The translations under genes were made by a program, and so were the position numbers. Below are positions 1 through 64,000 of a stretch of 64,000 nucleotides of DNA, one piece after another. A model generated the notes under the pieces. It was not told the DNA's origin. It searched no databases and saw nothing but the letters and a program-made list of their open reading frames with translations. Every line of letters starts with the position of its first letter. Positions within the stretch are counted from its first letter, which is position 1. The DNA comes from Sycon ciliatum (taxonomy: Eukaryota > Porifera > Calcarea > Leucosolenida > Sycettidae), in contig NC_088655.1 in NCBI RefSeq assembly GCF_964019385.1, forward strand, positions 23,657,576 through 23,721,575, given 5' to 3'.

Positions 1-1002
1 ACAGACTGGTTCAGGGTTCACACGCTCGATTACAGCTCAGACTAATCGACTCGAAAACACAATGTCGCCGCATGAGGAGATGACGGTGCGGCACTTCGAT
101 GTTCAAAGCCCGACAAAGAGTTGCATGAACTCACGTGATGCAGTGGTGCTAGGAGCTGCAAGGAGACAGGAGGGACACACGGAAGATAAGATACGGCAGA
201 AACAAACAAACGCGTTAGAATCCAATGACCAACTCTGCCCGGGCCGACGGGTTCGGGTTGAGTGCATGATTGCTATAGAGTGTCCACAGTGAAACTTCGG
301 TAAAACGCACCTCAATGAGTCATAATATCTGTACTTTATAGGCGGCATGAAGTCAAGCTCATGAATAATGGCCTCGTGCATAACAACCCCATCTCATGAC
401 TAATGGCATAGTCTTCAAACTTAGGGTATCTGAGTGACGCAATTATTTGGCCAAAGCATCTCAACTGCTGATGTAACCGCACAACCCGTATGCCACAAGC
501 ACCAGTTTACACAGCGCGTATTTATCGCAGGGGAAACAGAAGCAAACAGCTATCACAACGCTGAACACACTGGGTGACCAGCACCCCCCCCCCCCCGCCC
601 CCCCCCCCCCCTCCCCTCCCCTCACACACACACACACTCCAGGCAATGGAGACGAGGAGAGCTATCACAGAATGAGAGACTGACAAAAGGGGACAGGGTG
701 TGCTGCTGTTCCAGTCACAGAACTAAGCGTGTCGGCTGCACACATCTAACGACTGCGTGTGTCACTGTTCCGGCATAGATACATGTACTGCAGGGCGCTG
801 ATCAAATCACTCGCGAATGATGCACTACCTCAGAGCCATGGGCATGCACACACGTGCAATGTATAGTCATGCAAGGTCACGTATGTGCACGCGCACGCAC
901 ATGCACACACGCACGCACATATATATACACACACGCACACACACACACACACACACACATACACACACATACACACACACACATACAGGCAAATACACTT
1001 AC
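1..1002. other. No gene recognised; poly-C and CA microsatellites
   Basis: This end of the window lies downstream (on the minus strand) of the last MAM exon I can place. It holds a poly-C run around 583-612, short CA runs near 624-638 and a longer (CA)n near 907-982. Short open frames here are translations of the microsatellites or have no recognisable pattern. The 3' end of the MAM gene probably lies in or beyond this stretch but I could not identify a stop-containing exon. Confidence 0.5.
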
Positions 1003-1026
1003 CGGTGGTGACTGGGTTGTTGGTGA
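1003..1026 (-). CDS. Possible 24-bp linker microexon
   Basis: A 24-bp segment encoding VTNNPVTT in phase 1-1 sits between a good acceptor (TGGTGCAG) and a strong donor (GTAAGTG). Phase and composition fit a Thr/Pro linker after MAM domain 3, but so short an exon can arise by chance. Confidence 0.4.
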
Positions 1027-3623
1027 CTGCACCAGGCAAAAGCAAGCACACACGACAGCCATGCGACCACCGGGGAGAAACGAAACAGACAAACAGACAG
1101 ACACAAATAGAACAAGAATGAATAAACAGAGAAAGAAAGTGAATTAGTGAGAGGAAGATCAATGCATGAAGACTGGCAGAAGAGGAAGGGGTCCCGTCAT
1201 CCCCGGATCGAACGGGGAGCGTAATGAGGCAAAAAATAACTTTGCAAGCCATTGCTGGTCTTGCCGAAAGAGACAAGGCATTCTATAAAATAAAAACAGG
1301 GAGGTGCTGCCCCCCCCCCCACACACACATACACACACAAACAGGAATACTTGTATACACACACACATGCACATACCCTGGCAACAGCTGGTGTTGAAGG
1401 TGATGTCGTCCAGAGCGATGTCTCCAGTGAAGCTGGTTCCAGTTATGCCTTGGAACTCCATCTACAGAATATGTAAAAAAAATGCATTGGTAAGGGGTCG
1501 TCGCAAATGTATTTTGTCGTTCCCAAAATGAACATGATTCGTTTGGGGGGGGGGGGGGAGGGGTGAGAGTCAAAATCGCACCGACACTGTGCATATGACA
1601 TGTACATGCATGCGATTTCCATCGTCCAGCATAGCAAGCTGTGTTCGTTTCAGAGGGAGGGGAGGGAGGGAGGGAGGAGGGAGGGGAGGGAGGAGGGAGG
1701 GGAGGAGGAGGGAGGGAGGGAGGAGGGAAGGAGGGAGGAGGGAGGGAGGAGGGAGGGAGGAGGGAGGGAGGGGGGAGGGTCCGAGTACGAAAGGAACGAT
1801 GTTCGTTTCAGGGATGACAGAAACTTTTTGCGATAACCCCCAAGATGGGTGAGTGTGACTTATAGAAAGAGTGCGAGAGCAGGCGGGGACGATGAGAGGC
1901 ATGATGAGGATTGCGATGGTGGTGGTGGTGGGGATGAGGAGGATCAGGCTGGTGTTGGCGAGGACGATGAAGACGGTGATGCCAAGAAGATATTGGCGGT
2001 GTTCAAGCATCCGCTGTTGTCAAGTTCAGACGTGTCCTCAGTCGTATGATGATTCGTGGTTTAGTGTCGTGTGCCTGGCTCGTAATTTCTCGCAATTGAC
2101 GGTGTTAGATGAAGCGCAGTGACATTTTCGTTTTCTTTACATAGATCGTTGTTACGGAGACGAATGAACACGGCTTAAAGCACTTTCAGCTGCCTGAAAC
2201 TCCAGTAAACCTGGTGAAAGCGGCCTCTGGGCTTAGCGACCACCTGCTCTTAACGACCGTTTTTCCATGCACCGACAGTTCGACACAGACACTGTGGGAC
2301 CTGGTTCTAAAGACCACCTGGCTTTAATGACCGCTTTTGCTTGCGCCGTGGGGTGGTCGCTTAAACCAGGTTTTACTTTCTATTTGCACAGCAAGAATCA
2401 TCATGATCATCAGTGTTGACTAACCTGGTATGCGCCGTCGGCAAAGAACGGGACCACGGCGTTCTTCCACGAATTTCCCTGATTGCCGCTCAGCGTCCAT
2501 AGCCTGACACGCCTCACGCCCACGCGAATGAAGACGTTAAGAGTGCCTGCACGGCACGACACGGCAATCGCAGACACACAGTACGCACAGGAAGGGATCA
2601 GGGCACAACACATGTATACGTATACGCATATGTAGCCTGCAATAATAAAAACTCGGTAAATTCCATCAATTTTAGGGTAAGGAGAAAATTTTACATATAA
2701 GAAGAAAAAGCGATGGAAAAAGGATGATTCGAACAAGTGTTCGTACAACACTCCATTCCATCGATTGATATTGTTTAACTCAATGTCACTTCAGCTAGTC
2801 CTCCCGGTTGCGATACTAAATTCAAACCGTCAAACAAAACTTACAACCGCACACTAAGTACATGTGTACCGGGCTGTACAATGTCATGTTGCTGCTCTCA
2901 CGAGCACATTGCGTTGAAGACTCCGCTCATACACACACACACACACGCACGCACGCACACGCACGCACACACACACACACACTGTACGCACCGGTCGTTG
3001 CTCCGTACATATGGTACCAGAAGCTCATTGAACAGCCACCTTTCTGCACGGGGCACAGGAAAATCGGAAGAAGAAAACAGCAAACAGCGTTCAGCAGGTT
3101 GACCACAACCGAGCAGCCCACAAGACTGCACAACACCCTTTGCAAGACTGTCCGAAGAGAACTTTCAAGTAGCAGTCATTGAAAACACTTCACGGTCCGC
3201 AAGACTCGGCTGGACACCAGCCGAGTTTTCCGCATCCGCAGGAGCGCCACCGCCCTCTATAGATCAAGGCGCAATTGTAGCTCCTAAGTGGTGGGAGGCG
3301 AGTAGATCAGACCCACCACCAAAGTGGTCAAAGACCGAAAATCCCATTCACGGCATCCATGCCATTGTAAGGCTACCGTGATGGAGTGAAACTTTGTTTT
3401 AAGAAGAACACCGACGAGATTAACTGTCTCTGTAGAAGAATTAGTACTCACACACACACACACGCGCGCACACACCCGTACACACACAGTCTGTACTCGT
3501 ACGTACCGTGGGTGTGTAAGATGGCGAGATGATGGCGGCCGCATGTCCTCTGTTCCGTGGCAGGGAGGTCTCAATGTACACATACCAACCTGCAGCAAAC
3601 AAGCAAAGAAACCAGCGACATGA

Positions 3624-3654
<31 letters not shown>

Positions 3655-3698
3655 CTTATTGGCGTCATGCCATCGTGGAATAAAAGAATAATAACAAT

Positions 3699-3757
<59 letters not shown>

Positions 3758-4320
3758 CGAGCAGCTAAACATTGATCTCTCTGTATCCGATCCCCGTGCC
3801 TGTAATTATTTTTCTCTTATTGGCCACAGGCCATCGTGAGAATAAAAGATTTCAAACAACAACAAGATAATAAGCAGTCAGAAAGTGCAATAACAGGACA
3901 CAAAAATGACAAGCTATTGAGACATTCAATGACCTGAGACCTAGCCCTAACACGTCTCCAGTTGCTTCATAACTCCTTTCCATGTGATTTCTTCTATTTT
4001 AATTATATATACTGGCTCAGTATCCGAGTTATTCTAAAATAATAATTATTATTAGCACTAACCGGAGCTAGAGCCGGTTGTATGGTCACGGGTGGGTCCT
4101 GTTCCAAACGATGGCGTGGAACCCTGACGCCGGGTCCAGTCAAAGTCGTCGCCGGTGAATTGAGTGTAACCTTGCCAGCCGGATGTCCAGGCAGTGTTGG
4201 CTGGAACAGAGCAGTCTGCAAAAGGGGAAAAAAAAGTGTGTGCAAGCACGCACGCACACACACACATACGTACACACACACACACACACACACACGCATG
4301 CACACACACGCACACACACA

Positions 4321-4361
<41 letters not shown>

Positions 4362-6234
4362 CAGCAACTTCACTGAGCAAGCTGAAAAGAGGGGTTTGTA
4401 AGAAACGCGCCCGGGGTTTCCTTAGTCGCTAATACTAGCAGCAATCAAAACCCATCCTCACTTCGATGCACCCTGCTTCCCGGAGTATAAGCCACACTTG
4501 AAACACCACCAAATCGCCAAGAGAAACCGGCACGCCTTGTGCTACGATGGTTAAGTTCACGGTGACAAATCGGACAGATGCCTGTGTTTCATGACCAAAA
4601 ATCTGGGAGCGGCTTATACTCCAGTGCGGTTTATACTCCGGGAAATACGGCAAGAAAACTTACGAACGCAATTGCAGGAGATGGCATCCCAGCCGAGATC
4701 GTCAATCGCAATGTCGCCGGTGAAACTCGTTCCCTTCGAGCCGATGATGCTCAGCTGTGCAGGGAAGAACGGCAATCCAACAACGATAACAACAACATGA
4801 AGAAAAGAGAAGAGCAGACAAGACAAGATAGCGGCAGCAGCAACAGCAGCAGCAGCAGCAGCAGCAACATCAGCGGCAGCAGCAACAACAGCAGCAGCAG
4901 CGGCAACATGATCAGCTAAGAGGTTCGTTGCAATTGTTACGTTTACTCCTGAATTGTCCTGGCTGTTACTCAACCCATACAATTACTACCTACTTGTGTT
5001 CAGTATTCAATAGCTTACTGTAAACCATCGTGCGAATACAGAAATATTAATAATAAAGAACTCACCGTGAATGGTCCGCTGACCGTTCCCAGGGGAACCT
5101 TTGCATTCCTCCATACGTCACCTTGGTCACCAGACGTCTTCCACAGGGATCGTGTCGTAGAGCCGATCTGACAAAAGACAATGACACGAGTGCAACACAT
5201 GAAACTCGCAGGTCGAGCCAATAATAAGTGTAGAAAGGAAACGAACATACGTCATATGTCATCATATGTGTCGGGTCGTCGAATGTCTCAGTACTCTGTC
5301 AGTTTTGTGCCTAGTTGTTGCACTTTCTGACTGTATAATAGTATCTAGTTACAGTGGTGGAGAGTTACTCTTAACTCGAATCCATACATCCCTTTCCTTT
5401 CTACAATACTCTAATTTCAGAAAATTTCGGTGCTCAATATGTTCGGTATGAGGGCAACAGGCTAGGTTAGGTGAACAGAAATTTTCGGTGCAGAGAAGCA
5501 GTTCCCTATTGGATTATGTGCGTTAGTGTTTGTTCGGTGTATTGAAATTTTAGGTATGAAACAGACGCACCGAAAGTACCGAAAATAAAAGTACGCCGAA
5601 AATTTGTGAAATTACACTAACAGGAGCACTGTAAGGCTATAAATGTTCGGCACATTTAAATTTCGGCCTCCCAGGGCAAAAACACATTTCGGCTGCAACA
5701 ATTTTTCGGCCTGCACTGCTGCCGCCTGTATACAGTCGACTGTCACACTGAACCTTGCAAAACAAAATTTCGGCGGCAAAAAATGTTTCGGCCAAAAATG
5801 CCCAGGCCGAAAATAGCCGAAAATAAATATGCGCCGAACATTTGGTGAATTTTTTTATGTCAGCCAACAGGTTTTGGGGTCGTTTTTCGTTGAAAGGCCA
5901 ATCTTCGTGACCGTAGATGGGTCAGAAAGGTGCCCTGCATACAATTGCCCGGATTAGGGGCGGCCGGATCTGGGGAGTTTCACTGTAATAACAATAACAA
6001 TGTGAAGAAGAGGTTGGTGCGACTTCGGCGATAGTAGGGGAAGAGTGGGTTGCTCCCTACACAAGTGAGAATTCTGAAGAAACAATAACAATGCGGCGTC
6101 ATTTCTTACCTTGATCTGCACCTCAAGTGTGCCGATAGTGCTACCGTACATATGGTACCAGAAGGAGAACTAGAAACACACACGACAGACAAACAAACAC
6201 GTATGGTCACGTGCACATACGAATTGCACGAGCG

Positions 6235-6276
<42 letters not shown>

Positions 6277-6623
6277 TGTGGCCACAAATCCGTTGCAAAT
6301 CCCAAAACAGTTATCATATCTCGTGTTGGATACGATAAAAGCAAACATCAGAATAGAAAAAAACGAGTGGGTTTGGAGTCCCAGAATAGCAGAGTACTGT
6401 CAGAATCGCCCAACTTCAAAGTGAAAAGAGTACGAGAGTCGATTACCTTGCACAAGGTATCGGGGACTGGGTACTGTGGTGAACGGAGGATAGCCTTATC
6501 GCCTGACGACTGGCCGCTTGTCTCAATGTACATGTAGTACCCTGAAAGAAAGGTATGCAACAGAAACAGCAGCAGGAGCAGTAGCAACGGAGCCAGCAGT
6601 GAAGGCAGCAGCAGCGACAGCGA

Positions 6624-6655
<32 letters not shown>

Positions 6656-6689
6656 ACAGCAATAACAGCAGCAGCAGCAACAGCAACAT

Positions 6690-6720
<31 letters not shown>

Positions 6721-6722
6721 AA

Positions 6723-6754
<32 letters not shown>

Positions 6755-7699
6755 GTAGCAGCAGCAACAGCAGCAGAACGAGCAACGACAACGGTGACAG
6801 CAGCAGTAGCATTGGTTAGAAGCAATGGGCACATAGGCATCAGTGACAATTATACTGTAAGAGTTGAATCCCCAACAGGGTACAAAGTATAGCGTTTTAA
6901 CGAGAGAGAAAATCCATCGCTAACTCAAGCAACGTTACTAGTGTGCTGTTCCTTGACTCTTGTGTACTAGAGAAATAGAAGACGGGTGTGTGATGGCAGG
7001 GTCGGTAGACTTTGTACCCGCCAAGTGGGAGAAAATGGCAAATCGTTAAGCTTTGGGCTCGTCACACTTTTAACTCTTACAGAACACGCATAGAGGGCTG
7101 ACACACAGTCAGAGCCGCTCAACTGATAACAGTACGAATAACTGACAAACTGATTTCACAAACTTGTGATTTCAAGCCTCCTTCGCATCGTATATCCAGG
7201 TCAACTCAGTCTTGCTACACTTCCTCCCGAAACAACATCTTTGTAAGGAGTTATTGTGCTCAAGAAATTTGTTGCCGCAGTCGTCGTCGTTGTTGGTGTT
7301 GTTGTTGTTGTTGTTGTTGTTAGGTGGTGGTGGTAGTGGTGTTGGTGTTGGTGGTGGTAGTGCTGATGGCAGTGGTGGTGCTGGTGGTGGTGGTGCTGGT
7401 GGTGCTGGTGGTGCTGGTGTTGTCGCTATCAATTGACTCAGTACTGTTTTCTGATGATCGCTTAGTGCGAGAAACTTGGAGTTAAAACATTTTTCCGTCC
7501 TCTTATTGTTTTTACTTCTTCTTACCGGAGTTATTTCCGTAGGTATGATCAGTGGCAGGTCCGGTATGCAGACTGCCAGTACCGGCTGCGTCACGTCGCC
7601 AGTCAAACTGATCACTAAACTCCTGCACCCAGCCGTTTGTGCCTGTTTCAAACGTTGCTACCTTGCTTGCGTCGCATTCTGGGTAATGAAGAGAGGAGC

Positions 7700-7747
<48 letters not shown>

Positions 7748-8240
7748 GACAGAGAGAGACAGAGAGAGAGAGAGACAGAGAGACACAGGGACACAGACAC
7801 AGACACAGATGGAGAGACAGACACAGACACAGAGACGGACACAATTACCACAATATCACGGCGTCGGAAACGTCTATTCCTTCCTCCTTTCCCACAGAAA
7901 GAAGGTTTTGCATTGAAGGGCACAAAGGTTCCTAGCTAAAGCAGCCACAAGCAGCAGCACCAGACACTACAACACCAATACTGTATGCCGGTTTTGAGAC
8001 GGAATTCGTTAGAATTTCACCCCACTAACCCACAAAAATCCGGAAATCCTTAACTTTAAATATTGACGTTAAAATATCTGGTCTCACACGACCAGCAGCT
8101 AATGCTGCAGCAGAAGCTGACACAGGGCACTTCAGAAACTTACGGGTAGACTTAGGGATGACTGTTGGAACACACGTCGGTACAGCGTGTGACGAGTTGC
8201 GAGATCCCAGCAGACAGACAGACAGACAGACAGACACACC

Positions 8241-8288
<48 letters not shown>

Positions 8289-11200
8289 GGCAGGCAGACA
8301 GACAGACAGACAGGCAGGCAGGCAGGCAGACAGACATACAGACAGACAGACCGACAGACAGACAAGCAGACAGATGGAACAAGCGCACAGGAAACACAGA
8401 GAATCATCATAAAGAAGGACCCGGGCAGCCTGCAGAGAGCCTAACCATAGCGTGAGCGATAGTTATGGCCTATCGCTCATGCTATGGTTGTAAACCAATG
8501 GTCATTGAAAATATGAATTCTCCATAGCATGCGTTTGGCAAATCAAACACCACTCAACGAGATGAACTTCATGATTCATGATATAGTTGGATGGCCGCAG
8601 TCAGGCGCACCTACTGGCGAGACTCAAAACTGACCGAGGAAGCCAAGAAGAGAAACAACGACAAAGAACACACCATGTGCCACATTCACAACTGAACATG
8701 TTGCGCGAGAATCTTTTCTCGCATATCTCGCTGTGCGGCCGGCCGGCGCGAAATGCAACGCCTCGTTCAAGATTTTTTTTAAAGCGGGATATCCTCACCG
8801 CCACAGAATATAATACCAACAAATACCAAGCAGACAGCATGCAGACACCATGCAGACAGCACGCAGACACCATGCAGACACCATGCAGACACCATGCAGA
8901 CACCATGCAGACAGCACAGACACCATGCAGACACCATGCAAACAGCATGCAGCAGCATCCACAACACTCACCGTAGGTCATGCAGCACGCCGACGCAAAC
9001 GCGACGTCGTCAATGGCAATGTCACTACGGAAACCACTGCCACGTGTTGCAACGAATTGAATCTGGCACACACACGCACAGACACAGACACGCACGCAGA
9101 GACACACACGCACACACACAGACACACACACACACACACGTACAGCGGGAGAAGAGAGCAACAATAGAACACGAGGTCAGCAGTGGCATGGGAGACCCCA
9201 CCCGCAAAAGATAGCCAGGAAAGTCCAGATGTCAGGCATCTCTATACACTCCCCCCCCCCCCCACACACACACCCATGGCATCCATCCCTATACTCTTTC
9301 CGGGACCTCCACCCCACTCCACCCACACACACGTTCCCCCAGAAAGGTGGACAACACTTCTCGGTATCATCCAAAACGACATGTACTCAGACACGAGAAA
9401 TGGACCCATGGTGCATTCCATTGGGCAGCGAGAAAGAATTTTTTTTTTTTTGCGATGGTGGAAAATAAATTTCCTTAAAACTCTCCAACTTCACTGCAGC
9501 GTTTTCTTTCCACTTGTGAACACCTGCATCCCTGAACAGGCAGCTCTCAGCTCTCAGCTGCACCACAAGGAGAAAATACAGTAAAACCTGTAACTAAAGA
9601 CCACCCTGACTAGCGACCAGCCTGGTACTACAGTAAAACCTGTAACTAAAGACCACCCTGACTAGCGACCAGCCTGGTACTACAGTAAAACCTGTAACTA
9701 AAGACCACCCTGACTAGCGACCAGCCTGGTACTACAGTAAAACCTGTAACTAAAGACCACCCTGACTAGCGACCAGCCTGGTACTACAGTAAAACCTGTA
9801 ACTAAAGACCACCGTGACTAGCGACCAGCCTGGTACTACAGTAAAACCTGTAACTAAAGACCACCGTGACTAGCAACCAGCCTGGTACTACAGTAAAACC
9901 TGTAACTAAAGACCACCGTGACTAGCGACCAGCCTGGTACTACAGTAAAACCTGTAACTAAAGACCACCCTGACTAGCGACCAGCCTGGTACTACAGTAA
10001 AACCTGTAACTAAAGACCACCCTGACTAGCGACCAGCCTGCTACTACAGTAAAACCTGTAACTAAAGACCACCGTGACTAGCGACCAGCCTGGTACTACC
10101 GACCCTTTCGCCAGGCACGGACGGTCTCGCACTCACATACGGTCGTGCGGTGCGAACCTCTTACTAAGGACCACCTGCCACTAAAGACCACCTTCTCTGG
10201 CCCCAAGGGGGGGGGGTCGCTAGTCACAGGCTTTACTCTACTGCCAATATTCCGACCGCTGGGCATCATCAGGGCAATGCCCTGCTGGCAGTAATGGATT
10301 CAACAGCCTGTTCGGGGATGGAGATGTTCACAAGTGGAAACCAAATTAATGACAAAAAAAATCACGGTTCGCATGAGACTCGGCAGGAAGCCGGGCTTTC
10401 CGCATCCGTAGGAACGCCACCACCCCTCAAGGATCAACAAGTAAATGACAACAAGTAAACAAAGAAAAGCACCTACAGGTTACGGTATAACACCACCAGT
10501 TACTTGACAATCAGAGTCATGCCAAAACATTGCACGACACTGACCGATGGTATTGACGTTCCACGACTAGCTGCCAATCAGCTCTAGAACGTTTTCTTCG
10601 CACTTATAAAATTATCCCTGGCTCTCCGTCCGAGTCCATAAAATAAAATTAAAATAAACCATCAGCAGTAGGCCGTACCGGCAGCGCCGAGAGATAAGCC
10701 CATTGCGCATTGCCAAATACGGAAGGTATGAGTAATGCATGTGACTACGCTGGGATCAGCAATGCACTGTTCAACACCCCCAGATGACCATGCCCAGGTG
10801 GCTGTGTGGGGTGTTATGTGACTACGCTGGCATCAGGAATGCACTGTTCAACACCCCCAGATGACCATGCCCAGGTGGCTGTGTGGGGTGTTATGTGAGT
10901 ACACTGGGATCAGCAATGCACTGTTCAACACCCCCAGATGACCATGCCCAGGTGGCTGTGTGGGGTGTTATGTGAGTACGCTGGGATCAGCAATGCACTG
11001 TTCAACACCCCCAGATGACCATGCCCAGGTGGCTGTGTGGGGTGTTATGTGAGTACACTGGGATCAGCAATGCACTGTTCAACACCCCCAGATGACCATG
11101 CCCAGGTGGCTGTGTGGGGTGTTATGTGAGTACGCTGGGATCAGCAATGCACTGTTCAACACCCCAGACGACCATGCCCAGGTGGCTGTGTGGGGTGTTA

Positions 11201-12006
11201 TGTGAGTACACTGGGATCAGGAATGCACTGTTCAACACCCCAGACGACCATGCCCAGGTGGCTGTGTGGGGTGTTATGTGAGTACACTGGGATCAGGAAT
11301 GCACTGTTCAACACCCCCAGATGACCATGCCCAGGTGCAGGTGGCTGGGTGGGGTGTTTATGATACAAATTACGTCATTGCGCAATGGGCTGACTCGCCT
11401 CACCTGGAACAGCTTGGACGTAGCCGGCAGAGTGACGACGCCGCGGATCCACTTGTTGCCCTGGTCACCAGTCTTGGTGAACAGCTGCGTGGTTGCCGTG
11501 GCGCTCAGCTCCTTGTACATCACTTGCAGCGTGCCAATCTGGCTACCATACATGTGGTACCAGAAGCTCATTTGGCATGACTGCCGGGAAAAGGTACAAC
11601 GACGACGGCGACGACGACGACGATGATGATGCCGGGGAGGAGATGAACAGACGCAGGCAAGAAAGAGAGAACAAGCAAGCACACGCACACATACACACAC
11701 ATGCACACAGACAGACAGACACATGCACACACATACACACACACACACGTGCACATACAACACATGTGGCAAGAAAGATAAAGCGGAATAGATCAACATA
11801 TACACACAAACAAACACACACACACACACAAACACTCACACACACACACAAACACTCACACACACCCACACACACACACCCACACACACACACACCTCAG
11901 ACCTCAGACACACCCATCGCGAAAGCGATGATAGCGAACAGCTATGTTAGCCATAGCAACTTTGTGCTGGGATTGCACCATTCAACAGCTTGCAAGGCTG
12001 AAATCC

Positions 12007-12091
<85 letters not shown>

Positions 12092-12927
12092 CGGGTCACT
12101 TCCAGTATGCTACGCAACAAACCTTCGTGTTGTTGTACGTGGTGGACAGCAGAATCGCCTTGTCACCGGAAGACGCACCAGTGGCCTCCAAGTATAGATA
12201 ATGGCCTAGAACACAGAGGAAGAAAGCAGGAGTGGCAATTGCAGTCTTATTAAAGGCACAGAGAACCGGAGAAGACTCATGGCTCCACCCAAGGCGGATG
12301 GAGGACACCACGCTCACTGATTGTAACGAATGGGAGGGCACGGGTGGGGAGATTCCTCCAGGAACCAGCAAAAACAATGCACTCTTGAACTACACCCCCC
12401 CCCCGAACCGAAAAAGAACCTTCAACCATGGAACACGTCCCTTACGTGCCGGCGTGCCTGTGGTGAGCTCGGTCCGGTTCCCGACGAAACTACCTCCCCC
12501 CCCCCGACCGAAAAAGAACCTTGAAGCATGGAACCCGTCCCTTATGTCCCGTTGTGCTTGTGGTGCGGTCGGTTGTCTGTCCGATTCCCGACGAAACTAC
12601 CCCCCCCCCCCGGGACCTAAAAAAAGAACTTTGGAGCATGGCGGAACGTGTTCCCTACCTGCCGTTGTGCCTGTGGTGTGGTTGCTTGTCAGTCCGGTTC
12701 CCGACGAAACTACCCCCCCCCCCGGACCTAAAAAAAGAACTTTTTGCAGTATGGCAAAACGTGTTCCCTACCTGCCGTTGTGCCTGTGGTGTGGTCGGTC
12801 GTCGGTCCGGTTCCCACCGACGTCGTGGCGGAACGACTGCGAATCCAGTCTTCTTGGTCGCCCGTCTTGGCGTTCGTGTAGTAGCTGAAGCCGTCGTCGA
12901 ACGTCGCCAACGGTGGATTCCGGCAAG
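1003..12927 (-). CDS. MAM-domain protein gene, partial, three MAM repeats (gene-level entry)
   Basis: Fourteen exons read on the minus strand assemble into three complete MAM domains of about 169, 167 and 165 residues, followed by a possible 8-residue linker exon. MAM domains are extracellular adhesion and recognition modules with four conserved cysteines. Each copy here shows the expected order: a first Cys; a GTGP.xDHT-like motif; a YxYxE strand; Cys followed by SFWYHMYG; a TGDQG.W turn; a DIAxDD motif; and a closing Cys. Exon lengths per copy are 156/83/177/91, 153/95/60/102/91 and 153/83/52/122/85 bp; each set is divisible by three and each cassette starts and ends in phase 1, the signature of exon shuffling. 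No signal peptide, transmembrane segment, start or stop codon is identified, so the gene continues upstream of 12,927 and probably downstream of 1,003. It could be a secreted or receptor-type protein; I cannot say which. Confidence 0.85.
1311..1376. repeat. Poly-C and (CA)n microsatellite
   Basis: A poly-C run then CA repeats directly abut the donor side of the last MAM exon. Confidence 0.9.
1377..1461 (-). CDS. MAM domain 3, exon 5
   Basis: Encodes [20 protein letters not shown] then TFNTSCCQ, between TTCTGTAG and GTATGT. The ATG is internal, not a start. Length 85 bp, ending in phase 1 like the other domain-final exons. Confidence 0.85.
1645..1782. repeat. (GGGA)n purine microsatellite
   Basis: About 130 bp of GGGA/GGA repeats on the plus strand in a MAM intron; open frames across it are repeat translations. 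Confidence 0.95.
2198..2380. mobile_element. MITE-like element, CAGTAAACCTGGT termini
   Basis: Left end CAGTAAACCTGGT and right end AAACCAGGTTTTACT are inverted repeats. The body carries GCGACCACCTG and GACCACCTGG motifs, shared in style with the larger CAGTAAAACCTGT family elsewhere in the window. Confidence 0.6.
2425..2546 (-). CDS. MAM domain 3, exon 4
   Basis: Encodes [34 protein letters not shown] and ADGAYQ between CGTGCAG and GTTAGT. Length 122 bp. Confidence 0.84.
2931..2982. repeat. (CA)n with CG interruptions
   Basis: CA/CG-rich microsatellite immediately intronic to MAM domain 3 exon 3. Confidence 0.9.
2992..3043 (-). CDS. MAM domain 3, exon 3
   Basis: Encodes [17 protein letters not shown] and ends within a Gly codon at ACCG/GTGCGT. 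The codon completes in the next exon to give TTGTLNVF, which matches the IGTLEV segment of the other repeats and supports this donor. Confidence 0.83.
3191..3300 (+). repeat. Dispersed stem-loop repeat, copy 1
   Basis: Contains ACTCGGCTGG and CCAGCCGAGT as a hairpin, then TTTTCCGCATCCGCAGGA and GCGCCACCGCCCTC. Related copies lie at 10,363, 49,270, 53,569 and, for the 3' part only, 59,820. Confidence 0.65.
3507..3589 (-). CDS. MAM domain 3, exon 2
   Basis: Encodes [18 protein letters not shown] followed by [10 protein letters not shown], between GCTGCAG and GTACGT. Length 83 bp, identical to the domain-1 counterpart. Confidence 0.83.
3627..3757 (+). repeat. (AAC)n blocks flanking a retroposon 3' tail
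   Basis: Two AAC runs (3,627-3,653 and 3,685-3,757) surround the stem-loop tail at 3,654-3,690. Confidence 0.9.
3654..3690 (+). mobile_element. Retroposon 3' tail stem-loop, copy 1
   Basis: CCTTATTGGCGTCATGCCA forms a short hairpin (TGGC/GCCA) followed by TCGTGGAATAAAAGAATAAT and a simple repeat, as in LINE 3' ends that are recognised by their reverse transcriptase. Confidence 0.6.
3814..3860 (+). mobile_element. Retroposon 3' tail stem-loop, copy 2
   Basis: CTTATTGGCCACAGGCCA then TCGTGAGAATAAAAG; same plan as copy 1 with a different but still paired stem (TTGGCC/GGCCA). Confidence 0.55.
4063..4215 (-). CDS. MAM domain 3, exon 1
   Basis: Encodes [20 protein letters not shown] and then [17 protein letters not shown] with RDHTTG, between TTTTGCAG and GTTAGT. 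Length 153 bp, phase 1 entry. Confidence 0.88.
4250..4359. repeat. (CA)n microsatellite
   Basis: About 110 bp of CA with CG and TA interruptions, just intronic to MAM domain 3 exon 1. Confidence 0.95.
4471..4652. mobile_element. MITE-like element, CCGGAGTATAAGCC termini
   Basis: Left end CTTCCCGGAGTATAAGCCAC and right end GTTTATACTCCGGGAAATAC are imperfect inverted repeats, with a second inner GGCTTATACTCC. The element at 17,873-18,036 has similar ends. Confidence 0.65.
4664..4754 (-). CDS. MAM domain 2, exon 5
   Basis: Encodes [20 protein letters not shown] then GWDAISCNC, between TGCACAG and GTAAGT. It ends in phase 1 and joins directly to the first Cys of domain 3, with almost no linker between the domains. 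Confidence 0.87.
4827..4912. repeat. (CAG)n microsatellite
   Basis: CAG/CAA repeats in an intron; the alanine- and serine-rich frames are repeat translations. Confidence 0.95.
5066..5167 (-). CDS. MAM domain 2, exon 4
   Basis: Encodes [20 protein letters not shown] and continues [14 protein letters not shown], between TTGTCAG and GTGAGT. The SGDQGDVW turn is a MAM hallmark. Confidence 0.87.
5402..5862. mobile_element. TTTCGGC-rich MITE-like elements (two adjoining)
   Basis: Two stretches (about 5,402-5,620 and 5,635-5,862) studded with TTTCGGC on the left and GCCGAAAA on the right. The second shares a long block (CTGCACTGCTGCCGCCTG, then GAACCTTGCAAAAC) with the element at 54,969-55,195. 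Confidence 0.65.
6110..6169 (-). CDS. MAM domain 2, exon 3
   Basis: Encodes [20 protein letters not shown] between TTTCTAG and GTAAGA. This is the most conserved MAM core segment. Confidence 0.9.
6236..6273. repeat. (CA)n microsatellite
   Basis: Pure CA run in the intron between MAM domain 2 exons 2 and 3. Confidence 0.95.
6447..6541 (-). CDS. MAM domain 2, exon 2
   Basis: Encodes [18 protein letters not shown] and ends in DTLCK, placing the second conserved Cys just before the intron rather than after it. Acceptor TTTCAG/GG, donor AAG/GTAATC. It is 95 bp, 12 bp longer than the paralogous exons, which keeps the frame. Confidence 0.85.
6559..6815. repeat. (CAG)n microsatellite
   Basis: About 250 bp of CAG/CAA repeats, giving poly-Leu, poly-Ala and poly-Ser frames that are not genes. 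Confidence 0.95.
7285..7425. repeat. (TTG)n and (GGT)n microsatellite
   Basis: GTT then GGT/GCT repeats in an intron. Confidence 0.9.
7526..7678 (-). CDS. MAM domain 2, exon 1
   Basis: Begins with a 2-base partial codon and Cys-Asp ([12 protein letters not shown]) after TTACCCAG, carries [11 protein letters not shown] and HTGPATDHT, and ends at CCG/GTAAGA. Length 153 bp. Confidence 0.87.
7696..7840. repeat. (GA)n and GACA microsatellite
   Basis: GAGA passing into GACAGAGA repeats directly upstream (minus sense) of MAM domain 2 exon 1. Confidence 0.95.
8209..8372. repeat. (CAGA)n microsatellite
   Basis: CAGA and CAGG tetranucleotide repeats, over 160 bp. Confidence 0.95.
8442..8489. repeat. 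Hairpin with 18-20-bp arms
   Basis: ACCATAGCGTGAGCGATAG and CTATCGCTCATGCTATGGT are near-perfect inverted repeats separated by about 7 bp. Confidence 0.8.
8820..8958 (+). repeat. 11-bp minisatellite CAGACACCATG
   Basis: About 12 units of CAGACACCATG and CAGACAGCATG lie next to MAM domain 1 exon 4. The minus-strand open frame through it is a repeat translation. Confidence 0.9.
8972..9062 (-). CDS. MAM domain 1, exon 4
   Basis: Encodes [20 protein letters not shown] and FASACC, the typical end of a MAM domain. Acceptor is GTGCCAG/ATTC and donor TACG/GTGAGT. The 91-bp length matches the paralogous exon at 4,664-4,754. Confidence 0.85.
9065..9142. repeat. (CA)n microsatellite
   Basis: CA with CG and GA interruptions, directly abutting the acceptor of MAM domain 1 exon 4. 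Confidence 0.9.
9579..10098 (+). repeat. 52-bp satellite, ten units
   Basis: Ten head-to-tail units start at 9,579, 9,631, 9,683 and every 52 bp after. Each unit opens CAGTAAAACCTGTAACTAAA, contains GACCAGCCTGGTACTA and differs from its neighbours by only a base or so. The unit is the terminal segment of a MITE-like element whose other end follows at about 10,238. Confidence 0.95.
10099..10238 (+). mobile_element. Body and right end of the CAGTAAAACCTGT element
   Basis: The stretch after the last 52-bp unit runs through CCAGGCACGGACGGTCTC and GACCACCTGCCACTAAAG to CAGGCTTTACT. The same sequence occurs in the opposite orientation at 18,484-18,724, showing that the 52-bp array is one end of this element. 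Confidence 0.75.
10363..10436 (+). repeat. Dispersed stem-loop repeat, copy 2
   Basis: CACGGTTCGCATGAGACTC, hairpin GGCAGGAAGCC, then TTTCCGCATCCGTAGGAACG and CCACCACCCCTCAAGGATCA. Closely similar to the copy at 53,569. Confidence 0.75.
10741..11361 (+). repeat. 77-bp satellite, eight units
   Basis: Units begin at 10,741, 10,818, 10,895, 10,972, 11,049, 11,126, 11,202 and 11,278 (77 bp, later ones 76 bp). Each has CTGGGATCAGCAATGCACTG, TTCAACACCCCCAGATGACC and GTGTGGGGTGTTATGTGAGT. The array ends about 40 bp from MAM domain 1 exon 3. Confidence 0.95.
11404..11580 (-). CDS. MAM domain 1, exon 3
   Basis: Starts at CGGCAG/TCATGC with the second Cys ([18 protein letters not shown]) and runs through KTGDQGNKW to SKLFQ at CCAG/GTGAGG. 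It is a single 177-bp exon, whereas the same region is split into two exons in repeats 2 (60 + 102 bp) and 3 (52 + 122 bp), so an intron was gained or lost between the copies. Confidence 0.88.
11680..11895. repeat. (CA)n compound microsatellite
   Basis: CA runs with CAGA and CACT interruptions in an intron. Confidence 0.9.
11905..12010 (+). repeat. CA-associated hairpin repeat, copy 1
   Basis: CCCATCGCGAAAGCGATGAT hairpin, then AGCCATAGCAACTTTGTGCT and ATTGCACCATTCAACA. Copies at 63,421 and 63,921 share this order and, like this one, follow (CA)n. Confidence 0.7.
12011..12089. repeat. (CA)n microsatellite
   Basis: Pure CA run of nearly 80 bp. Confidence 0.98.
12123..12205 (-). CDS. MAM domain 1, exon 2
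   Basis: Encodes [18 protein letters not shown] and ends with TTYNNTK at donor GTTTGT. The open frame runs further, but an 83-bp exon with this donor gives the same length and phase as the paralogous exon at 3,507-3,589 and keeps the frame with the next exon. A longer variant using GTGACC at 12,098-12,099 would break the frame. Confidence 0.8.
12412..12771 (-). repeat. Tandem array of partial copies of the preceding exon's 3' end and donor site
   Basis: Units begin near 12,435, 12,538, 12,652 and 12,766 (the last is the real exon end) and repeat roughly every 103-114 bp. Each contains a version of TGCCTGTGGTG followed by CGGTTCCCGACGAAAC, a poly-C tract and a CTAAAAAAAGAACT-like stretch. The C-rich part and the Tyr/His motif region of the exon are decayed in the upstream units. 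In minus-strand sense these are extra copies of the exon's 3' portion lying downstream of it within the intron. Confidence 0.8.
12772..12927 (-). CDS. MAM domain 1, exon 1
   Basis: Acceptor AG precedes a 2-base partial codon and then the first conserved Cys ([12 protein letters not shown]). The exon carries [10 protein letters not shown] and the typical MAM motif [12 protein letters not shown], and ends at GCAG/GTAGGG. The length is 156 bp against 153 bp in the two paralogous exons. The last about 55 bp of this exon, with its donor site, also occur in degenerate tandem copies in the following intron. Confidence 0.85.
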
Positions 12928-13463
12928 CTACAGTGCAAGCAGTGCACACAAACACACATGGGACAGACATGCGGACACACACGCACACACACACGCGCGC
13001 ACATGTACATTCGAATGCATTGGGCCATGCAAGCTAGGACCTTGCACCGTGCCATATTCATCTGTACAATGCAGTTCCGCAGGGCTGGCGGACCCAGGCA
13101 CTTCTAATTTTTATTATTAATTTTTTGTTTTTGTGGGGGAAGTCCCCATACCCACGCCGAATTTAGTTTCCTCCATCTGAAGCGGTTTACTCTTAGTCTT
13201 ACATACGTAAGCACAATGGCACGCAGTGGAACTACACTGTCTCTACTACGATTGCTCCAAAACAGAGAGAGTAGAGGCCGGGGGTGGGAGAGAAATCAAG
13301 TCAAGTACGCGAATTTTTGTTGCGGGGATTTCCATGAGAACGTATCCTAAGTGAAGATAGTTTTCCGTAGCTGCTGGGTACTCGTACTTCGCGAGCATCT
13401 CGCCGCCATGCACGCAAATAAGCTAGGGAACAAAATGTTATTGTACTGAGTTTTGCAGAGATC

Positions 13464-13727
13464 TCACGTTCGAAAACTGTTCCATCGTGCCGAGCTCCAC
13501 ACCGAGACAACGCTCCAGTGTGAATATGCTGGTGCGCCTGAGAGAGGAACCAATTCTTGTACACAGTTTGTGCAACACGCTAGTACGGAAAAATCGTTAT
13601 CCGTGTTGGCAACACAAAACTCGCCATCGCGCAGATCAGCCAGCAAATCGTAGCTGCACACACCTACAAATCCATTCACGTGCCGCAGACGATCCTCAAC
13701 GTCTTCATTGCTCAGCGGTTCATCCAT
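13464..13727 (-). CDS. Unrecognised ORF with a possible adenain/Ulp1-like protease fragment
   Basis: An 87-codon frame on the minus strand starts MDEPLSNEDVEDRLRHVNGF and continues VGVCSYDLLADLRDGEF then CVANTDND. The order F-x-GV-x2-D-x-L followed by VANTD resembles the N-terminal part of adenain-like cysteine proteases found in Polinton/Maverick elements. The expected catalytic His-Trp segment is not present in frame (only a later SHW), so if the resemblance is real the fragment is broken. It could be chance; no search was run. Confidence 0.3.
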   Translation of the reverse strand: MDEPLSNEDVEDRLRHVNGFVGVCSYDLLADLRDGEFCVANTDNDFSVLACCTNCVQELVPLSGAPAYSHWSVVSVWSSARWNSFRT

Positions 13728-13783
13728 TCTGTTGAGCGTGTGGACTGCGCGCGCGCGGGCGTGCGTGCGGTGAACCTCATACT

Positions 13784-14230
13784 CTATAGAGAATTTCCTC
13801 TGAGAATTGCATAAACCTTTCGAATGGAGTGGTTGTTGTTTTTCAGCACGCCAATCACAAAGTCTTTGTCGGTGGTGAGAACCCTGTGCAAGCCGTGCAT
13901 GAAGTGATCCGGGTTCATGAGCTGCGCTTCCACCGTGCTTGCGTACGTCTGTGACATCTCTTCCAGGCCTCTGAACTTGTTACCTGCCGAGCCGGGGACG
14001 GTGAGCGAGAGCTGCAGGATGGTGGCCAGTTTGGTTCGAAATCCCGAGAAACCGGAAAATTGCGCCGTGAGGCCGAGGTCACGCAGTGCCACCCTCTCGA
14101 ACGGGTATTTAGCCAGGTAAATGCGATAAGTTTCGTTCGTCAAGGCTACATAGTCTCTCCAGATCGTGGACTCGACGCGTTGTCGCACACTTTCCAGCTC
14201 GCCTGCGTGTAATGATATGCAAGAAGGCAT
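13784..14230 (-). CDS. Unrecognised 148-codon ORF
   Basis: The longest non-repetitive frame in this part of the window. It has balanced composition and reads like coding sequence (for example VESTIWRDYVALTNETYRIY and LTVPGSAGNKFRGLEEM), ending ILRGNSL. It lies 57 bp upstream (minus sense) of the protease-like ORF and may belong to the same element or gene. No domain recognised. Confidence 0.4.
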   Translation of the reverse strand: MPSCISLHAGELESVRQRVESTIWRDYVALTNETYRIYLAKYPFERVALRDLGLTAQFSGFSGFRTKLATILQLSLTVPGSAGNKFRGLEEMSQTYASTVEAQLMNPDHFMHGLHRVLTTDKDFVIGVLKNNNHSIRKVYAILRGNSL

Positions 14231-14906
14231 TACAGATGGACCTAGTGGACATCGTTAAAACGGCAATCAGGGTTTCTCCATCCATTCGCCGTGCAATTAT
14301 ATCAGAGCGAGTGAAGAAGTTGTCAACGAACTTCTTTCCTACAAAGCTATCATCTCCCGTCGCCGATGGGAAGAAGGTGGGAGTTGACAGTCAACTCTCA
14401 CCGCTGAGGATTATACCATGAACAAGGTTCAACGGTATGCGATATTCGTGTCGGCTGTGTCCTGGTGGCGCGATACCAAGAAGTATAAATGTACGCTGAG
14501 TGCGTGTCCGGTCGACAAGGTTGAGAAGACCGGAGCGACGTTGAGGGTCATGAAAGAAGGGGACGGTGAGGCCTTCGTCATTGCAGATGCAGAGCTCTGC
14601 AAGTTGGCAGAGGGCTTCTCCGAGAAGTGGAATTCCACAACAGCATGCGATGACGACGAAAATTGCCAAGTTCTGCACCGACTCGGAGTCGGTGGAGAAA
14701 GACGAAGACTAAAAGGCCAAGTCAAGGACAGGCGAGAATGCGCAAAAGATGAAGAACGAGCAGCTGGGATGGTTTTTTTTAAGGCTGAACGAAGCATCGA
14801 GTCAGGAAACCGGAGCCAAAGCCTCGTAGGCCGGACAACTGTAGCAAAAGAACCCACTCGGACTCGGAGTCGGAGCCTCGGTCTCGCCCGTGACGTGACA
14901 TGGTAA
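14212..14906 (+). CDS. Unrecognised ORF pair, intact copy A
   Basis: A 162-codon ORF (14,418-14,906) starts MNKVQRYAIFVSAVSWWRDT and contains YKCTLSACPVDKVEKTGAT and ELCKLAEGFSEKWNS. It is preceded by a 69-codon ORF (14,212-14,421) with VKKLSTNFFPTKLSSP. A second, diverged copy of both segments lies at 15,565-16,108. Conservation of the protein pattern between copies (WWR, YKCTL, CPVD, VEKTGAT, KLA, KWNS) argues this was a real coding unit. Family unknown. Confidence 0.45.
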
Positions 14907-14939
14907 ATTCTACAACTGGTACTTTACAAGACTCAGGTT

Positions 14940-15130
14940 ACGTTTGGTTGGTCACATTCCCAAATGGGAGTCACTTGGAATCACTCGGAATCATTCTCGC
15001 CCGTTTGGTTGGTCAAAAAAGTGCGTTAGGTTGATCCCATTCCAGAATGGGAATCGTTCAGAACGATTCTTTTTGGAGAATGATCATTCCACATCACATG
15101 CTGGAATGAGCATATCAACGAACGCACTGC
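14940..15130. other. Short inverted and direct repeats around CATTCC/GGAATG
   Basis: Contains CGTTTGGTTGGTCA twice (near 14,942 and 15,002), and ATTCCAGAATGGGAATCGTT with many near-palindromic CATTCC and GGAATG pieces. It may be a small degenerate element between the two ORF copies; no coding content seen. Confidence 0.4.
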
Positions 15131-15229
15131 GCAGCGTGTTCGCGCACGTCTTACATCATACAAAAATCCAACTTGCCCTCGGCCGATCCTCGATAGACCC
15201 TCATCACCTGATGCAGTGATGGTTGAACG

Positions 15230-15517
15230 GTGGCGATTATGACGAAGCAGAATGACTGCTTTCTTGCTATAAAACCACCCTCCAATCCTTCACTCAGTAT
15301 CCGTGACTTCTCCAGTTCAGTGTTGTGTACAGTTACACTACCTGACCATGTTTTCCTCAACGTTCCCAAAACCTTTATAGTTGGTGCAGTGGAGAAGGGG
15401 TTGCAAACCCGCGGCACAAAGGTCCGAGGGAGGACATATCCAGACCTCGCACCTGGTGCAACATTCTTTCACCCAGAAAATACCGCACCGGCGTTCTTGT
15501 GCGAGGGCATTGCCTGA
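15230..15517 (+). CDS. Unrecognised 95-codon ORF
   Basis: The frame includes VFLNVPKTFIVGAVEKG and GATFFHPENTAPAFLCEGIA. Composition looks protein-like, but an overlapping minus-strand frame is equally long and no family is recognised. It lies between the duplicated ORF copies. Confidence 0.25.
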   Translation: MAIMTKQNDCFLAIKPPSNPSLSIRDFSSSVLCTVTLPDHVFLNVPKTFIVGAVEKGLQTRGTKVRGRTYPDLAPGATFFHPENTAPAFLCEGIA

Positions 15518-15564
15518 AAGGTCCAAACGCCCAAGTGACTGTGGAGGTGCCCATAGAACTAAGT

Positions 15565-16108
15565 GATAATTATGGTTAAGACAGTCACGGCGATTAAAGT
15601 GTCGCCATCCGCGAGGTGTGCCATTAGCTCCGAGCGAGTTGACAAGCTGACAACAAACTTCTTTCCCACAAAGCTGTCGACTCCTAGTTTGGCAAGCTAA
15701 CGCCCAACTTCTTCCCGACAAAGCTGTCGACGCCTAGTTCGAGTGGAAAGAAGGTGGGAGTCGACCGATCTATGTAAAAGCCACATCGACGATTGAAATG
15801 GACGACTTCACAATGAATAAGACTCGGCAATATGCCATGTTTGTGTTAGCCGCGTCATGGTGGAGAGAGCAAAACGAATACAAATGCACGCTGGGCGTAT
15901 GCCCGGTGGACGCCGTGGAGAAGACCGGCGCAACAATGAGAGCGCTGAATGAGGGAGATGAATGAGGGAGGTGAGGAACGCCTCAACATCCCCGATGAAG
16001 AGCTCAGAAAGTTGGCGGATGGACTCCGCGGCAAGTGGAACTCAGGCACATCCGCATCCACAGAGGAGGAGGAGGATGAGGCAGTGAAGGAGCTGTTCGT
16101 TGCGTAAT
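15565..16108 (+). pseudogene. Unrecognised ORF pair, broken copy B
   Basis: This matches copy A: SERVDKLTTNFFPTKLSTP upstream, then MNKTRQYAMFVLAASWWREQ, YKCTLGVCPVDAVEKTGAT and, in a shifted frame, DEELRKLADGLRGKWNSGT with an acidic tail EEEEDEAVKELFVA. A short duplication of GAATGAGGGAG near 15,948-15,970 causes the frameshift and stops. The upstream segment also has stops. A degenerate paralogue of copy A. Confidence 0.5.
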
Positions 16109-16120
16109 GTTTAACTTTAC

Positions 16121-16130
16121 GCGCGCACAC

Positions 16131-16181
<51 letters not shown>
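16121..16181. repeat. (CA)n microsatellite
   Basis: Pure CA run directly after copy B. Confidence 0.97.
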
Positions 16182-16184
<3 letters not shown>

Positions 16185-16539
16185 CTCATTGTAAATACTT
16201 GCTCTTATGCAATTTCAATTGTATTGTATTCCTCCAATCTTGGCATGTGTAGTCCACATGGTCGCCCTTTTCTCTGTTTATAACTGTTGGTTGTTTATTA
16301 TTTCTTTGAGTCTTTTCCCGGGAGTCTTTCCCGTTGTCTTTTTGTCGAGTCTTGTTTTCGTCTTTCTCCTCCTGTGCCCTCGCCGTTTATTATTGACAAG
16401 TGAATACTAGTATTGAAGCTAACTGAACGGTGCGTTGTTGAGTGACCGGGGCCAGGGGGAGAAGGCAATACTATTTCTACTTCAATCGAGTACATTGTAA
16501 TAGTTTAGTGAGGTACCATTGCCATTGGCCTCTGTATTT

Positions 16540-16734
16540 TAGGCCTTTGCGGATAATGGCGGCAGAAAAATTGGCAGAATTCGGTACTTTTTCTGGTAAG
16601 TTTCATGCATGTTTGGTATGTGGATAAAGAAATGGAGCAGAATTCGAAGAATTGCCCGCCATAAGGTTTGTATGGTTCTGCCAATTTCACTGCTTTTCGA
16701 GCAGAATCTTCTACCTTTCCGAGCAGAATCCGCC
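16540..16734. mobile_element. GCGGATAATG/CAGAATCCGCC element, copy 1
   Basis: Runs from GCCTTTGCGGATAATGGCGG through GGCAGAATTCGGTACTTTTT, TTCATGCATGTTTGGTATGT and GCCCGCCATAAGGTTTGTAT to GAGCAGAATCCGCC. Imperfect inverted ends. Related copies are at 17,132, 24,593, 28,171, 30,176, 45,940, 46,990, 47,590 and 48,712, in both orientations. Confidence 0.75.
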
Positions 16735-16814
16735 AATGCCTAATGTATTTACATGTAGTTGTGACAAGAACACAATGCTACAGACAGAGCTAGAGACAGA
16801 GCTAGAGTCGGTTT

Positions 16815-17095
16815 ACTGTAAGAGCAGAAATTTTCGGTGGTGGAATATTTTCAGTATTCTCCAAAATTGGCGGTTCGGTGGAGGGAAATTTTCGGTAAAC
16901 CCGCTTTCCAGGTAAGTGTTCTAGTACTGGTACTTGCAGTGCATACATACATGTACATGTAGCACATGTCATGCAACCAAACTTTCAGTGCGTTTTATTT
17001 TCGGTAAAAATTGTCGGTACCGAACTCGCCCCCCCCCCCCCACGAAGTTACCGAAAATAGAACACCACCGAAAATTTCTGCTTTTACAGTACATG
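16815..17095. mobile_element. TTTTCGGT MITE-like elements
   Basis: TTTACTGTAAGAGCAGAAAT then TTTTCGGTGG at the left, and CCACCGAAAATTTCTGCTTT then TACAGTA at the right, are inverted. The inner part also holds TTTTATTTTCGGTAAAA and a poly-C tract. Confidence 0.65.
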
Positions 17096-17131
17096 CGGGT
17101 TGCAAATCCACTGAACTCTCCATAGTAGCTC

Positions 17132-17395
17132 TTGGCGGATAATGCTCGAAGAATTGGCGGATTCTGCTCGAAAAGCAGAGTGAAAATAATACAAAGTTGA
17201 AACCCTATGCCGGACAGGCACTTCCTGCTCCGTTCCTGTGGGGCTGCTCCGCACACTTTTTTTAGTTAGCGCTGCGTGCACATGCCACGAGTCGGAGATT
17301 AAGTTTATCCACATACCAATCATGTGTGAAATATACCAGAAAAAGTATCAAAATGCTGCCAAGTTTTCTGCCGGGATTATCCGCCAAGGGCTACA
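17132..17395. mobile_element. GCGGATAATG element, copy 2 (rearranged)
   Basis: Ends CTTGGCGGATAATGCTCGAA and GGGATTATCCGCCAAG are inverted repeats, with the usual ACCAGAAAAAGTA segment on the right. The middle is replaced by unrelated sequence around 17,185-17,280. Confidence 0.6.
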
Positions 17396-17471
17396 CCATA
17401 GCCATGCTAATACCGTGGAAAACATTATGCTACAGCAGTACGGAGGGAGGTACATTGCATTATACCGGTGA

Positions 17472-17691
17472 TAGAGAGGTTAACACCTTAATTAAGATGC
17501 ACGTTATTTCCGACGTGATGCGAAAGTTCAGCTCGCGTTACGATGATTTGGCCGGCGCGTCGAAAAACAACGCGAGTGACCTGCAGCTCACGTCGAAATA
17601 ATGATTTGAAGTCACAGTTTACCCCAAATTTGACGTGAAATTGCGCGTCACGTCGGAAATAACGTGCATCTTAAAACCTCTCTAGTGGATA
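17472..17691. mobile_element. Foldback MITE with AGAGAGGTT ends
   Basis: Inverted arms: AGAGAGGTTAACACCTTAAT, AAGATGCACGTTATTTCCGA on the left and TCGGAAATAACGTGCATCTT, AAAACCTCTCT on the right. The body is rich in CGTCGA and GCGCGTC motifs. Confidence 0.8.
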
Positions 17692-17693
17692 CT

Positions 17694-17876
17694 ACTGGCG
17701 TGGACATGGAAATCCGGTCGCACGTCTAGCGGCCCCAGGGCGCTGGCCATGCAGCCGTGGATAAGCAGAGCAGACATGCTGCAGATCGCGCGCATCGGAT
17801 CAAGCGCTGTTCTGTACGCGCTGCTGAGGGCGCCGGCCCCCGTCAATCGACTGGATTTCCATGTCCACTACACTAC
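17694..17876. mobile_element. Foldback element, GTGGACATGGAAATCC arms
   Basis: GCGTGGACATGGAAATCCGG on the left pairs with CTGGATTTCCATGTCCAC on the right. It directly abuts the elements on both sides. Confidence 0.65.
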
Positions 17877-18036
17877 GGTGTTTTTCGGAGGACAGTGCGC
17901 ACCTTTGTATAACGCGCACTCCCAATCTTCATTGAAGTACATGCATTTCATATTCGGAGCATAGTGCGCACCTGCAATTTAGGGCCTAAAATAGCACATC
18001 TAAAGTGCGCACTATACTCCGGAAAATACGCTACTT
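17873..18036. mobile_element. MITE-like element, TTTTCGGAG/CAGTGCGCAC ends
   Basis: ACGGTGTTTTTCGGAGGACA with GTGCGCAC on the left is inverted relative to GTGCGCACTATACTCCGG with AAAATACGCT on the right. Three GTGCGCAC motifs lie inside. Confidence 0.7.
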
Positions 18037-18483
18037 CAAGTACAGTGATGCCCAATGAAATCCGATCGCGTGACGCGGTCAAGCTTGAGCCCTGCACCCA
18101 CGCCACGGGGCACATGCACCACCTAAAAATTTCGACCTAGGTTCAGCATGCACATATAAATTACCATGAGTGACATGCACCGGCTACACATACATGCACA
18201 TGTTATGCGGCTGTGCACCCCCCCCCCCCTCCCCTCCCCGGGCCCCAGGGCCCCCGCCCTAAAAGGGGACCAGCTCCGCCCCTGGCAGTACTAAGCATGC
18301 ACTTACTCTGTGCTGACGTCAAGGCTGCGAAGACGCAAACTGCAGGGACAGACAGACACAGAAGCAGAGGAGATTCGGCAATGTATCGCTTGTTATCCTG
18401 TTCGGCTTCCACTCCACAACCGTGGAGGTTGTAGAAAGGAGCGCTGTTTCGGAAATTCCGAACACAGTGCATCCTCCGCCTTG

Positions 18484-18724
18484 TACAGTAAAACCTGCGA
18501 CTAACGATCGCCCCTTGGGGCCAGAGAAAGCGGTCTTTAGTGGCAGGTGGTCCTTAGTTAGAGGTTTGCACCGCACAACCATGAATGTGAGACCGTCCGT
18601 GCCTGGCGAAGTGGTCTGTAGTACCAGGCTGGTTGCTAGTCACGGTGGTCTTTAGTTACAGGTTTTACTGTAGTACCAGGCTGGTCGCTAGTCACGGTGG
18701 TCTTAGTTACTGGTTTTACTGTAA
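18484..18724 (-). mobile_element. CAGTAAAACCTGT element with two terminal 52-bp units
   Basis: Left end CAGTAAAACCTGCGACTAA; right end repeats TACCAGGCTGG and GGTCTTTAGTTACAGG twice before TTTTACTGT. It is the reverse-oriented relative of 9,579-10,238, which has ten copies of the same terminal unit. Confidence 0.8.
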
Positions 18725-18729
18725 CATGC

Positions 18730-20170
18730 TGTCAACCGAACAACGTGTTTTCAACCAAACAAGGATCATCTATTACAACTACAAGTACAAGTACTATCTA
18801 ATGGGAAGGGGGGGGGGGACTTGCTTGCTTTCAGAAATCGGTAATTACAAACAATGCAATTCGTTCGAGGGAGTTCCCATGGCTGTTTGTTGACATTGAA
18901 TTCGCATGATGTTCGCCACGGGAGCAGGAACTGCTCGCCCCAAGCACTGAGGAGTCGCCGAGTCATAACAGTTAAACCCTTGTTTGCACGGCTCCCTGAC
19001 CTACCCTGCTCCCATGCAACCTTGAACTAACTCGTTCAACTCCTGCATGGTCCATTGTACGCAATCAGATCTCTACAATGGGCACTACTGTAGTCCGAAG
19101 CTGTAGCGGAGGCGAACATAGTACCGGCGGTATCTCAACGAATCAGTTTTGACTGCTGTTCCACTGCAACCGTGTACCAACGCAGAACGAAAACAACCCA
19201 TTTCTTGGGGTGGCTCTGGCCTCGAACGCTTCCTTCCTGCCTGGCATTGAATCTAAAAAGTGCGTTTGGTGCTCATCAGCAAACCAAACATTATTTTTTA
19301 CTGAGAACCAACCAACACTTTGGAAGCACAGGCAGGAACGTTTGAGTCGCACTACGCAGGCCTGACTGGCAAATAGCAAAACAACTGTACTCTACTTCGA
19401 GCACTGGTGTATACACAGTGTCAACGACACGTGAGAATCCGAACCCAACGTGTGCAAAGCCAAGGAGCTGCTAATCTGCTAGAAACAATCGCGACATCTA
19501 TCACCTTTCGTCGTAGAAGTGTGTGGTAGGCATAGCGAAAGACGCAAAGGGTAGCGCAAAACAGGTGATAACTACAACGCAGTAAAAGTTAGTTGTAACA
19601 AAACCTGTGATAGCGCAACAGGTAGTACACGATGATTGATTTGCACCTTCACACTTGTGTCGCCAAATCAACCCAGCTACAATTTCCTACAAATTTTTAT
19701 GTTAGGCATTAGGCATTTTATGTTATGAATTCACACGCTTGCACGAGTTGCTCATTTCATGAATTCACCTCTTTTCCGTCTGGTGTCACACATGGCACTA
19801 ACTCCGCATTTTCTACCCTCTTTTGAGCCCTCCAACCCTCCTGCTCTCCTCTGTAGATCACTAATGGTTGACAATCTGTAACGTACGAGGAAACAAAGCC
19901 CCCCTTCCCCTGCGATGCGGTACAGCGTCAGGGAAAGTTATCGCTGTTAAAAAAAAGTTACCAAGGACAGATCGACACAATCCTGCATCGCGCGATGCGT
20001 TGGCAAACTGTTGAGTGACTGCTAAACATCACACCATTCTACTAAGCTCTTTTAGTGATCCAGTAAATTACTAATGCATGTACAACACAGACTATACTAG
20101 ATAAACTCTTGCAAAAAGTGCTCGATACCACAAGGGCATGGCGGGACGACAGATACAATCATGTTAGATG
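18730..20170. other. No feature recognised
   Basis: Unique-looking sequence without a convincing exon, repeat or hairpin. Open frames are short and lack recognisable patterns. Confidence 0.5.
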
Positions 20171-20180
20171 TGAACCGTGG

Positions 20181-20425
20181 AAGATAACTACATGCACATA
20201 GATACACCTTGCAACCACAAAGGTTGTAGTAAGATCACTGTTTCCGAACACGGTGGTCTCCACCGTGTTATACATGCTGTCAGCCAGCAAGATAACTATT
20301 ATGTACATAGATAAACCTTGCAACCACAAAGGTTGTACATGTAGTAAGATCACTGTTTCCGAACACGGTGGTCTCCACCTTGTTCTACATGTACATGCTG
20401 TCAGCCAGCAAGATAACTACATCAT
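20181..20425. repeat. Tandem duplication, about 108-121 bp
   Basis: AAGATAACTA starts at 20,181, 20,289 and 20,410. Each of the two full units has CCTTGCAACCACAAAGGTTG and GATCACTGTTTCCGAACACG then GTGGTCTCCACC, both pieces being internally palindromic. Confidence 0.8.
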
Positions 20426-20649
20426 GACTTGTACATGTATATTGTCGAAGACCAGCAACTCGCCTGTACTGGCACCTCTTCCCCATAGACGAGGCGTCGA
20501 GGGTTGTCACACGGAAAGGATGTAATTCATTCTAATACATGTACATGTATTGGGCGAACACTGGAGTAATTTGCGCTTCGAGGAGCGTGAAAACTAAACG
20601 AGTACCGTGACAGATACGGTTGTAAGGATAGTGTCAGATCGTGCGGGTA

Positions 20650-20823
20650 TGTGTGTGTGAGTATGCGCGCGTGTGTGTGTATGCTCGCGCGCGCGCGCGC
20701 GTGTGTGTGTATGCGTGTGCGCGTGTGTGTGTTCTAGCTATGAACTGTTAGACCCAACAGGGAAAGGTACGCGGTGCAGGCAATCTCGTAGGGTACCAAC
20801 AACAACTAGGGAGGAAGCATTCT

Positions 20824-20867
<44 letters not shown>
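20650..20867. repeat. (GT)n and (CT)n microsatellites
   Basis: GT/GC alternation at about 20,650-20,732 and a pure CT run at 20,826-20,867. Confidence 0.95.
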
Positions 20868-20870
<3 letters not shown>

Positions 20871-20939
20871 GTTACCCCGAGCGTCTCAGTCTCTGCCAGG
20901 CTACATTTATGCTGCTCTATGCTAAGCGAAGTTAGTTCA

Positions 20940-21075
20940 AATTGATCGCGTCGCTCAGTGGCGCCTTGCCCCGCGCCATTTTTGTTTAGCAAAACCGCAG
21001 CGTCATTGTTCAAAATGGCGGCCACGGATCACGCGCCAGGGTCCGGGCTGTACCATGTACTGTACCAGCACCGTT
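20940..21075 (+). promoter_or_regulatory. Possible CpG-rich promoter with AAAATGGCGGCC
   Basis: GCGCCATTTTTG and CAAAATGGCGGCCACGG resemble YY1-type promoter motifs around a transcription start. The ATG opens only a 20-codon frame ending at 21,075. No downstream exon was identified, so this is weak. Confidence 0.2.
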
Positions 21076-22120
21076 GATAGCTTTCACAGCACTGTCGAGG
21101 TCAGGCTGACGAGCAGAAATCTAGATGGGTCAGGTCAAGCGGAGAGAAGGAAATCGAGACTAGAATGTTCGCGCGGCATAAATTTCGCATTGCACAAACA
21201 GAGTCGGAAGGACAACGGACACAAACCTGCTAGATTGAACAGGACCGTAGGCTCGCGCGCCTATTGTTACAATCAATCATGATCAAATCGCATCGCGGGG
21301 CGGCTAGGACTACATTGTTCGGCCTAAACCCTGGCATGCCGGCAAGATACGGGGACGGTATATCGGAGTAAAGTTCCGCGGGAGATTTTGTCAAATCAGA
21401 TCTGGTCCCCAATACAGGGTTTGCTGGAAAGGTAAATACATGTTTCACTCCAACACGAACCCTCATGGTTTAGCCTACACCGCTAGCGTACACAATCTAC
21501 AGTGCTTGGCTAGTAAAGGCTGGCCAAATGTCAGACACTCGCGCGATACCATCGCACGTTGAACACGCCTCTAGCAGTGCATTTACCAGTTCGCACATGG
21601 TTGTCTTTCATTACTGGACACCATATCTCGCAGCGCAACGAGGCGGCGCTTGGGTTCAACCATGAAGAGTGAGCCAGCCAGCAGGCAGGACAACACGAAC
21701 TACTTTTATTAACACACCTGCAACAACCACATCTTGCACCACAACGTCAACGCCAACCATACACCCTTCGACAGACAAGGACCTACTCTCCATCGGGAAC
21801 GCACACACAAACAGGCACCGAGATTCCTCCATCAACAGTGCCCTCACCCTCTGCAGCAACTCACTCCCTATCGACATCACAACCCAACCTCGTAGAAATT
21901 CTTTCCGAAACAATGCATCCAGTCTTCTTTTGAGCAGTACCTGTTCCTGCTCCACGCACCCCCCTGGTTTCTGATATCTCGAACGTTGTACAACACTATC
22001 TCGATCACCCCTGCAAACGTTATTGCCCCTGCTTGTTTTTCGTGATCAATTGCTTCTTGCCTCCCCGGTTAATTTCCATCTAGCTGTTTCTGGTTAGTAC
22101 CAGTTCTATCACACTTATCA
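21076..22120. other. No gene recognised
   Basis: Contains Thr/Ser-rich open frames (for example 21,669-21,974 plus) without a recognisable family. The stretch before 22,126 may be the body of the retroposon whose tail follows. Confidence 0.4.
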
Positions 22121-22125
22121 ATCGT

Positions 22126-22183
22126 CCTTATTGGCGTCACGCCATCGTGGAATAAAAGAATAATAATACTAATAATAATAACA
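22126..22183 (+). mobile_element. Retroposon 3' tail stem-loop, copy 3
   Basis: CCTTATTGGCGTCACGCCA hairpin followed by TCGTGGAATAAAAGAATAAT and ATAATAAT repeats. The upstream CTATCACACTTATCAATC is shared with the copy at 44,413, so more than the hairpin is homologous. Confidence 0.65.
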
Positions 22184-22274
22184 AGATTCGTCGGGCGCAG
22201 GACGGACTACGTACAAGCGCTAACGGAACACAGCCAACATCATGTAGCTAAACTATTATAGAGCCGGCGGTATT

Positions 22275-22526
22275 ATGTCCAGTGCTCACGACAACTCAGC
22301 TTGGACCAGCAGTGAATTTCCTAGTCTTCAGTGCCGGGTGGTGCTTGGGCAATGGGATGAAGAGATAGACCGACAAATAATTGTTGCCCGGTACGAGATT
22401 GTGCGAGAGATGGCAAGTTTTAAAGACGTAGGCCGCCGCATGGGCATAAGTGCTGCGGTAGAGGCTTTTTTTGGGGGAATTGCACTGTATTGCCAGGCGA
22501 AATATGGTCAGCCTGTGAACTTGTGA
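22275..22526 (+). CDS. Unrecognised 83-codon ORF
   Basis: Starts MSSAHDNSAWTSSEFPSLQC and ends AKYGQPVNL. Composition is protein-like but no family or splice context is recognised; it may be spurious. Confidence 0.2.
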   Translation: MSSAHDNSAWTSSEFPSLQCRVVLGQWDEEIDRQIIVARYEIVREMASFKDVGRRMGISAAVEAFFGGIALYCQAKYGQPVNL

Positions 22527-22539
22527 ACTAGGCCTTCAT

Positions 22540-24230
22540 TGCTGCGAATGGCGAGGTGATAATTCGATCACTTTGAAAGCGAACAGATACATGGCGCGCG
22601 TAATCTACCTCGAAACAGCAGCTAATTCAGCGAGCAAGATAATAGAACCATTCGGGACTGACCTGCCAGGACAACTCGCCAAGGAACCTCCATGCTGGCT
22701 GGTAGCGCTTAGCCAAGCGCACGCTCTTGCGAAGCAGTTACAAGGCTCTCCCTTGTCCTTGGTGGCGGAGAGGCCACCTCTGAAACACTAGAGACTTCGT
22801 CTAGCTACGCACAGTCAAGAGCTCTCGCGTAGGGGAAGGAACCACCTAACAGATGCTCAGACGTGAGGGCAAAAGAGAGAGAGCATTGGCCAAAAGCAAA
22901 GAGCAGCGCGGCGCAGACAGGCCTTATACAGTTGAGCGAGCATCTGCAGTTGTCAGAGCACCATGCTTTCCAGCAGCTAGGCGGGGATTGATGGCCAGCA
23001 AACGTGAAATCATGTAAAACCACACATGTATGTACATTTAGTATGCGGACTGTGTTCGTAGAAGTTGCTGACGGACGCAGGGACTCTCACCCGTAGCCCG
23101 TACCATGAGGAAATGTCCGTCCTGGGTCTCGGAGCGCCAGCCAATTGTCAACACGACTCTACCATTGCTAGCCTTGCTCAGCGGTACTGCATGTCTGTGG
23201 ACATGCTAACACGCGGCCCGGTCATGCATATCATGCCCTATTGATGGCGGCTGACGGCAGTGACTTGCAGTTGAACGCTGCCAAGGATCTAGGAGTGTCC
23301 TGAATATATTTCGTGTTGTCAGCTCGTGCGGTCGAGCAACGACAAGTCACGGTCGATAGCAGTGGGGAGGAACGTGGCTTGGCCCTAGAACGCCGGTCAG
23401 CCATCTAGCCGTGTAGCTGCTTACCTAATCGGAATCTTCATACCAGCAGATCCTCGTCGATGTGTTGTCTACGGGCCTGCATTCAGATCGCTGCAACGCA
23501 AGCACAATCATAAGCCATGCACATGCGCATGCAGATGAAAATCCGACATTGACAACTCGGTCGCGTCGACTTCTTCCCAAGTCTTCAAGATCTCGCTCTC
23601 GTGCAGGGAGTTCTAGAGACCCCTGCGCGGCGCCGCATGCCTAGTTTGGCCTCGTGCAAGTAGTTTCATGCCGGGCAACTGGGCGGTGCAGCTTGGGGAA
23701 GATGGCCAACTGGACCTGCGGGTACATTCAGAACACGTGCTGGAAAAGATTATGATGTGAGCTGTCATCGCCATCGCGTGATATACCAGGTCGATTAGAT
23801 AATGATTTTTTTTACAGGCTGTCGGGTGCCTCCAGTGCTGGTACGGCCTCGCACCATGCACCATGTGCCCCGCTATTCTATTGGTTCGTATCAGCACCGG
23901 TATTCAAGATTCTTCATTACACTGTACTACTACTAGTACACACAGTCTACAGGATGACATCATGAAGATAGCAGCAGCTACATCATAGTACGTGTACATA
24001 ATCATCGACATCACCGTGTTGGCATCACGTCATCATTTTTTCATCATGGCCTACTGTAGGAGCTGTGGCATCCTTTGTGATCCACAGCAAGAAGGCATAC
24101 ATGTACATCATGTTGTACATTGTACATGTATGGTGATGTAAAATAGACATAATAAAAATTAATAGACATAACAATAACATAACATAACTTCGTCCTGCAG
24201 CTTTTCTGGCACCTTCTATACTTTGCATAA
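22540..24230. other. No gene recognised
   Basis: Mostly unique sequence with short frames. ACATGT-type palindromic runs begin near 24,100. Confidence 0.4.
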
Positions 24231-24235
24231 GACTC

Positions 24236-24287
24236 AATCTGCGGACAGAACTGTTTCGTCCTTTGTGGACTCATCAGCGCAGCACAG
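24236..24287 (-). ncRNA. Hammerhead ribozyme (type I-like, short stem III)
   Basis: On the minus strand the sequence reads GCTGCG, then the core CTGATGA (24,271-24,277), stem II GTCC-ACAAA-GGAC, core GAA, stem III ACAG-TT-CTGT, and C17 before CGCAG. CTGCG and CGCAG pair as a perfect 5-bp stem I. Every invariant core position (CUGANGA, GAA, the A15.1-U16.1 pair and a GUC cleavage triplet) is present. Cleavage is predicted between 24,244 and 24,243. Hammerheads with so short a stem III are known from animal retrozymes and Penelope-like elements and often act as dimers. No such protein is seen nearby. Confidence 0.88.
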
Positions 24288-24486
24288 AGGAAATGAGGCC
24301 GAACCTGACAGCAATGAAAAATATTTTTTCCAAAGCCAGATTTTAAACCGGGCGCGAACGTACCTTGCCAGAGTGCTCAAACTGACAAGTCAGTGAGCTC
24401 TGCACAACGCAAACAGCAAAGGCACTACCTCACATGAGAGTGCTCAACTGCCACAAGAGCAGGAGCGAAATACTCAATATTCTGTG
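24244..24486 (-). mobile_element. Retrozyme-like unit between two hammerhead motifs
   Basis: The distance between the predicted cleavage sites of the two same-sense hammerhead motifs is 243 nt, the size class of small circular retrozyme RNAs. Part of the body (for example GTGCTCAAACTGACAAGTCA, on the plus strand) recurs in reverse orientation at about 55,840-55,950 beside a third hammerhead copy. It encodes no protein. Confidence 0.6.
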
Positions 24487-24516
24487 GACAGAACTGTTTC
24501 GTCCTTTGTGGATTTT
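24478..24516 (-). ncRNA. Partial hammerhead ribozyme (5' part missing)
   Basis: The minus strand reads ATCC-ACAAA-GGAC, GAA, ACAG-TT-CTGT, C, CACAG. Stem II, the GAA core, stem III and the cleavage site are kept, but the CTGATGA strand and the 5' half of stem I are absent (replaced by AAAAATCC). Inactive alone, it marks the upstream direct repeat of the retrozyme. Confidence 0.7.
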
Positions 24517-24592
24517 TACTTAACATATTATTATTTTTACATCAAAACATCAAACACACCCTGCCAAAGAGTTATGAAGGTAAAGAAGGGGT

Positions 24593-24735
24593 GGGAGCTA
24601 GCCCATGGCGGATAATGCGCGAAGACCTGGAAGTCTCTGCTCAAAAAGCAGTGGAATTGGCGAAACCATACTAAGATACTAACCACATGGCAGTCATTTC
24701 CTTGAATTCGGCTCCGTTTCTTTACCCAAATACCA
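24593..24735. mobile_element. GCGGATAATG element, copy 3 (diverged)
   Basis: GGCGGATAATGCGCGAAG, then CTCAAAAAGCAGTGGAATTG and CGAAACCATA; the right part ends with ACCAACCATGCATGAAAC. Confidence 0.55.
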
Positions 24736-24972
24736 ACCATGCATGAAACAAAGGCCACGGTAAGCAGCAGCTACGTTGTACAACTTGGAGTCGTGTTGCT
24801 GGTGTGTGAGGTCGGCTAGAGAGCGCGTTTGGTGGTGGAGGTGGAACTACGTTGTGCATGAAACACACCCGAAACTGAGAAAGAGTGCAACATGCTGCCA
24901 ATGTGTCTGCCGGCATGCAGTATCCACCGAGGGCTAATGGGAGCAGTGACATGTAATAATATGTTATTATTA

Positions 24973-25158
24973 CAGTGGTCCCTCTATAATCCGGCACCAT
25001 TTGTGCCACGAAAATCTGCAGGATTAGGGAGGGTGCTGGATTAACAAATCTGATTTACTACTGCAATGTGCATGAAGAGGACATTTTGGCTACTGAAAAT
25101 TGTGCTGGTTTATCGAGGGTGCTGGATTATAAAGTGCCGGATTAGAGAGGGACGACTG
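24973..25158. mobile_element. MITE-like element, CAGTGGTCCCTCTATAATCC ends
   Basis: CAGTGGTCCCTCTATAATCC GGCAC and GTGCCGGATTAGAGAGGGAC GACTG are inverted ends, with GGATTA motifs inside. The ends resemble pogo/Tigger-type MITEs. Confidence 0.7.
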
Positions 25159-25383
25159 TATTACTATTATTATTATTTTGCTTGTTCGCGTTGGCATCAA
25201 CCTGAATAAAGCAGGTATATAGCCTTCGCAATGGTATGTATGTATGTATAACCATAACCATTCTGGTCGTAGGGACGTCATGTGTGTCAAAAGGCAGCAT
25301 CATCAAAATAACAGAAAAAGAAGAAGAAAAAACCTAACTATACTGATAAACAACCTGCCTGTACCTATCCCGATCAGCAGCAG

Positions 25384-25488
<105 letters not shown>

Positions 25489-25811
25489 TCATAAGATCGG
25501 TTGCTAAATCCTAGCAAAAGTGCTCAATACTCAATAGGGAGAGCCAGAGGGTTGCCTTGATATTGGTGAATAGCCCGTGATGGTTGACTGTACGTTCGAT
25601 ACTGCATTCGTCACGTATTGCTTCTGCTCGTTTGGTTTACGAACTACAATAAACTTAGGGAGTCCCCCGGACAATTCAGTTTAAAGTGCCTTAGGCCAGG
25701 CCGGATGTACTTGTACCACACTTTTTTCCTCTTTGCAACGGATATAAACCGCCAAACCGCATCACACAAACAATCCTTGGCCACACGAACACGACTCGAT
25801 GTCATCTCGAT

Positions 25812-26062
25812 CAAATCAGGATTATCGGGTCGCCGGCTGTGCGCCAAGAACTGGTTGTTGTTTGTGTCTTGCGGGTTGGATGTAAACTTTCACTAAATCA
25901 TATCGGGATTATCACGTCGCCTGCTGTAGCCAGGAGCTGTTTGATGTATGTGTCTTGCGGGTGGGATGTAAACTTTCACTCAATCATATCGGGATTATCA
26001 CGTCGCCTGCTGGAGCCAGGAGCTGTTTGATCGGTATGTGTCTAGCGGGTTGGATGCAAACA
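25812..26062 (+). repeat. Tandem repeat of about 86 bp, three units
   Basis: GGATTATCACGTCGCCTGCT, AGCCAGGAGCTGTTTGAT, TGTGTCTTGCGGGT and GGATGTAAACTTTCACT recur three times, the first unit more diverged. Confidence 0.8.
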
Positions 26063-26235
26063 TGGATGGCAAGGCTACAGCGGAGCGTCAGAGTTCTAAA
26101 AAATCTGATGAAGAGTACCGGATTGAGGACCCTAGTCATCAGCTTGAAAGATTGAAAAGGGCCGCGGAAAAATCTGAAGAAAACACTTCATTTATAGCAA
26201 TGAAGAGAATAGGACCAAGGAACTACAAGTGTTAG
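26038..26235 (+). CDS. Short Lys/Glu-rich ORF, uncertain
   Basis: A 65-codon frame with KSDEEYRIEDPSHQLERLKR and AAEKSEENTSF looks like a charged coiled-coil segment. It begins in the 86-bp repeat and ends inside the following MITE, so it may be an exon fragment or chance. Confidence 0.2.
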   Translation: MSSGLDANMDGKATAERQSSKKSDEEYRIEDPSHQLERLKRAAEKSEENTSFIAMKRIGPRNYKC

Positions 26236-26357
26236 TTAACACCACCAGCTGGTCAATGTTGTGCAATGTTATCGCATGAACTGATTGTCTAGTAACTGGT
26301 GCAGTTAGTGGACATTATAGCGTAACTTGTGCATAGTTCCTTGGTCCTTTTTTTTCT
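26205..26357. mobile_element. AGGACCAAGGAAC MITE, copy 1
   Basis: AGGACCAAGGAACTACAAGT and ATAGTTCCTTGGTCCTTTTT are inverted ends; inside lie GAACTGATTGTCTAGTAACT and AGTGGACATTATAG. Same family as 61,019-61,122. Confidence 0.8.
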
Positions 26358-26499
26358 CCATTCGAGTACTAGTATATCCTTACGAGTTCTTCGGCGGCAA
26401 GAAATGGGTGGCAGAAACTTAATAAGTTACTTCGAAGTACATTGTACCTCTGCCGTAAGCGCCTGCCGTAGCATGAGCATGAGTAAAACACTGAATATT

Positions 26500-26612
26500 C
26501 GTGACTACGATGTACCTGGACTCGAACCAGAGACCTCCACTCCAGCCGCTATGCCTATAGGCCAGCGAAGCTCAAACCACTGAGCGATGATGTAACCGCC
26601 GTAATCCAGGGA
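26500..26612 (-). mobile_element. tRNA-derived SINE head
   Basis: On the minus strand, ATCGCTCAGTGGTTTGAGC matches a pol III A box region and CTCTGGTTCGAGTCCAGGTA a B box, spaced as in a tRNA. The arms do not make a full cloverleaf, so a tRNA-derived SINE is more likely than a functional tRNA. Confidence 0.55.
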
Positions 26613-27049
26613 CTAATCGACATACTTTTCTGAAATCATCATTCCCCCTTCCCATGAGGCTACATGACTTTGTACACGGACTTGCATTCTATCATCCATA
26701 ATGCTCCTGTAGTAGCTCACACTGTACCCCATCCTAAACCCACCCCTCCGCGATTTGTTGGCTTCCTCACTTGCCAGACTGATTTTATTGTTATGATTCA
26801 ATAATTGATTGTGGACTGATGTGAATCATGCATGGTAAACGACAGTACCATGGCCTTTTCAGATTTTCATTGTACCTATTTGTAGTACCTCCCGGGATCA
26901 GTATTTCCACTTGAAATAATATCCACCCAAATGCCTCATTCTTAGCATTCTTATATTCGCTTCCATGTAATTGGGCTTATTGCCCGTTTGGTACTGCGAA
27001 TTCAAATAAAAAGAACTACAACAACAACAGCAATCATACTTATCTTCCA

Positions 27050-27094
27050 TGCCCCATGGCCATGGGCCATCGTGGTAATGAAGAATAATAACAA
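27050..27094 (+). mobile_element. Retroposon 3' tail stem-loop, copy 4
   Basis: CCCCATGGCCATGGGCCA hairpin then TCGTGGTAATGAAGAATAAT and AACA; the stem differs from copies 1-3 but remains paired. Confidence 0.5.
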
Positions 27095-27272
27095 TGCATG
27101 CTGGCATAACGCAGCGCTCACTGTACCTGCACACTTCACACACAACCTAGCACTGCACGCGGAGAGCGCCAATGCCAAATTGCCAATGGTTCATTAAAGC
27201 CGAGCTTATTCCTGTTGAAGCCGATGTCAGTGCTAGGCTTCTAGTCAAGTCAGGTGTGTCTACATGTGTGTA

Positions 27273-27451
27273 CAGTAAAACCTGTCTAGGCGACCACTCT
27301 GATAAGGCGACCACCTGCCCCAAAAGACCACTGGCAACCAGGACCAAGGGATGCTATTTGCAGTCAAACCACCCTGGATAAGGAAACCACCTGGCAACAG
27401 AGACCACTTTTTGAAGGTCCCTTGAGCGGTCGCCTTACACAGGTTTCACTG
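27273..27451. mobile_element. CAGTAAAACCTGTC/AGGCGACC element, copy 1
   Basis: CAGTAAAACCTGTCTAGGCG left, ACACAGGTTTCACTG right, with ACCAAGGGATGCTATTTGCA and GGTCCCTTGAGCGGTCG inside. Other copies: 27,737, 50,493, 53,721, 54,324, 59,972. Confidence 0.8.
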
Positions 27452-27499
27452 CATGTCAGACCTAAAACCAGGCTTACATGTACATGTGTGTGCCGACAG

Positions 27500-27552
27500 T
27501 TATTATTATTATTATTCTCGTATCCGTCCCGAATGGGACTCACGACGGCAGA
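27500..27552 (-). mobile_element. Retroposon 3' tail stem-loop, copy 6 (reverse)
   Basis: On the minus strand: CGTCGTGAGTCCCATTCGGG ACGGATACGAG then AATAATAATAATAA. Same plan (hairpin, short spacer, AATAAT tail) with a different stem. Confidence 0.4.
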
Positions 27553-27736
27553 ATTAAAAAACTGTGAGCATGTGTGTATGTGAGAGCGGGAGAACGAAAT
27601 GAAAAAGAAAAGAAGAGTCTTGTAATAAAGGTCAAATTTAAGAGGAGCAGTACTAGACTAAAATGGCTGAGCAGATGTTGTGCCGACAGTGTATCTTGAA
27701 AATCAGGCTTGTATTCAAAACAGGCTTCTACGTGTA

Positions 27737-27914
27737 CAGTGCAACCTGTCTAAGACGACCGCTCAAGGGACCTTCAAAACGTGGTCTCTGTTACCAGGTG
27801 GTCTCCTTATCCAGGGTCATTTGACTGGAAATAGCATCCCTTGGTCCTGGCTGCAGTGGTCGTCTGAGACAGGTGGTCGCCTTATCCGAGTGGTCGCCTT
27901 GACAGGTTTTACTG
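27737..27914. mobile_element. CAGTAAAACCTGTC element, copy 2 (reverse)
   Basis: CAGTGCAACCTGTCTAAGAC left, TTGACAGGTTTTACTG right, with the GACCTTCAAAACG TGGTCTC core in the opposite orientation to copy 1. Confidence 0.8.
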
Positions 27915-28170
27915 TTTGTGTACATGTACATGTATATGAGACAGGCTAGTACTTGTAGAGTGCGGATTATCCGCACCCCTCGAGGCACGGGCTAGCTGTC
28001 TCCAGGGAGTTCGGATGAGAAGAATGTTCGGATAAGCGAGCAGTCATACATTGTACATCAACATTATTGACATTTATTGTACATGTATGTAACATTGGTC
28101 TCCGTTGTTCTGCCTTGTGGTGTGTCCAAAATACATGCATGTTTTAGTCTAGTTCCTGTTGTACTGCTAG

Positions 28171-28372
28171 ACACCGGCGGATTCTGCTCGAAAATGTGGC
28201 AGATTCTGCTCGAAAAGCAGTGAAATTGGCAGAACCATACAAACCTTATGGCGGGCAATTCCTCGAATTCTGCTCCATTTCTTTATCTACATGTACATAC
28301 CAAACATGCATGAAACGTACCAGAAAAAGTACCGAATTCTGCCAATTTTTTTGCCGGCATTATCCGCTGGAC
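28171..28372. mobile_element. GCGGATAATG element, copy 4 (reverse)
   Basis: CCGGCGGATTCTGCTCGAAA, GGCAGAACCATACAAACCTT, AAACATGCATGAAACGTACC and GCCGGCATTATCCGC in order. Confidence 0.75.
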
Positions 28373-28384
28373 CCTAATGTACTC

Positions 28385-28415
28385 CCGAAGAGAATGATGT
28401 TTTCATTCTCTTCGG
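28385..28415. repeat. Perfect hairpin CCGAAGAGAATGA
   Basis: CCGAAGAGAATGA and TCATTCTCTTCGG with a 4-5-nt loop. Confidence 0.85.
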
Positions 28416-28634
28416 CAGTACGACTGGAACTACTTCAAGTAGGCGCAATCCGGCTCCTCGAAACGACACTTTCGTTATACATTTTGACTCCAACCTGCTG
28501 TAAAAACAAGCATTTCGGATAATTGGTCGTTCGGATAGTTGACGTTCGGATAATCGGCATTCTATTGAAAGTTGGAGGTACTGAACTGAAGAGTGAGAGA
28601 GAGAGCACGGTTTTCTATAATACTATACCTGTAG

Positions 28635-28686
28635 CTTCGTGAGTCTGCCGCAACGAGTTCAAACCCGTTCCTGCAGACTCACGAAG
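28635..28686. repeat. Hairpin with 20-bp arms
   Basis: CTTCGTGAGTCTGCCGCAAC and GTTCCTGCAGACTCACGAAG pair with one or two mismatches around a 10-12-nt loop (GAGTTCAAACCC). Confidence 0.85.
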
Positions 28687-28757
28687 ACTCTACATAAGGC
28701 ACTGTGATTCAGGACTCAAATCAATACCATTGAATACAGCATCCGTATTGATCCTGT

Positions 28758-29160
28758 ATGGCTGTAAATGTAATGGCTGTAACTGGCACCACCCGAAGCT
28801 GCGTTCGTCTCCCCCTAGCTAGGTCTACCCTATTCGTAAATTCCCCTTTCTTTTCCTCCTACTCCACGTGGCTCCAACTGCCTCCCAGTGTTAGACAAGC
28901 TCCAGATATGCCCAAATTCCGTACCCTCGTCAGACAGCACTTCAGTATCTCCCAGTAAACAAAGTCACAGTCACCACTTCCGCTGCATAGCTCGCTGAGC
29001 ATCCCATTGCTTTGTAAGTTGCTAATCCCTTCCCACTTTGTGTACGTGCTCTTAATTTTCTTTTTTTCTCTTCTTCCGTGGTTGGTCTCACCCTCTCCTC
29101 AATTCAATTGGCTGTCTTGACATGCCACGAGGTGCAGAAATAAATAAATAAATAAAATAA
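28758..29160 (+). mobile_element. LINE 3' end (reverse transcriptase C-terminus, 3' UTR, TAAA tail)
   Basis: The frame 28,758-28,958 ends with TLFVNSPFFSSYSTWLQLPP, SVRQAPDMPKFRTLVRQ and HF, matching the final WxxLPxxxRxAxxxxxFxxxL segment of non-LTR (CR1/L2/Jockey-type) reverse transcriptases. About 180 bp of 3' UTR follow and the copy ends in (AAAT)n near 29,140-29,157. A 5'-truncated dead copy. Confidence 0.65.
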
Positions 29161-29636
29161 CTACATGACACTGACAGCTTGCTGTCTACAGCACTGGGTA
29201 TTAACCTCCTCGACATTCGTCTTGTCGAGCACTCTCAGTAGGCTGCTCCATGATCTAGTGCCGTAGTGGCGGAGTACTAGTGCTGCTGCATTACGCATCG
29301 CTCACTGCGTTTCGGGGTAAGAGCACTCTGGCGCTAGAGCAACAACGAGTTATCTTTTTATAATGTCTGTGGCTGTACTGATGCTGCCTACATGTGTACA
29401 TGTGTATATCAAAAATATAGCCGAAACAGCTTGCTGTTTACAGCATTGAGTGTATTATGCACATGTACATGGACGGGTCTTCCCCTGGATGCTCTCTCTC
29501 TCTCTCATGCAGCACACGATAGAGTTGGATTCAGAGACATCATCATTCACAATTTTCTCGCTGACTAATGCCTCTACGATCACCTTGTGATTATGAGTTA
29601 TACATACATACATGTACATGTACATGACTTGCAGTT

Positions 29637-29723
29637 ACTACTGTTCTGGCAACTGAAATCCGACCGCCTTGGCGGCGCGCCGCGCCGCCAAGGGGGTCGG
29701 ATTTCAGTTGCCAGAACTGTAGT
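29637..29723. mobile_element. Mini-foldback hairpin, copy 1
   Basis: Outer arms CTGGCAACTGAAATCCGACC and GGTCGGATTTCAGTTGCCAG; inner arms CTTGGCGGCG and CGCCGCCAAG. Almost the whole 87 bp folds back. Copies 2 and 3 share the outer arms but have other inner arms. Confidence 0.9.
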
Positions 29724-30175
29724 TCAGTTGTATAGGTGCCTCATGTTGCCTGATGACAGCGAAAGCATGATATCACCGGTGTGTGTAGTGAATGAACGAT
29801 ACCAAGACCACCACCACCAAGACCACCGAGAGTCCACAGCTGGAAGAAACAGCTGCAGTCAGTAACTGTTCGTGGCACTGACTCGACTGTTTACATTTGT
29901 CTAACATCGCTGCATGGACTACAATGCTGCCATGTACTTGCCATGTCATCATTATTCTAGCATGTAATTGTTTAGCAAGTCATAACTTTTTTTGCACTGT
30001 GTGAGTTGGGATGACGGCCGCGTCAGGACTGTCAGTGTGTGCCAGGTGCGAGTTGGCCCAATGATGACGCACAATTCGGAGCTCCAGTTGCTCAAAAAGC
30101 ATAAATGCCGCAGACATTACAATTAGGACAATGCAACATGACTACAACTATGTACTAAGTTGTTACTAGTAGGCA

Positions 30176-30392
30176 TTGGTGGATTTTGCTCCGGCGAAAA
30201 GGTGGCAGATTCTGCTCGAAAAGGTGGCGGATTCTGCTCGAAAAGCAGTGAAATTGGCAGAACCATACAAACCTTATGGCGGGCAATTCCTCGAATTCTG
30301 CTCCATTTCTTTATCCACATACTAAACATGCATGAAACTTACCAGAAAAAGTACCGAATTCTGCCAATTTTTCTGCCGGCAGAATCCGCTGG
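30176..30392. mobile_element. GCGGATAATG element, copy 5 (reverse)
   Basis: GTGGCGGATTCTGCTCGAAA, GGCAGAACCATACAAACCTT, AAACATGCATGAAACTTACC and GGCAGAATCCGCTGGACC. Its left end is tandemly repeated (three GATTYTGCTC units). Confidence 0.75.
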
Positions 30393-30453
30393 ACCCTAGC
30401 TAGTACTTGTTGAGAGTTTTAGGTGTGTTGTTTGTTTCAAGAAACGTTAGCAA

Positions 30454-30491
30454 CAGGGAACCCTACACATACGGTATGCGTAGGGCTCCCT
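30454..30491. repeat. Small hairpin GGGAACCCTACACAT
   Basis: GGGAACCCTACACATAC and GTATGCGTAGGGCTCCC pair with few mismatches. Confidence 0.7.
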
Positions 30492-30667
30492 GGCTAGCAA
30501 TACACCTAAACTCCCAACAAGTTGCCATGTTGCTGCTGTTGTTGTTGTATTCCTTTATTTCAATTCGCTCAGGGCACAGGCAATACTGCCTTCTCACCGG
30601 AGAGAGGATTCTCCGATTCCTACCAAAAACGAGAGATGTGTTCGGCATTCATACTCTTTGAAAACGT

Positions 30668-30672
<5 letters not shown>

Positions 30673-30740
<68 letters not shown>
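30673..30740. repeat. (GT)n microsatellite
   Basis: Pure GT run. Confidence 0.98.
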
Positions 30741-30742
<2 letters not shown>

Positions 30743-31311
30743 CTTTAGTGGACTATTGTCTCCTCGCAGATTATTCGAAACGTTCTCCTAATAGAAAAGT
30801 ATTTGCCCAGGACGATGCAAATGTGGCAGCACACACAAGGACCTGTCCTGCGAAGGTGGGAACAAAATGCACGCATGATCATGTACATGTACCGGTGCTA
30901 CTACCGGGTAACACTGTGCCTTGAATGAATCAACTTTACTTTTAAACGTTAATATTTTACTTTTAAACGTTACATATAACAGATAAAAGAGGGTGCCATG
31001 CCGCTTGGCTGGGGGACTCCGGGTTTATTTTTGACGGATTCGAAGTTTTTCGAACACACCTGTACATGTAATACGATGTACAATGCTTCACTAACTCAAT
31101 CTCTGGACAGCTGGCTCTACAGTCACAGTGCCCCAGCAGCAGTTCCGTTTCCCGTTCCTGTTCCAGTCTAGATACCTTCCCACGCCATGTGACAGTGTAG
31201 AGCAACCATCATGCTGCTGAATGCAATCCGATCGCTGGAGTGAAGTTTGTGCCGTTGTTTGAAAAATAGAAGTACAGTACTTTTATTGGGGATAATACGG
31301 CAGATGGGTAG

Positions 31312-31313
<2 letters not shown>

Positions 31314-31398
<85 letters not shown>
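31314..31398. repeat. (GT)n microsatellite
   Basis: GT run with one TA interruption. Confidence 0.98.
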
Positions 31399-31402
<4 letters not shown>

Positions 31403-32083
31403 CGTGTCAGCTAGTTCGGTTGGTGGGTACACTTATGCCTGATTGTGTTGGGTCTGTTGCCAACGGGCTCGGCTACTTGAAGGTGTAATGTTGTATCTGC
31501 CACCTTTGTTGGTTCCAGGGTTCATATACTTTCTATTTGAAGTATACATACCTGTTAACCATAGACTGCTTCTGGCTAGATTAACATTATTTTTATTACT
31601 CTTGTGTAATCAATGGTGCTAGTGAAGCTTATATCAGATCCACTCTGATTTAGCCACCCACACTAGTAGCAAGTATTACCTTCACTGGGGGCAGCAGGGC
31701 CTGCTCTAGACATTCAACTCAGCCCGGTCAGAGTGTACCTGGCGCATGCAGGCCAGCCGGGTCAAGCCGGGTCAGATCATCCTGCAGAAAAACAACCAAA
31801 AAGCATGCTCAAAACGCAGGAAACAGAAAGGCGAATTTATTACCGGAAATCGGAAATTTTAGAGAACAAGGCGAACTATCAAAGTCCGCAAACGTAGAAG
31901 GTAAACGACATTATGTGAAGAATGCAAAGCAGTAACATAATAGAGCACTGGGGGGGGGGGCTGCAGCACCTTGTGGAGTGGCTGCTTGCTGCGACTGAAT
32001 CACCTGCATGGCCAAGCCGACTGGCATCTGCTGCACCATCTGCTGAAAGGCTTCAGCAGACTGGAGAACTGGTGGAGTTGCAA

Positions 32084-32214
32084 CTGCTGCTGCTGCTGCT
32101 GCTTGCGCTGGCGCTAAGTGACTGGCGCTGCTGGCGCTGCTGCTGGCGCTGCTGTTGCTGGTGGCGCTGGTGCTGCTGCTGCTGGTGCTGCTGCTGCTGC
32201 TGCTGCTGCTCTGG
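32084..32214. repeat. CTG/CAG microsatellite
   Basis: GCTGCT and GGCGCT repeats inside the hAT-like element; in minus sense, CAG repeats. Confidence 0.95.
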
Positions 32215-32299
32215 GTGTGCGGGCCAGGTCCCTCCGTTCAGACGAGGTTGACGTTGCAGTCATAGTGCGCCGAGTCACCTCAGAATGCCATGCAGCCAT

Positions 32300-32560
32300 A
32301 GTCTTGTCGTAGTTGAAGCAGTGAGTTCTTACCTTTCAACCACGCATCGCAACCAAATCCACCGCCGCTCGTCTTCCTTTGGAAATGCGTCTTGCACAAA
32401 GCGCATGACATGGATAGACTGCCATGCCATGGTCGTAGTCCAGCCAGGGTTGACCTTTCTTCCAAGAGTCTTGGAAAGCGTGAGTTTTTTTTCTCTTCGC
32501 TGCGGGCTCCATCGTCCAAATCACCAGTCGGCTGAAAACTTGCAACTGTGTCAAAAGCTA
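32300..32560 (-). pseudogene. TTF-type zinc-finger fragment of the hAT-like element, frameshifted
   Basis: The minus strand reads MEPAAKRKKTHAFQDSWKKG then QPWLDYDHGM in one frame and MSCALCKTHFQRK with DAWLKGKNSLLQL in the next. The order FQxxW-x4-PWLxY...MxCxxC is that of TTF-type zinc fingers at the N-terminus of hAT-related transposases and their domesticated relatives. The two halves are in different frames, so a single-base shift broke it near 32,420. Confidence 0.5.
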
Positions 32561-32947
32561 CATGTATAGCCAAAGTTACGCTTTTGACTACCTGCCCCAT
32601 CGACTTCCTGCGTGATGTCCTGACTTCCTGCTCGCCGCTGGCCAGATCGCGCTCGAACCAGTTGACCCCAGTTGACCCTAGCCGAGTTTCTGTCGCTTGT
32701 AGACTGTAGTCTGTACGGTTGCGCTAGATTTGCAACAGATGGGGTCCGCGAGTCGTAAAATACGGGTATGTACGAAGTACAGGTTCCTGCACGAGTACAG
32801 TGAGTACGAGGGCAGTACCCCGGAATCCAGCCCGCGCCGCGATAGCGGCAAGGGCTGGATGAACAGCGGTACAGGCCGAGTATGAGTGACTGGAACGTGT
32901 TTCCCGTGTGCACCCAAGCCAAATAAAGAGATACATGACAGACACAC

Positions 32948-33260
32948 CTGCATTGTGTTTTGTGATTGTTTTCTGGTACAGTTTTTTGTAGTAGTCCATA
33001 GTGCTTTTTTTCTCGCGGTGCCATTGTCGACTGGGCATCGGGCATTCTGGCTGTTCTGTTCCTACGTATTTTTCCCACGTCTTGATCGGAAACCTCGGCA
33101 AATTGCGCGGATCCTGCAGGTTGCTGAGCATTGCGCGCTTTGGTTGAGGCTCATCCGGCTCGTCCAAGATCTCCTTCGCGAGCGACTCCGCAATAAAAGT
33201 TTCAGTCTCTTCCTCAACTTTTCGGAGGAGCTCATTCAGATCGCCAATATCGTTCAACAA
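32948..33260 (-). CDS. Coding-like exon of the hAT-like element
   Basis: The frame includes DLNELLRKVEEETETFIAES, LAKEILDEPDEPQPKRAM and PIKTWEKYVGTEQPECPMPS, then REKKSTMDYYKKLYQKTI, and meets a donor GCAG/GTGTGT at 32,948. It is open at the upstream side without a clear ATG. Family not recognised; its place inside the inverted termini suggests a transposon exon. Confidence 0.4.
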
Positions 33261-33415
33261 AGGGGCTTCTTTTCTCCCAGTTCCAGATCAAATGTTGGAG
33301 CGCCATGATGACAGTTGTGGTTGCAAACAGTCGCTCTTCTGCTTTAGATATTTTATTAGTAACCAATGAAAGACCTTGAAGTAGAGAGTCAGTCCAGTGT
33401 CCAGAGAGTCAGTCC

Positions 33416-33606
33416 GTTCCTGCCCGTCGTCAAGTGACGACGGGCAGTGGAATCTGTTCCTGCCCGTCGTCACTTGACGACGGGTAGTGGAATCCGCCCG
33501 TCGTCACTTGACGACGGGCAGTGGAATCCGTTCCTGCCCGTCGTCACTTGACGACAGGCAGTAGAATCCGTTCCTGCCCGTCGTCACTTGACGACGGGCA
33601 GTGGAT
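33416..33606. repeat. Tandem array of five perfect palindromes
   Basis: Five units of about 40 bp (one shortened to about 34), each containing TGCCCGTCGTCA plus CT or AG plus TGACGACGGGCA, separated by GTGGAATCCGTTCC. Unit 1 has the reverse-complement centre (AG) relative to the others (CT). Unit 2 has one mismatch (GGGTA) and unit 4 one (ACAGGCA). Confidence 0.92.
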
Positions 33607-34084
33607 CCAGGTCCATCACCTTTGAGCAGGCAGGACGGCGCTTTCCAGCCCGCGCTGTTTGATCTGTCATTGGTCAACTCCAAGGCGACAATCACGTGAC
33701 ATACGGGAATTTAGGAATCCATTGTCAGTTTGAGGCATTTTTCAGCCGGGTCAGACTGGACCCGGTGTTAGCTGTTCAGCCAGGTCGTGCAGTTCCCCAG
33801 CCGGGCGCGTGACCCGGCTGACCCGGCTCTCCAGCAGGCCCTGGGCAGGGGTTACTGCAGTTGGATCCCAGGATGGATACCCTGATGCCGTCAATCCTTT
33901 TTCTGCACCTTGTCCTCACCCACTTACTGAGGTGTGGTGAGCCCATAAGCGGGATCATTTTCAAGTCCACCTAGAGTTTTGGGGATTTCAGGGGGTGTCG
34001 GCCGTTGGGCGGTTCAATAGCCAATTGAGTCATCTTTCCAAGATTCCTTTTGAGTCTCTCTCCCCTCTCCCGGGGAGACCCACG

Positions 34085-34125
34085 TGACCAGTTCTGGCAG
34101 TGAGCAACAGGTACAAGTACAAGTA

Positions 34126-34197
<72 letters not shown>

Positions 34198-34244
34198 AGA
34201 CCCACGTGACCAGTTTTGGCAGTGAGCAACAAGTACAAGTACAA

Positions 34245-34280
<36 letters not shown>

Positions 34281-34330
34281 GTGAGAGAGAGAGGTTCTTT
34301 CCGACACTCCCCCTCCCCCCCCCCCCCTGC
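34085..34330. repeat. Duplicated (GT)n-containing block, (GA)n and poly-C
   Basis: GACCCACGTGACCAGTTCTG, GCAGTGAGCAACA and GTACAAGTACAAG followed by (GT)n occur twice (from 34,077 and 34,198), then GA repeats and poly-C. Confidence 0.9.
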
Positions 34331-34689
34331 ACCCATTCACGCACGACCGTAGCTACAAGATACAGACGGATAGCCACGCTACACGCCCATCCATTCGTGC
34401 ACACCTGGCAGCACACACGCATGCACGCACACACAGACGCACACGTACACACATATACAGATACACACACACGTACATGCACGCACCTGCAGGGATATTG
34501 GCAACAGCAAGAAGAATGGCGAGTGAATGTCTCCCCCCCCCCCCCCCCTCGGCATGCAGAATCATGCCACACTCTTCAGCACCACACAGGAGAATTACCA
34601 AGCTGAGTACACCGTACCCAGCTCCCTTAGAACGACAACCAGTGTGGGATATCATCGTGGATCTCATAGAATTGACTGATACTTAACTT

Positions 34690-35730
34690 AAACCATGAGA
34701 TGGGTCAAGTTCCAAAATGTTCAATAGTTATAAATGCAGGCAAAGATCAACTAAATGAGTTATTTCTAGAGAAGACGGATTCTTGCGCAATGAAGACAAT
34801 AATTATCAGCTATAATGAATGAGAAACGAGATGCATTCGTGCACTCTAGGATCACGCTCACTATCGTGCTAGCTCAACGACCCGTATCGACTAGATACGC
34901 ATAATGCCCAGTATAGGACTGTTTAAAATTTACGCCCTGTGGATCCAGCAGTCCACACCCGATCAAATGGTTAGAATATTATCAAGTGGTGAGCATACGA
35001 CTATCCAACATAAGACCGGCTCAGTAATCCCAGGACGTTTCGTCAGTGAGAGTATGATAAAGATAGTAGCGAGAAAATTATATACAGTTGATGATGTGGT
35101 GGTAAACTAGATCAAGCGGACGAGCAGTTCGTTCACATGCCAGGTGAAGGAGAATAGACTTGGCCCAAAGTGACCTTGGGTCACATGACGCAGGGGGTTA
35201 GTGTGGTGTCTAGTCTGAACATCATGGAATGCATCGCTGGACGAACTGAATCAGGAAGTCGGCTGACGATGTCTTGCTGACATTGCAATGGCCTGGGATT
35301 GGCGGTAACCCGACTGCCGATGCCTTAGTGATGCTGTAGCAGCCTGGAGAGATTGTGTTATGAGAATGATCTTGTAACAGTCTATTGACAACACGGCCAT
35401 TATTCGGCAAACACAGCATGGAGCTCCTTGAGCGGATGCAGCCAGCAGCGCTAGCAATCCATGCAGAATGCACAAAACAGCGCTGGACCACTAGGAGACG
35501 ACAGCATACTGAACAAACGGAACCAGCCTTACTCAGTAGTAGCATGAACTAGTCTCACCGCACCATGGTTACCAGCAGTCACTCACGAAAGGTCAAGTTA
35601 GCTGTTGGATGCCACCTAGCGCTTGAAGACATCAGGACATCAATTACGGTGTTCACTCGACATGTCGGCGTGCGTGCATTTCTAACGAGACACCAATTCA
35701 CGGAGATCTCGAAGCACTGGCACACTCCGA
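34690..35730. other. No gene recognised; 3' flank of the Ras-like gene
   Basis: Unique sequence without recognisable exons or repeats. The Ras-like transcript (minus strand) presumably ends here; AATAAA-type signals cannot be assigned with confidence. Confidence 0.4.
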
Positions 35731-35732
35731 TC

Positions 35733-36443
35733 TCACAAGATGGTGCAGAGAGTTTTCTGCCACGTGGATCTTGTCGATCGTGTCGATCGCAACGTATGCG
35801 TTTTGCTTGTGCCCGGTGATCCCACGTGAATCGCAGTCAGCGTACCGCCACGCGACACCGGTGGAGAGAACGTGCCCAGTCCCATTAGGGCCGTGGACGG
35901 GCCCGTGGACAGAAGCGAATGTCTTGGAGACGCCACCGCCGCAAGGCCGCCGACAGGTGCCGAGTTTCGCTTGCTCTGCTTTTCCGGCGTTCCCAACGGC
36001 TGCGGCATGCTTTTCGACCGAGTCGCCAGCGTTCTCACCATGGCAACCAGCGAGAGGCGCGCCATGTGGCCGAACAGCTCGTTGACGTTCTTGCCCTCCT
36101 TGGCGCTCGTCTCCATGACGATGGGCACGTTGCGACGGCTGACGCCCCAGGACTTGCGCACCAGCTGCCGCACGTCGTCAACGGCAACCTGCCGCTGCTC
36201 AAGGCCGACGTCGCACTTGGTGCCGACGATGATGATGGGCGTGCCGGAGGAACGGCGCAGACGCACCACGTCGCGGTAGATCTCCTGCAGGCTGTCTAGC
36301 GATTCGCGCGACGCCACGCTGTAGACAAGCGCGAACACGTGACCCGAAGTGATGTACAGGTGCCGGTTGTTGTTGTAATGCTGACCCGTGCCGGCCGTGT
36401 CCAGGATCTCCATGGAGACCGTGCCCAGACCGTCAACCGCAAT
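35733..36443 (-). CDS. Ras-like GTPase exon 2
   Basis: Acceptor GTCCGCAG/ATTG; begins [18 protein letters not shown], which continues the YRHP end of exon 1 exactly as in Ras-family proteins. Carries [20 protein letters not shown] and the C-terminal tail ending KTLCTIL, then TGA. Confidence 0.93.
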   Translation of the reverse strand: MAVDGLGTVSMEILDTAGTGQHYNNNRHLYITSGHVFALVYSVASRESLDSLQEIYRDVVRLRRSSGTPIIIVGTKCDVGLEQRQVAVDDVRQLVRKSWGVSRRNVPIVMETSAKEGKNVNELFGHMARLSLVAMVRTLATRSKSMPQPLGTPEKQSKRNSAPVGGLAAVASPRHSLLSTGPSTALMGLGTFSPPVSRGGTLTAIHVGSPGTSKTHTLRSTRSTRSTWQKTLCTIL

Positions 36444-39400
36444 CTGCGGACATGCACATCGGGAAAAGCCACAACGGGGGAAAAGCAGAGATTACAAATA
36501 AGCAACGTGGAGACAACAATTTTATGATAGCAATGAATATTATCAGTTCCGCGGTCCTTCCACACAACAACGAAGTCTCAAAAGAGTTTTTTCCAATAAA
36601 AATAATAAAAAAAGAAGAAGAGAAGAAATCGATTGTGGGATGACCGCGGAACTGATATTGTTCATTTCTATCATTACAGCAGAGATTGTTTTTGCTTTTG
36701 GGTTCAATATCCTTTTTTCTGGGTTTGCATTTGTATTGCATTGCTATTCATTGTGTTAATTTTGCCCGTACCAGAGGCTCGTGAAAGCAGTGGAGAAAGA
36801 CTTCAAGAGTTACGTCGAGAACCGGCACAAAGTATACGACCAGATCCTATTATTTTCTTGTGGCTGTCTCGAGGAACACAGCAATGATTGGCAGATAAGC
36901 ATGCAGCAGGAGTATACACTATACAGGCAAACGGGGAAGCATTCAATGCAACAACATCGCAGCAACGGCATAGTTCCATCGATAGCTAGGCTGTCACAGA
37001 CAACACCAATACACAATTGTAGAGCACAATTTTTGCTTCCAATGCCACAGATCGAAGAACATGCAATGAGAGAAAATAGAACGGAAAGCATTCGTGAATG
37101 TGGAACCTGGTAGGCAGGTGAATAATATGCTAGCTCCCTGCACCCAATACATTGAACTCTGCCATAGCACTCCCTGCTCATGCAGAGCGCAGCATCAGCA
37201 GGTCGGAGGATGGGGGGGGGGGGGGGGGGCATAGCTCATAGCTCCCAGTCACAACTGACCAGTACCTTCACAGCACACTATGATAACGCCCTCTACCCAT
37301 ACGGAGCGCTGCACCCGCAGGTCAGGGGTTGCGTAGCCACCAGTCATAGCTGCCTCTGCACCCATACAGAGCCAATCACCTGCACGTCTGGTGTGTGCGG
37401 GGGGGGGGGGGGGGGGGGACATAGCCCCCAGTCATAACTGCCTCTGCACTCAGACAGTGCAGTGCCCCGTACCAAACAAGAATAAGAGAATGAAAAAGTG
37501 TTTACTCCGAGTTTCACGCACTAAGCAATCATCAGAAAACACTTTTTTCATAAACTTATTATTGTTTGAACTAGCTCTGCCTTTATTGCACACTCTATTG
37601 GACAGCCTGGAACTTCTCTGTTGTACAGTGTCCACTGAGTACCTGCAGGTCTGCAGTGACAGGGTACACTATGAAAACAGCATGCATTCAAGTGGAGCTC
37701 AGTTCCTGCAGGTCTGCTGTTGAATGGACAGGTGGTGCATTGTCCAATGCGTACAGAGGGGAATCCAGGCTCACTTCTGTAGGATTTATAGTCGGGTTTT
37801 GACTATTTTCAAGTATTTTGAGGCCAATTTTTGCCAAAAGCCAAGAGTTGAAATCCCAGTCTCATCATAATATTCGTTATGGACTATAGTACGCACTCGT
37901 CCTGCAGAGTGCAGCACAGTTGAGTCACAGTGTATGCAGTGGTATGCTGTGCTTGGTGAAATTCTAGCCTGGTCGCTCTTCGGCACCCGACATTACTGTA
38001 ATCATGTATGTTATACAGTCAGACTTCACTTATCCGGTCCTCTTTCATCCGGGTCCCTCGCCACCTGGAAGAAAATAGCTGGTTTCAGATTTACAGCATA
38101 CGTGATGCATCCAACATAACCAGTGTTCGATTATCCGGTTCCCTCGCCTATCCGGATATTTTTTGTGGAGAACGGACGTGTGCGGTCAGACTGTAATCAA
38201 CACACTGGGACAATAGAGAGTACGTGATGGCACAAATAAACACCCAGTGCTGCCATGCACGTGTCCGAGTTATCGCCCACCAGTGATATGTATTGTGCTC
38301 TACAATACGGGAACTCGACATGAAGAATCCCGACAACGCTCGTCGTTTCCGGGCGTAATGCAAAGGAACCTGTAACAGTGTTCTGCTCTCCGTCCACGTA
38401 AAGAAATCACATGGAACGTGTACTGGGAATTTCCCCGTACCAAATTTGGCAGTTTTTTTGCCGGATTTAAATGATACCCAGTGGATCTGTACGTCTTTTC
38501 TTTGCGTGTGCCACAAGATGGAGAATCTGCACTCTGTAGAAGACTGGAAGTAAAACACGAGAAGCCGTAGACTCCAACCCAGACACCTGTTGTCTACGTG
38601 ATTTCTCAACCTCATTACAGACAACTTCGCTAATAACGACTGCGGATATAACGACAATTCGCGAATAACGACAGAATTTCTATGCCCAGAGCAAAGTCCC
38701 ATCTAACTGTAATGCACATAATGAGAGTTCGGTATGAGGACACTTCGCGAATAAGGACACTTTTTCTATACCCGCCGAGTGTCGTTATCCACAAAGTTGA
38801 CTGTACGGTCTTGGAAAATTCACCTGTCTGAAACTGATCCGAAGCTGTCAATCCGAAGTTTGACAGAAAAAACCCCGCATAGGTGCAGTACTCTCGGGCG
38901 GCAGAGGACAGAGCATCCAAGAACGAACTGGCTAGGATTCACCAAGCACAGCACACCTACATAACACATGGATACACGGTGACTCAACTGCATATAGACT
39001 ACTGTACACGAAGAAATAAATAATAAGAACCGGGTCTAGGCCACAGGGCTACAGGGCTGCTGGGTTTAATCCCCCCCCCCCCCTGGTCTTTGCCTCCCAA
39101 CAGTTAATGCGCAGGTACAGAGCCATCGCACATCATAATTGCTTACACTGGCAATATCTACAATCTAGAGTACTGTGTAACCCCCCACTAATCTAGACTT
39201 CCCAGTTCCAGGCACTCTACCTGCCACTTTTGAGGTACAACGCCACTTCAACAATAAACAGCACCAAACAGACAACTATTTACTGGCACAAAACGTGTTA
39301 ACTTGCATTTAAGATATTGCTTGCTCGGCGCTTCAGACAATTTGTATTCCGTCTTTGTCCCAACGTGCAGGGGGGGGGGGGGGTGATGCTTTGTATAAAC

Positions 39401-40146
39401 TATACACATGCCGCATACAATTCTATATCCCTGGTCCTGGACTGGGCCATTGGTACTCCACTGCTACATGTGCCAGGACAATCACAAGTGCCTAGTATCA
39501 TGCAAACATGTGCATGTGCATGTGCGTACCAGTCCACATCCCCACTCCAGTAAGCCACAGCGAGTAACAGCCGGCCACTGCACTTTAGACCATGCAAGTC
39601 AGTGGCAAGCTGAGTAACACCCAAACGACAATTATTACTAATTAGCGCAACGACAAACCCTCTTCATGGACTATCGAAAAATCACTGTTGCACCCCAAGT
39701 CCTTCAATGGCTCAAAGAATACGAGTTCTGAGGTGAAGACAGTGTCGTCTACTAGTACGTGTACTGCTAATAGTTTGGTGTGGTGCCCTCGACGTATTAT
39801 TTTCTCTTTACGCGAGCTCAAACGACAGCATAATAAATTATTTGACTGCTTTCAATATATTTTCCGATTTGCTCCTTGTGACTCATAATAATGAAATTTA
39901 ATACTTTGACCAGGGATTGCTGCATTAGGATCGCAGCTACGGTGTAAGGCAGTCAGTAATACTCATAGAAAGGATTTCCGGCCACATTCGTCAGGTGACG
40001 AAAAACCATTGGCTTACCGGATGTCGATAGAAGTCTTCGATCGTCGGGTCGTAGCTTGCCACGAACTCGCCGGTTGCGAAGCGTATCGCCAGCGCACTCT
40101 TGCCCACGCCGCCACATCCCATGAGCACCACCCGACACTCCTTCAT
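35733..40146 (-). CDS. Ras-family small GTPase, two exons, complete (gene-level entry)
   Basis: Two exons (40,018-40,146 and 35,733-36,443) encode a 279-residue GTPase. Residues 10-17 are the P-loop GCGGVGKS; the effector region is YDPTIEDFY (32-40), as in Ras and Rap; switch II begins DTAGTGQ, with Thr where Ras has Gln61, as in Rap; the base-recognition motif is TKCD rather than NKxD; ETSAK is intact. The G domain ends near residue 170 and is followed by about 100 residues rich in Ser, Thr, Pro and Arg, then a C-terminal CTIL. This is a CaaX box with Leu last, which predicts geranylgeranylation and membrane attachment. Closest in pattern to Rap/Ras rather than Rho or Rab; the long tail sets it apart. 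I do not assign a symbol. Confidence 0.92.
36524..36674. mobile_element. Foldback MITE in the Ras-like intron
   Basis: ATGATAGCAATGAATATTAT and CAGTTCCGCGGTC on the left are inverted as GACCGCGGAACTGATATTGT and TCATTTCTATCAT on the right. It lies 81 bp from exon 2. Confidence 0.85.
37205..37420. repeat. Poly-G tracts and a local duplication
   Basis: Two long G runs (37,212-37,229 and 37,398-37,418) each sit before CATAGC and CCCAGTCA, suggesting a duplication of about 190 bp inside the Ras-like intron. Confidence 0.6.
38016..38193. mobile_element. CAGTCAGACTT/TTATCCGG element, copy 1
   Basis: CAGTCAGACTTCACTTATCC left and GTGCGGTCAGACTG right, with AGAAAATAGCTGGTTTCAG and CCAGTGTTCGATTATCCGG inside. 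Ends resemble pogo/Tigger-type MITEs. Copies at 54,560 (internally deleted) and 62,702. Confidence 0.8.
38618..38813. mobile_element. ACTTCGCTAATAACGACA element, copy 1
   Basis: CAGACAACTTCGCTAATAAC and CGTTATCCACAAAGTTGACTG are inverted ends; GCGAATAACGACAGAATTTC and TATGCCCAGAGCAAAGTCCC are shared with the copy at 48,213, in the opposite orientation. Confidence 0.8.
40018..40146 (-). CDS. Ras-like GTPase exon 1
   Basis: Starts at ATG ([19 protein letters not shown]) in perfect register with Ras residue numbering and ends after YRHP at CCG/GTAAGC. The 43 codons contain the P-loop and effector region. Confidence 0.93.
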
Positions 40147-40372
40147 GGCACGCTACGGCCACAGTGACAAGGCAAACTCTACCGAGCCTCCAGACGTTCG
40201 GCTGGCCGTCGCCGTCCTTTCCGTCCACCGTCGTCACGGGCAATATCTCGGCCTGCGCTCGGACGATCCGGACACTCCTAATTCCGCTTCCGGACAGCGC
40301 GCACTTCTGCTATTTCCACAGCAGCTCCCGCTAGTGAATCCGACACTCCGTTCACAGTTTACGTTTCGCAAG
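40147..40372. promoter_or_regulatory. Likely promoter region of the Ras-like gene, possibly bidirectional
   Basis: CpG-rich sequence between the Ras-like ATG and a plus-strand ATG at 40,373, with TTCCGCTTCCGG and GCTTCCGGACAG resembling ETS sites. There is no TATA box at a sensible distance on either side. The bidirectional idea rests only on the plus-strand ORF. Confidence 0.35.
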
Positions 40373-40552
40373 ATGGCGAAAAGGCCAGAGGGCCAGGCTG
40401 AAAACCAGTCGGCGGAACGATCCGGTAGAGTATTTCAGTTCCGTCACCCATATGCACACACACAGATGCGCTCGTTTGACCACCGTAACTCAAGACTACT
40501 TGCCTGGAAAATCACACTCGTCGTAGTGTGCCTGCGTAGGCCCGGACCGTAG
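40373..40552 (+). CDS. Possible first exon of a divergent gene
   Basis: Frame MAKRPEGQAENQSAERSGRV continues 60 codons to a stop and contains CGATCCG/GTAGAG, a usable donor. The KR/E-rich N-terminus looks protein-like but is short. Confidence 0.25.
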   Translation: MAKRPEGQAENQSAERSGRVFQFRHPYAHTQMRSFDHRNSRLLAWKITLVVVCLRRPGP

Positions 40553-41814
40553 TGTGGCGTGGGTGTAGATCTACGACCGCAGCATAGAGCACTCCAAAAT
40601 GCGGTGGAGGGTCCTGAAAACTGCACTTCGATTCGATAGGCTATGAATCAGTATGATGACTTTGACTGGCTGTGCAGTCAGTACAGACTCAGGCTTTGCA
40701 GCGCAAACTAAAAATTGTAAAAAGTTCACTTTCTACACGTTGTAGATCTACACAATCATCATTGTTGCCTGTTGCCTGTTGAGTGTTGGTGATGCTTGCA
40801 TGCATGCTCTGGACGCTTATTAGTAGCGACATCATTCAGCAGTTCGATACCAAGTCTTCGGAGTCCGGGATGTCGAAAGAGATGTCTCCCAGGTCAACTC
40901 ATAGAAGGCATGGCAGGCAGTCTTCACGGGGGTCGAACAGTGGAGTGCCAGTGCACGGTCTCATGGCATGCGCTCACTCAGGCTCAGAGCTTTTTGCTCA
41001 ATCAGGAGGATCACTCACAAGTAACAACATATCCATGTACACACTTGCAGCTGCACTTCTTCACACTAATTACATTATATTTTTCCAGCACCGAGCCACC
41101 GGCGGCAGGAACGCTCCGCATAACAACAACCCCTGCTGAGCAGAAGAGTGTGGAGACCGGCTTTGGCGTTCCATCCGATCCTCTAATCCGGCTTAATCCC
41201 CTACACAGGCTACAGACTTCCCATAAGAATGCAAGCACGTGGTATCAGCACTGCTAGAGAAACCATTACATGAAGTACACTGTACTGAGAACTACATGTA
41301 TAATGTAGTGTCTCCGCTATATCTAATCTGGTAGATGCTCGTGTGCACTTGAGCAGGCCATGAGGGCAAGACTGCGTACTACTTACCAAATTAAAATTAA
41401 TCATAAGTTTTGGATTTCTTTTCTCCTTTGCTTTGCTGTGCACCTTTTTCACGTTCGTGTGCTGTCCAATAAAGGGTTTTGACTAATAATACTTCTGTAA
41501 GTTAAAGGGGAAGTGCATCGATTTTTCAAGTAGGGCTCAGATGAAAGACAATTGGATATCGGTTCCGATGGTATATCTCTCGCTTGCGTCCGGCAAGGGA
41601 AACTTGCCATATCGCCGATTTCCTGATCCCGTTTCCATGGCGACTGCAGGTGATGACGCACATTCTGCTTAGATCCGTGAGAGAGAAGGTCGATCACTGC
41701 AGAATTGTGTCATTTTCAGTTGTCTTCTTGTATTCACGAAGTGAAAGAAGTACTGTGTTCAATGCTGTTAGTGCCGTGAACTGTTTATTAGTAGTCCTAT
41801 CCGTTGTGTACTGG

Positions 41815-42022
41815 GACGTGACACCGACAGGGGAAAGCTGGAGTGCGGAGACGTTAGCTGGCAAGCGAAAATCGTGACGAACCAAGTGCTGAAATCTTGG
41901 TTGGGACAAATCAAACGTTCAGCATTTACCTCAACCAAGGACCATGCCGTTTGCTCTTTCCACTTCCTGAAGATGGATGCGCTACCTGCTGGAGACTCTC
42001 CTATCTCTCATAACATCTTCTG
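41815..42022 (+). pseudogene. THAP-like fragment, left arm
   Basis: Reading plus from CGTGACACCGACAGG the frame gives KLECGDVSWQAKIVTNQVLK, then SWLGQIKRSAFTSTKDH and AVCSFHF, ending at TGA (42,020-42,022). W-x3-IKR-x2-F and the CSxHF end match the second half of THAP zinc fingers. The expected N-terminal CxxxC is not clear, so the domain may be split by an intron or damaged. Confidence 0.45.
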
Positions 42023-42749
42023 AAGCTAGGTGAGACGACGAGTAGCGGAGATTAGCGAACGAAATAATGTCGTATGTTTTGAAATTTTGCTGCTCAGGAG
42101 AGATGGCATTATATGAACTTAGTCCATGTGAACTCAATCAGCCCATGAACTAACCCATGAACAAATGCTTTCCTTGCAGACGTGCATGTGTCTATCCAAT
42201 CTACACGTAGAGATCATTCCATGCCCTCAGTGAATGGCCTATTTATATATTATTTGTCCATACACTTCATCTGCATGTTGTCTCTATGGAGAAGGGTATT
42301 GTTCATTTCATATGAAGAAGTTCGGGCAATAGATGCTTTCCTCTGGTACAATTCTGTTGACCTGATGTTCTTTCTAGCTTCATGGGTAGCTTAGGTGAGG
42401 TACCATCACCATCATGTTTACATGAGGGTCAAACACTGCACCGTTCTTTGTTGTGACATGACGCAAGTTATTGTAAGTGCTCGCAGACTCCATACATTCC
42501 AGCAACACCTAGCATGGTTTTCCGTCAACGTTGTGGGTGAACAAATTCCTGTCCAACATATTTTATACAGACATGCCAGCACACACCATGCACCATACAC
42601 ACACTTGCCCTGCCCTGTCGAGTCACAGCCACGTGGGCCCGGAGGGGCATTGGAGAGAGAATGGGAGAACGCCGCCCGATGGCGCCCGGGACACAAAAAC
42701 AAGAGTTTGTCTGGCTACGTAGGGAGCAACACACATAAATACACCACAC

Positions 42750-42750
42750 T

Positions 42751-42782
<32 letters not shown>

Positions 42783-43080
42783 GAGTTCGGGTCATCTGCC
42801 ACGAGACTAACGTACGGCCGGGGAGAGCTTCAGCAGCGGTGTCTATTCCTGCCCTGGACCGAACGGAAGCAGCGGTCGCGGGACACACAGTATTCGCCAC
42901 AACACGGCCCCACTGTCGTTGGGGGCTGAGCCACACACTTGTGACGGGCAAGAACGCCACAGCGATCACACTGGCATGCTCCACGCTGCTCCTGCACACA
43001 CTCTCTCTCTCTCTCACACACACACACACTCACACACACGCACACACACACACACACACACGCACACACACACACACATG
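42750..43080. repeat. (CA)n and (CT)n microsatellites in the transposon centre
   Basis: CA runs at about 42,749-42,776 and 43,016-43,080 with CT before the second. Confidence 0.9.
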
Positions 43081-43444
43081 CGCACATACTGCAAGAAAGA
43101 AAGAGAGCATGAGTGTCAGATTCTTGCATAGGAAGTGTTTATCAGCACACACTTATACATGCACATGCAGGCACTCAACGACCAACTATGCACCATGCCG
43201 TATGTTCGTCAAACATAAGATTGCAATACCAAAGAACAACATAAGCAAGATCACATACTTCGTTCTCCTCCAAGTGTGTCCTCCCCAGCCATTTCCCTAG
43301 GCGGAATGTAGCCTACGAAATGGTTTCTCTAGACTAGGAGAAGATGCTTGGTATTCGCCATCTCTCCTGAGAAATGTTCAGCAAAAATTTCAAAACATAC
43401 CGACATTATTTCGTTCGCTGATCTCCGCTACTCGTCGTCTCACC

Positions 43445-43655
43445 TGGCTTCAGAAGATGTTACGAGAGATAGGAGAGTCTCCAGCAGGCAGCGCATCCAT
43501 CTTCAGGAAGTGGAAAGAGCAAACGGCATGGTCCTTGGTTGAGGTAAATGCTGAACGTTTGATTTGTCCCAACCAAGATTTCAGCACTTGGTTCGTCACG
43601 ATTTTCGCTTGCCAGCTAACGTCTCCGCACTCCAGCTTTCCCCTGTCGGTGTCAC
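43445..43655 (-). pseudogene. THAP-like fragment, right arm
   Basis: Mirror copy of the left-arm fragment in the inverted repeat, nearly identical. Having the domain in both arms points to origin by inverted duplication of one end. Confidence 0.4.
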
Positions 43656-44412
43656 GTCCCAGTACACAACGGATAGGACTACTAATAAACAGTTCACGGC
43701 ACTAACAGCATTGAACACAGTACTTCTTTCACTTCGTGAATACAAGAAGACAACTGAAAATGACACAATTCTGCAGTGATCGACCTTCTCTCTCACGGAT
43801 CTAAGCAGAATGTGCGTCATCACCTGCAGTCGCCATGGAAACGGGATCAGGAAATCGGCGATATGGCAAGTTTCCCTTGCCGGACGCAAGCGAGAGATAT
43901 ACCATCGGAACCGATATCCAATTGTCTTTCATCTGAGCCCTACTTGAAAAATCGATGCACTTCCCCTTTAATGATAATGCAGTGCTGCCAAATCGTCCAA
44001 TTGTACATGTACACGTACATGTACATGTATCAGACACTGTACGAAAAGTCACCCCCTGTCACTGTGGCAAAGACGATCGGATCCGAAAACCCTTTCCTGA
44101 TTTCGTTCACCGGGCGTTTGGAAGCAGTGCGAATTTGGCCCATGATGTATTGATGTTGGTGAAACGACGTTACGTGCATAGCCAGCACTGTGTACAATGT
44201 ACAAGTACATGTAATTTTCTTCTTACACTTACATGTACATGACTGTACAATAAGTGTTCTCTACAGAGGGGCGAGTGGTACCATTTGGCCTTTCACTAAT
44301 AATACCCCGCTTGGTCGTCATGATCCATTGTTCATTGCCTCCCTGGGATAATTTCCATTTACATTGTAGTTGTTTTTTTGACTAGTATCAATTCTATCAC
44401 ACTTATCAATCT

Positions 44413-44452
44413 TCCTTATTGGCGTCACGCCATCGTTGAATGAAAGAATAAC
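44413..44452 (+). mobile_element. Retroposon 3' tail stem-loop, copy 5
   Basis: CCTTATTGGCGTCACGCCA hairpin then TCGTTGAATGAAAGAATAAC. The upstream CTATCACACTTATCAATC is shared with copy 3. Confidence 0.65.
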
Positions 44453-44634
44453 ATACTATACCCCTCCATGCGCTCCTCAGCCCACGGTAGCCACTGCATT
44501 GTAGGTGTTCGTTGGGTAAAATGTGCACTGAAGACGAGTCTGAAGAACGGGAGATCGAGCGACTGTCGAATCCAGTTTCCGTCACTTCCGGCGATTAGTA
44601 TAATGCTAGCTTGCGCGTTGTGGTTGCACCTCTG

Positions 44635-44880
44635 TCAGCACTCATAAAGACTCCAAAGAGTGTTGTACCTTCTACCCTCCCTACCCTTGGGGCTGCTCAG
44701 GCTGCACACACGGCCTACATGTACTGTACATAAGTCATTGCCGCACATAAACACTCTTGACGTGTACAATGCAGTAGTTGTGGTCTTGAGCTGGATCAGC
44801 TGGTGAAACAGCACTTTGTACCACATGAACGCCGAGTCTGGGGCCACAAACCGCTTGTCCAAGGCGTCACGTCGACTCAT
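44635..44880 (-). CDS. Unrecognised 81-codon ORF
   Basis: Starts MSRRDALDKRFVAPDSAFMW and YKVLFHQLIQLKTTTTALY looks protein-like. An upstream CpG-rich stretch is present, but there is no family match; it could be a first exon or chance. Confidence 0.2.
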   Translation of the reverse strand: MSRRDALDKRFVAPDSAFMWYKVLFHQLIQLKTTTTALYTSRVFMCGNDLCTVHVGRVCSLSSPKGREGRRYNTLWSLYEC

Positions 44881-44899
44881 GGCACTTCACACCCTGAGA

Positions 44900-45500
44900 A
44901 CAAGTCCCTTGGTAACACACGTATTCGTCGTTTAGTTCACGATGTAGTGAGTATGAAGTAACTCTCATCGCCTCAAGCCCAATCGGTGTGCACGTAGAAC
45001 ACTAGAATCGACAACCCACGAACGTACACACAGAATCGCAGACATGGTTGTTACGTTTGTAGCTGCGATGAAAGCTTGATCTTGAAGGACACTCAAGAGG
45101 TGACTACAGTTTCACTTGAACCTCGTTCTGAACACTACTCTGATGGACTGGTATGAAAATGCCCCTGATGAATACAGGTGCATGGCGAGGAAGGAACACT
45201 CACATTTTACTTGTATCTCCACAGCAGTCAGGCTGTTTTATACATGTACTTCGGAAGTAGAAACGAGAGATCGCTTTACACACAGATCCACACAAACCAT
45301 AGCAGTTAGCTACAGTATTTGGGAAAATGTAGTCAGGTTGCTGTCTGATGATGGGTAAAACAGTGAAAAAAGTCACAGCTACAGCAGAAACGGATTCCTT
45401 TATCAAGTTTGTGTAGCAGTAACATCAAGGGAAGATCAAGTAGTATTATAGGCTAGGATAACTGTGGAGAATGACACATTGTACATGTACATGTACATGT
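44900..45500. other. No gene recognised
   Basis: An 80-codon plus frame at 45,116-45,358 has no recognisable pattern. Ends in a (TGTACA)n run before the hairpin at 45,508. Confidence 0.4.
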
Positions 45501-45507
45501 ACATTGA

Positions 45508-45616
45508 TACTACAGTGCTGGCAACTGAAATCCGACCCCTGAGCGGTGGGTTCACATTCTTTGCGATGTGAGCGCACCGCTCAGGGGGTCGGATTTCAGT
45601 TGCCAGCACTGTAGTA
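45508..45616. mobile_element. Mini-foldback hairpin, copy 2
   Basis: Outer arms GCTGGCAACTGAAATCCGAC and GTCGGATTTCAGTTGCCAGC; inner arms CCTGAGCGGTG and GCACCGCTCAGG around a 30-nt loop. Confidence 0.9.
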
Positions 45617-45939
45617 CAGTACTAGCCTGAAGACCGGTGTATCTCTCACATGAGCCTTTAATTGCTACGCAGAACAGGGTGACGAACACTGACGATGAAT
45701 GGCATGACGCTCAAACAAACAAGGCCGGTGACGTGAGAGTGCTGGTGCCGTCCTTGTGAGCTCTCTTTCAATCTCTTTCTCTCTCTCATCCCTCCCTCCG
45801 GCCTCGCTCTCTCATCCCGCCCACTGGCCTCTCTCACACTCTTTCACTCACTCTCTCTCTCCCTCATCCTCCAACTGAAAGAACAAACAGCGAAACGGTT
45901 ACTCTCTGCCAAGACCATCCATAGGCTAGTTACTCGGAC

Positions 45940-46103
45940 TAGGCCTTTGCGGATAATGTCGCAGAAACATTGGCAGAATTCGGTACTTTTTCTGGTAAGT
46001 TTCATGCATGTTTGGTATGTGGATAAAGAAATGGAGCAGAATTCGAGGAATTGCCCGCCATAAGGTTTGTATGGTTCTGCCAATTTCCCTGCTTTTCGAG
46101 ACT
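45940..46103. mobile_element. GCGGATAATG element, copy 6
   Basis: GCCTTTGCGGATAATGTCGC, AATTCGGTACTTTTTCTGGT, GCCCGCCATAAGGTTTGTAT, TGCTTTTCGAG; the right end is truncated. Confidence 0.75.
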
Positions 46104-46328
46104 GGCATGTTCCCGTACTTCAGTAGCACCCTGTCATGTTTGTGTTTTTTTTCTTCATTTTTTTATACAAAGACCACTTAAATGCCAAACATGAGATGCA
46201 GCTAGGGGAAGCACGCACAACCTGAATCGTGGCAGTGGTGCATGGTGAGGTTTAGAGAGCGCTCCGCCGACCTAGGGTCTCGACTTCATGGCCACCTAGA
46301 CGCACCAAGAGTGGGTGGGGGAGGGAGA

Positions 46329-46457
<129 letters not shown>

Positions 46458-46989
46458 TGGGGGAGCATTGTAACGTTATTCGCATTATGCTTTGGTTTGG
46501 AGGTATCCGGCCCCATACCGTGTGATCAATGGTGTTGAGTTTTCGTTACACAATGGTCATGTACATGTACACAAAGTACACGCGTATTTCAAGTACATGA
46601 AGTAGTTCATGTACGATGACCGTGGTCGCACGTCCGCGGATCGGCTAGGCCACAAGCCACATGATTCTTGTATGGGGAAGTTGCGGTCACCGTGGTCACG
46701 CTCACACCGTCACACAGTCACACCAAGGCCACTGCTAGCTGTGCATGTGGAATAAAGCTGAGCCAAGTACATGTACATGTACATGCACACGTAGATCTAC
46801 GTGTTTTCATTTTTCAAGCCTCTTTCAGCGGAGCGAGAATGGTGCTGTGAATCGAGTGTGATGCTCACTATGCACGTGATAAGAATCGAGTGTGAAATGC
46901 TGACCATACATGTACATGTACATGACTGTACAATCAGTCATTGTTCTTACAGGTACACCAGCCCTTGGGCTTGGAGGATAAAATGCTCC

Positions 46990-47215
46990 AAACAATGAAA
47001 CATTGGCAGATTACATTCGAAAATCAGTGCTATTGGCAGAACCACACAAACCTTACGACAGGCACTTCCTCGAATTCCGCTCCATTTCTTTATCCACAAT
47101 CATACATGTACATGTACATGTAACAAACATGCACGAAACATACATGTACCAGAAAAGCCTGAGTTCGAATACCAATATTCTGCCAATCTTTCTGCCGGTA
47201 TTATCCGCCAAAGGC
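46990..47215. mobile_element. GCGGATAATG element, copy 7 (reverse, diverged)
   Basis: ATTGGCAGAACCACACAAAC, CTCGAATTCCGCTCCATTTC, CATGCACGAAACATAC and GCCGGTATTATCCGCC. ACATGT-type insertions lengthen it. Confidence 0.65.
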
Positions 47216-47589
47216 AAAGGCTACTTCGAAAGGGCACTCGGACAGGATCACCCAACCACGTGTGTGACTCTCAAACACAAGCCAATCACTTCGCAGCACT
47301 GACAGCAGCTAGTTACTAGGCTCCTCGCACAAGGATGACTGTGGGGCAAAAACAAACGACGTACATGTACATGTACTAGTGCCAGCAGTAGCGATAAAGG
47401 TGGCGGCGATAAAGGTGGTTTGGCAGGCGTGGCGTGTCACGCACTTCAAACTGACGTTGTTTTTAGGATCATGGCTGACGCGCCTGCCCAGCTGAACCTT
47501 TCTATTCAGCGCAGCTGAGAGCCAGCCTGTGGCGGAGTGTGCACGATGGAGGTGTTCTCAGCTTTTGCGGATACATGTACATGTACATG

Positions 47590-47810
47590 TAGCCCTGGCC
47601 TTGGCGGATAATGCCGGCAGAAAATCGGCATGGTACTCTTTCTGGTGTACGAGTATTTCACGCATGTTTGATACAATGTACATGTACATGTATGTGGAAT
47701 CGTGCATAAAGAAATGGAGCAGAATTCAAGGAGGTACCGGCCGTAAGGTTGGAATGATTCTGCCAATTAACGGCTTTTTGAAGAGAATCTGCCAATGTTT
47801 CGAGCATTAT
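47590..47810. mobile_element. GCGGATAATG element, copy 8
   Basis: CCTTGGCGGATAATGCCGGC, ACGCATGTTTGATACAATG, AAAGAAATGGAGCAGAATTC and GAGAATCTGCCAATG; also interrupted by ACATGT runs. Confidence 0.65.
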
Positions 47811-47920
47811 ACTTCGAAGTACATTTACACATGTACATGTACATGGCTACACCACTAATGAAAATCAAAATTGGGAGAAACGTGGACAGTTGGTAGACGG
47901 TCTTGAGAGGCGGAGAATGA

Positions 47921-47974
47921 GATGTACAATACAGTCATGTACATGTACATGTACATGACTGTATTGTACATGTA
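47921..47974. repeat. Long perfect ACATGT-cored palindrome
   Basis: GTACAATACAGTCATGTACA and TGTACATGACTGTATTGTAC mirror each other around a (TGTACA) core. Confidence 0.9.
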
Positions 47975-48037
47975 GTGACGAGGGAGGAAAGATGCTAACG
48001 TGTTAGTGAGGCGCTGGTCTACGTGTACTTGCACATG

Positions 48038-48120
48038 TACAGCGCTGGCAACTGAAATCCGACCCCCTTGCCGGCGCGCCGCACCGGCAAGGGGGTCGGA
48101 TTTCAGTTGCCAGCACTGTT
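48038..48120. mobile_element. Mini-foldback hairpin, copy 3
   Basis: Outer arms CTGGCAACTGAAATCCGACC and GGTCGGATTTCAGTTGCCAG; inner arms CCTTGCCGGCG and GCACCGGCAAGG. Confidence 0.9.
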
Positions 48121-48212
48121 TATACATGTAGGTATACCGGTACATGTATAGATCTTCATGGGGCGTAGGTGCCTGTTTGCCAGCTCAGGTGCAGCAGATA
48201 CATGTACATGTA

Positions 48213-48407
48213 CAGTCAACTTCGCTTATAACGACACTCTGCGGGGCATCAGAAAAGTGTCCTAATTCGCGAAGTGTCGTTATACCCGAAGTCTCATTAT
48301 CACCGGTATGTGTCACAGTTGGAAGGGACTTTGCTCTGGGCATGGAAATTCTGTCGTTATTCGCGATTTGTCGTTATATCCGCAGTTGTTATTAGCCAAG
48401 TTGACTG
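48213..48407. mobile_element. ACTTCGCTTATAACGACA element, copy 2
   Basis: CAGTCAACTTCGCTTATAAC and AGTTGTTATTAGCCAAGTTG ACTG form inverted ends; orientation is opposite to the copy at 38,618. Confidence 0.8.
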
Positions 48408-48711
48408 TACATGTGGCACTTTCCTTGAAGGACTGGCGGCTGTCTGAGTTGCAGCCCTGCTGGTAAGATGGTCGCTGGTACACCAATCTCACAAGGGAAT
48501 AATGGCAGACTGGGTAAGAAGTGCTAAGAAACCCGGCATCCTTCATCACGTCTATTATGACTGTCCAACCGTCCGGCTTTGAGCAGGAGGAGTCCTGCTT
48601 TGGACCAAAACATTTTTATACATTTACATGGGAGACAATTGCTTTTATACATTCCATATACATGTACATGTACACCTGTACATGTACACCTGTACATGTA
48701 CATAGGGACCG

Positions 48712-48882
48712 GCGGATTCTGCTCGGAAAGCAGTGAAATTTGCAGAACCATACAAACCTTATGGCGGGCAGATCCTCGAATTCTGCTCCATTTCTTTATC
48801 CACATACACCAAACATGCATGAAACTTACCAGAAAAAGTACCGAATTCTGCCAATTTTTTCCGCCGGCAGAATCCGCTGGAC
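48712..48882. mobile_element. GCGGATAATG element, copy 9 (reverse)
   Basis: CCGGCGGATTCTGCTCGGAA, GCAGAACCATACAAACCTTA, AAACATGCATGAAACTTACC and CGGCAGAATCCGCTGGAC. Confidence 0.75.
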
Positions 48883-48889
48883 TACCCTA

Positions 48890-50190
48890 CATGTACATGA
48901 TTGTACATGTACAATCATGTACATGTAGGTGTCCTGCTTTGGAAGGTGGCAAGGGTGGACAGGCTGCATGTTTGTTACGGCTCAGTGCTTTGACCTACGA
49001 TCGCAAAGACATGGCAAGATGCGGAAGTGGAACCCAACTGTCAACTGGTTTCTGAGTAGGCTTTGAAGCCATGAAGGCGTAAGAATCAGGCTTCGACTTT
49101 TTCATCAGAAAATCGACACAATGACCCGTGCTACTGTCTCAAGCAATGCTACAGAGTTGCCTAGCAAGCTAGGAGAGCTCCAGAGATATTATTCAACGGC
49201 GAAGTGATTGCTACTTCAAGTTGTACTTGTAATAATATTGGTGCAGTAGGGCATTCAACAAATATTTCATGGCTCGCGTGAGACACAGTTTAAACTGCGT
49301 TTTCCGCATCAACAGGAACGCCATCCGGTGCACCACGGTCTAGGGGCCATCAGCATGCCTTAGTGCGTATTGTCCGACTTGAGACTCCACAACACAGCCA
49401 CATGGCCAAAAGAGGATTCGTCACCTGGGCACAAACTCAGAAAGTGATGAAACACATTGATAAGTGTGACTTCAACCATTGATGAGTACTGAGCGAACAC
49501 GTGTTCCTCATCGGCTGCAAGCACCTGTACCAGTGTACAGCGCATCCATCACCTCTGACACCAGTTCACCGTTTGATCGCATTTCACCAGTGCTTTTCCC
49601 TGCTGGTGGCGCACACAGATGTATCGCGTGTACCTCGTCTCGATTCCCGAATTTGGCCCTTCGGGTCCACCATTGAAGCACGAAATTTGATCATGACAAC
49701 GTACTTGGCACTTGGCAGACGAGAAACTGTGTTTGTATTCGCCCCCAGCTGTTAGCAGGCTGGACTATATCATTTGTCACACTGAGGGTCTCATTAGCCT
49801 GCGTGCACAAGTACTACAGTAGTAAGTCTGGCAGCAGTCTCGTGCAGCCACTGTACTACAAATACTGGTACATGTACAGGTACGGAGACCCCCTCGACAG
49901 GCCTTCCACTTCCAGCCTCTGGGGAATCCAGAAATAACTTTCAAATATTTAAGTAAAGAGTTACAAATTACAGAATTACAAAAACCTCTGCGCATACTTT
50001 CAAAGAGGTGAGTGCGATCACGTGACAGCCAACATCCACATGTACATGATTGAAATACAACTGTTGATGTACACAGTTGATGTACTGTGTTGCTGAATGA
50101 AATTAATGCGATCGAGGGAGGCAGCTCTGCGCCCTGGACAAGTTCACTTCCCAGTGTTCACAGGTCTAGGGCTGCACAACAACTGGCGGG
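48890..50190. other. No gene recognised
   Basis: Contains a diverged copy of the dispersed stem-loop repeat near 49,270-49,340 (GCGTGAGAC, TTTTCCGCATCAACAGGAAC, GCCATCC) and ACATGT runs. Open frames lack recognisable patterns. Confidence 0.4.
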
Positions 50191-50195
50191 TGTTT

Positions 50196-50230
50196 GACTC
50201 AAGGGGTCGGATTTCATTGATCAGCACTGG
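50196..50230. mobile_element. Half of a mini-foldback hairpin
   Basis: AGGGGTCGGATTTCATTGAT CAGCACTG resembles one arm of the hairpins at 29,637, 45,508 and 48,038; the other arm is not found. Confidence 0.5.
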
Positions 50231-50492
50231 GTCTGCACACCAAAACCATGCATAGCGGCCTTTTTGGGTCCAACTCAGTCGACTCAATCCATCCGGGGCT
50301 CCCTTGTATAAGGTACACTCCATGGGTGCCATGATGTTCTATTGTCCGCATGCCACGTAGACGTCCCACTCAAATGCAGTTGCATTTTTAAAGATCCGAT
50401 CTGTGTTAGTATTTATACCGGTACATGTACATGTGTACAACCATGTACAATGTAATCTTCTTCCGCAATGACATGGTCAAGCAAACCTTAAT

Positions 50493-50658
50493 ACAGTGAA
50501 ACCTGTGTAAGACGACCGCTCAAGGGACCTTCAAAACGTGGTCTCTGTTACCAGGTGTCTCCTTATCCAGGGTCGTTTGACTGGAAATAGCATTCCTTGG
50601 TGCTGGTTTCAGTGGTCTTCTAGGACAGGTGATCGCCTTGACAGGTAGGTTTTCACTG
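50493..50658. mobile_element. CAGTAAAACCTGTC element, copy 3 (reverse)
   Basis: CAGTGAAACCTGTGTAAGAC, GGGACCTTCAAAACGTGGTC, GTCGTTTGACTGGAAATAGC and a diverged right end GGTTTTCACTG. Confidence 0.8.
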
Positions 50659-50689
50659 TACAGTAGTGATGTACAATGAACAACATTAC

Positions 50690-50755
50690 ATCATGACATC
50701 ATTACATCATTACATCATGACATCATTACATCATTACATCATTACATGTTAACAT
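50690..50755. repeat. (CATCATTA)n-type microsatellite
   Basis: CATCATTA and CATCATGA units repeat over about 60 bp. Confidence 0.9.
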
Positions 50756-50796
50756 GTAGTGTGGCTAGTGGGGGCGTCTGATAGCGCTGGGATACC

Positions 50797-51560
50797 GTGG
50801 AGGAAGAGTGTAGAGCACAGGGTAACAGTAGAACAAGGTTAGTTGTGTTGCAACTTGGGGCTTCGTGCTCAGTTGCAATCATCTGTGATGGCCACGGAGG
50901 CATTGAGCGTGAAACTCAGAGACACAACAACCTAACTGACCTTGCTCTACTATTGAAACAAGAACTAAATCTGGTCCATTGCGAAGTAGAAGGCTTGAGC
51001 TGGCGGCAAAAGCAAAGGCGAAGGCCCAACTGTGCAGTGAGTGCAGACGTGCAGAACTCATATCACTACTATGAGCTCTGGGGTTGTACGTGCAATAGCC
51101 AGCAAGACAAGTGCTGACACGCACGGTGTGTGTAAGAATAACAAAAACTCACGAAAAAAATCACGAAATCTATGGAAATACTAACAGCATGTTTGGCTAC
51201 TGAGGAATGGTGTATGCAGTGGTAGAGGAAAGGTTTGTGCAGCGGTATGGCATGTCGGGGAGTATTCCGTTGGAGAAATGTCTCGTGAGTGCCAGCTGAG
51301 CGACACTAGCATGGTAGTGTAAATGCATACGGAAACAGTCTCTAAAAAATACGGTCAACGGTCCGGACGCAAATCACACAGCCACATACAGCACAGCCAG
51401 GCTCAGCAGAAGGCCGTAGAACGCTGCAGGAGATGTGGCAGCAGCGGCACCCCCTGCATCAGTCGCACCAGGCTTTCCATCTTCTCGAACTACAGGCACA
51501 AGACAAATATGTAAAAGAGGGTGGTTAACCACCGAGTGATAAATTAATTTTTCCCAAAAA
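50797..51560. other. No gene recognised
   Basis: A 106-codon plus frame (50,797-51,117) overlaps an 81-codon minus frame; neither shows a family pattern. Confidence 0.35.
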
Positions 51561-51658
51561 TCAGTCCCCTAAGGGGCCATCCGTAAATACCGATATTTAT
51601 TTAGAAACGAAAACTGGTCATTTCTCTTCAACCCCCTGCCCCCCCCCCCCCCCCCCCC

Positions 51659-51790
51659 GTGACAGCTGGACCGTGACGATCACACCTTCCATTGGGTGCT
51701 ATCTTCACACTGCCTTGTTAGGTGTGGGTATTGTCCATAGGTAGCACTTGCATACCATACCATATGTCATACCTGCGCTTATGCTGCCTG
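51659..51790 (+). mobile_element. 5' LTR fragment of a Gypsy-type retrotransposon
   Basis: GACAGCTGGACCGTGACGAT, CACACTGCCTTGTTAGGTGT and GTAGCACTTGCATACCATAC match the 3' LTR at 53,121-53,359. Homology stops after CTGCCTG at about 51,790; a GT microsatellite follows. Confidence 0.75.
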
Positions 51791-51847
51791 TCCATCGATA
51801 ATGTGTGGTGTGTGTGTGTGTGTGTGTGTATGTGAGGAAACACAACG

Positions 51848-52768
51848 GTATGGCCTGAAGCAGTTCGTGCGGTGCAATACGCCCATAATACGTCGAGATA
51901 CCGTATTTCCTCGATTAATAGACCCGGTCTATTGTTTTTTGAGGAGGGTTGGACCCCCGGTCTCTTATTTGGGCATGGTCCATTATTTGAGCACGGTCCA
52001 CTATATTTTCATCGGCACATCGCTGGAAATGGTGGATTTTTAACACGTCATAATATAGAAGTTCTATATTATGACGTGTTAAAAATCCACCATTTCCAGC
52101 GATGTGCCGATGAAAATATAGTGGACCATGCTCAAATAATGAAAGAAAGCACTAGCCACTACAAAAATTGTAGTTGCGCAACCGAAAATCGCGTCCTTTC
52201 TTGATCCACCGCGTGCTTTCTTAGTGCGCATGCGCAAAGCGATGAACTCAAATAAGAGACCGGGTCTCTTATTCGGGCATGGTCTACTATTTTTCCGTGA
52301 GGCCTCTAGGAGGGTCTACTATTTGAGCATGGTCTATTATTCGAGGAAATACGGTATGCTACCACTGGACACTCTCCATACGAACTGTTATTTCACCAGC
52401 ATCCGAACAGGCCAAAGAAGTTCGCAGTGCCTCCGCCTGCAGGATTGAAGCCTCCGCGGACAGTAGAACGCACGGACAGCGTGTTTCGGCAAGTGAAAGT
52501 TCGAATAAAGAGTGCTCAAGAGGAAAGACGGAAGCGAGTTGGCGGCAAGGCTAACTGTGGTTATGAGGTGGGTCAACAGGTCCGAATAAAGCTTCAGCCT
52601 GCGCAACGAAAATTGGGGAAGCTACACGCCCACAAATCTGAGCTGTATACCGTAGTTGAGAGAAACAACAATACGTACCTCCTCGAACCGTGTGGGTCTA
52701 GTTCTCGCCACCACTGCCTTCAACGCCATTACAATGAGCTGGGAACAAGGCGAGTCTCCAAGTGACCA
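51848..52768 (+). pseudogene. Gypsy-type integrase C-terminal remnant, interrupted
   Basis: The plus strand has an integrase-like segment ending near 51,897 (WPEAVRAVQYAHNTS) and resuming at 52,356 with TGHSPYELLFHQHPN, the conserved TGxSPxxLxF region of Gypsy integrases. It then runs through VGQQVRIKLQPAQRKLGKLH and SELYTVVERNNNTYLLEPCG, the SH3-like C-terminal domain, to a stop at 52,765. A palindromic element is inserted between the two parts. Gag, protease, reverse transcriptase and RNase H are absent, so the copy is dead. Confidence 0.7.
51899..52355. mobile_element. Foldback MITE TACCGTATTTCCTCGA inside the integrase remnant
   Basis: ATACCGTATTTCCTCGATTA ATAGACC and GGTCTATTATTCGAGGAAAT ACGGTAT are inverted ends. 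Between 51,982 and 52,134 lies a second, nearly perfect palindrome (GGAAATGGTGGATTTTTAAC / GTTAAAAATCCACCATTTCC). Confidence 0.85.
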
Positions 52769-52961
52769 AACCCTGGTAACCGATGGCACTACGGGCGAGG
52801 CAATCGAGGAAGGGACTCTGGTACGAAAGAGTACACGGGTTAAGCGGCCGACAAAATTCCTTAAAGTGGACCCGAAACAGCGGCGATCTCGGTTTAGCTC
52901 AGCCAGCAGTGGAGCGGATGCAGATTTGTCGGAAACTGATGACAGCAGTGAAGATGTGTGA
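52760..52961 (+). pseudogene. Tail of the Gypsy pol frame, shifted
   Basis: In another frame, VRKSTRVKRPTKFLKVDPKQ and RRSRFSSASSGADADLSETD resemble the basic-then-acidic C-terminal tail of Gypsy pol proteins, suggesting a frameshift near 52,750. Confidence 0.45.
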
Positions 52962-53103
52962 CTTTGTGCAAAGTCTACAAAAGAGATATGGGCATGGAAA
53001 TGATGGATGCATTATTTTGGGTATAACGAAGTTCATCATTCGCGTGATACTTTTGGATTAGTTATACATGCATCTACTTTGAGTTTTATTTGACTATTTA
53101 GTT

Positions 53104-53359
53104 GAGTTTCGGTGGGGGAGTGTGAGAGCTGGACCGTGACGATCACAACTTCCATTTGGTGCTACCTTCACACTGCCTTGTTAGGTGCTGGTATTGTCCA
53201 TAGGTAGCACTTGCATACCATACCATATGTCATACCTGCGCTCGTGCTGCCTGCAACGCTTGGCGACTATTGCTGGCTACACTCACGCCTTGGCCATATA
53301 TAGTTAGGCCTCAGTAGTGATTTGAAGTCAGTTGGATTCTGGACAATAAACCCGTCTCA
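53104..53359 (+). mobile_element. Polypurine tract and 3' LTR
   Basis: GGTGGGGGAG (53,111-53,120) precedes a 239-bp LTR from TGTGAGAGCTGG to CCCGTCTCA. Runs of C on both outer sides are compatible with a CCCCC target duplication. Confidence 0.7.
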
Positions 53360-53568
53360 CCCCCTCCCTGAGAAACGAACACATACAAACGGTACATAAT
53401 ATCGATATTTTTCCGTTTTTCTGGACATGCCCACACATACGAACTGTACATCGATACTTTTCGAGAAACGAACAGGCGCTCAACCCCCTCCTCCCCCCCC
53501 CCCTAACCGACTAGTTTTCGTTTCTAAATAAATATCTATATTTACGGATGGCCCCTGAATGAAAAAAT

Positions 53569-53645
53569 CACGGTTCGCGTGCGACTCGGCTAGAGGCCGA
53601 GTTTTCCACATCCGTAGGAACACCACCACCCTTCAAGGATCAAGA
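53569..53645 (+). repeat. Dispersed stem-loop repeat, copy 4
   Basis: CACGGTTCGCGTGCGACTCG, hairpin CGGCTAGAGGCCG, TTTTCCACATCCGTAGGAAC, CACCACCCTTCAAGGATCAA. Nearly identical to 10,363. Confidence 0.75.
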
Positions 53646-53720
53646 ACGTCTTCTAGTCACCCATTAAAGAATGATCCATACACTGTGTGTTGCCTGCCTG
53701 CCAACAGGACTATTTTATTA

Positions 53721-53898
53721 CAGTAAAACCTGTCAAGGCGACCACTCGGATAAGGCGACCACCTGTCCAATAAGACCACTGAAACCAGGATCAAGGGATG
53801 CTATTTCCAGTCAAATGACCCTGGATAAGGAGACCACCTGGTAACAGAGACCACGTTTTGAAGGTCCCTTGAGCGGTCGTCTTAGACAGGTTTCACTG
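53721..53898. mobile_element. CAGTAAAACCTGTC element, copy 4
   Basis: The best-preserved copy: CAGTAAAACCTGTCAAGGCG, AAGGGATGCTATTTCCAGTC, GGTAACAGAGACCACGTTTT, TTAGACAGGTTTCACTG. Confidence 0.85.
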
Positions 53899-54323
53899 TG
53901 TTATTATTATTATTATAATCCAGTAAAACCTGTGTTTTCCGGACTCTGTGCCCAGCGAAATCCTGCATTGACCGGAGAGATTTTTTTTAAATGCACCAAA
54001 GTGCTGTGGACCGAATGTGCATCCCTGGATCCAGAGGAAACCTGCCATATCAGGACAGTTTCAGCTGCACCACAGGTGTCCGGTTAGGGCAGGTTTTGCT
54101 GTACCTGTGACATGGGCCATGCCCGAAAATTTGGTGCATTCAATTTGTATCTAATATATTTTTCGGAAGTGAAGAGAAACGCATGCAGCGAGGAGACCGT
54201 AGTTGGAGAGTTTGAAGTGAGGTACCCTGTAATGTGTGAGTGGCTACAATGGAGTCTGGGAGTGCTTAGAAAAAATGTGACTCAGCTGCTTTGTCAACAT
54301 ACTTGAGGAGTGATACATGTACT

Positions 54324-54500
54324 ACAGCAAAACCTGTAAAGGCGACCACTCAGAGAAGGCGACCGCCTGTCATGAAAAACACTGAAACCAGGACAAAGGG
54401 ATACTATTTCCAGTCAAATGACCCTGGGTAAGAAGACTACCTGGTAAGAGAGACCACGTTTTGAAGGTCCCTTGAGCGGTCGTCTTAGACAGGTTTCACA
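54324..54500. mobile_element. CAGTAAAACCTGTC element, copy 5
   Basis: CAGCAAAACCTGTAAAGGCG, GGGATACTATTTCCAGTCAA, TTAGACAGGTTTCACAGT; same orientation as copy 4. Confidence 0.8.
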
Positions 54501-54559
54501 GTCGCGTTCAGCTTTCTGAATCAATGTGAATGCCATCAGGCAAAAGATAATACGGGTCA

Positions 54560-54666
54560 CAGTCAGACCTTGCTTAATATCCGGGTCCTCTTTTATCCGG
54601 ATCCCTCGCCATCCGGATGTTTTTTTTGTGGAAAACGGATGTGTGCGATTATGCGAGGGCTGACTG
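54560..54666. mobile_element. CAGTCAGACCTT/TTATCCGG element, copy 2 (internally deleted)
   Basis: CAGTCAGACCTTGCTTAATA, CTCTTTTATCCGGATCCCTC and GTGCGATTATGCGAGGGC TGACTG; it lacks the middle present at 38,016 and 62,702. Confidence 0.75.
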
Positions 54667-54968
54667 TACTTCTGCGGACTACCACAAAGAAGTGAAGTGC
54701 AACAATACAAATATTTGTGTCTGAGAAGTGACTCAACATTTTCTCCAATGGCCGAGAGCTCTGTCGCACCCTGGAATAATATGAGAAGTCTCAATTTCTT
54801 CTAGTATGTTGGAATTTCCACGACACATTACCGCATCCAGGAGATGTTTACTTTGCCAACATATCTAGCGCCAAGTCGAAAGAAAAAATTTAGTTCCAGC
54901 TCTATCACGTGTGCTCTGCATGTATGTCAGACTTAAATCACACTAGCAAGACGCCTCCATTTTCTTGT

Positions 54969-55195
54969 AGATACTGTGAGCCGACAAATTTTCGGCCCAT
55001 TCGAATTTCGGCCTCCCGGGGCTGAAACACATTTCGGTTGCAACGCATTTTCGGCCTGCACTGCTGTCGCCTGTATACACTGTCACGCTGAACCTTGCAA
55101 AACGAAACGTCGGCGGCAACACATTTTCGGCCAAATACGATCAGGCCGAAAATAGGCGAAAATAAATATGCGCCGACTATTTGTGGACTTACAGT
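54969..55195. mobile_element. TTTCGGC-rich MITE
   Basis: TACTGTGAGCCGACAAATTT and GACTATTTGTGGACTTACAG are inverted ends. Inner block CTGCACTGCTGTCGCCTGTA and GAACCTTGCAAAACG is shared with 5,635-5,862. Confidence 0.8.
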
Positions 55196-55364
55196 ACATT
55201 AAATGTGAATGAGGTCGGCCATAGAGCGAACTTTGGTGGGATCGGAACTAAATCATTGATGAACAGACCGAAAGAGCTACCTGGCCTCCTATGATCAAGC
55301 CAAGAGTAAGTGATGGAAGCTAATTGGCCTCATAAGGCCAAACGGAACAAGATGAAAGCCTTAC

Positions 55365-55563
55365 CAAAGTTGAGCGGCCCGATGGTGCTGGTCTGCGGCA
55401 GCGGAGCAGTTCCGGGCGCGTACGGGTCGGTGGGTGACTGTCGTCGCCAGCGTCCCATCAGGTCCAGGTCTCGGCGTCGGCGGGCGCACGTTCCGACATC
55501 GGTGACGCACACGCTGGTGCCCACGTTGGCATCACAGACGCGTGTTGTGCAGTGCAAGTATAG
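55365..55563 (-). CDS. ZP-C last exon with basic cleavage-type motif
   Basis: Encodes LYLHCTTRVCDANVGTSVCV, TDVGTCARRRRDLDLMGRWR and RQSPTDPYAPGTAPLPQTST, ending NFG at GTAAGG in phase 1. RRRRD is a furin-like site in the usual place after the last ZP cysteine. Confidence 0.83.
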
Positions 55564-58500
55564 CTGTGCATGACAATACACATGATAACAGAGTTAATAC
55601 ACATGCATATCGCAGGGTTATAGCCAAAAGGGGGGGGGGGGGAGCAGTGCCCGTCCCTCTCTCCCCCCCCCCTCCCCCTCCTTACTCATTTCTAGATTTC
55701 GGTGGCTCTTAGTCCATATAACGTAAATGTAGCCACCGATTGATCGCCTTCAAATTGTGTCAATTTTTGATGATAGTGTACGCCGCAGTACAGTGTCATT
55801 TGAATGCACACGTCTAAACACATGACCATGCAGAGCTCGCTGACTTGTCAGTTTGAGCACTCTGGCAAGGTACGTTAGGGCCTGGTCTTAAATCTGGCCT
55901 TGGAAAATTTTAATTTTTCGTTGCTATCAGGTTCGGCCTAATTTTCTCTGTGCGGCGCTGAGGAGTCCACAAAGGACGAGACGGATCTGTCCGCAGATTG
56001 TGTAAACACAGGACCATGTGGATGAGGTCGTGCACCTCGTGCACACGCATGTATGGTGGCATACACGCAAAACATCACGTGGTGATGCATCGCATACTGT
56101 ACAAGCAGAAATATTCGTCTGGAATTTAATTTCGTCTTTTTCATCCAAGGAGCTTTTGGACTAAATTAAGTGCCGGACTAATATCGATTTGTCCAGCTTT
56201 TCAATACACTCTTATGATCCACGGACCAAATTTACAACCGGACGAACTCCCTTTCTTTGGAGTTGGACGAAATTATTGACCCACGAAATTTTCTGCTTAT
56301 ACTTGAAAGTACGGTACATGAAAACTCTGAAAACAAAAAATGGTACGTTGTCTGTAAGTCTGTCTGACTGTATGAGCAGAACATAGAGCACTGAGGGCCA
56401 TTGATTTTGTTGTTGGCTATTTTGATTCGCTGGCCAATGATGTACTGTAAATATACAAATTTTCGGCAGCTGTTTAATTTCGGCTATATTCGGCACCAAG
56501 CGTGTGTTTACCGCCATATTGCCGGGTGTGTCTTTACCACCATATTTATCAACCATATATTCGGCACCGACCCAAAACGCCTAAATTAAAACGCCGATGA
56601 CATTTTCACAGCATCTGTCGCACTATACCATGCCCTCTATCCCACGCCGAAAATAAATCGCCGCCGAAATGTCAAAAATCGTGAAGTGCCGAAATTTTGT
56701 ATCTTTACAGTACACGTAAGTCCTAACACTTTCTTTAACCAGATGCTCACTCACCAATGGCTGTGACGCACCGCCGACGAGGAACTCAAAGGCGTTGAAT
56801 TGGAAGTTGAAGACGTTGCTAGCGCCGCCAGTTGCTACGGTGACCTGAGCCAGAACGCTGCCAGGGCAACTGTCAGAGAGGAAAAGGGAAGATATTAAAG
56901 GGGAGGTTAAGGGTAAAATCAAAATTTCACCAGTTGTAGTCTTCGGCGTGCTGAGTCGAATGGTCTTGGTCCGAGAAAGCTGAGACGCTCCCTTCCTACT
57001 TGAATCCCAATCGAACTCGCGCACTTCCACCGAAACGGTGACTGCGCCCTACTAGATGGGGATTTGTATGCAAAATGTCACTAAAAGCGCCATTTCGTTC
57101 TTATAAAAGCACGGATGACCGCGATTGGCCCATATGTTGTAGTCTTTTGGACGCTGAGTCGACTGGTTTTAGTCCGAAAAGGCTGCGATGCAGCGTTCCT
57201 CCTTTATTCCCAATTGAATATGGTTGAACAAGCGGTCACGTGCTCCTGGGTGCCCAAATCACCTGGTCACAGCGCCAGCAGGCGACAACTTTCACACCAA
57301 GGTTCAACTCGAGTGACAGGACTGCACCCCAAAGAGGTCAAACAGGCTAGTAAGTTGTACCCTGCAGGCACGGTGACCAGGTGACTGGTGTACGCAGGAG
57401 CACGTGACCGCTTGTTCAACCATGTTCGATTGGGAATAACGGGGGAACGCTGCATCACAGCCTTTCGGACCAAAACCAGTCGACTCAGCGTCCAAAAGAC
57501 TACAACATATGGACCAATCGCGGTCAACCGTGCTTTTATAAGAACGACATGGCGCTTTTAGTGACATTTTGCAAATCCCCATCTAGTAGGGCGCAGTCAC
57601 CCAGTTTCGGTGGAAGTGCGCGAGTTCGATTGGGATTCAAGTAGGAAGGGAGCGTCTCAGCTTCCTCGGACCACGACCATTCGACTCAGAACCCCGAAGA
57701 CTACAACTGGTGAAGTTTTGATTTTAGCCTTAACTTCCCCTTTAAATTTTCGTCTTTCACTGGGGCTAGATATTCCATTTGGCCTGAGGGAAGACTAGCC
57801 AAGCCTGCTTGCGGATGCCAACACAAAAAGGCTGATGATGATGATTCCCACCTTCCAACCCGGCAAATATTTAATTTTGATAAAAACGATTCAAAGCCTC
57901 TCAATTATTTTGATGATGATGAGATAAGGAAGAGGGGCAGAACAAGTGACGGAAAAAATTCTTGGATCTCGGTTGAAACCCGTGGACAGCATCCGTCGTA
58001 ACCATACAAGCTCGGCAGGGCAGTGCATGATAAGCGATATTCCACGTAGAATGAGCCCAGAGAGGGACAACTCATCATAGCACCAAATCAACAAAGGCCA
58101 GATCTGACATAGCAACAGCTTAATGCAGTACAAGGAAATGCAGTACAATGAGTAGTGGCTGATTGTCCAGTAAAAAATCCCCATGCTGAGCACTGAGTGT
58201 AGTGAGCACTTACAAACCATGGATTAATAAAAAATTACTAGATTTTATAAAATTCACTGATTATATTAGGAAAAACCGGCAGGGATCCCAAGAGATGTGA
58301 AATTCATTTTTGCCAGGGAAAAATCGAGGGTTCGGCAGCATGATTTAACTTACTCATCGTTAATCACTTCCAGAATGGTTGACTGGTCCGAGGGATCACT
58401 GCTGGGCGAAGCGAAGCAACGGTCGACGAATATATCCAGGTTGGAAAGCACATCGTTGGCTACGAACGTCTGCACAAACACTGGCTCACCTGTGGGTGAC

Positions 58501-60506
58501 ATGAGGCAAACAAACCAGTGTAGAGGCAGAAAGATAAACATAAGCATGAGCACGTACGGACACGCAGTATACACGCACCAAGCTAAGCCCGCGCAGCCTG
58601 TAGAGTGAATTCACATTGCGATCATGCAGTATTAAGTTCATGGTATGTGGGCGGTGGAATCGAAATGGCCAACATCACGTGATGCAGGGGTTCAGTGGAG
58701 TTGGAACATACATGGCTGTCCTGTATGGTCATGAGATTCTTCATCATTTGTGAGAACTAGACCTGGTCTAGTGAGAAGGCATTCTACAGCCTGTAATTCT
58801 GGTGTAAAATAAAATAGAGTAACAACTACAAAAAGATAGATGTGAAACTACTCTACCCAGTATTCTTATAAGCAAGGAGCTGCGGCGTTAGTTCAGCAAG
58901 TGATGTTCAAAGAAGTAAATGAACAAGCGACGCAGAGACAAAGGTTTTAATACAGCAACAAGAGCATTGGAAATCTTCACGCAAATTTTCCTAATCTATT
59001 TTCATGAGACATTCATCACGGAAGCTGTCTCAGCAGTACGTTAATTTTGCGAGAAGAGCATAACACGAATATTAACCATCGTGAAATCAAATTTCAACAG
59101 CGGGTGTATGTGTGTGGCCACAGAGTTCCGCGAAAACGGGCCATCGTAAACTCGCTGGTTCTGAGAAATCGCGAAAATTTTAGTGACGCAAACGTTGGAC
59201 GGTTTCCAGTAGAAGTTAGGCAGGGAAACCATTGAGTTCACACACTGTGCATGGACTTACCAAGCGTTATCGTGTTGGCCGTGAGCGCCGCAGAGTAGGT
59301 CGAGTCACTGGTGAACTGCACTCCGACCGTGAACTCTCCAAACCCCACCTGCGTGAGTGACGCCTGTAGAGCCTGCGGGTCGATGGCCGAGCTCGAGACC
59401 AGGTCCACGGTCTGCACTTGGCAGTCGAACGCGATCAGCTGGCCGCGGCTGCGAGTGATCAGGCCCGACGTGGGTGTGTGATACAAGATGGCGTTCAAGC
59501 GCACCTGAGCACACGCGGATCACAGCTTGGTCTCAGCGAGGAGTCTCAGTGTCATGATGGTCGCTGGTACAGTGTTGGCCAGAGAAATCCAACCTCATGA
59601 ATTAAGTAGCGCCGCGTTAGAGTGCACAGACCAGCATGTGTAGTGCTAGGGCTGCGTAGCGCCCGCACTATTTTATTCATGAGGTTGGATTTCTTTGGCC
59701 AGCACTGTCTGCAGTTCCAGCCACTGTGTAGTGATACGTTTAATCAGAGAGTAGTAAAACAACGGTATTTTACTACTCCCTGCTTGCAATAATTCTACGG
59801 TGCTGTTCATTTGACTCAGCGAGATCGAATTTTCCACATCTGCAGCCACCATCCTCAAGGATCAAGGTGCAGGTGCAGCTCCCGAAGTGGTGGGAGGTCA
59901 GCGGATAAGAGTCAAAGGCCGAAAATCCCAATCACTGCATTCACATTACCCTCCCGCCAGGCCATGGTATACAGTGCAACCTGTCTAAGACGACCGCTCA
60001 AGGAATCTTCAAAACGTGGTCTCTGTTACCAGGTGGTCTCTGTAACCAGGTGGTCTCCTCATCCGGGGTCATTTGACTGGAAAAAGCATCCCTTGGTCCT
60101 AGTTTCAGTGGTCTGTTAGGACAGGTGGTCGCCTTATCCGAGTGGTCGCATTGACACGTTTACTGTAGTTGTCCTTCCAGCAGCGTCCATTCTACATTAA
60201 CACTCTTTTCAAACAAAATTAAAGTATGTCCAAATACATCGTTTCCCATTTCCGAGCCACTGTGCTCACAGCGGAAACTTCTGTGTGTGTTATTGTCGTG
60301 AAAGTGGAACACAAAGACAGAAGGGTGACTCCTACGGTAATATCCTGAAGAGAAGGCACGCGAGCTTACTTGCGATAACCATGTTGTTGAAGAGCCTGAC
60401 GCTTGTGCTACTATTATGCATTGTCCACGATAAGCATAATTGTAATCAAGTGGTTTGCTTCACTGTCCTAAGAGTGCTCAATACCCATGTAGGGCAGAGC
60501 CTTGTA

Positions 60507-60562
<56 letters not shown>

Positions 60563-61343
60563 GAAGCCGTGTCGCAACTTTGAGTTTCACGTATTACTAC
60601 GATCATCAGGCGAGAGTTGTGACACAGCTTCCAATCTCTCTCTTTCTTGTCAGCACAATCGCCGTCGTAGTAATGCACTGGCATCGGAATTGAATCTTCA
60701 GTGGGCACCTACCACTTGAGGTATGGCTGGGTCGTAGGAGAAACTGACATCGCAGGTGTTGGGCTCGATGAGCGCCGTGTACTGCCCGTTCACCTCGGCA
60801 ACTCGGCACAGCGGGTCACTAGCCGCAGAGCCGATGTGCAGGTCGGACGCGTTGGCGATAAAGAACTGCGAGAGGACCTCCTTGGCGACGGAGATGTTGA
60901 GACTGCTTGGCGGCGGGCAGGCCACGAACGCTTGCGCTGTCAGACACCACAATGGCGGAGCAAAGACAAATAAAATATACTGCAAGAATGGACTCCGATG
61001 GAGAGCCAAGTATGAATGTATAGAAAAGAAAAAGGACCAAGGAACTGATTGTTTAGTAACTGGGGGTGTCGGTGGACATTATAGTGGAACTTGTAGTTCT
61101 TTGGTCCTTTTTCTTTTCTATAAAGTTACTGCAGTGATCATTATTCTAGTTCCGGGAGACAAGATAGCAATTATTGATGGAATCACAACCAACGGATACC
61201 GATTCGTTCCGACAGAAACGTTTTTCTGTCAAAACTGTGCCGTGGATAATTATGGTGTTTCGGTGTGAAATTCAAGACTGCTGGTATGGTTTTATCCGCA
61301 TGTTCTGTGATGTTATCTCTCTCTCTCTCTCCTTCTCTCTCTC

Positions 61344-61389
<46 letters not shown>

Positions 61390-62599
61390 CCTGATGTTTT
61401 CCACCCAGCAACTTCAGTAAAAGGTACCTTGGATATAACGGACGCTCTATGTGATAGAAAGTAGTTATTGGTGGATGAGTATCTCCCTACAAAAATAGGT
61501 TCCTGAGTTACAAGTTACACAGCATACATATACATGTATGTGTGGCCATAGTTTGTAAAACAAAGTGGAAAAGAGTAGCGGGATTCGCGGCCGCATCACC
61601 TGACGTGTTCAGGAACACATCAAGCAAGTATATTCACATCGGCGGGCCACCACTTCACCCATATGTCCTCAGTGTCAAATGCACACCCCACACGTGAGTC
61701 AACAAGCAAGCGTGTAAAGGCCCTATAACCCCATAAACCGCATCCTTGTTACCCTCACACCGAGCAAGTGAGTACCCAGTTCACCGTGGGTGTCGTCACA
61801 GCTCATTGCATGTAAAGTGGTACTCGCCCGCATCACAGCGATTGAGAGAGCACTAAACACACTCCCTGTTACCAGCGCAGGTTTTGAACTCGGAACCTCA
61901 TGATTCGCCGGCAAGACTACAAACCAATCGGCTATACGCGTCGGTCTAAAGTGAAAGCACTCCAGTTCTTAGAATAGTACAATAGCCATGCATCTATACA
62001 CTGTACACATCAGTCTACAAGAATAAATCGAAGATCGTCGGAACCAAACATTTTCGTTCCCTTTTCATCATGGGCCCATGCAGGGAATACAGCGAAAGAG
62101 TTTGGTTCTGAAAATCTTCGATTTGTTTTTCTAGCCGGAATGGACAGCGTTCTGATGCCTGACTATTCGATACTACTTTACGCACTATAATTTTTTTTTT
62201 TTTTTTACAGAATGCACCTCCTACTGATAGACCATAACAAAGAGAGGAGAAGAAGGAGACAAAAGAAAATAATGATCGAGACAACAAAGGAGAAAGACAG
62301 ACAATGTACTAGTAGGGGCTCTCAGGGAGCCTGTGCCGGTGAGGTGGGACTAGCATAGTGTGGGTCACTTACTAACCTTGCTCGCACACATAGTGTTTCT
62401 CTTGCGAGCAGTCCACAGCCGCCCAGACACCGCTGGGGGGTTGCAGCTCCGTGCAGTGTGGGCCGGTCAGGCTGGGCAGGGCACCGCCCGCAAAGCCGAT
62501 GAACACCGGGCTCGCCTGGGATGTGCTGAAGCGGAACACGTTGCCCCCGGTCGGCGCGCTGTCCAAGCCAATCCACGTGTTGACTCCGGCTGTCGCAGT
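55365..62599 (-). CDS. C-type lectin plus ZP domain protein gene, partial (gene-level entry)
   Basis: Six minus-strand exons of 223, 224, 244, 136, 115 and 199 bp join in frame to about 380 residues. The first encodes the second half of a C-type lectin-like domain (WIGL near its start, VDCSQEKHYVCEQ at its end). The next five encode a ZP domain: ZP-N starts at ACPPPSSLNISVAKE; ZP-C includes VDRCFASPSSDPSDQST, CPGSVLAQVT, the aromatic FNFQFNAFEFL, LYLHCTTRVC and a basic CARRRRDL cleavage-type motif. ZP domains polymerise extracellular or membrane-bound proteins after cleavage at such a site. The N-terminal half of the lectin domain, the signal peptide and the expected transmembrane exon are not identified. 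Type-specific calcium-binding residues of the lectin cannot be judged. Confidence 0.85.
55828..56010 (+). mobile_element. Retrozyme-related copy (solo)
   Basis: GAGCTCGCTGACTTGTCAGT, TTGAGCACTCTGGCAAGGTA, TTAAATCTGGCC and the hammerhead copy correspond to the reverse complement of 24,236-24,425. Only one hammerhead is seen here. It lies in the lectin-ZP intron, antisense to that gene. Confidence 0.6.
55938..56002 (+). ncRNA. Diverged hammerhead ribozyme copy
   Basis: TGCGGCG, core CTGAGGA (55,958-55,964), stem II GTCC-ACAAA-GGAC, GAG in place of GAA, stem III ACGG-AT-CTGT, C, CGCAG. Stem II is perfect and stem III holds with a G-U pair, but position 14 is G rather than A and stem I has a mismatch, so it is probably inactive. 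Cleavage would fall between 55,991 and 55,992. Flanking sequence from about 55,828 matches the retrozyme body at 24.3-24.4 kb in reverse. Confidence 0.7.
56098..56315. mobile_element. ACTGTACAAGCAGAAAT MITE-like element
   Basis: ACTGTACAAGCAGAAATATT with CGTC on the left and ACGAAATTTTCTGCTTATAC with TACGGTA on the right are inverted. Confidence 0.65.
56441..56713. mobile_element. TACTGTAAA/TTTTCGGC MITE
   Basis: TACTGTAAATATACAAATTT TCGGCA left; TGCCGAAATTTTGTATCTTT ACAGTA right. Confidence 0.8.
56755..56869 (-). CDS. ZP-C exon, aromatic core
   Basis: Begins with a split Asp codon then CPGSVLAQVTVATGGASN and VFNFQFNAFEFLVGG ASQPL, between CTGACAG and GTGAGT. The FxFxxFxF run matches ZP domains. 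Confidence 0.85.
56899..57741. mobile_element. 843-bp foldback element, TTAA-flanked, in a lectin-ZP intron
   Basis: AGGGGAGGTTAAGGGTAAAA at the left and CCTTAACTTCCCCT at the right are flanked by TTAA (56,895-56,898 and 57,742-57,745). The arms (about 395 bp each) pair almost to the centre near 57,292-57,351. Mirrored open frames in it result from the palindrome. The same TTAA/AGGGG ends occur on the THAP-bearing element at 41,506. Confidence 0.85.
57750..58350. other. No feature recognised in this intron stretch
   Basis: Unique AT-rich sequence between the foldback element and a ZP exon; short frames only. Confidence 0.4.
58354..58489 (-). CDS. ZP-C exon
   Basis: Encodes GEPVFVQTFVANDVLSNLDI, FVDRCFASPSSDPSDQST and ILEVIND, between CCCACAG and GTAAGT. 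VxxCxAxPS is a ZP-C hallmark. Confidence 0.87.
59261..59504 (-). CDS. ZP linker and ZP-C start exon
   Basis: Encodes VRLNAILYHTPTSGLITRSR, GQLIAFDCQVQTVDLVSSSA, FGEFTVGVQFTSDSTYSAAL and TANTITL, between GTGCTCAG and GTAAGT. Confidence 0.85.
59567..59712. mobile_element. Foldback element AGTGTTGGCCAGAGAAATCC
   Basis: ACAGTGTTGGCCAGAGAAAT CCAACCTCATGAATTAAGTA pairs with TATTCATGAGGTTGGATTTC TTTGGCCAGCACTGT. The CAGTGYTGGC end resembles the mini-foldbacks at 45,508 and 48,038. Confidence 0.8.
59820..59905 (+). repeat. Dispersed stem-loop repeat, 3' part
   Basis: GCAGCCACCATCCTCAAGGA TCAAGGTG and AGCTCCCGAAGTGGTGGGAG match the 3' part of the copy at 3,191. Confidence 0.55.
59972..60165. mobile_element. 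CAGTAAAACCTGTC element, copy 6 (reverse)
   Basis: CAGTGCAACCTGTCTAAGAC, TGGTCTCTGTTACCAGGTGG twice in tandem, GTCGCATTGACACGTTTACTG. Confidence 0.8.
60510..60559. repeat. (GA)n microsatellite
   Basis: Pure GA run. Confidence 0.98.
60713..60936 (-). CDS. ZP-N exon
   Basis: Completes the Ala codon of the lectin exon and encodes AFVACPPPSSLNISVAKEVL, SQFFIANASDLHIGSAASD, PLCRVAEVNGQYTALIEPN and TCDVSFSYDPAIPQV. The four cysteines and the NTC segment fit ZP-N. Donor chosen as GTG/GTAGGT; an alternative three bases shorter (CAA/GTGGTA) keeps the frame. Confidence 0.85.
61019..61122. mobile_element. AGGACCAAGGAAC MITE, copy 2
   Basis: TATAGAAAAGAAAAAGGACC and GGTCCTTTTTCTTTTCTATA are inverted ends; inner GATTGTTTAGTAACT and GTGGACATTATAG match 26,205-26,357. 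Confidence 0.85.
61315..61387. repeat. (CT)n microsatellite
   Basis: CT run over about 70 bp. Confidence 0.97.
61720..61950 (-). mobile_element. tRNA-derived SINE
   Basis: On the minus strand, TAGCCGATTGGTTTGTAGTC (A-box region) and GAGGTTCCGAGTTCAAAACC (B box) are spaced as in a tRNA, followed by a 150-bp body. It sits in a lectin-ZP intron in the same orientation as the gene. Confidence 0.55.
62377..62599 (-). CDS. C-type lectin-like domain exon (C-terminal half)
   Basis: Encodes TATAGVNTWIGLDSAPTGGN, then FSTSQASPVFIGFAGG, CTELQPPSGVWAAVDCSQEK and HYVCEQ. Acceptor CTGACAG/ACTG, donor CAAG/GTTAGT, ending in phase 1. The pattern WIGL...C...VW...C...YVCE is that of C-type lectin folds. Confidence 0.85.
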
Positions 62600-62701
62600 C
62601 TGTCAGCGAACACAGTAGGGAGAAATGCGTAACTGGCGACCATCTTTAAGCAAATGTGCTGCCAAGAGAGTGAATGCACAGACCCCGTGCATTATTTATT
62701 A

Positions 62702-62893
62702 CAGTCAGACCTCCCTTATCCGATCCGGTCCTCTTTTATCCGGATCCCTCGCCATCCGGAAGAAAATAGCTGGTTACAGATTTACAGCATACGTGATGCA
62801 TCCAACACAACCAGTGTTCGATTATCCGGTTCCCTCGTCTATCCGGATATTTTTGTGCCAAATGGATTTGTGCGGTTAAACGAGGTCTGACTG
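62702..62893. mobile_element. CAGTCAGACCTC/TTATCCGG element, copy 3
   Basis: CAGTCAGACCTCCCTTATCC left; GTTAAACGAGGTCTGACTG right; AGCTGGTTACAGATTTACAG and CCAGTGTTCGATTATCCGG shared with 38,016. Confidence 0.85.
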
Positions 62894-63230
62894 TACTTTT
62901 AAAGTATGAAAATCAGATTTTTCCCCTACAACACAATCATGTGTTTTCGCATCCTGTTCAGTTCCTTGTCACTCTCCACCAAGTTACTTTAGAAATTGAC
63001 TTATTCAGTTTGGTAAAATTATGAGATCAGAATCGGTGCTGTAACTTTGAGTTGAAAAAAGTTTTGTAGCTTTTCGCATTCCTCCTATCCTCCTCGAGAA
63101 TATTACATTTCCAGAATGTTCGCAGAAGAAGTTTGTTGGCAATGCAGACACAAGCGTACACCGCAGGAGCTCCAGGAGGAAGGCAGGCTGAGTACAGCTA
63201 CAATCACGGAACCAATACACGCACCCCGCG

Positions 63231-63330
<100 letters not shown>

Positions 63331-63420
63331 TGTACGCATGCACGCATGCACTCACCATGTACCACACACAAACATACACACGCACACATGCACGCACACA
63401 CCCACACCCACACACCTTTT

Positions 63421-63460
63421 GACTCCCATCGCCGAAGGCGATGATAGGTCACCATGTAGA
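63421..63460 (+). repeat. CA-associated hairpin repeat, copy 2 (short)
   Basis: GACTCCCATCGCCGAAGGCG ATGATAG after CA-rich sequence, then diverging. Confidence 0.6.
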
Positions 63461-63766
63461 GTAGAACCGGGGTTAGGGATCTACCTAACTCTGCGCGGAC
63501 ATAGCTGGACTCAGTTGTACTGGGATGGGCAAAAAGGTGTGCAAAACGACTTTTTGTGACAAGATGGACCCCGGAAAAATTGTTTGGATCGAAAAAATTA
63601 CGGCTTCCTCGGAAACCGACGGGGGACCCCCCCCCCCCCCCTTGGGCCGGAAATTAAGTCCCGGTATAAGGATCACCCGCACAATGTACATGCCAAGTGC
63701 CCCCCCCCCCCCCCCCCCGGGCTCCGATCCCTAATCCGGTGTGACCCTTAACCCGGGTTCTACTCT

Positions 63767-63770
<4 letters not shown>
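63455..63770. other. Imperfect inverted repeat with poly-C tracts
   Basis: GTAGAGTAGAACCGGGGTTA and TAACCCGGGTTCTACTCTAC are inverted over about 310 bp, so this is another foldback-type element; two poly-C runs lie inside. Confidence 0.7.
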
Positions 63771-63912
<142 letters not shown>

Positions 63913-64000
63913 TTTGACCTTTTGACTCCCATCGCCGAAGGCGATGATAGCGATGCTACAGCAGAAGCCATAGCAACTTGTGCTGGAATTGCACCATTCA
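63913..64000 (+). repeat. CA-associated hairpin repeat, copy 3
   Basis: GACTCCCATCGCCGAAGGCG ATGATAGCG, then AGCCATAGCAACTTGTGCTG and ATTGCACCATTCA at the window edge; matches 11,905-11,995. Confidence 0.75.

Follow-up and report, generated by a model that had tools for sequence, protein, structure and literature searches.

A hammerhead motif on the minus strand

The window analysed here, a 64-kb stretch of the Sycon ciliatum genome, raises the question of whether a short hammerhead-like motif on its minus strand belongs to a genuine ribozyme family, what kind of element carries it, and how such an element was inserted. The first-pass annotation had claimed a complete hammerhead, and inspection of the sequence together with a motif grammar recovered every listed part at 24282..24239 on the minus strand. 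The hammerhead (24239..24282) is composed of stem I CTGCG/CGCAG (24282-24278 and 24243-24239), the core CTGATGA (24277-24271), stem II GTCC/GGAC with the loop ACAAA (24270-24267 and 24261-24258), the core GAA (24257-24255), and stem III ACAG/CTGT with the loop TT (24254-24251 and 24248-24245). C17 lies at 24244, and the cut is predicted between 24244 and 24243. The conserved core CUGANGA...GAA...NUH, stems I to III and the open stem I are those of a type I hammerhead. The full-length match of the Rfam model RF00163 (Hammerhead_1), at 24283..24238, scored 28.2 bits (E = 1.6e-4, in a 1.1-kb stretch), but this score falls below the cut-off of 34, and a scan of the whole window at gathering level was empty. 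The proposed comparison with the type I covariance model thus bore out the fold by a full-length match and did not reach the gathering score.

The motif grammar, which demands the core, a 4-bp stem II, a stem III of at least 2 bp, NUH and a 5-bp stem I, fitted the 64-kb window twice, at 24277 on the minus strand and at 7451 on the plus strand. The second fit (7446-7488, plus strand) is unrelated to the first. It has stem I GTTTT/AAAAC, stem II TCGC/GCGA with T-A as the first pair, and the triplet GTT, and has no Rfam match. The grammar was found in 0 of 300 simulated first-order Markov windows and occurred once in 9,931 second-order windows. We also searched the whole genome (538,412,230 bases in 313 contigs) with a strict core pattern, which gave 741 + 697 = 1,438 exact matches against 0 + 0 for the reversed control. 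The earlier view that the motif is unlikely to arise by chance agrees with these counts.

Two copies of the carrier element in the window

The element that carries the complete hammerhead, copy A, has a length of 280 bp (24233..24512, minus strand). It contains a full 243-bp unit from cut site to cut site (24244..24486, minus strand, 47.7% GC), which is preceded by the 5'-truncated half-hammerhead of another unit (24487..24512, minus strand), reaching from stem II to C17 with CTGATGAG absent. The half-hammerhead lies 243 bp upstream of the complete one, in equal orientation and within one insertion. On the other side, ATTGAG (24233..24238, minus strand) closes the 11-nt stretch that separates the cut site from the 3' end of the element, forming its final 6 nt. 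Possible target-site duplications of copy A are weak, with a 9/11 match between TATGTTAAGTA on the 5' side (24517..24527) and TATGCAAAGTA on the 3' side (24219..24229), both on the minus strand.

A second, 5'-truncated copy with a single 3'-terminal hammerhead, copy B, was found at 55831..56002 on the plus strand, with the equivalent of the cut site at 55991/55992. It shares 88% identity with copy A over 175 aligned bases. Its core is damaged, GAG replacing GAA, and the copy scores 20.5 bits. Copy B is flanked by 16-bp target-site duplications with a 15/16 match, TAAACACATGACCATG at 55815..55830 and TAAACACAGGACCATG at 56003..56018 (plus strand). According to the first-pass annotation, no other feature of the window would predict a hammerhead; this does not hold, given the half-hammerhead 243 bp upstream and this second copy at 55.8-56.0 kb.

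No coding signal was found for the element, which we call family 1, when ten open frames at 20.9-28.5 kb, one of them overlapping copy A, were compared with Pfam: none gave a match, and no ORF with a reverse transcriptase plus GIY-YIG was found among them. Other features of the window include an interspersed repeat upstream of copy A (24636-24749), also present at 16600-16705, 28176-28316, 30233-30338, 45999-46072 and 48750-48825; a 52-bp tandem repeat of 10 copies (9577-10099), with two reverse-complement units seen by eye at 18616-18723; and a 40-bp tandem repeat (33413-33605) whose unit holds the perfect hairpin CTGCCCGTCGTC-ACTT-GACGACGGGCAG. A Ras-like frame at 35733-36491 has 97% identity over 94% of its length to the EukProt protein scpid57404, scpid identifiers being those of Sycon ciliatum proteins as described in PMC6526912. 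This one protein points to Sycon, or a calcareous sponge near it, as the probable host.

In the minimum-energy fold of the copy A RNA, a competing stem UCUGUG/CGCAGA is preferred over the active hammerhead stem. The fold is hardly more stable than shuffled sequences (z of -1.29 for 52 nt and 0.13 for 81 nt), under a model that is without tertiary contacts. The TGAG within 24233..24238 is pairable with an upstream CTCA; the energy model formed this CTCA/TGAG stem in the 81-nt fold, and an outer stem I with an internal loop is possible in copy A. CTCTGTG and CTGCG are alternative 5' strands for one CGCAGA partner (24278-24289 with 24238-24243, minus strand). Since both alternatives are retained in most printed copies, the family 1 hammerhead may be able to alternate between an active and an inactive fold.

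Hammerhead families in the genome

At least two families are present among the core matches listed, which come from contig C1 only. The cores of family 1 read ACAAA...AGTTCTGTC or close variants of it, and those of family 2 read AGCGG...GTACGTC. RF00163 had at least 21 genome matches at E <= 1e-3, at least four of them above the cut-off, with 74 of 76,236 candidates scored; the best score of the other hammerheads among these matches was 34.9 bits. The family 1 element had at least 61 matches at E <= 1e-10 with 40 of 1,766 first-look candidates scored, some of the 61 being adjoining parts of one insertion, and its copies are spread across many contigs. A 20-base word from the body of the element had 0 exact matches in IMG/VR and GTDB contigs. 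The strict core pattern was present in one viral contig, IMGVR_UViG_3300000333_000017 of IMG/VR (L001), at 2143-2178 on the plus strand.

Anatomy of family 1 insertions

A total of 57 family 1 sequences were compared: the 30 best matches (L010-L039, length-biased and including copy A), 26 loci taken by the core pattern, and copy B. The core-pattern set (L057-L060, L063, L065 and L070-L089) represents 26 of the 32 family-1-type places seen by eye among the matches listed. The other six are L028, which is already in the best-match set, two that are longer than the unit and run past the cut site, and three that were left out. The 3' hammerhead junction is present in 56 of the 57 sequences, the exception being L029. 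Counts are based on 54 copies, after removal of L029, which has no terminal junction, and of L088 and L089, whose flanks are identical to those of L065.

The 3' ends are strongly recurrent. The exact TTGAG end at +11 from the cut site was found in 36 of 54 copies, and most others end within one or a few bases of it. The next two bases after the end are TA in 33 of 54 copies (15 of the 24 core-pattern copies), compared with 5.5% in flanks. Inside multimers, most units printed continue as TTGAG-TATTTCG or near it, so TA also represents the next bases of the template; a preference of the target for TA would look alike. All 26 core-pattern loci run on beyond the cut site and none ends at GTC, in a list that is blind to the bases after GTC. 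Target-site duplications of roughly 9-16 bp surround many copies. A duplication score of at least 9 was reached by 22 of 54 copies versus 0 of 158 mispaired flanks, and a score of at least 7 by 29 versus 2 of 158, leaving 25 of 54 copies below 7. By eye, the ends of the copies showed neither an LTR nor a primer binding site nor a polypurine tract.

The 5' ends are variable, with a few recurrent start points (unit positions 58, 83, 164 and 195). Lengths range from 46 to 556 bp, apart from L021 with 824 bp, which consists of two matched pieces with an unmatched stretch between them. Copies shorter than the 243-bp unit account for 25 of 54, and 38 of 54 do not exceed 303 bp (1.25 units). In the core-pattern set the 24 distinct copies all measure 46-240 bp, and three longer copies come from listed places outside it. 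Multimers with two or three hammerheads also exist (L019, L021, L029 and L033). An intact core was found in 35 of 54 terminal hammerheads, a number biased upward by the selection of 26 of the 57 loci by their core. Duplicated parts diverge by 6.3% within an insertion and by 7.8% between loci, with the lower value within the insertion in 17 of 21 cases (21 of the 54 copies, of at least 275 bp, with L014, L018 and L021 left out); this is weak evidence, which speaks equally for a circle and for a single common source. A layout with two arms was considered for family 1 and rejected: among the 57 sequences, opposite-strand pieces occur in L015 and L037 only, unlike the layout of family 2.

Family 2 and a resident Penelope-like element

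Family 2 is a second family of hammerhead retrozymes, with a 352-bp unit, a GC content of 52.6%, and a palindromic GTAC loop on stem III. Its sequences were taken from the same genome (L040-L056, L061, L062, L064, L066-L069 and L090-L097). L051 and L068 were removed as repeats of listed insertions, and L046 and L052 are the two ends of one insertion. L090-L097 were picked for opposite-facing cores, which biases the share of two-arm copies and not the direction of the arms. Two arms were found in 15 of 19 insertions, all of them divergent, and in 7 of the 10 that were not chosen for this feature, with the window fragment excluded. Pairs of cores on opposite strands and less than 1 kb apart, counted by eye among the matches listed, were divergent in nine cases and convergent in none.

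Of 34 outer ends of family 2, 15 fall at unit positions 235-252, 13 at 270-288 and 6 elsewhere, whereas uniform scatter would place 10.5% in the two bins together. Seven of the eight two-arm copies with both ends binned use one of each bin, the L046/L052 insertion is one more, and six two-arm copies have one end outside the bins. The two end points lie about 35 bp apart, and target-site duplications are about 13 bp long, with a score of at least 9 in 11 of 19 insertions versus 2 of 306 controls. The window itself contains a family 2 fragment without hammerhead (56498-56555, plus strand), which ends at the upstream end point and is surrounded by perfect 13-bp duplications TATATTCGGCACC (56485-56497 and 56556-56568).

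A resident Penelope-like locus (L098, 852-3275) encodes an 807-aa frame with a GIY-YIG match (E = 3.4e-5). The frame also contains what we take, by eye, to be reverse-transcriptase motifs; the Pfam reverse transcriptase gave no match to it at 1e-3. By eye, the locus shows divergent arms, with an inverted left arm of 385 bp, one end about 36 bp longer as a tail, and a duplication of 12 bp that includes one mismatch, the insertion lying inside a tandem repeat. A minimal hammerhead-like motif is located at 3602. Further Penelope-like sequences were found (L099 and L100), and a copy on contig C13 also has opposite-facing pieces. We looked for sequence common to the Penelope-like loci and either retrozyme family; BLAST found none, with two loci compared in part and the third, a GIY-YIG locus, by its flanks only.

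According to PMC11167929, the purified Penelope-like protein of Anolis initiates internally, at two neighbouring sites, and extends the two strands of the target; some of the Penelope copies in genomes also have a tail of 30-40 bp, which is optional. Such a tail, that is, two adjacent end points, is absent from family 1 and present in family 2 and the resident Penelope-like element. By our analysis, the insertion of family 2 would match a Penelope-type signature. As no sequence is held in common with the Penelope-like loci, this link is one of layout only, the match being to the layout of the resident element.

Proposed retroposition of family 1 and alternative explanations

Copy A is best interpreted as the old insertion of a non-LTR retrozyme that is non-coding and non-autonomous and follows a circle-based retroposition cycle, a reading to which we give a probability of a little over three in four. 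Catalysis, transcription and circles are predicted here from sequence. The units would be transcribed, the hammerhead would cut the transcripts to unit length (243 nt), and circles would be closed by a ligase of the host. The anatomy of the sampled copies shows that the RNA copied into DNA ran unbroken across the cut site, with the religated circle as the probable template. Reverse transcription mostly began at a single position, located at the foot of outer stem I and 11 nt 3' of the cut, and usually beside a target TA identical to the two template bases that come next. It halted at variable points, leaving 5'-truncated copies. The enzyme would be a non-LTR-type target-primed reverse transcriptase, presumably acting in trans.

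The ends of the copies bear on the nature of the template. None of the 26 core-pattern loci ends at GTC, which indicates a template continuous across the cut site, either a religated circle or uncut RNA. A cut monomer copied from its own 3' end would yield GTC ends, so the sampled copies argue against the cut linear monomer as template. The multimers and the absence of a single common 5' end favour the circle, and the sub-monomer length together with a start at the hammerhead foot fits either. Counting against the circle are the minimum-energy fold without a hammerhead, the weak duplication of copy A, the 25 of 54 copies with duplication scores below 7, the recurrence of some 5' starts, and the 25 of 54 sub-unit copies, which fit a linear SINE equally.

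In the strongest rival, such a linear SINE, reverse transcription would copy the uncut transcript, the folded hammerhead would act chiefly as a landmark for the 3' start, and cutting would be irrelevant or abortive; we consider this unlikely. The linear SINE accounts for the family 1 3' end just beyond the hammerhead and for the many sub-monomers. It also draws on the Anolis Penelope-like element, for which PMC11167929 describes hammerhead mutants that insert normally in vitro and unprocessed RNA as the dominant substrate. It is at odds with the multimers of two or three hammerheads and with the lack of one common 5' end, though a few starts recur, and also with the 35 of 54 intact cores, a share raised by core selection. 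That copy A is a piece of the pseudo-LTR of a Penelope-like element with a minimal hammerhead is very improbable. A Penelope-like element of this genome does carry a minimal hammerhead-like motif, but stem III of copy A has 4 bp, and family 1 has a single arm that ends mainly at one point, whereas the Penelope-like element has divergent arms and two end points. This candidate was rejected for copy A on the absence of Pfam matches in the ten frames and of BLAST similarity to family 1 in the loci compared. Satellite DNA spread by unequal crossing-over, with no mobile element, would explain the tandem multimers and is scarcely credible for copies that lie on many contigs with target-site duplications around them and a recurrent 3' end. 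An origin of the motif by chance, for which the unrelated fit at 7446-7488 shows that single fits do happen, is rejected as negligible by the genome pattern counts and the Markov windows, and homologous copies stand in tandem and elsewhere in the window.

If the circle-based reading of family 1 is taken together with the layout of family 2, one genome may hold two hammerhead retrozyme families served by two integration machines, a proposal we make tentatively and at slightly less than even odds. In family 1, priming on a religated circle would be one-sided and would take place at one fixed base, at the ribozyme foot and 11 nt beyond the cut. For family 2, a Penelope-type machinery would extend both target strands, producing back-to-back arms with ends about 35 bp apart. 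If true, self-cut RNA circles would be a generic substrate for different reverse transcriptases, and the insertions would constitute direct genomic evidence of Penelope-type enzymes moving animal retrozymes.

Comparison with known systems

Plant LTR retrozymes (PMC4918200, as told in PMC7229834) are likewise hammerhead-flanked, non-coding retroelements with circular RNA. They differ in having type III hammerheads in LTRs, a length of about 700 bp and 4-bp target-site duplications, whereas family 1 has the type I fold and longer duplications. The Sm-alpha repeats of Schistosoma (PMC6155905) are also small non-autonomous retroelements with a type I hammerhead; their host is an unrelated platyhelminth, and the likeness is one of description only. 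Penelope-like elements with minimal hammerheads, as described in PMC11167929, share with family 1 an internal start of reverse transcription near the hammerhead. Family 1 differs from them in that it lacks an ORF, has a stem III of 4 bp and a single arm with one main end point, and starts 11 nt beyond the cut site, versus about 85-92 nt in Anolis (calculated from +26 and +111-118).

Metazoan non-LTR retrozymes are described in PMC7229834 as dispersed, non-coding elements with a type I hammerhead, tandem units of 150-450 bp, GC below 50% and target-site duplications of more than 4 bp. Family 1 resembles them in its type I hammerhead, 243-bp tandem unit, GC of 47.7%, lack of coding sequence and dispersal, and its target-site duplications exceed 4 bp, weakly so for copy A itself. 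The GC content of family 2 lies above the 50% limit. The first-pass annotation had likened the short-stem-III type I hammerhead to those of retrozymes and Penelope-like elements. The retrozyme part is upheld by the 243-bp spacing, dispersal, target-site duplications and GC below 50%; the Penelope part is not upheld for copy A, as none of the ten frames around it matched Pfam and BLAST showed no similarity to the fetched Penelope-like sequences. Membership of family 1 in the metazoan non-LTR retrozymes is thus supported by the sequence features tested. It departs from the long multimers of PMC7229834, with 38 of 54 sampled copies not exceeding 303 bp, and from the retrozymes as that source presents them in the end that recurs 11 nt beyond its cut site, for which the sections available describe no counterpart, and in its host, a calcareous sponge.

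Hammerhead repeats of the retrozyme kind occur in most metazoan phyla (PMC7229834). No report of hammerhead ribozymes in sponges (Porifera, Sycon, Amphimedon) was found in the part of the literature listings searched, and the calcareous sponges may represent an apparently new host lineage for retrozymes. Cervera and de la Pena (2020, PMC7229834) left the mobiliser of animal retrozymes open between LINEs and Penelope-like elements, the latter being a strong candidate, and the candidates appear in the available sections of that account without insertion-site evidence. The copies with exact ends described here partly answer which enzyme inserts animal retrozymes, and the common stop just past the cut site in most sampled copies gives a hint at how the RNA is copied into DNA. 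With the insertion signatures of families 1 and 2, the question of the mobiliser becomes testable.
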